Position numbers and translations under genes: made by a program
The notes under the pieces: generated by a model
Databases searched by the model: none
What the model saw: the letters and a program-made list of their open reading frames with translations, nothing else
Told to the model about the DNA's origin: nothing
Part shown: one piece after another, positions 1 through 24,450 of the stretch
Layout of the letters: each line of letters starts with the position of its first letter
Position numbering within the stretch: the stretch's first letter is position 1
IMG/VR virus record: IMGVR_UViG_3300047562_001311
Coordinates: 1 to 24,450 of that record
Source: a virus
Direction: 5' to 3' (one strand)
Length of the DNA stretch: 24,450 nucleotides

Positions 1-63
1 CAGCGCTACATGCACCTGCAGACGCACCACCTGTCGGCCTGCACCGCTGCAATCGAGGCCTGA
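1..63 (+). CDS. C-terminal end of a probable tyrosine integrase (partial)
   Basis: An open frame enters from the left edge and stops at TGA 61-63, giving the last 20 residues of a protein. It begins QRYMHL and ends AAIEA. Tyrosine recombinases of the phage integrase family end this way: the catalytic tyrosine sits in a short motif like RYxHL, about 15-30 residues before the stop, followed by a helix. If so, the tyrosine at bases 7-9 is the nucleophile that joins DNA during integration. A partial tRNA-Leu about 320 bases downstream fits an integrase next to its attachment site, as in cyanophage P-SSP7. Only 20 residues are visible, so the family call rests on the motif plus context. Confidence 0.6.
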   Translation, partial: QRYMHLQTHHLSACTAAIEA

Positions 64-66
64 GCC

Positions 67-258
67 ATGAGCGACAGCACCCGGATCATTGAGCTGCGCG
101 GCGGCCCGGCAGACGGCAAGGTCTTGCCGTGGAGGCATGGCGACTATCCCCTGCTCGAGGTTCCGATACGGACCAAGGGGCGCCTGAGCTTCGCCCTCTA
201 CACGGTCGACGGGGACGATCCATCCCGCTACGTCTTTGTCGCAGTCAGGGACGCCTGA
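67..258 (+). CDS. Small hypothetical protein (63 aa)
   Basis: The start ATG lies three bases after the stop of the integrase-like frame, with GAGG about 8 bases upstream, so the two are probably co-transcribed. The protein opens with a beta-like segment IIELRGGPADGK. The GGPADGK/GGPxDG signature occurs in many small uncharacterised phage and bacterial proteins, and the rest is a mix of short hydrophobic strands (LLEVPI, YVFVAV) that suggests a small beta-rich fold. I see no catalytic motif, signal peptide or membrane segment. Two longer frames overlap it (129-509 and 236-541), but they look like composition artefacts. Function unknown. Confidence 0.6.
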   Translation: MSDSTRIIELRGGPADGKVLPWRHGDYPLLEVPIRTKGRLSFALYTVDGDDPSRYVFVAVRDA

Positions 259-286
259 GCTCGGCCTACTGTGGGCAGCGTCCGCA

Positions 287-351
287 GGACCGTTTCAGTT
301 GCGGTTTGGATGCGGAAAGATGCGCGCTCGTGCATCCTCCGCATCCGGTCC
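287..351. repeat. Nested inverted repeats / long hairpin in non-coding region
   Basis: GGATGCGGA (308-316) pairs with TCCGCATCC (338-346). Inside it GATGC (319-323) pairs with GCATC (332-336), leaving an 8-base loop. An outer pair, GGACCG (287-292) and CGGTCC (346-351), flanks it. The result is a 14-bp two-part stem just downstream of the integrase and the 63-residue gene. No T-run follows, so it is not a classical intrinsic terminator. It could be an RNA structure, an mRNA end-protecting hairpin, or a protein-binding dyad of the recombination region. Confidence 0.5.
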
Positions 352-365
352 AATCGCTGAGATCC

Positions 366-378
366 CTTGCGGCGCAAG
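366..378. repeat. Short perfect hairpin abutting the tRNA-like segment
   Basis: CTTGC (366-370) and GCAAG (374-378) form a 5-bp stem with a GGC loop. It ends two bases before the tRNA-Leu-like segment starts at 381. It may be a chance structure or part of the attachment-site architecture. Confidence 0.3.
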
Positions 379-380
379 CC

Positions 381-422
381 GGGAGCATGGCGGAATTGGT
401 ATACGCAGCGGACTTAAAATCC
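381..422 (+). other. Partial tRNA-Leu(UAA), probable phage attachment site (attP core)
   Basis: These 42 bases read as the 5' half of a leucine tRNA: acceptor strand GGGAGCA, then a D-arm with the class II pattern GGCGGAATTGGTA, then the anticodon arm GCGGA-CTTAAAA-TCC with anticodon UAA. The match breaks in the 3' side of the anticodon stem, where the next bases are CA instead of the GC or GT needed to close it. There is no variable arm, T-arm or 3' acceptor strand downstream, so this is not a working tRNA. Integrases often use tRNA genes with crossover near the anticodon loop. Cyanophage P-SSP7 is reported to carry a 42-bp stretch identical to its host's tRNA-Leu just downstream of its integrase. 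That parallel makes attP the best reading, although the host gene itself is not visible here. Confidence 0.75.
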
Positions 423-433
423 CAATTCAACCT

Positions 434-447
434 CTACAGCCCTGCAG
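434..447. promoter_or_regulatory. Recurrent imperfect palindrome, copy 1 (upstream of RNA polymerase)
   Basis: CTACAGCCCTGCAG fits the pattern CTRCAnnCCYGYAG shared with 3011-3024 (one mismatch), 7367-7380 and 12549-12562. This copy lies 11 bases after the tRNA-like segment and about 78 bases before the RNA polymerase start. It has outward dyad symmetry (CTRCA / TGYAG). It may be a phage promoter element, an operator for a dimeric regulator, or an RNA hairpin. Confidence 0.45.
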
Positions 448-496
448 AACATCCGCCAGCACTGAGTTTCCACCGTTACATCCGAGCTCTACAGGG

Positions 497-567
497 GTGT
501 GGTGGATAAATTGCGGAAAACGCAGTGTTTTCGGTGGCTGATGCACCCCGCATTTCGTCCACCACAC
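497..567. repeat. Extended inverted repeat spanning the RNA polymerase start
   Basis: GTGTGGTGGA (497-506) is exactly complementary to TCCACCACAC (558-567). After a symmetric 5-base gap on each side, TGCGG (512-516) pairs with CCGCA (548-552). Within the loop, GAAAAC (516-521) pairs with GTTTTC (527-532). The candidate start codons of the RNA polymerase gene (GTG 525 and GTG 534) lie inside this structure, so it could limit translation or serve as a protein-binding dyad. Confidence 0.55.
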
Positions 568-2945
568 ATCTGGCGGAGGAAAAGGCGCGGGAATTAGCGC
601 AGCGCAAGGCATCTGAGGAGCGCGCGCTGGTCATCCGCAGGAACCTGGTGGTTGCGGGGCGAGAGTCGGCCACGGAATACGGCCGGGGCCTGTTTAAGGA
701 GTACGGCGAGCGGGTCACCGACGCCCTCGATGCCCTGTTCGGCCGGGTGGTGCGGGGCGAGGCGATCGCGGGCCCTCACTACTGCGCGGTACCTGCCCTG
801 CTGGCCTTCAGCAGCAAAGGGCTGAGGCCCATCGCGGCCCTGGCCCTGGGCGTGGTGCTCGATCGGCTCAGTCAGCGGCGCTCCTACAGAGAGGTGGCGC
901 TGGCCATCGGCCGGGAGATTGAGGACGAGGCCAGGGCGCTGAAGATCGAGGCCAAGGACCGCGACCTGCTGCGGCTGCTGAAGAAGCGTGCGGCGGGGCG
1001 GCGCAAGGAAGTGGTGGGCAAGTGGGCCCTCGATCAGCTGCGCCTGGGGCTCGAGCCCTGGAGTAATCAAGACCGCTTCCACATCGGCGGCCTGCTGCTC
1101 GATCTGGTGGTGGCCAACACCGGCCTGGTGCGGGTGCTGCAGCAGGGGCGGCGCAGCCCATCGCTCGAGCCCACTCCGGAAGTGCTGGCACTGATCAAGG
1201 CCAACCCGCCACGGCCGATGCCGGTGCGCAGGCTGCCGATGCTGGTGGAGCCCAGGCCCTGGGCCGGGCTGCATGGCGGCGGCCACCTGGACAACAGATC
1301 CCCGCTGGTGGTGAGCCGCAAGCCGTTGGACCTGGCCTACCTGGAGGGGCGCGACATCAGCCAGCAGCTGCGGGTGGTGAACGCACTGCAGCGCCAGCAG
1401 CTGGTGGCTGACCCATGGATGGTCGACATCCAGCGCCAGGCATGGGACGCCAACATCCGCGGGCTGTTCCCCGTGCGCCGGGATCCGCTCACGCCGCCGC
1501 CCCAGCCGGAGCCCTCGGCTGACAAGAAGGAATGGGCCGAGTGGCACAAGCGCAAGGCGGAGGCCTGGAAAGACGAGGCCATCAACAAGGCGGCCCGGCT
1601 CAAGATTGAGGAATCGCTGCGGCAGGTGGAGGCGATCGGCGATCGCCCGGTGTGGTTTGCCTACGACCTGGACTTCCGCGGCCGGGTCTACAGCTCCAAC
1701 CGTTACGTCACCCACCAGGGCCCAGACCACGAGAAAGCGCTGATCTCATTGCAGGGTGTGCCCTGCGGTGAAGAGGGCTTCGGGTGGCTGCTCAAAGCAG
1801 CGGCCGGCCACTACGGGCTGGGCAAAGCCAAGTGGGGGGAGCGACTGGCATGGGGGAAGGACAGCCTCGACCTGCTGGTGGCCATCGCCGAGCACCCCCT
1901 TGAGCGGCTTGAGTTGTGGCGTGGGGCTGATGACCCGTGGCAGCTGCTGCAGGCCGCCCGCGCCGTGCGCCAGTGGCTCGAGGATCCAAGTCGGCCCATT
2001 GGCTGCCCGGTGCGCCTGGATCAGACGTGCTCAGGCGTTGGCATCGCAGCGGCGCTGCTGCGGGATAAGCGGCTGGCCCGGCTCACCAACCTGATCGGCA
2101 GCACCAGGGCCGACATCTATCAGTCAGTGGCCGACCGGGTGATCAAGATGCTGCGCCACGAGGTGGAGGCGGCCGGCGACGTGGCCGCCCGGCAGGCCGT
2201 GTTCTGGCTGGACTTTGGGATCGACCGCTCCCTGGCCAAGGGCCCAGTGATGACGAGCATTTATGGCGCCAGCCACCAGTCGCTGATGGACGGGCTGATC
2301 GCGGCGATCGAGGAGCGCAAAGGCCAGGCTGATCTGTGGCGCCTGCAGGGGGATGTGCTGGCCCCGGTCCGCTACATGGCCGGGTTCATGCGGCAGGCGC
2401 TGAAAGAAGAGATCGCGCCATGCCTGGCCCTGCAGGAGTGGCTGCGTGGCGTGTCGCGCAAGGTGGTGAGCAAGCAGCAGGCGATCGAGTGGACCTCGCC
2501 CATGGGCTGGCCCATGCGACTGGCGGCTGAACTGGGCGACACGGTGGCCAGCGGCACGGCGCTCACCAGTCGCCCCCGGCAGCGGGCCAGGCGAGAGGAG
2601 CACCCGGAGGGAGAGCTCAGCGCCAGGGCCACGAACAGGGGCATCACCGCAAACGCGATCCACTCGTTTGACGCGGCCTTCTGCCACTCGATTGTCTGCG
2701 GGGTTGAAGCACAAGGCGTTCAGATCTTGACGAATCACGACTGTTTCGCGGTGGCGCCCGAATTTGCAGCGTCTTTGCATCAGCGCCTGCACAGCGAGTT
2801 CAGGGAAATGTTCAAGGTCGACTGGCTACAGCTGATGAGCGATGAGATCGCTTGCCGTGCAAAGGTTCGCAAGTTGAGTCCTGCCCCGATCACGGGAGAC
2901 CTCTGCCCTGGTCAGGTGGGCACCAACCCGTACGCCTTTTCGTAG
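525..2945 (+). CDS. Single-subunit T7-type DNA-directed RNA polymerase (806 aa)
   Basis: This enzyme would transcribe phage genes from phage-specific promoters. The conserved T7-family blocks appear in order. DLDFRGRVYSS (around residue 380) matches the T7 motif near MDWRGRVYA. LDQTCSG (D499) matches FDGSCSG with metal-binding D537 of T7. AKGPVMTSIYG supplies the K631/Y639 equivalents (K572, Y580, correct 8-residue spacing). NHDCF (H738-D739) matches HDSF with the second metal ligand D812. The protein ends in NPYAFS, close to the FAFA foot of T7. Length is 806 against 883 in T7; the shortening is N-terminal, as usual for cyanophage homologues. No ATG is available: an in-frame TAA lies at 507-509, and GTG 525 (GGAAAA upstream) or GTG 534 are the options. 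The segment aligned with the T7 specificity loop (about residues 675-705) is very different from T7, so T7 promoters would not be expected. Confidence 0.95.
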   Translation: MFSVADAPRISSTTHLAEEKARELAQRKASEERALVIRRNLVVAGRESATEYGRGLFKEYGERVTDALDALFGRVVRGEAIAGPHYCAVPALLAFSSKGLRPIAALALGVVLDRLSQRRSYREVALAIGREIEDEARALKIEAKDRDLLRLLKKRAAGRRKEVVGKWALDQLRLGLEPWSNQDRFHIGGLLLDLVVANTGLVRVLQQGRRSPSLEPTPEVLALIKANPPRPMPVRRLPMLVEPRPWAGLHGGGHLDNRSPLVVSRKPLDLAYLEGRDISQQLRVVNALQRQQLVADPWMVDIQRQAWDANIRGLFPVRRDPLTPPPQPEPSADKKEWAEWHKRKAEAWKDEAINKAARLKIEESLRQVEAIGDRPVWFAYDLDFRGRVYSSNRYVTHQGPDHEKALISLQGVPCGEEGFGWLLKAAAGHYGLGKAKWGERLAWGKDSLDLLVAIAEHPLERLELWRGADDPWQLLQAARAVRQWLEDPSRPIGCPVRLDQTCSGVGIAAALLRDKRLARLTNLIGSTRADIYQSVADRVIKMLRHEVEAAGDVAARQAVFWLDFGIDRSLAKGPVMTSIYGASHQSLMDGLIAAIEERKGQADLWRLQGDVLAPVRYMAGFMRQALKEEIAPCLALQEWLRGVSRKVVSKQQAIEWTSPMGWPMRLAAELGDTVASGTALTSRPRQRARREEHPEGELSARATNRGITANAIHSFDAAFCHSIVCGVEAQGVQILTNHDCFAVAPEFAASLHQRLHSEFREMFKVDWLQLMSDEIACRAKVRKLSPAPITGDLCPGQVGTNPYAFS

Positions 2946-2953
2946 GAGTGTCG

Positions 2954-2966
2954 TAGGTGACACCTA
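2954..2966. promoter_or_regulatory. Perfect 13-bp palindrome, possible operator
   Basis: TAGGTGACACCTA is a perfect inverted repeat (6 + 1 + 6). It begins 9 bases after the RNA polymerase stop and ends 4 bases before a TTGACG -35-like box. The geometry suggests a binding site for a dimeric regulator controlling the promoter ahead of the SSB operon. No T-run follows, so it is not a terminator. Confidence 0.4.
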
Positions 2967-2970
2967 TTAG

Positions 2971-2999
2971 TTGACGACTAGGGGTGAGACGACTACGTT
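2971..2999 (+). promoter_or_regulatory. Putative sigma70-type promoter upstream of the SSB operon
   Basis: TTGACG (2971-2976, five of six consensus bases) is followed after exactly 17 bases by TACGTT (2994-2999, TAnnnT pattern). Transcription would begin about 20-25 bases before the SSB start codon. The direct repeat GACGACTA (2973-2980 and 2988-2995, period 15) overlaps both boxes. The -10 box is only a partial match, so this is a candidate for host-polymerase expression, not a proven promoter. Confidence 0.4.
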
Positions 3000-3010
3000 C
3001 CTCACGTCTA

Positions 3011-3024
3011 TTACAGACCTGTAG
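3011..3024. promoter_or_regulatory. Recurrent imperfect palindrome, copy 2 (upstream of SSB)
   Basis: TTACAGACCTGTAG fits CTRCAnnCCYGYAG with one change (T for the first C, which still allows a G-U pair). It is followed by AGCAA and the ATG at 3030, exactly as copy 4 at 12549-12562 is followed by AGCAA and its ATG. The two leaders share no good Shine-Dalgarno sequence, so the hairpin may affect translation, or the element may be a transcription signal. Confidence 0.5.
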
Positions 3025-3029
3025 AGCAA

Positions 3030-3659
3030 ATGCCGAAAGAGCTACTCGTGTCACCGCAAGGGGAACTGATGTGGGCCAAGGTGCTCCGCCCTGGCGTGGT
3101 GAACAAAGGCAAGGAATCAGAGAAGGAGCAGTGGTCGATTGACCTGCTGCTCAGCAAGGCCGACGCCGCGGCCCAGGCGTTCGTGAAAACCCTGAAGCAG
3201 GCCTTCGTCGACGCCCACGGCAGCGCTTCCAAGCCGGGGCCCAACGGCCTGCCGTTCAAGACCTACCTGGACCAGAACGGCGACGAAACCCAGCTGTGGC
3301 AGTTCGCTTTCAAGCGCAATGTCGTCACCAAGCGCGGCATCGAGCTGCCACCCCCTGCGGTGCAAGACGCCAAGGGCACGCCCTGGCCGCAAGACTTGCT
3401 GATCGGCAACGGCAGCACCGGCAAGGTGGCGTTCAGCACCTGGACCTGGACCAACCCTGAAGGGGGCAAGGGGCTGAGCCTGAACCTCGAGGCCGTGCGG
3501 GTGCTGCACCTGGTCGAATACAGCGCGCCGGACACCAGCGCCGCCTTTGGTGAGCCGGAGGAGGGCTACGTGCTGACCGGCAACGAGGCCCGCGTGGCGC
3601 CGCCGGAGCAGGACGCCGCCGCGGCCACCAGCTGGGACAGCGACGACATCCCCTTCTGA
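3030..3659 (+). CDS. Single-stranded DNA-binding protein, gp2.5-like (209 aa)
   Basis: It would coat single-stranded DNA during replication and recombination and recruit partners through its acidic tail. The N-terminal two thirds read as an OB-fold type beta-rich domain (WAKVLRPG, WSIDLLLSK, FAFKRNVVTKRG, KVAFSTWTWT, LSLNLEAVRVLHLVEY). A low-complexity linker follows, and the protein ends in DSDDIPF, nearly the same as the DDDIPF tail of bacterial SSB that contacts replication partners. Length is close to T7 gp2.5 (232). It is the first gene after RNA polymerase and heads a chain of overlapping genes. Its ATG has no clear Shine-Dalgarno, only AGAGCAA after an inverted repeat. The stop overlaps the next start as TGATG. 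Confidence 0.85.
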   Translation: MPKELLVSPQGELMWAKVLRPGVVNKGKESEKEQWSIDLLLSKADAAAQAFVKTLKQAFVDAHGSASKPGPNGLPFKTYLDQNGDETQLWQFAFKRNVVTKRGIELPPPAVQDAKGTPWPQDLLIGNGSTGKVAFSTWTWTNPEGGKGLSLNLEAVRVLHLVEYSAPDTSAAFGEPEEGYVLTGNEARVAPPEQDAAAATSWDSDDIPF

Positions 3660-4018
3660 TGCAGACCGCCGACTTCGAGCTCCGCGTCCCGCTGATGTCC
3701 AAGGCCAGGCCCCGCTCCCCCAGGGGTGGTGGCCGGCCCTACATGCCGCCTGCCTACATGAAGTGGAAGGCAACCGTGCGGGCGCTGCTGGCCGAGTGGT
3801 GGTGTGAGCCACCGCTGCAGCAAGTGAACTGCCTGGTGCTCACGTTCCGCGGGCCGGCCCGGGGTGACCTCGACAACCTGGCGGGCGCGGTGCTCGACAG
3901 CGGCAACGGCCTGGTGTGGGCCGACGACCGGGTGAGCGTGCTGCCTGCCATGGCGCTGCGCTTCACCCGGGCACCCAAAGACAAGCAATCGATCTATCTC
4001 AAGGTGATCTGGGAATGA
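3659..4018 (+). CDS. RusA-like Holliday junction endonuclease (119 aa)
   Basis: RusA-family enzymes cut four-way DNA junctions as dimers. Family marks are SKARPR near residue 14, YMPPAYMKWK (28-37), and the acidic core GDLDNL followed by WADD. The aspartates fall at residues 70, 72 and 89/90, matching the catalytic D70, D72 and D91 known for E. coli RusA, and the length (119) is typical. One oddity is that the residue matching the catalytic lysine K76 of E. coli RusA is glycine here (LDNLAG rather than LDNLxK). The gene sits where T7 has gene 3, an unrelated junction-resolving endonuclease, so it probably fills that role in recombination or debranching before packaging. The start overlaps the SSB stop (TGATG) and the end overlaps the next ATG. 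Confidence 0.85.
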   Translation: MQTADFELRVPLMSKARPRSPRGGGRPYMPPAYMKWKATVRALLAEWWCEPPLQQVNCLVLTFRGPARGDLDNLAGAVLDSGNGLVWADDRVSVLPAMALRFTRAPKDKQSIYLKVIWE

Positions 4019-4236
4019 ACAGCAGCTACCACGAGTCGAAAGGCCAGTTCTGCAGCGACTGCAGGTATGCGCACCCATTTAGCAATGACCATGAGCAGTA
4101 CAGCTGCCGGAGATATGCGCCAAGGCCTTTGCCGAGCAATGCCTTTGGTCATGTGGATGACCGCGTCACTTACTGGCCACTGGTTTTCTGCGAAGAGTGG
4201 TGCGGCGAATGGCGCTCGCGGGAGGACCGCGCATGA
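4015..4236 (+). CDS. Small cysteine-rich protein, possible zinc binder (73 aa)
   Basis: The frame is open further upstream, but the ATG at 4015 overlaps the RusA stop as ATGA, which matches the coupling used throughout this operon. The protein has cysteines at 13, 16, 31, 59 and 63, including CSDC and CEEWC pairs, together with H20, H26 and H46. This pattern suits a small zinc-stabilised fold. It is rich in aromatic residues and arginine. I do not recognise a family, and no enzyme motif is visible. Its position next to an SSB, a RusA-like nuclease and a zinc-ribbon protein suggests a DNA or RNA metabolism role, but that is only context. Confidence 0.7.
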   Translation: MNSSYHESKGQFCSDCRYAHPFSNDHEQYSCRRYAPRPLPSNAFGHVDDRVTYWPLVFCEEWCGEWRSREDRA

Positions 4237-4820
4237 ATTGCCCCAAGTGCGGCGGCACCAGCAGCAGGATCCTGGACACGATCAGGGTCCGCGAGGGCCT
4301 GCGCCGGCACCGCATCTGCAACGGCAAGCGCTGCCGTCACAAGTTCGCCACCCTCGAGCGCGTTGAGCAGTGGGATCCAGGCATCCAGTCCTATGTGGCG
4401 GTGGCGCCTGATCAGCCGGCGCCCCTGGCCCCGGTGATCCAGCTGCAGCAGGAGCGTCCGGTTGCCGCGGTCAAAAACCAGCGCTACCTGGTTGACGCAG
4501 ACAAGAGCGACTTTCTCACTGTCTGCGACGAGGCCAGGCCACTGCTTTGCGAGTGGTGGAACGTCAGCCGCAAGAGCAAGCACGGCTCAAAGGCCGCATG
4601 GACCGAGGCCGCCTGGCTTTCGAGCGTGGCCCGTGTCGCCAAGCTGCCCGCCTGGCAGCAGGTGCTGCTGGCCAGGGCCGGCGTTGAGCACGGCTGGCAG
4701 GCGCTCAAGCCCGAATACATGAAGGACGAGCTCACGGCCCCCACGGCCCAGGGCCGCCCGATGCCCAAAGACCCGGCGATGCTCGCCGCCCTTGAGCAAT
4801 GGCCAAGCCAAACAGCCTGA
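4233..4820 (+). CDS. NrdR-like zinc-ribbon protein, unknown C-terminal domain (195 aa)
   Basis: The start is the ATG at 4233 (ATGA overlap with the previous stop), with GGAGGA six bases upstream; an earlier GTG at 4197 is open but less likely. Residues 1-45 resemble the zinc ribbon of the ribonucleotide reductase repressor NrdR: C3-P-K-C6, then ILDTIRVREGLRRHRIC29 and C34, then KFATLERVE, compared with FTTYERVE in NrdR. The ATP-cone that follows in true NrdR is absent. Residues about 85-180 form a tryptophan-rich helical region (CEWWNVSRK, AAWTEAAWLSSVARVAKLPAWQQ) of a kind often seen at the ends of phage replication proteins. It may therefore be a DNA-binding replication or regulatory factor. 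The function is inferred, not shown. Confidence 0.7.
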   Translation: MNCPKCGGTSSRILDTIRVREGLRRHRICNGKRCRHKFATLERVEQWDPGIQSYVAVAPDQPAPLAPVIQLQQERPVAAVKNQRYLVDADKSDFLTVCDEARPLLCEWWNVSRKSKHGSKAAWTEAAWLSSVARVAKLPAWQQVLLARAGVEHGWQALKPEYMKDELTAPTAQGRPMPKDPAMLAALEQWPSQTA

Positions 4821-5326
4821 CGCCAGAGACGTTTCTGGCGGTCGCCGAAATGATCGCGGCCCAGCTGCGGATCAAGGAGGCCGACCGATGGAGCCCGCAC
4901 ATCTGCCGGCTCAAGTTCCACAGCTTCACCTCCGAGTTCCCGGAGATCAGCGAGACCCAGTTCATGTGGGCCGCTGAGCAGTGGATTCAGGGCCTCGAGC
5001 CCAACACATTCAAGCGCTACCCCACCTGGAAAGAACTGATGGCACCGCTGTATCGAACAGAGAACGGCATGGCGAACAGAAGCTGGGGCTTCCGCGAGGA
5101 GTTGCCCCCGTTCTGCAGGCCAACCGTTGGCCAGCTGGCGATGCTGCCGACCGCAAAGCGATCACTGGTCTCTGCGCCGGACCCGCACAACAGCGAGGCG
5201 TACCTGCCGTTCACCACAACGGAGCAGCCGCTGCTGCCGCCTGCTGCCGAGGATTGCCCCCTCACCGAGGAGAAGTGGCAGGACTACCTGCAGTGGGCAC
5301 AAGAGGAAGCCGCGCGTGAGCAGTGA
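4799..5326 (+). CDS. Hypothetical protein in replication operon (175 aa)
   Basis: The ATG at 4799 lies inside the end of the preceding gene (22-base overlap). The N-terminal 110 residues are helical with regularly spaced aromatics (FLAVAEMIAAQLRI, FHSFTSEFPEISETQFMWAAEQW, YPTWKELMAPLY), followed by a proline-rich stretch and an acidic C-terminal helix (WQDYLQWAQEEAA). The N-terminal pattern loosely recalls small phage helicase-loader proteins such as G39P, but I cannot confirm that. It stands in the part of the genome where T7 relatives have primase-helicase and polymerase genes. A loader that recruits host replication machinery would make sense there. No catalytic motif is seen. Confidence 0.65.
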   Translation: MAKPNSLTPETFLAVAEMIAAQLRIKEADRWSPHICRLKFHSFTSEFPEISETQFMWAAEQWIQGLEPNTFKRYPTWKELMAPLYRTENGMANRSWGFREELPPFCRPTVGQLAMLPTAKRSLVSAPDPHNSEAYLPFTTTEQPLLPPAAEDCPLTEEKWQDYLQWAQEEAAREQ

Positions 5327-5523
5327 TGGAACCACTGTTCGACAAGCACGAACTGCAGTCAATCCTCGAGCGGGGCCTTGTGACCGGCAAGTGGTCAACG
5401 CTGCAATTCAACAAAAAGGGGCGGGACGTGATCCTGCCCAGCCCTGATTTCCTGGCGCAGCACCCGCAGTTTCAGGAGATGGATTTCAGGGACATGGAGG
5501 CCTTTCGCAAGCACCACGGATGA
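5326..5523 (+). CDS. Small hypothetical protein (65 aa)
   Basis: The ATG at 5326 overlaps the preceding stop as TGATG; a GTG three bases earlier is also open. The protein starts MEPLFDKHELQSILERG, has a short beta-like core (WSTLQF, RDVILPS) and a charged helical tail (FRDMEAFRKHHG). There is no recognised motif. Tight coupling on both sides supports it as a real gene. Confidence 0.65.
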   Translation: MEPLFDKHELQSILERGLVTGKWSTLQFNKKGRDVILPSPDFLAQHPQFQEMDFRDMEAFRKHHG

Positions 5524-5744
5524 GCTGGACCAGCGACTACGAACCCGGCGACGAGATCAAGGCTTATCACCAGGGCAACTGGAAGCGCGGAGCCGTGGTC
5601 TCAAAGCGCAAGAGCAGCCTTGCCGTCTTTCTTGGAAAGTTTGGCCACATCAACGTCCACGACCCTCGCAACATCCAGCCATGGCAATCCGAAAAGGAGA
5701 AGAACCAATCGACGTCTCTCGAGCCGCCGTCGTTCGACTTTTGA
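5520..5744 (+). CDS. Small SH3/Tudor-like hypothetical protein (74 aa)
   Basis: The start overlaps the previous stop as ATGA. The first 55 residues read like a small beta barrel of the SH3/Tudor type: YEPGDEIKAYHQGNWKRGAV, then LAVFLGKFGHINVHDPRNIQPW. The glycine-aspartate turn, the central GNWKRGAVV strand and the closing DPRNIQPW strand resemble KOW or Tudor modules that bind protein or RNA. The tail is a charged, disordered segment ending FDF. The 3' end overlaps a possible further small gene in another frame. The fold call is by eye only. Confidence 0.65.
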   Translation: MSWTSDYEPGDEIKAYHQGNWKRGAVVSKRKSSLAVFLGKFGHINVHDPRNIQPWQSEKEKNQSTSLEPPSFDF

Positions 5745-5854
5745 GCCGAGCCCGTAAACACCACTCCGACTGCGTCGAGCGCTCCTACGCGCAGATGTGG
5801 TGGGAGGGATACATCCGCTGCTGCGAGCACATGCTCGAGATGGAGAACGAGTGA
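5681..5854 (+). CDS. Very small hypothetical gene overlapping its neighbour (57 aa)
   Basis: This frame fills what would otherwise be a 109-base hole between the genes at 5520-5744 and 5854-6078. From ATG 5681 it gives 57 residues and overlaps the upstream gene by 64 bases. A TTG at 5741 would give 37 residues and form a TTGA overlap with the upstream stop, matching the coupling style of the operon. The end, MWWEGYIRCCEHMLEMENE, looks like a real amphipathic helix, and its stop overlaps the next ATG as TGATG. No Shine-Dalgarno precedes either start. The gene is probably real; the start is uncertain. Confidence 0.5.
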   Translation: MAIRKGEEPIDVSRAAVVRLLSRARKHHSDCVERSYAQMWWEGYIRCCEHMLEMENE

Positions 5855-6078
5855 TGAAACTCTCCCCTGATCACATCCCGCCCGGATGGGCCGAGCCAAA
5901 CCTTGGCCCTGGCGTCAGCAGGCCCAAGGCTGATGAGCGCACCCGCGACTACCGGCTGTGGGTCAGGCGTCCAGACATGCCCCCTATGCGTGTGCTGATG
6001 CCGGCGCCAACCAAGGCCAAGGCAATCAGCTACTGCAAAAACCGCTGGCCAAACGCAACCATTGAGGTGATCGAATGA
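5854..6078 (+). CDS. Small hypothetical protein (74 aa)
   Basis: The frame is open from a GTG at 5797, but the ATG at 5854 overlaps the preceding stop (TGATG) and is preferred. The protein has an N-terminal proline-rich stretch (DHIPPGWAEPNLGPG), then a strand-helix-strand core: YRLWVRRPDMPPMRVLMPAP, TKAKAISYCKNRWPNA, TIEVIE. This may be a compact alpha/beta fold of the kind seen in many small phage proteins. Function not recognised. Confidence 0.65.
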   Translation: MKLSPDHIPPGWAEPNLGPGVSRPKADERTRDYRLWVRRPDMPPMRVLMPAPTKAKAISYCKNRWPNATIEVIE

Positions 6079-6275
6079 CTCTGCTCAATGACCTGACCGA
6101 GCTCTACTGGAGCCTGGGCGAATACAGCATCGATGACCGCCGGCGCATGAAGGCGGTGGTGCATGAGATCAGCCAGCGCATCCGCACCTGGGCGCCCGAC
6201 AAGGGACAGGCCCCCATTTGCCACCTGGCCATCAACGAGGTGGCCGATCAACTCATTAGGGAGACGGAAGGGTGA
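6075..6275 (+). CDS. Small helical hypothetical protein (66 aa)
   Basis: The ATG at 6075 overlaps the previous stop (ATGA), with a good Shine-Dalgarno, GAGGTGAT, seven to eight bases ahead inside the upstream gene. The sequence is almost wholly helical: LLNDLTELYWSLGEYS, DDRRRMKAVVHEISQRIRTW, CHLAINEVADQLIRETE. It could be a small helical bundle or dimer. No motif recognised. Confidence 0.65.
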   Translation: MTLLNDLTELYWSLGEYSIDDRRRMKAVVHEISQRIRTWAPDKGQAPICHLAINEVADQLIRETEG

Positions 6276-6481
6276 CGCACCGACCCAGCTTTATGGCCAT
6301 CACCAGCACCGGCGGCTACATCGGTCGCGTGTTCTGGCAAAACAGCGGCATCCATCCAGATTTCCCTCGATGGGGCGAGATTCACTTCATCCCAAATCCT
6401 GTGCTGCACTCCCCCTTTGGCTTGTGGGCTGGCACGTTCCCTGTCATTCGGCAGATCATCAACTGGAGGTTTCATGGCTGA
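6272..6481 (+). CDS. Small hypothetical protein, GTG start (69 aa)
   Basis: A GTG at 6272 overlaps the preceding stop as GTGA and has GGAAGG just upstream; ATG 6293 is an alternative that would remove seven residues. The protein is rich in aromatics and glycine (ITSTGGYIGRVFWQNSG, WGEIHFIPNP, FGLWAGTFPVIRQIINWRF), which suggests a small beta-rich domain. There is no known motif. The stop lies inside the start of the next gene (8-base overlap). Confidence 0.55.
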   Translation: MTHRPSFMAITSTGGYIGRVFWQNSGIHPDFPRWGEIHFIPNPVLHSPFGLWAGTFPVIRQIINWRFHG

Positions 6482-6623
6482 CCCCAAGATCGAACAGCGC
6501 CGCCAGGACTACCTCGAGTGGCTCTATCAGCAATCAGGCCGCACCTGCAGCACCTACACCGGGTCGTATCAGGAGCGGCTCAAGGAGCTGGTTGAGCGGG
6601 ACATGCAGGAGGCCGGGCTGTGA
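6474..6623 (+). CDS. Very small hypothetical protein (49 aa)
   Basis: The ATG at 6474 is preceded by GGAGG (6465-6469) and overlaps the end of the upstream gene by 8 bases. The start is set by this site, although the frame is open from 6417. The 49 residues form a charged helical peptide with a short loop: KIEQRRQDYLEWLYQQSG, then ERLKELVERDMQEAGL. Its stop overlaps the GTG start of the exonuclease gene (GTGA). It may be a small partner of the exonuclease, but that is inferred only from position. Confidence 0.65.
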   Translation: MADPKIEQRRQDYLEWLYQQSGRTCSTYTGSYQERLKELVERDMQEAGL

Positions 6624-7360
6624 AACTCCTCATCGACGCCGAGGTCTACCTGTTCCGCTCCGCCACCGCAGCGGAATGGGAGGCCGAGTGGGATGACGGC
6701 GACTGGACCTACCTGTGCCGGCACGCCGATGCGCAGGCCAACTTCCAGGAAGTGATCGGCGACATCCGCGAGGGAGCGCCCGATCACAAGCCGGTGCTCG
6801 TGTTCAGCGACGGCATCAGCTTCCGCTACGGCATCTGGCCGCAGTACAAGGCCAACCGCAAGAAGTACAAACGGCCCGCCGGCTACCGGCAGCTGATCGA
6901 ATGGGTCAGCAAGGCCGCCGCCGTGCGCGACTGGCAGGTGGTCAAGCTCCCCGACATCGAGGGCGACGACGCCCTGGGCGTCCTCTACGAGGAGGGCGAC
7001 GTGATTGCCTCGATCGACAAGGACATGCTCACCCTGCCGGGCCTGCACCTGCGGGACGGCGAAATCCTTTCAGTCAGCAGGCTTGAGGCTGATCGCAACT
7101 TCTATCGGCAGGCGTTGACCGGCGATGCCACTGACAACTACCCGGGCTGCCCTGGCTACGGGCCGGTGACAGCAGAAAGGGCATTGGCCAACTGCTCAAC
7201 AGAACTGGAGATGTGGCAGTGCGTTGTTGCGGCCTACGGCAAGAAGGAGCTCAGCATGAGCTACGCGATCGCTCAGGCCAGATGCGCTCGCATCTTGCGG
7301 GCTGGTGAGTACGACTTGAAAACTCACACTCCCCTGCTATGGAGCCCGCCGGTAGCCTGA
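6620..7360 (+). CDS. 5'-3' exonuclease, T7 gp6-like (246 aa)
   Basis: A member of the FEN/5'-nuclease superfamily, which removes primers and degrades host DNA in T7 relatives. The acidic metal-binding pattern is present: D6 in LLIDAE, EGDDALG (D116, D117), SIDKDM (D133, D135), and TGDATDNYPGCPGYG (D169, D172), which merges with the helix-hairpin-helix-like DNA-binding loop of the family. Length is 246 against about 300 for T7 gp6. GTG 6620 overlaps the previous stop as GTGA and has AGGAGG seven bases upstream, a strong start. It closes the chain of overlapping genes begun by SSB. In T7-like cyanophages a DNA polymerase gene normally precedes it; none is present here. Confidence 0.9.
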   Translation: MKLLIDAEVYLFRSATAAEWEAEWDDGDWTYLCRHADAQANFQEVIGDIREGAPDHKPVLVFSDGISFRYGIWPQYKANRKKYKRPAGYRQLIEWVSKAAAVRDWQVVKLPDIEGDDALGVLYEEGDVIASIDKDMLTLPGLHLRDGEILSVSRLEADRNFYRQALTGDATDNYPGCPGYGPVTAERALANCSTELEMWQCVVAAYGKKELSMSYAIAQARCARILRAGEYDLKTHTPLLWSPPVA

Positions 7361-7366
7361 GTTCAT

Positions 7367-7380
7367 CTGCACTCCTGTAG
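7367..7380. promoter_or_regulatory. Recurrent imperfect palindrome, copy 3 (exonuclease / virion gene boundary)
   Basis: CTGCACTCCTGTAG matches CTRCAnnCCYGYAG at every fixed position. It lies in the 19-base gap after the exonuclease stop, and its last base is the first base of the GTG start at 7380. It marks the switch from DNA-metabolism genes to virion genes, a typical place for a class III-type phage promoter. Confidence 0.45.
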
Positions 7381-7571
7381 TGGTTGCGCTTCCTCCGATC
7401 TCTGAACGCCTGGTTAGCGCCCTGGCGCAGCAGTTCCCAGATCGAGCGCCAGATCTGCAGTGGGCCGAAAAAGAGGTCTGGTTCCGTGCTGGCCAGGCTT
7501 CCGTGGTTCGCTACCTGGCCACCGTCAAGCAGGAACAATTCGAGAAAGGCATTGACCTGGAGGTGGACTGA
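7380..7571 (+). CDS. Small hypothetical protein, GTG start (63 aa)
   Basis: The only usable start after the in-frame stop at 7353-7355 is GTG 7380; it has no Shine-Dalgarno and touches the palindrome just upstream. The protein has two helices around a short strand (PPISERLVSALAQQFPDRAPDL, KEVWFRAGQASVVRYLATVKQEQFE). Small genes of similar size often sit between exonuclease and portal in T7-like cyanophages. Function unknown. The stop overlaps the next ATG (TGATG). Confidence 0.6.
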   Translation: MVALPPISERLVSALAQQFPDRAPDLQWAEKEVWFRAGQASVVRYLATVKQEQFEKGIDLEVD

Positions 7572-8122
7572 TGTGCGTCGGAGGTGGCGGCGGAAGCGTT
7601 CCGGCAGCGCGCATCACTGACCCGCTTGAGGCGACGAAGCAGTACAGCCGGGCGACCCGGCGCGTGAAAAGGGTCAAGGCAAAGAAGGGCAGCATGGATG
7701 CTGCGACCTACAACGCCAAGCTCGATAAGGCGCGTCAAGCCAAGAAGTCCGTTGGCAAGAAGTACAAAAACAACCGTGCCAACAAGGTTGAGAACGACAC
7801 TTTGTTCATGCTGGACAAGGTCAAGGATCTGCTCAGCAACGACAACCCGCTGAACACGGCATTTGATGCCCTGAATCGGTCCAACCTGGGCCTGCAGGAC
7901 ACCCTGACCCAGTTGAGCGATTTGGCCACGATGGCGGCCGACAGCCAGCAGCTGCTGCAGGAAGACGCCATGCGGCAGAGCCTGCTGAGAGGAGCGCCGC
8001 CACCAGAGAAGAACGCAGAGACCATCGTGGCCGGCCGTAACCGCGACGGGTACGAGCGCCCTGGTCGCACGCGGCAGGCGTTGCGGATCGACCGCACCCC
8101 GTCCAGCACTCTCGCCATCTAG
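7571..8122 (+). CDS. Basic virion-associated protein, gp6.7/gp7.3-like (183 aa)
   Basis: The ATG overlaps the previous stop, with GGAGGT upstream. The protein opens MCVGGGGGS, a Cys-Gly-rich start common in phage structural proteins. A strongly basic region follows (RRVKRVKAKKG, KARQAKKSVGKKYKNN), then a helical middle (LNRSNLGLQDTLTQLSDLATMAADSQQLLQ), and a tail ending RTPSSTLAI. The tail resembles the K/R-rich, SLSV-type end of T7 gp7.3, a small virion protein needed for tail assembly and ejected with DNA, and it recurs in the next gene. Position just before the portal also fits T7 6.7/7.3. The family call is moderate because these proteins diverge quickly. Confidence 0.6.
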   Translation: MCVGGGGGSVPAARITDPLEATKQYSRATRRVKRVKAKKGSMDAATYNAKLDKARQAKKSVGKKYKNNRANKVENDTLFMLDKVKDLLSNDNPLNTAFDALNRSNLGLQDTLTQLSDLATMAADSQQLLQEDAMRQSLLRGAPPPEKNAETIVAGRNRDGYERPGRTRQALRIDRTPSSTLAI

Positions 8123-8134
8123 GAGGACCGACTC

Positions 8135-8869
8135 ATGGCAAACAAAGCAAAGAAGAAGATTCAAAAAGCTCTTCGGGGAAACAACAAGCTGAACCAGAGC
8201 GAAATCAGAAACCTGCAGAACGCTGGGATCTCGATGAGCAAGATCCTGACCGTTGCGGCCAAGAACAACGCGACGATTGCGAACAATGCCCAGCAGGCTT
8301 ACAACATCGACCAGAACAAAAAAGGCGTGATCAGCTACACGCCCCCTACGGCCGCGGCAGCGCCAAAGCCAGGCAGCGGCTGGGCTGTCACGGGGTCGCA
8401 GTCTGCTCAGACCAGAACGGTAAACGGCGGCGTCTCCACCAGTCAGGCGCCCACTTACACCTACATGGCGCCCACCAAAGTGAAGGTGACTCAGGCCCCT
8501 GCGCCTGCCCCTGCGCCTGCTGCGGCACCTGCCCCTGCCACTGCGGCAACCCAGAACTGGAGCGATTCAGTCGACGCCGGCACTCAAGCCATGGTCGACG
8601 CGATCAACCAGTCGGTCCTCGACAACCAGGCAAATCAACAGCTCTACATGGGAATGATCAGCGACATAGTGAGCCAGATGGCGGCAGTGCAGCAGCAGCC
8701 GCAGCAGGTGGCGACTCCCTACGCCGTGACCACGTCCACTAACGCGCCAGCCCAGGGCGCGCAGCTGACGCAGGCGATCTCCCCACGCAAGAAGAACCTC
8801 AATACCTCGCTGGCCATCGCGCCGCTTGAAACAGCGAGCGCTGGCACCGGCCTCAACATCCCCGTCTGA
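8135..8869 (+). CDS. Ala/Pro/Gln-rich small virion protein, gp7.3-like (244 aa)
   Basis: ATG 8135 has a textbook AGGAGG (8121-8126) that overlaps the previous stop codon. Parts, in order: a basic helical N-terminus (ANKAKKKIQKALRGNNKLNQ); a Thr/Ser-rich region; an APAPAPAPAAAPAPA linker; a helical segment (TQAMVDAINQSVLDNQANQQ); a Gln-rich stretch; and a tail with KKNLNTSLAI then GTGLNIPV. The SLAI and G-LNI endings echo T7 gp7.3 (SLSV then GGGINI). It is probably a head-tail or ejected virion protein with an extended linker. The next gene, the portal, starts two bases after its stop. Confidence 0.6.
   Translation: MANKAKKKIQKALRGNNKLNQSEIRNLQNAGISMSKILTVAAKNNATIANNAQQAYNIDQNKKGVISYTPPTAAAAPKPGSGWAVTGSQSAQTRTVNGGVSTSQAPTYTYMAPTKVKVTQAPAPAPAPAAAPAPATAATQNWSDSVDAGTQAMVDAINQSVLDNQANQQLYMGMISDIVSQMAAVQQQPQQVATPYAVTTSTNAPAQGAQLTQAISPRKKNLNTSLAIAPLETASAGTGLNIPV
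8495..8539 (+). repeat. 12-base tandem repeat coding for Ala-Pro linker
   Basis: The unit GCCCCTGCGCCT occurs twice exactly (8495-8506, 8507-8518), followed by a degenerate copy (8519-8530) and a partial one. It encodes the Ala-Pro run of the virion protein, a stiff extended linker, and is a place where length could vary by slippage. Confidence 0.8.
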
Positions 8870-8871
8870 CC

Positions 8872-10491
8872 ATGGCCACCGCAGCACAGCGCTATCGCGC
8901 GCTTGAGTCCGATCGCAACTACTACCTGGAGCGCGGGAGGGAGGCGGCGCGCTTGACCCTGCCGTACCTGGTCCCCTCCAGCAACGAGCCGACCAAGGGC
9001 AACAAGGAGGTGTTCCCGCTGCCGTGGAATGGCATCGGCGCCAGGGGCGTGCTCAACCTTGCCAGCCGGATGCTGCTGGCCCTGCTGCCGCCGACGCAGA
9101 GCTTCTTCCGTTTCACCCTCAATGAAATGGAGATGATCCGGCAGAACATCAGCCTGGATCAGAAATCTGAGTTCGATTCAGCGCTGGCAAAGATGGAGCA
9201 GGAAGTGCTCCGCTCCATCGAGTCGACCAACGACCGCGTCGCCTTTCACGAAGCCCTGCTCTGGTTGATCGTCTGCGGGAACGTCTTGCTCTACGTGGGC
9301 AAGGAAGGGCTCAGGGTTCACCACCTGAACCGCTATGTCTGCTGCCGTGACCCCATGGGCAACCCCCTCGAGGTGGTCACTTGCGAGGAGCTGGCAGTGA
9401 ATGTGCTGCCGCCCGAGATCAAGGCGCTGCTCGAGGACGACAAGGACGACCTTGTCGGCAAGCTCGCCAACGACGACTACGACGAGATCGGCGAGTACGA
9501 CCAGACAGTGAAGATCTACACCCACGTTCGATGGGAGAAGACTCGCGTTGTCTGGCACCAAGAGGTGAAGGGCAAGGAGATCCCGGGCAGCCAAGGCGAG
9601 GCCCCCATGGACTCCAACCCCTGGATGCCGTTGCGGATGTCGCGGGTCGATGGCCAGCCGTACGGCGTTGGCTACGTGGAGAGCGCTGCCCTGGCTGACC
9701 TGAAGACCGCCGAGGCGCTGAGCCAGGCCGTGTCAGAGGGCTCCCTGGCCAGTGCTGCCATTCGTTTCCTGGTGCGCCCCAACGGCGTGACCAAGGCCAA
9801 GGCCCTGGCAGAGGCTGCCAATGGCGCCTTTGTCGTTGGCGACATCAACGACGTCCAGGCCCTGCAGGTGCAGAAGGGCGGCGACATGCAGGTGGCCATG
9901 GCCGGCCTGGCGCGGGTGGAGGCCCGCCTCAGCCAGGCGTTCATGCTCGCCGACGTGCGCGACTCTGAGCGCACCACGGCCGAGGAGGTCCGGCTGCAGG
10001 CGCTGCAGATCGAGAACAGCCTGGGGTCGATCTACTCAATCCTGACTACCGAGTTTCAGACGCCCTACGTCAGCCGCAAGCTGGATCTACTGATCCGCCA
10101 AGGGAAGCTCGAGCCCCTGCCCAAGGATCTGATCCGCCCCGTCGTTTCTGTCGGCCTGGCCGCTGTCGGCCGCAGCAATGACCTGGAGAAGGTGGTGCGC
10201 TTCGTGAGCACTATCGCCGAGCTAGGCAATGCCATCGGCCAGCAGGAAGTGATGATGCGGGTCAACCCGTCAGAGCTGATCCGCCGACTGGCTGCCTCGA
10301 TGGGCGTCGACACGGTTGGCCTGATCAAGACCGACCAGGAAGTGGCCGCTGAGCGGGAGCAGGCGCAACAGCTTGCGCTCGCTCAGCAGGCCATGGCATC
10401 GCCGATGGCCGACCCACAGAAGCAGGCCCAAGCCGCTGCCATCGAGCAGCAGATGGCAGCTAACCAACCCACCGAACCACAAGCCGCATGA
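8872..10491 (+). CDS. Portal (head-tail connector) protein, T7 gp8-like (539 aa)
   Basis: Twelve copies would form the ring at the capsid vertex through which DNA is packaged and ejected. Length (539) matches T7 gp8 (536). The N-terminus has the family pattern: helical RYRALESDRNYYLERGREAA, then LTLPYLVP, then GIGARGVLNLASRMLLALLPP followed by FFRFTLNE. The centre carries typical portal text such as LLIVCGNVLLYVGKEG-type strands and PWMPLRMSRVDGQPYGVGYVE. The C-terminal part is helical (EARLSQAFMLADVRDSERTTAEEVR, the conserved crown-stem region) and ends in a Gln/Ala-rich tail. It lies between the gp7.3-like gene and the scaffold, which overlaps its stop as ATGA. Confidence 0.93.
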   Translation: MATAAQRYRALESDRNYYLERGREAARLTLPYLVPSSNEPTKGNKEVFPLPWNGIGARGVLNLASRMLLALLPPTQSFFRFTLNEMEMIRQNISLDQKSEFDSALAKMEQEVLRSIESTNDRVAFHEALLWLIVCGNVLLYVGKEGLRVHHLNRYVCCRDPMGNPLEVVTCEELAVNVLPPEIKALLEDDKDDLVGKLANDDYDEIGEYDQTVKIYTHVRWEKTRVVWHQEVKGKEIPGSQGEAPMDSNPWMPLRMSRVDGQPYGVGYVESAALADLKTAEALSQAVSEGSLASAAIRFLVRPNGVTKAKALAEAANGAFVVGDINDVQALQVQKGGDMQVAMAGLARVEARLSQAFMLADVRDSERTTAEEVRLQALQIENSLGSIYSILTTEFQTPYVSRKLDLLIRQGKLEPLPKDLIRPVVSVGLAAVGRSNDLEKVVRFVSTIAELGNAIGQQEVMMRVNPSELIRRLAASMGVDTVGLIKTDQEVAAEREQAQQLALAQQAMASPMADPQKQAQAAAIEQQMAANQPTEPQAA

Positions 10492-11348
10492 CTGCCACCC
10501 CCGTGGACAACAGCCTCAGCAACGCCGAGGCGATGAATGAAACGCCGGTCGCGCCTGGCCAAGAGGAGCTCCTCAACGAGTTCCTGGCCGAGCGCGATGG
10601 CGAGCAGCAAGCTCAGGAGACCGAGAAGATCCTGGGCAAGTTCAACAGTGCTGAGGAGCTGGCCAAGGCTTACCAGGAGCTGGAGAAAAAGCTGGGCCAG
10701 CCCAAGGAGCAACCCAGCGACTCGCCCGTCTCACAGCCCAAGGCTTACACCCGTGACGAAGGCGTCAAGGAGTACGGCGAGTTCCTGGCCGACAAGTTCG
10801 AGGAGGCTGAGTTCAACCCCTACGAAATGGCCGCGGCCTACGAGGCTGGCCAGGACGTCGAGCCCTTTATGGAGAGGCTTGAATCGGTCGGCATCCCCCG
10901 CTCGATTGTCGAGCGCTACCTCGAGGGCAGTTACGAGAGCGATTCCGCTGAGCTCAGCGCAGACGACACGGCGGAACTGAAAGGCCTGGTCGGAGGGGAT
11001 GAGCAGTTCCAGCAGTTGTCGGCCTGGGTGAAGGACAACGTCCCCAAGGATGAGATCGACGAGTACAACGCTGTCGTCGCCAGCGGCAACAAGGACGCGA
11101 TCAGGTGGGCGCTGCGCGCCATGCAGGCCAGGGCCACCCAGGGCTCAGCCCCTGCGCGGCCGCCCCTGAAGGAGCCAGAGCTGGTGGGCAGTGGCCGCCC
11201 GCCCGGTGGCGGCAAGACCTTTGAGTCAAAGGCTCAGGTGCTCGAGGCGATGAACAAGCTGAACGGCAAAGGCCAACGCTTGTACGACGTTGATGAGGCT
11301 TACCGGGCGCAAGTGATTCGGATGCTGGATGCCTCCGATGTTTTCTAG
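10488..11348 (+). CDS. Capsid assembly scaffolding protein, gp9-like (286 aa)
   Basis: Scaffolding proteins guide procapsid assembly and then leave. This one is acidic and helical, with FNSAEELAKAYQELEKKLGQ near residue 55 (a motif common in podovirus scaffolds), a long acidic middle, and a C-terminal basic helix-turn region (FESKAQVLEAMNKLNGKGQR, then QVIRMLDASDVF) of the kind that binds capsid subunits. The length is close to T7 gp9 (307). Its place between portal and major capsid is diagnostic. The ATG at 10488 overlaps the portal stop (ATGA), so it is translated by coupling. Confidence 0.88.
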   Translation: MTATPVDNSLSNAEAMNETPVAPGQEELLNEFLAERDGEQQAQETEKILGKFNSAEELAKAYQELEKKLGQPKEQPSDSPVSQPKAYTRDEGVKEYGEFLADKFEEAEFNPYEMAAAYEAGQDVEPFMERLESVGIPRSIVERYLEGSYESDSAELSADDTAELKGLVGGDEQFQQLSAWVKDNVPKDEIDEYNAVVASGNKDAIRWALRAMQARATQGSAPARPPLKEPELVGSGRPPGGGKTFESKAQVLEAMNKLNGKGQRLYDVDEAYRAQVIRMLDASDVF

Positions 11349-11460
11349 GTACATTCAGTTCAGGCGATCTCTACGCCCCTGGAACTGAACGGGCCTTCCT
11401 AGGGAGACAACCCGGTGCAGAGGGGAAGAAGCGGCCTTCTGACTTCTTCTGTGAAACACC
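11349..11460 (+). promoter_or_regulatory. Structured leader of the capsid gene
   Basis: This 112-base gap holds two hairpins. TTCAGTTCAGG (11354-11364) pairs with CCTGGAACTGAA (11378-11389) with one bulged base, and GAAGAAG (11425-11431) pairs with CTTCTTC (11443-11449). The first loop contains CTCTACGCCCCTGG, a weak relative of the recurrent palindrome. No T-run follows either stem, and no good Shine-Dalgarno precedes the capsid ATG. It may contain a phage promoter and RNA-processing or stabilising stems, as expected before the most highly expressed gene. Confidence 0.5.
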
Positions 11461-12471
11461 ATGGCTACCCCTCCTGATGCCGCGCTACAGCGGCTTGGTC
11501 AAATTAAGGGCACGGGTGATGACCGCGCCCTATTCCTCAAGCTCGGCGCCGCCGAGGTGCTCGATGCCTTCGAGCGCACCACTGTGTTCAAGGGCAAGAC
11601 CCGCGAGCGCAACATCAAAGGCGGGAAATCGGTTGCCTTCCCCATCACGGGCAAGATGGCAGCTCGCTACCACTCCCCCGGGGTGCCAATCCTGGGTGAA
11701 GGCAACAACCCTTCCGACCTGAACGAGCGCCTGATCGAGCTCGATGGCTTGATGATCGCCGATGCCGCCGTGGCGGAGATCGACGAGCTGATGGCCTACT
11801 ACGACGTGCGCCAGATCTACACCACTGAGCTGGGCCGCGCCCTGGCTTACGAGTACGACAAGCGCGTCGCTCGCATCCTGTTCGCTGCTGCCTCCAACGT
11901 CACCGAGCCCCTGGGCAAAGCCGGCAACGCCGGCCGCATCGGTGCCGGCAAGACCCTGTCTGCTGGCTATGCCGCTGCCACTAACCAGGCCAAGGGCGAC
12001 GAGCTGGTGGATGCGATCTTTGCTGCTCGCGTCAACTTCGACAAGAAGGACGTGCCCGTTGACGGCATGTATGCAGTCTTCTCCCCTGAGGAGTACTACT
12101 ACCTGACCCAGTCTTCGCGCGCGATCAACGCCGACTTCAACGGCGGCGGTGGCGGCAACGGCACCATCGCCAGCGGCAAAACCCTGCAGGTGGCTGGCAT
12201 CCCCATCCTGATGTCCAACCACGTCACCCAGGCGGCGTACACCAACGTCACCGGCGACAAGAACACCGACTACCAGCAGGATCTGTCGAAGTGCCGCGGC
12301 CTGGTGTTCAACAAGGAGGCCGCTGGCGTGGTGACTCTGATGAGCCCCTCTCTGCAGATCACCAGCGGTGACTGGAATGTTCAGATGCAGGCAACCCTGA
12401 TGGTGGCTCGCCAAGCCATCGGCATGGGCGTGCTCCGCGCTGAAGCCGCCTACAAGATCGTGGTCCCCTAG
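11461..12471 (+). CDS. Major capsid protein, T7 gp10A-like (336 aa)
   Basis: This is the main shell protein of the head, with the HK97-like fold of the T7 family. Length is 336 against 345 in T7 gp10A. Family features include FKGKTRERNIKGGKSVAFP (N-arm and E-loop area), the ELDGLMIADAAVAEIDELM and YYDVRQIYTTELGRALAYEYD helices, DGMYAVFSPEEYYYLTQSSRAINADFN, and a closing MVARQAIGMGVLRAEAAYKI. It follows the scaffold and is followed by an intrinsic terminator, as in T7. I saw no slippery site near the end that would make a 10B-type minor form. It has its own leader and no clear Shine-Dalgarno. Confidence 0.94.
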   Translation: MATPPDAALQRLGQIKGTGDDRALFLKLGAAEVLDAFERTTVFKGKTRERNIKGGKSVAFPITGKMAARYHSPGVPILGEGNNPSDLNERLIELDGLMIADAAVAEIDELMAYYDVRQIYTTELGRALAYEYDKRVARILFAAASNVTEPLGKAGNAGRIGAGKTLSAGYAAATNQAKGDELVDAIFAARVNFDKKDVPVDGMYAVFSPEEYYYLTQSSRAINADFNGGGGGNGTIASGKTLQVAGIPILMSNHVTQAAYTNVTGDKNTDYQQDLSKCRGLVFNKEAAGVVTLMSPSLQITSGDWNVQMQATLMVARQAIGMGVLRAEAAYKIVVP

Positions 12472-12499
12472 GATCCGATCCAAGAGTGGAATCACGGGG

Positions 12500-12527
12500 G
12501 GGGTCGGCGTCAGCTGGCCCCTTTTTT
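12500..12527 (+). terminator. Intrinsic terminator after the capsid gene
   Basis: A 9-bp stem with two G-U pairs is formed by 12500-12508 (GGGGTCGGC) and 12513-12521 (GCTGGCCCC) around the loop GTCA, followed directly by six T (12522-12527). A run of eight G (12496-12503) leads into it. The place matches T-phi of T7, which lies just after gene 10 and partly ends transcription so that capsid mRNA exceeds tail mRNA. Confidence 0.85.
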
Positions 12528-12548
12528 GTGCGCCTCGTACGATTAGGA

Positions 12549-12562
12549 CTGCAGCCCCGCAG
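12549..12562. promoter_or_regulatory. Recurrent imperfect palindrome, copy 4 (upstream of tail tube A)
   Basis: CTGCAGCCCCGCAG matches CTRCAnnCCYGYAG throughout and is followed by AGCAA and ATG at 12568, with the same spacing and bases as the copy before SSB. It lies downstream of the capsid terminator, where a new promoter for tail genes would be useful. Confidence 0.5.
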
Positions 12563-12567
12563 AGCAA

Positions 12568-13230
12568 ATGGGCACCGCCAATCAGTCACTGACGCCAGGG
12601 CGGACCACTCTGCTTGAGGCAGTGAATGTGCTGCTGGAGAACATCGGCGAAGCGCCGGTGGAAACCCTCGAGAACGAGCAGGTAGCCGAGGCGCGGATCG
12701 CTGAGCGCACGCTGCTCGAGTTTCACAAGGAAGGCCAGAGCCGCGGCTGGGCGTGGAACAGCGAGGCCGCCTACCCCTTCACGAAGGACTCAGCCACCAA
12801 CACGATCACGGTGCCGGCGAACGTGGTGCGCTGGTCGCCCGACCCGTACCAGTGGGCTGGCCGCTTCCAGCTGCGCGGGCAGAAGGTTTACGACCGCGAG
12901 AAGCGCAGTTCCGTCCTGGCCAGCGACATCACTGAGGTCAAGGCCGACGTGGTGTTCTTGCTGCCGTGGGATGACTGCCCCGAGCCGTTCAACCGTTGGG
13001 TGACGGTGCGCTCGGCCCGGGTCTTCAGCGACCGGGTGCTCAGCTCTGACGCCCTGTTCAAGTTCACCGCTGTCGACGAGCAAGCAGCGCTCAGTGAGCT
13101 GCTGCGGATGGAGGCCGAGAACGAGCACTACAACCTGCTGACCGACGGCTACGGCCTACGCCCCTTCCCCACCTACAGCCCTGGCTACGGCCTGCTGCGT
13201 GGACCGGGAGGAGGGTATCTCGTTGGCTGA
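12568..13230 (+). CDS. Tail tubular protein A (adaptor), T7 gp11-like (220 aa)
   Basis: It would form the ring that joins portal to tail nozzle. Typical features are an N-terminal helix pair (LLEAVNVLLENIGEAPVETL, then VAEARIAERTLLEFHKEGQSRGW), the W-rich strand WAWNSEAAYPF, the IRVPxNVxR-type line ITVPANVVRWSPD, and a helical C-terminal part ending in a Gly/Pro/Tyr-rich tail (YSPGYGLLRGPGGGYLVG). Length is 220 against 196 in T7. The start codon sits after the capsid terminator and the palindrome with AGAGCAA, without a clear Shine-Dalgarno. The 3' end overlaps the next gene by 8 bases. Confidence 0.92.
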   Translation: MGTANQSLTPGRTTLLEAVNVLLENIGEAPVETLENEQVAEARIAERTLLEFHKEGQSRGWAWNSEAAYPFTKDSATNTITVPANVVRWSPDPYQWAGRFQLRGQKVYDREKRSSVLASDITEVKADVVFLLPWDDCPEPFNRWVTVRSARVFSDRVLSSDALFKFTAVDEQAALSELLRMEAENEHYNLLTDGYGLRPFPTYSPGYGLLRGPGGGYLVG

Positions 13231-15736
13231 GCTTTTCTCCTACACGGTCCCCAACCTGTTTCAAGGCATCAGCCAGCAGCCTGATGCGCAGCGCGATCCA
13301 ACCCAGGGCGAGATCCAGATCAATGGCTACTCCTCGATCTCTGAGGGCCTGAGGAAGCGAGAGCCGACGCAGACGTTGGCCAGGATCAGCACCACGGACC
13401 TGGGCGATGTGTTTGTTCATTCGGTACTGCGGGACAGCAGTGAGAAATATCTGGTGGTGATCAGCAAGACCGCCATCAGGGTCTTTGACCTGGCCGGCGC
13501 TGAGTACACCGTGACCGCCGCATCCGGCGCCTACAGCTACCTGTCGTCAGTGGTGAGCGCCAAGAGCGACATCCGGGCGGTGTCGATCGGCGACTACACC
13601 TTTATCTCCAACGTGAAGGCGCTGCCCGGCATGGACGCCGCGCTGCTGGCCCCGCAGATCGCTCGGCCCGCCACGCATGAGGCGCTGGTGTGGGTGAAGG
13701 CCGCCAACTACGGACAGAAGTACACCGTCACCCTGAACGGCACGACGGTAGACGTGACCACCGCAACGGCTGCCGTGATCGTGGCCGGCTCCACGGTCAC
13801 TGAGGTCAAGATCAGCGCGGCCGAGATCGCAGAGAACATCAAGACCGGCCTGGCTGGGGTGAGCGGCGTCACCATCGACCGCTCTGGCTCGGTGCTGCAC
13901 CTCAAGAGCAGCAGCGCCATGACAATCAAGGCCACGGACGCCCGGGCCAATGCCGACATCACGGCGATCACCAACAGCGTCCAGGCCTTCACCGAGCTGC
14001 CGACCATTGCGCCCGAGGGCTATCAGGTTGAAGTGACCGGCGACCCGGGCAACAAGTGGGACGGCTACTTCGTTGAGTTCAAGCCGCGCACCGGCCAGGG
14101 CACCTTCGGCGAGGGTGCATGGAATGAGACCGTGGCCCCCGGGGCCGAGTACCGAATCCAAGCCGGGACCATGCCCCACGTTCTGGTGCGCAAGCCAGAT
14201 GGCACCTTCCACTTTGGGCCGATGGATGGCTCGACGATCGCCACTGGCGTGACGCTGCGGAAATGGGGTGATCGCACCTGCGGCGACTACAACACCGCGC
14301 CCGATCCCAGCTTCATTGGCAAGGGCATCCAGGACATCTTCGTTTTTAAGAACCGGCTGGGGATCCTGGCGGATGAGGCCGTGGTACTCAGCCGGCCCGG
14401 GGAGTTCTTCGATTTCTTCCCGGAAACCGTGACCACCACGCTGGCTAGCGACCCGATCGACATTCGGGCCAGCGGCACCCGCGTGAGCGTGTTGCGGTAC
14501 GCGGTGCCCTTCCAGGACGAGCTAATCCTGTTCTCGGATCAGACGCAGTTCCGCCTCTCGAGCGGTGACACGTCGCTGACGGCGGCCACTGCGCAGCTCA
14601 CAACGCTGACCCAGTTCGAGATCGACACGCGCTGTCGGCCAACCCAGATCGGCAACGGCATCGTGTTCGCCCAGGTGGCCGGCGACTGGACGAAGTTCCG
14701 GGAGTTCAGCATCCGCGGCAACGGCACGTCGATCACTGCCGATGCGGTGGAGCTCACCCAGCAGGTGTCGGCCTACGTGCCGGGCGGCGTGTTCCGAGTG
14801 ACGGCCGACGACACGAGCAACAGCTGGTATGCGATCAGCGATCGAGCCGGCTACCTCAACCGGGTCTATGCGCAAAAGTTCTTCCTGCGAACGACGGGCA
14901 CTGGCCTTGAGCGGATCCAGAACAGCTGGAGCCATTGGGCGCTGAGCGGCGCCGACAAGATCCTGCAGGTGCTTGCGATCCAGGAGGTGCTTTACCTGCT
15001 GGTGCAGTACGGCGCTGAGGTCTGGCTTGAGCGGGCCCCCATTGCCGATCAGACCGCAGAGAGCGCCGCCAAGCCGACGCCACTGCTGCTGGACCGCTGG
15101 GTGTCCACCACCACGGACACTCCTGCCTCAATCCGCGTGACAGCCGGCTCCTACGACGCCACCACGGGCGTCACCACCTGGACGCTGCCCTACACGATCA
15201 AGGCGAAGACCCAGGCCTGGAGCGCGTTTTCAACGGCCAATGGCGGGGTGCTACTGGGCGAGGCAACGAGCGGCACGTCGATCACGGCGCGCGGCGACTG
15301 GAGCGCCAAGGACATCGTGTTTGGGGAGGTCTACGACTTCCACTACCGCTTCACCCGCTTCAAGGCGCTGCGTGACATTGGCGGCGGGAAGACCGCTGCC
15401 AACAGCCTCAGAACGCAGGTGCGCAAGGCCCTGCTCCGGTATCACGAGACGGGCTATTTCGAGGCCCATGTGATGGCCGAGCGTCGCAGCACCGCTGTCT
15501 ACAAGCACAGCGGGGTCTTGCTGGGCAGTCGCAACAGCGTGGTCGGCCAAGACGCCTGGAACTACGACACGGCGACTGAAAGCAAGCGCTACCTCGAGGG
15601 GGTGTTCACCATCCCGGTGCTCTCCAAGGGGGAGAACGCCGTGGTGGAGCTGCACAACGCTTCAGCCCTGCCCTGCAAGTTCAGCACTTGCGAGTGGGTG
15701 GGGCTGATCACCGGCAAGGCCAAGTCAATGCAATGA
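13223..15736 (+). CDS. Tail tubular protein B (nozzle), T7 gp12-like (837 aa)
   Basis: The nozzle of the short tail. The N-terminus (FSYTVPNLFQGISQQPDAQR, then QINGYSSISEGLRKREP) matches the T7 gp12 start (LKGGISQQPD, then QVNGWSSETEGLQKRPP) closely. The rest is long and beta-rich, with the conserved patch FKNRLGILADEAVVLSRPGEFFDFFPETV near residue 375 and QDELILFSDQTQFRLSSGD. I place the start at TTG 13223, not the earlier in-frame GTG 13199: AGGAGGG (13209-13215) is seven bases ahead of the TTG, and the TTG product begins MAELFSY, aligned with MALISQS of T7. Length is 837 against 794 in T7. The stop overlaps the next ATG (ATGA). Confidence 0.93.
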   Translation: MAELFSYTVPNLFQGISQQPDAQRDPTQGEIQINGYSSISEGLRKREPTQTLARISTTDLGDVFVHSVLRDSSEKYLVVISKTAIRVFDLAGAEYTVTAASGAYSYLSSVVSAKSDIRAVSIGDYTFISNVKALPGMDAALLAPQIARPATHEALVWVKAANYGQKYTVTLNGTTVDVTTATAAVIVAGSTVTEVKISAAEIAENIKTGLAGVSGVTIDRSGSVLHLKSSSAMTIKATDARANADITAITNSVQAFTELPTIAPEGYQVEVTGDPGNKWDGYFVEFKPRTGQGTFGEGAWNETVAPGAEYRIQAGTMPHVLVRKPDGTFHFGPMDGSTIATGVTLRKWGDRTCGDYNTAPDPSFIGKGIQDIFVFKNRLGILADEAVVLSRPGEFFDFFPETVTTTLASDPIDIRASGTRVSVLRYAVPFQDELILFSDQTQFRLSSGDTSLTAATAQLTTLTQFEIDTRCRPTQIGNGIVFAQVAGDWTKFREFSIRGNGTSITADAVELTQQVSAYVPGGVFRVTADDTSNSWYAISDRAGYLNRVYAQKFFLRTTGTGLERIQNSWSHWALSGADKILQVLAIQEVLYLLVQYGAEVWLERAPIADQTAESAAKPTPLLLDRWVSTTTDTPASIRVTAGSYDATTGVTTWTLPYTIKAKTQAWSAFSTANGGVLLGEATSGTSITARGDWSAKDIVFGEVYDFHYRFTRFKALRDIGGGKTAANSLRTQVRKALLRYHETGYFEAHVMAERRSTAVYKHSGVLLGSRNSVVGQDAWNYDTATESKRYLEGVFTIPVLSKGENAVVELHNASALPCKFSTCEWVGLITGKAKSMQ

Positions 15737-16191
15737 GATTCACCAACCCCGACACCGACGAACTGAGCGAGATGGCGAGTCTGTTGCGCGCCACCGACCG
15801 CCGCGAGGCGCGAGCCAGCCATGGACTGGGGGCTAGGGAGGCGGTGTTACAGAGCTGGCACGCCAGCACTGTGCGCCTTGGCATCGAGGGTGACGACGGC
15901 CGGCTGGTGGGCTGCTGCGGTGTTTGCCCTGACGCCGGGGCTGGGGAGATCTGGATGCTTGGCACCGACGGGCTGCTGGCCACTAAGAGCCACCGCATCC
16001 AGCTGGTGCGCCGCGGCCGGCAGTGGGTCGACTCACTGCTGCGCGACTGGCGGCTGCTGCACAACTACGTGTTTGCGGCCAACACGCAGTCGGTGGCTTG
16101 GCTGCGGTTCATGGGCTTCACGGTTTATGAGGCTGAGCCGCATGGGCCCTACGCCCAGCTGTTCCGGTATTTCTTCAGGGAGGCGGACTGA
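15733..16191 (+). CDS. gp13-like internal virion/assembly protein with GNAT-like fold (152 aa)
   Basis: It sits exactly where T7 has gene 13. The sequence resembles the DUF2833 phage family, which is related to GNAT acetyltransferases: a strand VRLGIEGDDGRLVGCCGV, then EIWMLGTDGLLATKSHRIQLVRRGRQWVDSLL, then the GNAT-style ending LHNYVFAANTQSVAWLRFMGFTVYE. The R/QxxGxG/A acetyl-CoA loop of active GNATs is not visible, so it may be a structural or assembly protein without activity. The start is ATG 15733, overlapping the nozzle stop (ATGA), although the frame is open further upstream. The stop overlaps the next ATG (TGATG). Confidence 0.75.
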   Translation: MRFTNPDTDELSEMASLLRATDRREARASHGLGAREAVLQSWHASTVRLGIEGDDGRLVGCCGVCPDAGAGEIWMLGTDGLLATKSHRIQLVRRGRQWVDSLLRDWRLLHNYVFAANTQSVAWLRFMGFTVYEAEPHGPYAQLFRYFFREAD

Positions 16192-17075
16192 TGGCATTTG
16201 GAGTTGACGACGCCATCGCCCTAGGACTTGGCTTCGGCCAAATGGGCATGAGCATCTTTGGCGCTTCTGCCCAGAACGCCTCAGCCAAGCAGCAATACAA
16301 GGACGCGCTGAAGTACCAAAAGGTCAGCGACAAGTACGCGCGGTGGTCTTCCAAGATCAACGCCCGCATCGCCAACACCCAGAGCAAGTACCGCTACTGG
16401 GCGGAGCTGGTCAACTACAACCAGAACCTCAGCTACGTCAATCAGCTGCGGAACTACGAGCTCACCAAGGCCTACGAACAGGCTGTGGTGGTGCGACGCA
16501 CGCGCACGTCGGCCATGTCCGACTTCGCGCTGCAGGCTCAGGCACTGAGCGAGGGCATCCGCGAGCAAGCGGCGCAGGATGCAGTTTCTGCATACCAGTA
16601 CGCCCACCAGGCCATGAAAGCCCAGGCCCAGGTGGTGGCCGCTGGGATGGAAGGCGCCAGTGTTGACCGGCTGGTGAATGACTACGACCGGCAGCTGGGC
16701 GACTTCCGCGCGCTGCAGCAGATCAATCAGAACTTCCGCGAGCGGCAGTACACGCGCGAGCAGGCAGGGCTCGTGGCCGGCTACCTGAGCAAATACAACA
16801 GCCAGCAGTTCTACAAGCCCCAGCCTTACCAAGACCCGGTGCGGCCGTTTGCGCCGCTGCCGACGCTGGTGATGCCGCAGCCGCCGTCGATGACCGGGGC
16901 TGGCCCCAGCCAGGCGGCCGCCAATCTCGGCATCGGCAACGCCGTGCTGAGCGGCATCAACACAGGCCTAAGCGTCTGGCAGGGCCTGCAGCAGTTCACC
17001 AGTAGTGGCAAGCCAGGGGGCGGCTCAGGTCTCCTCGGCTTTGACCTTGCCGCGCAGGGGATCAACTTGAACTAA
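16191..17075 (+). CDS. Internal virion protein B, T7 gp14-like (294 aa)
   Basis: In T7, gp14 is ejected first and forms the pore in the outer membrane. This protein opens with a hydrophobic, glycine-rich stretch (IALGLGFGQMGMSIFGASAQNAS) typical of gp14 homologues, followed by a long coiled helical region rich in Ala/Gln/Tyr/Arg (residues about 35-205), including AAGMEGASVDRLVNDYDRQ, where GxSGxSVxxL-type text is common in the family. The C-terminus is proline-rich and then Gly/Ser-rich. It is longer than T7 gp14 (196), as usual for cyanophage homologues. GGGAGG precedes the start, and the gene begins the gp14-15-16 block. Confidence 0.85.
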   Translation: MAFGVDDAIALGLGFGQMGMSIFGASAQNASAKQQYKDALKYQKVSDKYARWSSKINARIANTQSKYRYWAELVNYNQNLSYVNQLRNYELTKAYEQAVVVRRTRTSAMSDFALQAQALSEGIREQAAQDAVSAYQYAHQAMKAQAQVVAAGMEGASVDRLVNDYDRQLGDFRALQQINQNFRERQYTREQAGLVAGYLSKYNSQQFYKPQPYQDPVRPFAPLPTLVMPQPPSMTGAGPSQAAANLGIGNAVLSGINTGLSVWQGLQQFTSSGKPGGGSGLLGFDLAAQGINLN

Positions 17076-17079
17076 GGCC

Positions 17080-19827
17080 ATGGCACGCGAACAACTCCCA
17101 CTCGGACAGATCCAACCCGCCGCCCGGCCGGTTTCGAGCTTTGTGCAGCCAGGGCTGATTCAGGCGGCCAGGCCAGCGCAGCCACAAATGCTCCAGCTGA
17201 ACGGCGATCGCATTGGCCTGGTGCAGACCGCGGCCAAGCCGAATGTCGGCGGGTTCGATCAGGGCGAACAGCTGGCCAGGGCTCTGGCGCCATTCAGTCA
17301 GAACCTGACCAAACTGCTCAATTACGGCGCGCAGCTGTATGCGTCGAATGAATACCGGCAGGGCCAGAACGAAGCACTGAAGGCCTACAGCCAGGCCAAT
17401 AACCAGCTGATGGTTTCGGCCGACGAGTACGCCGCCGAGAACCGCGACCTTTACCGAAAGGATCCGCTGGCGGGACTGCTGATGGATCGGGCCAACCCGT
17501 TCCGCACGGCTGGCCGCCAGAACCAGCTCAGCCAGCTGGCGGCGCAAGAGATGCCGATGATCATGCGGCGCGAGTTCAACGCTCGCCGCGGCGATCTGGC
17601 TCTGCTCGACCCAGTCGATCCGCGGATCAATGCGGTGAAGGCCGCGGCAATCGCCCAGGTGACGCAGAAGTTTGGGCTCGACCAGTTCACGCCCGGCTTC
17701 ATGGATTACGTCCTGCCGCGAATGAATCGCGAGTGGGACAAGATCACCCAGGACCAGATCGACGACCACAACAAGTACCTCGATGACACGGTGCCACCGA
17801 TTGCGGCGGCCACCATCTACGGGCGAGTGACGCAGGCCATGAAAGCCCGCGTGCCTGAAAGCACGATCGTGGCCACCGAAAGCCTTTATCTCGACGAGCA
17901 AGCACGCAAGTTCAGCGAGCCAGGCAAAGGCCAGAAGATGAAGGAGGAGGCCATCAGGCGGGCCTATGCCATGGCGATCGACCCCAAGACGGGGGTGGTC
18001 GACAAGGAGCTCAGGGCGGTCTTGTCCAGGATTCTTGTTGGCCCACCTGACGCCAATGGCAACCGGGCCACAGCCGGGCAGATGTATGGGCTGGAGCTGC
18101 TTGAGCAGGCAGACAAATCCGACCAGCAGATCTACCGCGCTCGCAGGGCCGAACAGGAGGCCGTTGGCCAGCAGTACGCCGACGCAGTGGCTGAGGCGAC
18201 GATCGGCCTGCCGGACGGGCCCGAGAAGGCGCAGATCCTTGCGGAGATCCGAGGCCAATACGACAAAAAGCTGCCGCTGTCCGAGCGGCTGCGGATTGAG
18301 CAGAGCACCACCAACGTCACCGAGGCGATCACCGGCCGCGGCTTCCGCGATGACGCCGCCGAGCTGTTCCTCCAGACCGCTGAGGCCGCCTACGGCAAGG
18401 ACTGGGATCCGAAGTTCTACGACCAGCGGTTTAAGGACGCGCTCGATAGCGTCGACCCCGCCAAGCACGGCGAGTTCCGCGCTCGCTACATGGAGCTGCG
18501 TCGACGCAAGGAGACCCAGAAGGGCTCGATGCCTGAGGGAATCATCTCTGGCGCTATTGCCCGGCAGATCAAGGCCAACGTCGAGGCGATCTACCCCGAT
18601 CCCGTTACGGCAGCGATCCGCGGTGCGCGCAACATCGAGGAAATGATGGCCGTGGGTGACGCCAACGGGGCCGCTTCCGTTGCCAAGCAGCACGCTGCGT
18701 TCCGCCAGGCGATCTACACCGCAATCGACGCCAAGCGCGCCCAGTTGGACCGCGACCTGACGCCAGCCGAAATGCAGGAGGTGATCGACGGCACTCTCAC
18801 CGGGTTCGAGGAGAACGCCCCGCAGACCTGGAAGACGCTGTTCCCTGGCGCCAACGGCCAGCCCAGTGCGGTGCCCTTCGGGACCACGCGCCCGGCAGCG
18901 GAGCAGCAGGCGCCCAAGCCGCCGCCGGGCCGCCGGGCCCAGGCCGCTCCCACATTTCAGGTGGGCCAACTGGACACCATGCCCGACCGCGAGCAGCGGC
19001 TGCAGAACTACCGCGGTGAGGCGGTGCTGAGCGCCAGCGAAGTCGCCCGACTGATTCCGATGGCCCTCAACGGCCAGGGGATGCCGGCCCCGTTGTCCCG
19101 CGCGGCCAAGGCGGCGGGCACCAGTCCGCAGCAATTCCTGCTGCAGCAGGCCGAGTTCTACCCCGACGACATCAAGCTCACCCCAGCGCAGCGCGCGACG
19201 CTCGGCCGCGATGGCCAGCAGTCGCGGGCGACGCAGAGCTACTCGCAGCAGGTGGCGGCCAGCTACCAGGCATCCAGTTCGCCCCTGGCTGCCGCTGGTC
19301 GCTGGGTGATTGATGCGCTGACCGGCACGGCGCCTGCCTATGCAGGATCCATGCCTACAGCGGTGGCCACCGCCACAGGGCTGCCCACCGGGCGCAACAG
19401 CAAGCAGCAGGCCATCACCAGGGCTGCACAACAGCTGGGGATTAACCCGTTGGACCTGGCGGCCGTGATGTCACTGGAGACCGGCGGCACTTTCAACCCT
19501 GACATCCAAGGTGGCGATGGCGGCCGCTACCGCGGGCTGATCCAGTTCGGCCCCACCGAGCAGCGCACTTATGGGTGGAAGCCCGGAATGGGGTTCGAAG
19601 CCCAGGTGCTCGGCCCGGTGGTCCGCTACCTCAAGGCCCGCGGAGTCAAACCTGGCCACACGGCCCAGGAGATCTACGCCGCAATCCTCACCGGCAACGT
19701 CTCCAACATTCAGCGCGGCGGGCTGGATTGGAGGGACTCCAACGGCACGTCGGTGAGAAGGGCGCTACCGAGCCTCACCAGCGGCGCCCATCGCCAAAAC
19801 GCTCTTCGCTTCCTTCGGGGGAACTAA
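17080..19827 (+). CDS. Internal virion protein C, gp15-like, with C-terminal lytic transglycosylase domain (915 aa)
   Basis: Residues 1-640 are helical and gp15-like, a core and ejection-channel component. A proline-rich linker follows near 610-630. From about residue 775 to the end the text reads as a lysozyme/SLT-type domain: AAQQLGINPLDLAAVMSLETGG with E800 in the place of the catalytic glutamate, then YRGLIQFGPTEQRTYGW (GLxQF/GLMQ-type motif), and LGPVVRYLKARGVKPG. Such a domain would open peptidoglycan during DNA entry. In T7 this activity is at the N-terminus of gp16 instead. Length is 915 against 747 for T7 gp15, and the extra length roughly equals an SLT domain. The start ATG is 4 bases after the gp14 stop. 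Confidence 0.85.
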   Translation: MAREQLPLGQIQPAARPVSSFVQPGLIQAARPAQPQMLQLNGDRIGLVQTAAKPNVGGFDQGEQLARALAPFSQNLTKLLNYGAQLYASNEYRQGQNEALKAYSQANNQLMVSADEYAAENRDLYRKDPLAGLLMDRANPFRTAGRQNQLSQLAAQEMPMIMRREFNARRGDLALLDPVDPRINAVKAAAIAQVTQKFGLDQFTPGFMDYVLPRMNREWDKITQDQIDDHNKYLDDTVPPIAAATIYGRVTQAMKARVPESTIVATESLYLDEQARKFSEPGKGQKMKEEAIRRAYAMAIDPKTGVVDKELRAVLSRILVGPPDANGNRATAGQMYGLELLEQADKSDQQIYRARRAEQEAVGQQYADAVAEATIGLPDGPEKAQILAEIRGQYDKKLPLSERLRIEQSTTNVTEAITGRGFRDDAAELFLQTAEAAYGKDWDPKFYDQRFKDALDSVDPAKHGEFRARYMELRRRKETQKGSMPEGIISGAIARQIKANVEAIYPDPVTAAIRGARNIEEMMAVGDANGAASVAKQHAAFRQAIYTAIDAKRAQLDRDLTPAEMQEVIDGTLTGFEENAPQTWKTLFPGANGQPSAVPFGTTRPAAEQQAPKPPPGRRAQAAPTFQVGQLDTMPDREQRLQNYRGEAVLSASEVARLIPMALNGQGMPAPLSRAAKAAGTSPQQFLLQQAEFYPDDIKLTPAQRATLGRDGQQSRATQSYSQQVAASYQASSSPLAAAGRWVIDALTGTAPAYAGSMPTAVATATGLPTGRNSKQQAITRAAQQLGINPLDLAAVMSLETGGTFNPDIQGGDGGRYRGLIQFGPTEQRTYGWKPGMGFEAQVLGPVVRYLKARGVKPGHTAQEIYAAILTGNVSNIQRGGLDWRDSNGTSVRRALPSLTSGAHRQNALRFLRGN

Positions 19828-19830
19828 GCA

Positions 19831-22800
19831 ATGCCCATCGAGTACGTCACCGATCCCCGCACCGGGAAAGTTGTCTCCAAGGGAGCGCTGGGCTTCGGCC
19901 AGCCCGTTGCACCTGAGCGCCCCCCTGCGCCCAGGGCCAAACCCAAGCCAAAAGCCAAGCCGACGCGCAAGCCGGCGGCCGCTCAAATCCTCGGATTTGG
20001 CCCCGGCGGCTTTTCGCTCAGCAAGCTCGGCAACGACCTGCGTTACGAGCTCAACCGAGTCAAAAGCAATCCGGTTGGGTCCGCAGTTCTTTACAGCAAA
20101 AACCTGAACAAGCCTCGAGATGCCGCAGGCGCTGGGTTGGCGGCCGTCTACACAAGCGGGGCGAAGGAATTTGCCAAGGGCGTCACAACCGCAAGCACTA
20201 ATGCCGTCCGAGCAGTAATCGAGGAGGGCCAGAAAGCCGGCGGCCGCGGCCAGGCCGACTACACGACTTCTCCTGGAGGGCGTGCGGTCGATTCGTTTGA
20301 GGACACGGTATTTCGGCTGACGGGCGACATCCCCCCGTCCCAGATGTCACAGGAGCAAAAAGATTTTCGCGACACCCGCGGATCTCTCACGCTCGGCGTC
20401 ATGGGCGCCTTTGGCGTTACGCAGGGCCTGGCAGCACTGAGTGGGCTTCGCTTCGTTGGGCCCATGGCTCAGGCTTGGGCCAATGGCATGAACGTCTCCA
20501 AGGCCAGCACCTGGTGGGGCGCGCTGGGCCGATTAGGGGCAGACGCGACTGTTGGAGAGCTGGTCACCACCTTCCTCGACGACAACACGCCGGGTAGCGC
20601 TTTTCGGCTGTTTGGCGAGCAGGCTGATCCGGTGAAGCCGGGGATGGACCGACCCACGGCGGCTCGAGCGGCGTTTTTCCCCAACCTGGCCGCGGGCGCA
20701 ACCTTGAGCCTGCCCTTTGCCGCCCCAGAAATCTTCAGGGCGATCGGCCGCTCCCGGGCTGGGCGCCGCGTTGTGCAGCAGGCAGCGGTACAGCCGCGAG
20801 CAGAGCTTGAAACCGCCGGCCTGACGCAGGCTGACCCCGAGACGGGCGCTGCTGCGTTTACGGAAGAGGCCATTACCGGCACCAGCCTCCGCGAGGCCAA
20901 CGCCGCCCTGGAGGAGAAGTACGGGATCAAGACGCCGGAGCCCGCTGCTGAGCCGGCTGCCACGCCTACGCCCGAGATCCCCAGCCAGGCGATGGAGCCC
21001 GGCGGCGCCGTGACCGCAGGCGAGCTGCCGACCGCCGACCCCGGCCTGGATCCATGGGCCATCGACTACGACCCCGAGCTGCCCGAGGCCGATGTGGCGC
21101 TGAGCCAGATCAAGAACGCCTCCGACGCCGAGTTGCTGGATGCCGTTCGCAGCGGCGGCCCGGTGCTGAACACGCTCGACGAGCAGATGGCCATGCGCCA
21201 ACCGCTCGAGCCTGATCCGGCGCTGAGCATCGACCTCAACGCTGCGCCAACCGATCGCCTGGCAACGCCGATCACGCCCTTTGCGCAGCAGTGGCAGCGC
21301 ATCGGCCAGAAAGATCCGCAGCAGTTGCTCAATGTCCTTAATCCAGAGGTGAACCCCGCCCTGGCCGATCGTGCCCAGGCGATGTTTGGCAAGCAGTGGG
21401 AGGAGCTCACCCCCGCCGACGCGGTTGACACCCTGCAGGCCGCGGCCAACGAAGGCGTCACGGTCATCCCGAACCGGCTGCTACCCGGCCAGCAGATCGT
21501 CAGCACCGGCGACCTGAAGGTCGACCCTGAGCGCTTCCAGTACAAGGGCGGCACTGACGCCAGAGGCGTGCAGCGCGGCTCCTCCCTCGAGGGCGTCGAC
21601 CGCTGGAACACCGACATGGAGGGCGTGGTCGAGGTGTGGCAAGACCCGGCCGATGGCAACTACTACGTGGTCAACGGCCACAACCGTTTCGCCAAGGCCA
21701 AGGAGCTCGGCATCCCCACCCTGGCGGTCAAGGAGCTGATCGCCGAATCGCCGGAGCAGGCCAAGACTGCAGGCGCGCTGAGCAACATCGCTAGCGGTGG
21801 CGGCCGCCCGATTGACGCGGCCTGGTTCATGAAGGGCGCCGGCGTCACCGACCCCGCCCAACTCGAGGCGATGGGCGTGCCCCTGTCACCGGATTCGGGC
21901 CACGGTCTCTCGGGCTTCCAGCTCAGCCAGCTGCCGGACGACATCCTGCGCGCTGTGGAGAGCGGCCAGATCAAGGAGCGCATGGGCCGGATCATCGGTG
22001 GCAGCGGCGCCAGCGAGGAGTCGATGCGCGGCGCCTATCGCTACCTGCTCGAGAACCAAGGCGTCACCGAAGGCCGCCTGCGGAACATGCTCGAGATGAG
22101 CCGCCAAATGACCGGCGAGGCCCAGGCCGGCGGCGGGGGCGACCAGATCGACCTGCTGAAGGGCACCCCCTGGGATCAGACCTTCAACAAGCAGATGATC
22201 GCCGTGGCCGACCTGGCCGATGAGGTGGGATCGCTGCTGAAGCGCGAGAAGCGGCTGTTCACCATGGCGGACGCCAACAGCGCAGCGCTGGAGGCCAAGG
22301 GCAGCCGGATCGACAAGGCCAGCGCCCAGGCCGTGGCCGACGCCAACGCCCGTGCGATCGACTTCTTCCAGCGCACCTGGATGGAGACCGGCCCGATCCG
22401 CGACCTGCTCAACGAGGGCGGCAACCGCGTCGCAGCCGGCGAGAACAAGGGCGCGATCGCCAAGCAGATCAAGAACCGCCTGGTGGGGCAGCTCGCCGAT
22501 CTGATGGGCGAACAGGCCGTCACCCGAGCTGATGTGGTCCAGGAGGATCTGCTGGCCGGAGGCGGCGGACAGTTCCTCCCAGACTCCCAGGCCCTCCTTG
22601 GCGAGATCGACCGAGCCGCGGCTGCCTACGGCGAGTCGATCGACAAGGGGCTTGAAATGTCCCGCCAGCTTGGCGATGCGGCTGCTGGGCTGGAGGCAGG
22701 TGCGCGCGAGCTCGGCGACCAAGCCTCGGTCATCAAGGAGCTTTCCGACGCGCCGTTGGATCGACTGGACCCCATCGACCGGGAAGCGATGGAGTTCTTC

Positions 22801-24411
22801 GCCATCCAGCGCGCCATCCAGAACGGTGAGGTGCGCCCGCCCGAGACGCCGATCCCAGAACTGCCGATGGATTCAGGCGTTGACCTGATGAAGGTGCAGC
22901 GCGATCTGGCCGAGAACACCATCACCGACGATGTGGTGAAGGCCATGGCGGACGAGCTGGACCTCCGCGACGCCTACCGCCAGCTGGATGAAACGATCGC
23001 CCGCGAGGCCGAAAAGGCCGCGCGCGACGCCGAGGGCTACGACCTCAAGACCTTCGACGAGAAGAAGGTCGCGGGGGCGTTGGAAGGCTTCCAGGATGCG
23101 CCGGCTCAGCCCAAGGCAGAGATCAAACTGATCCCCTACGCCGACAAGGCCAGGGAAGCGGCTCGCCTTGGTGAATTCAACCGTGGCAAGGGTCGCTGGG
23201 GAATCACTGAGCAGCAATGGCGGGCAACCTTTGATCGTCTTGGGGGTGTTCCTGACTGGATCGCCTTTGCTGGCGGGACGGAGAATTGGGAGCGCTTGCT
23301 ACAGGGCTACGAGAACCCTGGATTCGAGGCCAAAATCAAGGCGCTAGTGCAAGGGAGCGCGCCATCTGGCGCCCAGTCCAGGTCGGCCGAGATTCCTGCT
23401 CCGCCCGCTGCGTTCACCTTCCCGGCAGACCTCTCGAAGTCGGCGCCCCGCTACGGCATGGCGAAGGTCGAGTTCGCGTCTGACCTGGACCGTGCGGCCT
23501 ACATGCTGCGCGACGAAGCCAAGAAGTCGAAGGGCGAATCACGCCTGATCCAGGCCCTGGAGGAGGCCGGCTACAACATCACTGCGATCCGCACGCACGG
23601 TGCCAAGGTGCGCGATGCGATCAAGGGCATCGTCACGGAGCAGACCGGCTCAGCCGCTGCACCGCAGAAGGCGATGAGCCTGCAGGTGCCCGAGCAGGCA
23701 TTCCGGGGAGCGATGCCCCCACGTCAGTTAGCCGACCAACTGCTCGCTCCCGGCACCGAGCTCAGTCACGGCACAAGCAGCAAGGCGGCAAAGCTAATCG
23801 CCGCCAGCGGGTTCCGCCCTTCGCGTGCAGCCTCCGGCGGCGCGATTCTGGGCGATGGCGTTTACTTTGCGCCCGACCCTACATACGCCGGCGTCTACGG
23901 GGACACGGCCCTATTTGGCCCCGTCCCAAGCAGCGCCAAAATCCTGGATCTCTACGGCCAGCAGAAGTCGACCGCTGACTTCGCCGAGGAGATCGGCGTT
24001 GGCAGGCCAGCCGACCTGTTTGACGGGGAGTATTTCTACACGACCGAACAGCAGGCAGCCATCCGCCAGTGGGCCCTGGACAACGGCTACGACGGCATCC
24101 ACTTCAATCCTGCCGATGAGTGGCTCGATGGTCGGGCCCTTGGCGCTGCTGAGGTCGTGATCTACAAGCCGGAAGTTGCCGACGCCATCGTCGGCGCCAA
24201 CGTCGTCGGCGAGCTTGGCCGGCTGATTGGCGACATCGACGCCAAAACAGGCCTGCCAAAGGGCCTGAGCAGGAAGGCCATCAAAGAGTTGTCCGCCGGC
24301 AACCCGGATCGCGCCATCAAGGAAGTGACCGCGATGAGCGACGCACGCATCGCGGCGCTGCGCTCCGAAATCGACTCCATCAAACAACGCGCTGCCGAGG
24401 AGGGCTGCTGA
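19831..24411 (+). CDS. Giant internal virion protein D, gp16-like, with ParB-like and ADP-ribosyltransferase domains (1526 aa)
   Basis: By position and size this is the gp16-type ejection protein (T7 1318). Parts: a Pro/Lys-rich N-terminus (about 25-50); hydrophobic segments near 187-210 and 280-302 that could sit in the membrane channel; a Pro/Ala linker (365-400); a ParB/sulfiredoxin-like region about 550-735 with VVNGHNRFAKAKELG (N615-G-H617-N-R619) and a ParB-like LPDDILRAVESGQIKERM stretch near 701; long helical regions; a conserved-looking module FASDLDRAAYMLRDEAKKSK; and a C-terminal ADP-ribosyltransferase-like domain about 1305-1450. The last has LSHGTSS (H1313), GDGVYFAPDP (Y1345) and GAAEVVIY (E1441), an H-Y-E type triad. 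No SLT motif is seen at its N-terminus. It may therefore be a multi-domain protein injected with the genome. Domain calls are by eye. Confidence 0.85.
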   Translation: MPIEYVTDPRTGKVVSKGALGFGQPVAPERPPAPRAKPKPKAKPTRKPAAAQILGFGPGGFSLSKLGNDLRYELNRVKSNPVGSAVLYSKNLNKPRDAAGAGLAAVYTSGAKEFAKGVTTASTNAVRAVIEEGQKAGGRGQADYTTSPGGRAVDSFEDTVFRLTGDIPPSQMSQEQKDFRDTRGSLTLGVMGAFGVTQGLAALSGLRFVGPMAQAWANGMNVSKASTWWGALGRLGADATVGELVTTFLDDNTPGSAFRLFGEQADPVKPGMDRPTAARAAFFPNLAAGATLSLPFAAPEIFRAIGRSRAGRRVVQQAAVQPRAELETAGLTQADPETGAAAFTEEAITGTSLREANAALEEKYGIKTPEPAAEPAATPTPEIPSQAMEPGGAVTAGELPTADPGLDPWAIDYDPELPEADVALSQIKNASDAELLDAVRSGGPVLNTLDEQMAMRQPLEPDPALSIDLNAAPTDRLATPITPFAQQWQRIGQKDPQQLLNVLNPEVNPALADRAQAMFGKQWEELTPADAVDTLQAAANEGVTVIPNRLLPGQQIVSTGDLKVDPERFQYKGGTDARGVQRGSSLEGVDRWNTDMEGVVEVWQDPADGNYYVVNGHNRFAKAKELGIPTLAVKELIAESPEQAKTAGALSNIASGGGRPIDAAWFMKGAGVTDPAQLEAMGVPLSPDSGHGLSGFQLSQLPDDILRAVESGQIKERMGRIIGGSGASEESMRGAYRYLLENQGVTEGRLRNMLEMSRQMTGEAQAGGGGDQIDLLKGTPWDQTFNKQMIAVADLADEVGSLLKREKRLFTMADANSAALEAKGSRIDKASAQAVADANARAIDFFQRTWMETGPIRDLLNEGGNRVAAGENKGAIAKQIKNRLVGQLADLMGEQAVTRADVVQEDLLAGGGGQFLPDSQALLGEIDRAAAAYGESIDKGLEMSRQLGDAAAGLEAGARELGDQASVIKELSDAPLDRLDPIDREAMEFFAIQRAIQNGEVRPPETPIPELPMDSGVDLMKVQRDLAENTITDDVVKAMADELDLRDAYRQLDETIAREAEKAARDAEGYDLKTFDEKKVAGALEGFQDAPAQPKAEIKLIPYADKAREAARLGEFNRGKGRWGITEQQWRATFDRLGGVPDWIAFAGGTENWERLLQGYENPGFEAKIKALVQGSAPSGAQSRSAEIPAPPAAFTFPADLSKSAPRYGMAKVEFASDLDRAAYMLRDEAKKSKGESRLIQALEEAGYNITAIRTHGAKVRDAIKGIVTEQTGSAAAPQKAMSLQVPEQAFRGAMPPRQLADQLLAPGTELSHGTSSKAAKLIAASGFRPSRAASGGAILGDGVYFAPDPTYAGVYGDTALFGPVPSSAKILDLYGQQKSTADFAEEIGVGRPADLFDGEYFYTTEQQAAIRQWALDNGYDGIHFNPADEWLDGRALGAAEVVIYKPEVADAIVGANVVGELGRLIGDIDAKTGLPKGLSRKAIKELSAGNPDRAIKEVTAMSDARIAALRSEIDSIKQRAAEEGC

Positions 24412-24413
24412 TC

Positions 24414-24450
24414 ATGTCCAACTGCGAAGACGCCTTTCAAGAGATCCAGC
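24414..24450 (+). CDS. Start of the next gene (partial)
   Basis: The ATG at 24414 lies two bases after the gp16-like stop, with a very strong GAGGAGGG (24397-24404) nine bases ahead. Only 12 codons are visible (MSNCEDAFQEIQ). A tail fibre or tail-associated gene usually follows gp16 in T7-like phages, but the fragment is too short to tell. Confidence 0.6.
   Translation, partial: MSNCEDAFQEIQ

Follow-up and report, generated by a model that had tools for sequence, protein, structure and literature searches.

The 42 bases at positions 381 to 422 of virus record IMGVR_UViG_3300047562_001311 are very probably the attP core of a T7-like freshwater cyanophage, at which an integrase encoded upstream would recombine the phage DNA with the host's tRNA-Leu(UAA) gene. 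Position, orientation and conservation of the site, together with the proven analogues P-SSP7 and S-TIP37, give strong support by sequence comparison and analogy to this assignment, which an earlier note on the same DNA had proposed as probable. Because tRNA-Leu attP sites are already known in marine T7-like cyanophages, the assignment is new only in extending them to a broad freshwater lineage. The part worth following is the layout of the site as a tRNA 5' half, and what this layout implies for promoters.

The window, by which we mean the whole 24,450-base contig (64% GC) that constitutes the virus record, carries these features at and around the site:

1-63, plus strand: C-terminus of a tyrosine integrase (last 20 codons and stop), with the catalytic Tyr present (RYMHL)
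67-258, plus strand: 63-aa ORF, a variable insert between integrase and attP (homologue at 5545-5736 of IMG/VR contig L009; absent in close relatives such as L007)
308-346, plus strand: GC-rich hairpin upstream of attP, GGATGCGGA...TCCGCATCC, with arms 100% complementary and no T run
361-366, plus strand: RATCCC motif, conserved immediately before attP in different lineages and with different tRNA-Leu isoacceptors
366-378, plus strand: small inverted repeat CTTGC-GGC-GCAAG that abuts attP (TTCC/GGAA in relatives)
381-422, plus strand: tRNA-Leu(UAA) 5' half, comprising the acceptor 5' strand (7), TG, the D arm (17), A, and then the anticodon arm
408-422, plus strand: presumed recombination core, with the anticodon 5' stem GCGGA (408-412), the 7-base loop CTTAAAA (413-419) and TCC of the 3' stem (420-422); tRNA identity ends just after the loop in the window lineage
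434-450, plus strand: first copy of a 17-mer inverted motif, CCACACCCCTGYAGAGC, with 3 mismatches, conserved in relatives
486-502, minus strand: second copy of the 17-mer, exact and inverted relative to the first
525-2945, plus strand: T7-like single-subunit RNA polymerase gene (PF00940, E 2.4e-48), starting 102 nt after attP

The plus-strand sequence of 381-422, GGGAGCATGGCGGAATTGGTATACGCAGCGGACTTAAAATCC, is an exact 5' half of tRNA-Leu(UAA) that begins at tRNA base 1. The anticodon TAA occupies 415-417 within an uninterrupted anticodon loop, and the match to tRNA is lost at base 423 (C); the coordinates given in the earlier note, and the extent it described from the acceptor stem to the 3' side of the anticodon stem, are exact. 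The segment agrees at 41 of 42 bases, with one mismatch, with an intact gene for tRNA-Leu(UAA) on IMG/VR contig L017. ARAGORN calls its fusion to the 3' half of that gene tRNA-Leu(taa), and the acceptor stem of the fusion pairs completely. The fragment is therefore a functional-looking 5' half rather than a chance match. Chance is also excluded, on sequence grounds, by a blastn match to phage tRNA-Leu (E 6e-7 in 2.3 Gb) and by the retention of 41 to 42 of the 42 bases where flanks match only at chance level. An intact phage tRNA gene can be ruled out, since the 3' half is missing and ARAGORN finds no complete tRNA anywhere in the window; an Rfam scan of the window returned nothing either. Searching a plasmid collection produced only 80-90% matches, to unrelated bacterial tRNA-Leu.

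The genome is classed as T7-like on its RNA polymerase, its RusA and further T7-like genes: downstream of the polymerase come a weak ssDNA-binding match, a RusA-like nuclease, an NrdR-like zinc ribbon and a 5'-3' exonuclease. The integrase of the window is known from its last 20 residues and from relatives. Over residues QRYMHLQTHHLSACTAAIEA it shares 95% identity with the C-terminus of the 330-aa integrase of contig L009 (PF00589, E 1.9e-18), a phage whose RNA polymerase is 86% identical to that of the window, and the catalytic Tyr is the sole invariant column among eight aligned integrases. The earlier note was thus right to place an integrase upstream of the site, and its view that the contig is an un-integrated form agrees with the phage genes on both sides and with the lack of a tRNA 3' half after the site. 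The site follows the integrase directly in L007, and in the window one 63-aa ORF intervenes. This ORF has no Pfam match and is flanked by GCCTGAGC repeats.

A looser pattern identified relatives on 32 IMG/VR contigs, 5 with complete tRNA genes and 27 with the half-tRNA. In the window and in all 27, the half-tRNA extends from tRNA base 1 to just past the anticodon loop. T7-like RNA polymerase was detected downstream in 23 of the 27, the remaining loci ending less than 1 kb from the site, and the order integrase-attP-RNA polymerase is conserved in the window lineage. Contigs L025, L031, L039 and L040 form an outlying clade, with just ~26% identity to the window lineage in integrase and RNA polymerase. 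The window shares 41 of the 42 site bases with L025, L039 and L041, compared with just 7-8 of 40 flanking bases on either side. Conservation includes the first 26 bases (381-406), although these lie outside the anticodon-loop core that integrases of this kind probably exchange (PMC8371274); most likely they are kept so that insertion can again yield a functional tRNA.

Cyanophages often carry tRNA genes, and in some integrase-encoding T7-like phages, such as LUZ100, a tRNA-Leu gene lies near int. The fragment could on these grounds be a functionless relic, left either by a tRNA gene that the phage once carried or by an imprecise excision long ago. A relic would decay, however, and here the end point of the fragment is constant throughout the lineage, and the same 42 bases are found in the same place in phages whose flanking sequences are no more alike than expected by chance. 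This conservation already largely refutes the relic explanation, which we consider highly improbable.

Half-tRNA-Leu sequences also follow int in the cyanophages S-SRP02, P-SSP2/3, P-SSP7, S-TIP37, S-CBP1, S-CBP2, S-CBP3, S-SRP01, S-TIP28 and SS120-1. Judged by the anticodon loop, the isoacceptor is Leu(UAA) in P-SSP7 and P-SSP2/3, Leu(CAA) in SS120-1 and S-CBP3, and Leu(CAG) in S-TIP37, S-CBP1, S-CBP2, S-TIP28 and S-SRP01; in Syn5 and S-CBP42 the half-tRNA score equals background. An attP has been reported in 11 of 13 integrase-carrying phages (PMC8776855). Integration at tRNA-Leu junctions has been proven for P-SSP7 and S-TIP37, and the S-TIP37 junctions require both int and attP (PMC8776855, Shitrit et al.). 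The earlier note had likened the site to that of P-SSP7 in isotype and length. The isotype is borne out by the CTTAAAA loop in the P-SSP7 sequence; the length of 42 bp is stated for a metagenomic contig matching MED4 (PMC3861242), and the ISME J paper gives 39-bp motifs. We infer both integration by the window phage itself and its exact crossover, which is presumed to lie within 408-422 by analogy with a general rule (PMC8371274).

The identical 42-mer is present in five IMG/VR contigs (L003, L004, L005, L006 and L007) belonging to at least three clearly different phages, and a common host tRNA allele should therefore exist. The exact match to a host tRNA-Leu, whose lack the earlier note had named as a ground for refutation, does not occur among 84,980 GTDB species genomes, a collection that may simply lack the host and that covers contigs of 3 kb or more. 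A 36-mer with one free base also had no match in these 84,980 genomes, though with its fixed D-loop allele TATAC it is uninformative on hosts with other alleles. The host is probably a freshwater cyanobacterium and, by analogy with S-SRP02, whose host is a freshwater Synechococcus, likely a picocyanobacterium. Should recombination require attB to match the anticodon loop in full, the host tRNA-Leu(UAA) gene would be intron-free, as the earlier note logically proposed, because an intron inside the loop would destroy attB. Marine picocyanobacteria are not known to have this intron in tRNA-Leu(UAA). The site offers a clue to the host, namely a presumably intron-free tRNA-Leu(UAA) gene with the 42-base allele.

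In the proposed mechanism, the integrase would join attP to the host tRNA-Leu(UAA) gene by recombination, with the crossover most probably in the anticodon loop. The integrated phage would give its 5' half and upstream region to the host 3' half, restoring the tRNA, and the host's own promoter and 5' half would be left facing the phage RNA polymerase gene. Most elements that target tRNA genes rebuild the 3' part and leave the gene its promoter; the 5'-half layout is rare, accounting for 159 of 3919 islands in Islander (PMC4383910). Archaeal pTN3-like integrases use the 5'-half form, and there the integrase promoter takes over expression of the tRNA (PMC8371274). Since attP here is a 5' half, the phage must likewise bring the promoter or upstream region of the restored host tRNA.

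Candidate signals for such expression are found in several phages. P-SSP7 has a promoter-like TTGTTA-16-TATAAT 19 nt before attP, which is matched by 0.4% of its 90-nt windows, TATAAT precedes attP in P-SSP2 and SS120-1, and the L025 clade has TTGAAA-15-TAGGAT before attP. In seven of nine marine-type phages an intrinsic terminator starts 27-40 nt after attP, while 0.6-3% of windows from those loci contain one. The arrangement in marine-type phages looks like a cassette of promoter, half-tRNA and terminator, whose terminator would block read-through from the displaced host promoter into phage genes. Our scan detected no promoter able to express the restored tRNA in the window, and no T-run terminator after attP in the window lineage, where such terminators are almost absent from these high-GC loci.

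A promoter-like site and terminator framing the half-tRNA in several marine phages could also allow a short 5'-half RNA to be made, and the main reason for retaining the half-tRNA might then be its transcript, a decoy or tRNA-fragment RNA that acts on the host, with integration secondary. However, no promoter was detected in the window lineage, the integrase adjoins the half-tRNA in those carriers that can be examined upstream, and deletion of attP abolished integration of S-TIP37 (PMC8776855). There is accordingly very little chance that a decoy RNA is the main role of the element.

A function in integration might be extended further: insertion could hand transcription of the phage RNA polymerase gene to the host tRNA-Leu promoter and so act as a delayed lytic switch. 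In the integrated state the RNA polymerase gene would indeed lie 102 nt beyond the host promoter and 5' half, and in the window lineage no T-run terminator lies in between; however, T-run terminators are hardly used in these high-GC loci, such that their absence says little, and most of the marine phages (7/9) have a terminator at exactly this place. In S-TIP28 and SS120-1, attP is followed by small ORFs and ssb instead of RNA polymerase, and an attP that always points into RNA polymerase is therefore not a general rule. We regard such a switch as unlikely. A wider idea is that T7-like cyanophages carry an exchange cassette, by which integration gives an essential tRNA gene a phage promoter in place of its own and, where the terminator is lacking as in the window lineage, also brings RNA polymerase under the host tRNA promoter. 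We put this idea forward tentatively and hold it to be doubtful. If it is true, integration would be self-limiting, which could explain integration without lysogeny. The 5'-half layout, by obliging the phage to supply a host tRNA promoter, is in any case relevant to why T7-like cyanophages integrate and yet yield no stable lysogens.

Returning to the attP assignment, several further elements surround the site. The upstream hairpin at 308-346 is strong: the fold of 300-380 has a z of -3.0, and its L007 equivalent a z of -4.2. RATCCC occurs within 30 nt upstream of attP at 16 of 25 sites versus 0.31 expected, although the sites include close relatives and fewer than 16 cases are independent. It lies at -8/-9 in marine phages and mostly at -20 in the window lineage, and because it spans phages with different tRNA-Leu targets, it is a phage element and not host flank. 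Pair counts for the inverted repeat at 366-378 are mixed, with 67% of cells paired. The 17-mer has only two copies in the window, versus 0.22 expected, and the pair is a possible candidate for a MarR operator or for integrase arm sites. With just two copies in 24 kb, it is unlikely to be a promoter of the phage RNA polymerase, and the case for an RNA hairpin is weak (z -1.2; both-side changes in only 2 of 15 pairs). Direct GCAACCA repeats are clustered in L025, L031, L039 and L040, with three to five at -130 to -52 and two at +136 to +145 relative to attP, and resemble arm-type sites of integrases.

Some related phages differ abruptly at the site. Around attP (5576 and 5854, respectively), L011 and L013 are clearly divergent up to tRNA base 21, past which there is no mismatch for more than 300 nt and then 1-2% for 2 kb; this step is a recombination breakpoint at or beside the attP core. 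Mosaics made by the integrase at attP were considered and set aside: L011/L013 is a lone case, similarity drops again after ~2 kb, most pairs have no step, and ordinary homologous exchange suits the pattern equally well. The close phages L019 and L024 differ strongly in a patch from -150 to -5 before attP that ends at the half-tRNA, and in L019 this patch is a nearly exact match to L025 and L040.

Among known systems, the attP of P-SSP7 (NC_006882, 5860-5901) resembles the window site in being a tRNA-Leu(UAA) 5' half from base 1, placed between int and RNA polymerase in the same orientation. Its allele differs, with 35 of 42 bases in common, and unlike in the window, attP of P-SSP7 is preceded by the promoter-like site and followed, 38 nt on, by a terminator. 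The freshwater Synechococcus podovirus S-SRP02 (MW822601) shares the gene order and has a half-tRNA-Leu(UAA) at the same place, at 16336-16377, which is neither annotated in the record nor mentioned in the genome paper (PMC8790148). Its integrase is 54% identical to that of L009 and its RNA polymerase is related (47%), although the tRNA allele has 6 mismatches, and KilA-N and two other genes lie between int and attP. S-TIP37, S-CBP1, S-CBP2, S-TIP28 and S-SRP01 also have a 5'-half tRNA-Leu attP after the integrase, but their target is tRNA-Leu(CAG), and in S-TIP28, unlike the window, int and attP come after the RNA polymerase gene. L009 has two weak MarR-like genes before int, an arrangement common to LUZ100, in which the phage RNA polymerase has been suggested to be under MarR-based control (PMC10134795). 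The pTN3-like archaeal integrases (PMC8371274) likewise use a 5'-half tRNA site, such that the restored tRNA loses its own promoter, but they are suicidal integrases whose gene is split on integration, and they belong to an unrelated element.

Follow-up and report, generated by a model that had tools for sequence, protein, structure and literature searches.

A dyad element conserved at operon starts in a lineage of MarR- and integrase-encoding T7-like phages, and a candidate regulator that may read it

The analysed fragment and its lineage

The DNA analysed here (hereafter the window) is an incomplete IMG/VR virus record of 24,450 bases, which carries genes for a T7-type RNA polymerase (RNAP), portal, capsid and tail tube. 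Its closest named relative is the Synechococcus phage S-SRP02, an Autographiviridae phage from a freshwater lake (PMC8790148), and the window virus is probably a freshwater T7-like phage with a cyanobacterial host. A marR-type gene co-occurs with an integrase gene in every relative examined, mostly just before the RNAP gene; in S38C3 they are located elsewhere. The marR gene is absent from the window, since this 24.5-kb fragment does not reach it.

Other repetitive or structured sequences were also seen in the lineage. In S-SRP02 (L004), AACAACCACCACC-like runs are repeated in several intergenic gaps. Most relatives share a long, strongly conserved hairpin, GGGAGAGCCCTTCTGCC...GGTGGGAGGGCTCTC, in front of the large terminase gene (upstream of terL, L004 7469-9277, minus strand).

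Copies of the dyad in the window

The dyad has the form CTNCA-N4-TGNAG and a length of about 14-16 bp. The preliminary description of this DNA had listed four plus-strand copies, the positions of which were confirmed. Copy A (434-447, CTACAGCCCTGCAG, an exact match) lies upstream of the RNAP gene and is conserved in relatives. The second copy (3011-3024, TTACAGACCTGTAG, one mismatch) precedes the SSB gene (3030), and the third (7367-7380, CTGCACTCCTGTAG, exact) belongs to the first virion-side gene, whose GTG start at position 7380 overlaps the last base of the dyad; in relatives the dyad at this gene is conserved as CTGCAGNCCTGTAG. The fourth copy (12549-12562, CTGCAGCCCCGCAG, exact) is located before the tail tube A gene (12568), and like the SSB copy it is followed by AGCAAATG, in agreement with the identical downstream sequence noticed earlier for these two copies. 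A fifth copy, absent from the earlier list, was found on the minus strand at 489-502 (copy B, CCACACCCCTGTAG), 55 bp from copy A.

The weak copy that had been suspected before the major capsid gene (11371-11384, plus strand, CTACGCCCCTGGAA) is real, as better copies, CTACACCCCCGTAA or CTGCACNNGTGCAA, occupy the same place in relatives. The RNAP, SSB, virion, capsid and tail copies all have one orientation, along transcription, and copy B is reversed. No equally good copy had been noticed inside genes, and for the window this holds: with the window matrix, its genic sites score at most 12.2 and the five best copies at least 16.5. The window gave no Rfam match, and no earlier description of the dyad motif was found in the literature searched.

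The capsid mRNA leader contains, in addition, a conserved stem-loop-like element, GGGCCTCCYTAGGGAGAYACCC (window 11388-11416). Nearly all capsid upstream regions of the lineage have it, even where protein identity is as low as about 48%, and it has no Rfam match at the gathering threshold.

Occurrence in held-out genomes

Exact matches to the pattern number three in the window, compared with a mean of 0.06 (maximum 1) in 100 dinucleotide shuffles, a contrast that overstates the surprise, since the pattern was fitted to these very copies, so that held-out data matter more. When up to two mismatches are allowed, the window count of 26 is not unusual (18.9 expected). With a matrix built from window-clade sites, intergenic positions rank first in the window (7 of the top 10, P=1e-9). 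Neither the genic nor the shuffled control refutes the motif. For these intergenic tests annotated or curated gene coordinates were used, greedy ORF calling being unreliable.

Applied unchanged to complete relatives, the pattern was found at five exact places in G001 and six in G002, and all 11 matches are at or adjoining operon starts (early region, RNAP, SSB, g7380, TTA, the tail-fibre gene and a holin-like ORF). In four more distant genomes the window-clade matrix gave an enrichment of intergenic hits (P between 1e-5 and 2e-3). Furthermore, a gapped-word count with no preset motif revealed TGCA-N4-TGCA in 7 of the 22 gaps of S38C3, the shuffle maximum being 5. The held-out matches in G001 and G002 bear out the proposal of a genuine regulatory element at operon starts. 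The element is kept across the lineage of T7-like phages with MarR and integrase; the dyad and a MarR protein are both present in all 15 genomes compared.

Symmetry of the dyad and differences between clades

The arms of the dyad are symmetric beyond what random pairing of columns produces (fraction 0.0004-0.0014). In the S-SRP02 clade, the right arm matches in 32 of 33 sites picked by their left arm alone, and the centre is free. In S-SRP02 itself the consensus TCTSCAC-NN-GTGSAGA is a near-perfect palindrome, and dyads precede the early region, RNAP (two copies), SSB, the first virion gene, capsid, tail tube A, the tail-fibre gene and the holin-like ORF. The window-clade consensus CTRCANNCCYGYAG has a one-sided CC, and all its forward copies point the same way.

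The left arms are CTACA/CTGCA and the right arms CTACA/CTACG in the window clade, and the S-SRP02 clade uses CTGCA/CTCCA for either arm. The preferences at positions 3 and 12, which are 9 bp apart, shift jointly from one clade to the other: A/T is preferred in the window clade and G/C in the S-SRP02 clade. Among the sites of the latter clade the two positions vary independently, with 20 GC combinations observed where the column frequencies predict 19.8, a result that speaks against RNA pairing and in favour of two equal protein subunits. The half-site spacing, about one helical turn, fits a MarR-family palindrome.

The 55-bp pair next to the putative attP

Upstream of the RNAP gene, the putative attP core (410-422, plus strand) corresponds to a tRNA-Leu anticodon stem-loop, GGACTTAAAATCC, and is embedded in a tRNA-Leu 5' half at about 386-422; ARAGORN detected no whole tRNA in the window. 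P-SSP7 and S-TIP37 integrate at tRNA-Leu, and the putative attP of the window lies in tRNA-Leu like theirs (PMC8776855). Copy A starts 11 bp to the right of the core, and copy B follows exactly 55 bp further on.

This geometry is conserved. In 21 of 26 mutually diverged regions upstream of RNAP, the best or tied-best spacing of the pair is exactly 55 bp, and the mean number of mismatches at this spacing is 2.77, compared with 7.14 (sd 0.60) over all spacings. Reading by eye revealed a 55-bp pair with weaker copies in a further lineage (L159). Across lineages, the distance between the att core and dyad A stays at about 11 bp, irrespective of the tRNA gene involved. No sigma70-like promoter was enriched between A and B.

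In some relatives other tRNA pieces replace tRNA-Leu upstream of RNAP at the same distance from dyad A (L117-L118 in G008, L098 in G014 and L104 in G018), among them a 5' half with a CAT anticodon and a reversed piece resembling tRNA-Tyr. The integration target was thus switched while the geometry of the site stayed. After integration at window positions 386-422, the promoter sequence of the host tRNA would lead towards the phage RNAP gene.

No such pair was found near integrase genes without an adjacent RNAP gene. Among other marR-int-RNAP phages a spacing in the 50s is not general, and a repeat pair was seen only in LUZ100 (56 bp). There, the 11-mer ACTATCCACTG, which differs from the dyad, is present as a direct repeat (L193 3938 and 3994) beginning 10 bp to the right of the tRNA core.

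Host-type promoter elements upstream of the dyads

Before SSB, sigma70-like elements were found on the plus strand at 2971-2999, namely TTGACG (2971-2976) and TACGTT (2994-2999) separated by a 17-bp spacer. The arrangement TTGNNN-17-TANNNT is conserved in all six diverged SSB upstream regions. These elements are below the strict consensus threshold, and a strict sigma70 scan of the window returned no promoter. At tail tube A, the -10-like hexamer TACGAT (12538-12543, plus strand) ends exactly 5 bp before the dyad, a gap preserved in 14 of 14 diverged representatives. For the capsid the corresponding gap is 16 bp in 8 of 12, and at the tail-fibre gene the hexamer is also at a fixed distance from the dyad. 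Overall, -10-like hexamers before dyads have a mean score of 4.17 versus 2.42 (sd 0.25). The dyads thus overlap sigma70-like -10 elements or follow them closely, and the inferred start points would coincide with the dyad or immediately precede it.

Between the capsid and tail tube A genes, a terminator-like GC hairpin with a T run (12498-12527, plus strand) is present in all relatives; it was not picked up by the stem/loop scan. At 84 tail tube A loci, the terminator is followed by TANNAT, a five-base gap, the dyad and the start codon.

The MarR protein and a second palindrome

The MarR protein of the lineage gives Pfam MarR matches below the curated cut-off and is homologous to pMarR of P-SSP7 (37-38% identity). 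An AlphaFold model of the 105-aa protein reached a pLDDT of 89 with an alignment of 37 sequences (47 with four sequences) and matches MarR structures, including DNA complexes. According to the model, residues 51-61 would form the recognition helix. Proteins with NAS in this helix occur together with CTACA/TGTAG arms, and those with NST, NGS or NSS with CTGCA/CTCCA arms. On the core-gene tree this association is a single event, and thus it supports a link between MarR and the dyad without proving it.

At least two further DNA-binding proteins are present in the relatives, the divergent winged-helix gene product p013 and the Arc-like protein p017. The gene for p013 has no match in S37C6 and S31C1, and p017 matches were found in only 8 of 15 genomes. 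Moreover, S-SRP02 and relatives contain a second palindrome, ACTCCTAGGAGT, at the starts of p013, marR and SSB (L004 10056-10081, 13597-13606 and 18906-18936); its copy before SSB in the window is decayed. This palindrome could be MarR's own operator instead of the dyad. At the marR operon both elements occur, dyads having been found upstream of it in S31C1, S38C3, G021 and G001.

What the dyad may be

We consider an operator for a dimeric phage regulator, most likely the MarR-type protein encoded beside the integrase, to be the best explanation of the dyad, and we hold it with moderate confidence. The dyad itself, its distribution over operon starts, the fixed pair and the conservation are observed; that a protein binds the element, that this protein is MarR and what the sign of its effect is, we infer. 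A homodimeric regulator of the MarR-type winged-helix class would bind CTNCA-N4-TGNAG operators that overlap the start region of each main phage operon or follow it closely, and from this position it would block or help the host RNA polymerase. As the operators are at the start regions, the protein would switch the main operons together. The two copies 55 bp apart, between attP and the RNAP gene, could be occupied by two dimers acting jointly, and this pair would govern the master polymerase gene and perhaps recombination at attP as well. The operator reading, which the preliminary description had offered as an alternative in the form of a site for a lysogeny-type repressor, is now the stronger one, given the symmetric half-site rule, the free centre and the 55-bp pair beside attP. 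Against it we count the one-sided CC and the uniform forward orientation in the window clade, as a promoter would have, as well as the weak sigma70 elements and the presence of ACTCCTAGGAGT as an alternative MarR site.

A more far-reaching form of the model can be put forward only tentatively. P2 Cox and 186 Apl are dual regulator-excision factors. If one MarR-type protein reads the dyad both at the attP pair and at the main operons, a similar dual logic would exist in T7-like phages, with integration, the phage RNA polymerase and late promoters driven by the host polymerase all under one regulator; we regard this as conceivable but rather doubtful.

A phage promoter, the reading named first in the preliminary description, is the main rival; it is on balance less likely, though a serious candidate. 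The dyad would then be recognized by the single-subunit phage RNA polymerase, which would initiate at the final G of the motif or immediately after it. In favour of this, copies do lie upstream of middle and late genes, their distribution over RNAP, SSB, first virion gene, capsid, tail tube and tail fibre parallels that of the LUZ100 promoters (PMC10134795), no other repeated motif was found in the intergenic regions of the window, the forward copies are co-oriented, and their oriented core CCYGYA(G/A) resembles positions -7 to -2 of the Syn5 promoter ATTGGGCACCCGTAA (PMC3950665). However, a promoter is expected to be asymmetric and strongly conserved, like the invariant non-palindromic sequence shared by LUZ100 promoters, whereas the arms of the dyad follow a symmetric rule in each clade and its centre is free in the S-SRP02 clade. 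Copies are also found in the early region, at the marR operon and, reversed, next to RNAP, and the window matrix does not recover the known Syn5 promoters. The specificity loop of the polymerase differs strongly between G001/G002 and S31C1/S37C6 (ALTARPRQRSRRE versus LYGTKISSN), yet the motif is alike, which may also speak against a promoter. If the dyad is a phage promoter after all, it would represent a new polymerase-promoter pair.

A dimeric regulator other than MarR (such as p013, p017 or a host factor) is improbable as the reader. The further DNA-binding proteins of the relatives, together with the possibility that ACTCCTAGGAGT near marR is the MarR operator, speak for it, but neither p013 nor p017 shares the occurrence of MarR and the dyad in every genome compared, and for a host factor a change of half-site preference with the phage clade is not expected. 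We think it quite improbable that the integrase or an excision factor uses the attP-side pair as arm-type sites, the operon-start copies being look-alikes or serving a dual Cox/Apl-like protein. The constant succession of core, about 11 bp, A, 55 bp and B in lineages using different tRNA genes would suit such sites, as would the similarly placed LUZ100 repeat; however, the operon-start copies are too regular for look-alikes, and both the lack of pairs near integrase genes without an adjacent RNAP gene and the limited spread of the 50s spacing argue against it. The least probable reading by far is that mRNAs carry the dyad as a 5'-terminal hairpin acting on stability or translation, as had been suggested on account of poor Shine-Dalgarno sites. 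These sites are indeed poor, the start codons are only a few bases away from the dyad, and three of the four copies can fold weakly, but copy 1 does not fold, paired cells are not above those of shuffles (58/500), positions 3 and 12 are unpaired in 15 of 40 sites and mismatched arms are common. Since there are no compensatory changes beyond chance between the arms, we rejected the hairpin.

Comparison with known systems

T7-like cyanophages carry integrases and integrate, and stable lysogens did not form (PMC8776855). The dyad may bear on how their lytic programme is held or released. With a putative genome-wide operator, a pair of copies exactly 55 bp apart in the interval from attP to the polymerase gene, and MarR as the candidate reader, the system lends itself to testing.

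For LUZ100, eight phage promoters were mapped (PMC10134795), and seven of the eight annotated ones share the invariant 12-mer ATTACCACACAG. For temperate T7-like phages, MarR was proposed to bind sites flanking the promoter upstream of RNAP (PMC10134795, citing Boeckman et al. 2022). This proposed MarR-linked control of lysogeny resembles the system described here: the gene order marR-int-RNAP is the same, and a paired site is found in the same interval. It differs in that here the dyad is also present at many other operon starts, the spacing of the pair is exactly 55 bp and no promoter is evident between the two copies.

P-SSP7 pMarR, which is homologous to the MarR proteins of the lineage, binds downstream of the start site of the host rne promoter and contacts the host RNA polymerase (PMC9692554). 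This position is like that of the dyad relative to the -10-like hexamers; the pMarR site is in the host genome, whereas the dyads are in the phage genome. Neither an enriched TGCA-N4-TGCA dyad at the operon starts of P-SSP7 nor a clear enrichment at those of S-TIP37 was found. Two pelagiphages have single exact TGCA-N4-TGCA copies beside the att core, and HTVC019P has one before SSB. The Syn5 promoter, which includes CCCGTAA, is short and GC-rich, and its CCCGTA resembles the right half of window-clade copies, but it is not palindromic, has two genome copies and is missed by the window matrix (PMC3950665).

One small winged-helix protein acting at promoters and at attP, in the manner of P2 Cox or 186 Apl, would fit the location of the dyads, with the difference that many more operon sites are present here.

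What the first reader, a model, noticed from the sequence alone, without database searches (positions are those of the whole stretch)
19831..24411. Ejection protein carrying a ParB-like domain and an ADP-ribosyltransferase domain: a candidate injected effector
The gp16-like protein has, near its C-terminus, LSHGT (H1313), GDGVYF (Y1345) and AAEVVIY (E1441). This is the order and spacing of an H-Y-E ADP-ribosyltransferase. It also has a ParB-like region with VVNGHNR at 613-619. T7 gp16 is ejected into the cell with the DNA. T4 Alt shows that a packaged ADP-ribosyltransferase can enter with the genome and modify host RNA polymerase. Multi-domain 'polyvalent' phage proteins that combine ParB-like and ART domains are known as a class. 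Linking one to the T7-type ejection channel would give this phage a way to modify host targets before any phage gene is expressed.
Basis: partly seen in the sequence, partly recalled or inferred. Interest (0 to 1): 0.85.

Follow-up and report, generated by a model that had tools for sequence, protein, structure and literature searches.

The report
ADP-ribosyltransferase cassette in phage ejection protein
A short-tailed phage, probably of freshwater cyanobacteria, carries in one of its large DNA-ejection proteins both a DNA-binding ParB-type domain and a domain that looks like an active ADP-ribosyltransferase, and near-identical phages have exchanged just that enzyme for a protease-like one, which suggests an interchangeable effector injected with the DNA.

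Summary
The 1526-aa ORF at 19831-24411 contains H1313, Y1345 and E1441 in an ART/PARP-type domain (residues ~1296-1462). Pfam PARP scores E=4e-5 on the domain alone. Profile matches to PARP10 reach 2e-6. An AlphaFold2 model (pLDDT 81) finds PARP2, PARP4 and an anti-CRISPR structure, with H, Y and E in strands 1, 2 and 5. VVNGHNR (613-619) lies in a ParB N-domain plus helix-turn-helix fold (pLDDT 78; ParB/Noc/KorB, E down to 1e-5).

The ORF lies in the ejection-protein block of an Autographiviridae phage. It is not a T7 gp16 homologue: the transglycosylase is in the preceding gene, and homology to the C-terminus of cyanophage internal virion proteins is in the next gene. In relatives the ParB and ART modules are fused to that C-terminal part. 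Cultured cyanophages P60 and S-CBP42 carry a related ART inside their annotated internal virion protein; Syn5 lacks it at that site.

New here: relatives with 66-75% identical proteins replace the ART by an HExxH zincin-like domain between flanks up to 96% identical in DNA. The class (polyvalent proteins, T4 Alt) is known; this looks like a new variant with an exchangeable effector slot. Virion presence, catalysis and target are untested.

The parts
19831..24411 (+). ORF P0001, 1526 aa, large ejection (internal virion) protein candidate with polyvalent domain set
   Evidence: single open frame; relatives of 66-75% identity in the same gene order; positional and domain links to internal virion proteins
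16191..17075 (+). gp14-type internal virion protein
   Evidence: Pfam T7_gp14 E=1.1e-7, above gathering score
17080..19827 (+). gp15-position protein, 915 aa; C-terminal lytic-transglycosylase-like domain at about residues 779-835
   Evidence: PDB 9udh lytic transglycosidase E=2e-4 on the C-terminal 185 aa, PHROG hits
21451..22110 (+). ParB-type domain plus helix-turn-helix, about residues 541-760; VVNGHNR at 21667-21687
   Evidence: AF2 model pLDDT 78; Foldseek ParB/Noc/KorB E to 1.3e-5, prob 1.00; profile vs PDB ParB E=0.03
22753..23100 (+). segment conserved across the ejection-protein family, about residues 975-1090, present even in S-SRP02, which lacks ParB and ART
   Evidence: blastp
23389..23712 (+). 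short conserved domain of unknown fold directly before the exchangeable slot, residues 1187-1294
   Evidence: 89-95% aa identity to L004/L006/L009/L011 and recognisable in distant members
23716..24216 (+). ADP-ribosyltransferase-type domain, about residues 1296-1462; H1313 at 23767, Y1345 at 23863, E1441 at 24151
23698..24379 (+). exchanged cassette: no DNA similarity to L004 here, with 96% DNA identity before it (23397-23697) and after it (24380-24450)
   Evidence: blastn; L004 carries an HExxH domain in this place
24399..24404 (+). GGAGGG ribosome-binding site of the next gene, embedded in the last codons; explains the conserved C-terminal EGC
24414..24450 (+). start of the next ORF (cut by window end); in relatives ~1130 aa, homologous to the C-terminal part of cyanophage internal virion proteins

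Best explanation
P0001 is one of the large ejection-core proteins of a short-tailed Autographiviridae phage, probably of freshwater cyanobacteria. It is built from exchangeable modules: an N-terminal part with two hydrophobic stretches, a ParB-type DNA-binding domain with HTH, a helical region, a short conserved domain, and a C-terminal enzyme slot holding an ART. Most likely it is packed in the capsid core and leaves with the DNA. The ParB part would then grip or load onto the entering DNA, and the C-terminal ART would ADP-ribosylate a host macromolecule before phage genes are transcribed. Shown by computation: the ART and ParB folds, conserved Y and E, the H in this phage, gene context, fusion of the same modules to internal-virion-protein parts in relatives, and cassette exchange. 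Inferred: packaging, entry into the cytoplasm, catalysis, and a host target (for example RNA polymerase as for T4 Alt, or a defence complex).
For: ART. ParB. Ejection context: T7_gp14 two genes upstream and a transglycosylase-like domain in the adjacent gene; the downstream gene family matches the C-terminus of the Syn5/P60/S-CBP42 internal virion proteins (hhalign prob 97%, E=1.7e-11, six controls negative); in single-chain relatives (2400-2850 aa) ParB and ART precede a C-terminal part that also matches them (prob 93%, E=2.8e-7). A related ART lies inside the internal virion proteins of P60 (E=7.5e-23) and S-CBP42 (6e-26) with H, Y and E kept, and is absent at the same site in Syn5. Module mobility: the window protein and L020 share 62.6% identity in the ART but 30% in the backbone; ART replaced by an HExxH domain in L004 between 96% identical flanks. 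Purifying selection on the ART, dN/dS 0.05-0.29 in seven gap-free pairs.
Against: No virion proteomics or biochemistry for any member was found in the papers I could search. Foldseek TM-scores for the ART are modest (0.4-0.5) and the best PDB E-value is 1.1e-3. No atomic coordinates were available to measure H-Y-E distances. The P-SCSP1-like group has K in place of H, so not all members need be active in the same way. T7 gp16 itself shows no detectable homology. Myoviruses, not podoviruses, are the usual ART carriers (30% against 3%, PMC9503650).
Confidence: 0.72

Rival explanations
1. The ART fold is real and the protein is a virion component, but the domain acts on phage parts (self-modification, assembly or DNA packaging) and not on the host.
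For: No target is known. The domain sits in a structural protein and relatives do without it, so its role could be local. An HExxH domain in the same slot could be an assembly peptidase, as proposed for polyvalent proteins (PMC5512222).
Against: Relatives with 66-75% identical proteins assemble with an unrelated domain in the slot, and Syn5 and S-SRP02 have no ART. Exchange of unrelated enzyme types fits a variable outside target better than a fixed assembly step.
Confidence: 0.13
2. The domain is a degenerate or purely structural ART-like module without catalysis.
For: Seven of 15 aligned domains have K instead of H at the first catalytic position.
Against: The window's domain, the L020-L031 and L034 domains and the P60/S-CBP42 domains keep H, Y and E; Y and E are invariant in all 15 aligned; dN/dS is well below 1.
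Confidence: 0.1
3. P0001 is not packaged; it is a late non-virion protein that happens to lie among the ejection genes.
For: No proteomics for this lineage was found.
Against: Fusion of the same modules to internal-virion-protein C-termini and to full internal virion proteins in cultured cyanophages, and conserved position between gp14/gp15-type genes and the next core-protein gene.
Confidence: 0.05

Closest known systems
Polyvalent proteins of phages and conjugative elements (Iyer et al. 2017, PMC5512222)
   Same: Large multidomain proteins near late genes that combine ParB/Srx, ART and zincin-like domains, predicted to enter with DNA.
   Different: The text passages I read name N4-type vRNAP, P1 DdrB and MuF/portal fusions; 'gp16' and 'Autographi-' do not occur in the main text. 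The ParB here is not recognised as ddrB-ParB by Pfam and has the ParB/Noc HTH part.
Internal virion proteins of cyanophages P60 (gp34) and S-CBP42 (phrog_6651)
   Same: Carry a related ART with H, Y and E in an internal virion protein of a T7-like phage.
   Different: ART sits at residues ~345-550 of an unsplit protein without ParB; the deposited annotation mentions no ART.
MPP-C cyanophage P-SCSP1 large protein (2563 aa)
   Same: Same order ParB, then ART, in one chain, next to the tail genes.
   Different: Fused with the C-terminal part; ART has K in place of H; the authors report that the candidate internal virion protein genes of this clade could not be functionally annotated (PMC9860041).
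T4 Alt
   Same: Packaged ART that enters with the genome (PMC5512222).
   Different: Single-purpose myovirus head protein; not an ejection-channel protein; no ParB part.
T7 gp16
   Same: Position in the gene order; role of the C-terminal part in cytoplasmic DNA binding (PMC8954989) is comparable with a ParB-HTH module.
   Different: gp16 has an SLT domain (Pfam 1.7e-31) and belongs to phrog_342; P0001 has neither.

Membership tests
H-Y-E ADP-ribosyltransferase (PARP/diphtheria type) | H, Y, E residues on strands 1, 2 and 5 of the ART fold | tested here: met
   H18, Y50, E146 of the modelled domain lie in or at strands E15-20, E48-52, E146-149
H-Y-E ADP-ribosyltransferase (PARP/diphtheria type) | Fold similarity to known ARTs | tested here: met
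   Foldseek top hits PARP2, PARP4, PARP1, tankyrase 2 and diphtheria-type proteins, prob 0.9-1.0, E from 1.1e-3, TM 0.4-0.5; viral PARP/PolyVal-ART E to 4e-7
H-Y-E ADP-ribosyltransferase (PARP/diphtheria type) | NAD+-dependent transfer activity | not testable with these tools
   needs purified protein
ART-PolyVal (PF18760) | score above the curated cut-off | tested here: inconclusive
   16.3 bits against 31.2 for the window domain; 8 of 15 homologues match, best 6.7e-5
ParB/Srx superfamily with HTH | ParB N-domain plus HTH fold and GxxR motif | tested here: met
   Foldseek ParB/Noc/KorB E 1e-5 to 6e-4; GHxR invariant in 18 sequences
DdrB-like ParB (polyvalent) | match to the Pfam ddrB-ParB model | tested here: not met
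   no such hit at E<=1 in 18 members
T7 gp16 | SLT transglycosylase domain and phrog_342 match | tested here: not met
   absent in P0001; present in T7 gp16; hhalign E=0.2
Polyvalent protein | two or more unrelated effector-type domains in one chain among late genes | tested here: met
   ParB-HTH plus ART next to portal, capsid, tail and gp14 genes
Polyvalent protein | packaged and injected | not testable with these tools
   needs virion proteomics and delivery assays

The most novel reading that the evidence does not exclude
T7-type ejection cores carry a true exchangeable effector slot: the channel proteins deliver a cassette (ART, HExxH peptidase-like, or none) into the host, swapped by recombination between near-identical phages, while the ParB-type module clamps the entering DNA and may serve as the DNA ratchet that T7 gp16 is thought to provide.
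Probability: 0.3. Interest if true: 0.8.

Novelty: new variant of a known kind. Interest (0 to 1): 0.62.

Why it matters
It offers a concrete candidate for pre-transcription takeover in T7-like phages: an enzyme built into the DNA-ejection machinery. Related ARTs sit in cultured, tractable cyanophages (P60, S-CBP42, P-SCSP1), so packaging, activity and target can be tested directly. The exchange of ART for an HExxH domain between near-identical flanks suggests that ejection proteins evolve like delivery platforms with interchangeable payloads.

Tried and rejected
A C-terminal [E/G]GC tail shared by most family members irrespective of the enzyme looked like a sorting signal; it is the GGAGG ribosome-binding site of the next gene written into the last codons, in two reading frames. 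A joint alignment of the pre-slot domain, ART and tail (A3) was misaligned and discarded. T7 gp14, gp15 and gp16 as single sequences gave no hhalign signal. The HExxH domain has H-E-x-x-H and a downstream E invariant in 15 sequences, but neither Pfam nor PDB sequence search named it, so 'zincin' stays a motif-level call. A scan of bacterial and archaeal genomes for the ART found no relative, so its origin stays open. PADLOC gave nothing. An 'Lsr2 DNA-binding' Pfam hit inside the ART (E=6.5e-4, 16 residues) is below cut-off and was taken as chance similarity of one helix. Two phage-collection rows were left out of the structure jobs because the tool does not take them. The dN/dS value for L022/L023 was ignored because of an uncorrected indel.

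Full report
Where it is. The window (24,450 bases, 64% GC, its own virus record) holds the structural block of an Autographiviridae phage: RNA polymerase, portal-type connector, scaffold, capsid, tail tube, nozzle, gp14, a 915-aa protein and then P0001. The nearest cultured relative by nozzle protein is the freshwater Synechococcus phage S-SRP02, 66.9% identical over 99%, with the same gene order. The cyanobacterial host is inferred from this.

All residues and coordinates are correct. Three short motifs alone would be weak evidence, so I relied on profiles and folds. The domain alone matches Pfam PARP at E=4e-5, below the curated cut-off; among 15 homologues 9 match PARP and 8 match ART-PolyVal. 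The family profile finds PARP10 at 2.3e-6 with H and Y in register. The AlphaFold2 model (pLDDT 81, pTM 0.81) finds PARP2, PARP4, PARP1, tankyrase 2, an anti-CRISPR protein (6kyf; from memory AcrIF11, itself an ADP-ribosyltransferase) and diphtheria-type proteins in the PDB, and PARP and PolyVal ARTs among viral models, E to 4e-7. H, Y and E fall on strands 1, 2 and 5. Y and E are invariant in 15 sequences; H is K in the seven sequences of the P-SCSP1-like group. The ART is under purifying selection in seven gap-free pairs (dN/dS 0.05-0.29).

The ParB part. VVNGHNR is the conserved centre of a region found in at least 273 IMG/VR stretches. The model (pLDDT 78) matches ParB, Noc and KorB across the N-domain and the HTH, and the alignment to Caulobacter ParB covers both. 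It is not recognised as DdrB-like ParB by Pfam.

Is it a gp16? Not by homology to T7. T7 gp16 has an SLT domain and belongs to phrog_342; P0001 has neither. The transglycosylase-like domain is in the upstream ORF (9udh, E=2e-4). The downstream gene family matches the C-terminal ~620 columns of the internal virion proteins of Syn5, P60 and S-CBP42 (hhalign prob 97%, E=1.7e-11) with six negative controls. In 2400-2850-aa single-chain relatives, ParB and ART precede a C-terminal part that matches the same region (prob 93%, E=2.8e-7). So P0001 and the next gene look like a split version of one large ejection protein. Published work places gp16-C in the cytoplasm with DNA-binding activity (PMC8954989), where a ParB-HTH module and an ART would make sense.

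Independent occurrence. A related ART with H, Y and E lies inside the annotated internal virion proteins of cultured cyanophages P60 (E=7.5e-23) and S-CBP42 (6e-26). Both are phrog_6651 members, like Syn5 gp45, which has no ART at this place. L031 shows the same insertion.

The slot. The closest fetched relatives, with 66-75% identical proteins, lack the ART (L001-L009 and L011). In L004 the DNA is 96% identical up to window position 23697, unrelated from 23698 to 24379 and 96% identical again to the window end; the replaced stretch encodes an HExxH domain. Across 15 such domains H-E-x-x-H and a later E are invariant, as in gluzincin-type metallopeptidases, but no library names it. The window's ART is 62.6% identical to that of L020, whose backbone is only 30% identical. 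The cassette therefore moves between backbones. Among the 80 loci nearest by the ParB part, only one carries the ART, whereas at least 27 carry the HExxH domain at E below 1e-20 (not deduplicated, some cut by contig ends). S-SRP02 has neither ParB nor ART nor HExxH domain at this position.

Mechanism. Best reading: an ejection-core protein that carries an injected enzyme. The ART then modifies a host macromolecule early, as T4 Alt does. Packaging, delivery, catalysis and target are inference.

What is known. Polyvalent proteins with ParB, ART and zincin domains were described in 2017 (PMC5512222), with ART on an N4-type podovirus vRNAP. A 2022 survey found ARTs in only 3% of podoviruses (PMC9503650). 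Neither paper mentions Autographiviridae by the terms I searched, and 'gp16' does not occur in the 2017 text. The MPP-C paper says that the P-SCSP1 candidate internal virion genes cannot be functionally annotated (PMC9860041); the present comparison gives the 2563-aa P-SCSP1 protein ParB and ART parts. I therefore rate it a new variant of a known kind.

Noticed in passing
window 24399-24416: The ribosome-binding site GGAGGG of the next gene is embedded in the last codons of P0001, giving a conserved C-terminal EGC or GGC in most relatives, in two reading frames.
   Followed up: yes
L004 9700-10500; L005, L006, L011, L012, L016: An HExxH domain with an invariant later E fills the slot occupied by the ART; it is not named by Pfam or PDB sequence searches and may be a new zincin-like family.
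   Followed up: partly
window 17080-19827 against L138 7904-10810: The adjacent gp15-position protein has a transglycosylase-like C-terminus here; the S-SRP02 counterpart is annotated as amidase and similarity is confined to the N-terminal ~250 residues, so its enzyme part seems exchanged too.
   Followed up: partly
L135 2551-7470 and L132 3635-8467: Cultured cyanophages P60 and S-CBP42 carry an unannotated ART in their internal virion protein; SS120-1 has a different insert at the same place.
   Followed up: partly
L015, L032, L033, L035, L042, L046, L051: ART domains of the P-SCSP1-like group have K in place of the first catalytic H while keeping Y and E.
   Followed up: no
window 17062-19431 (-): A 789-codon antisense open frame lies opposite the gp15-position gene; probably a shadow of GC-rich coding sequence.
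   Followed up: no
window 23389-23712: A short conserved domain of unknown fold sits directly before the exchangeable slot and recurs in distant family members, including P-SCSP2.
   Followed up: no
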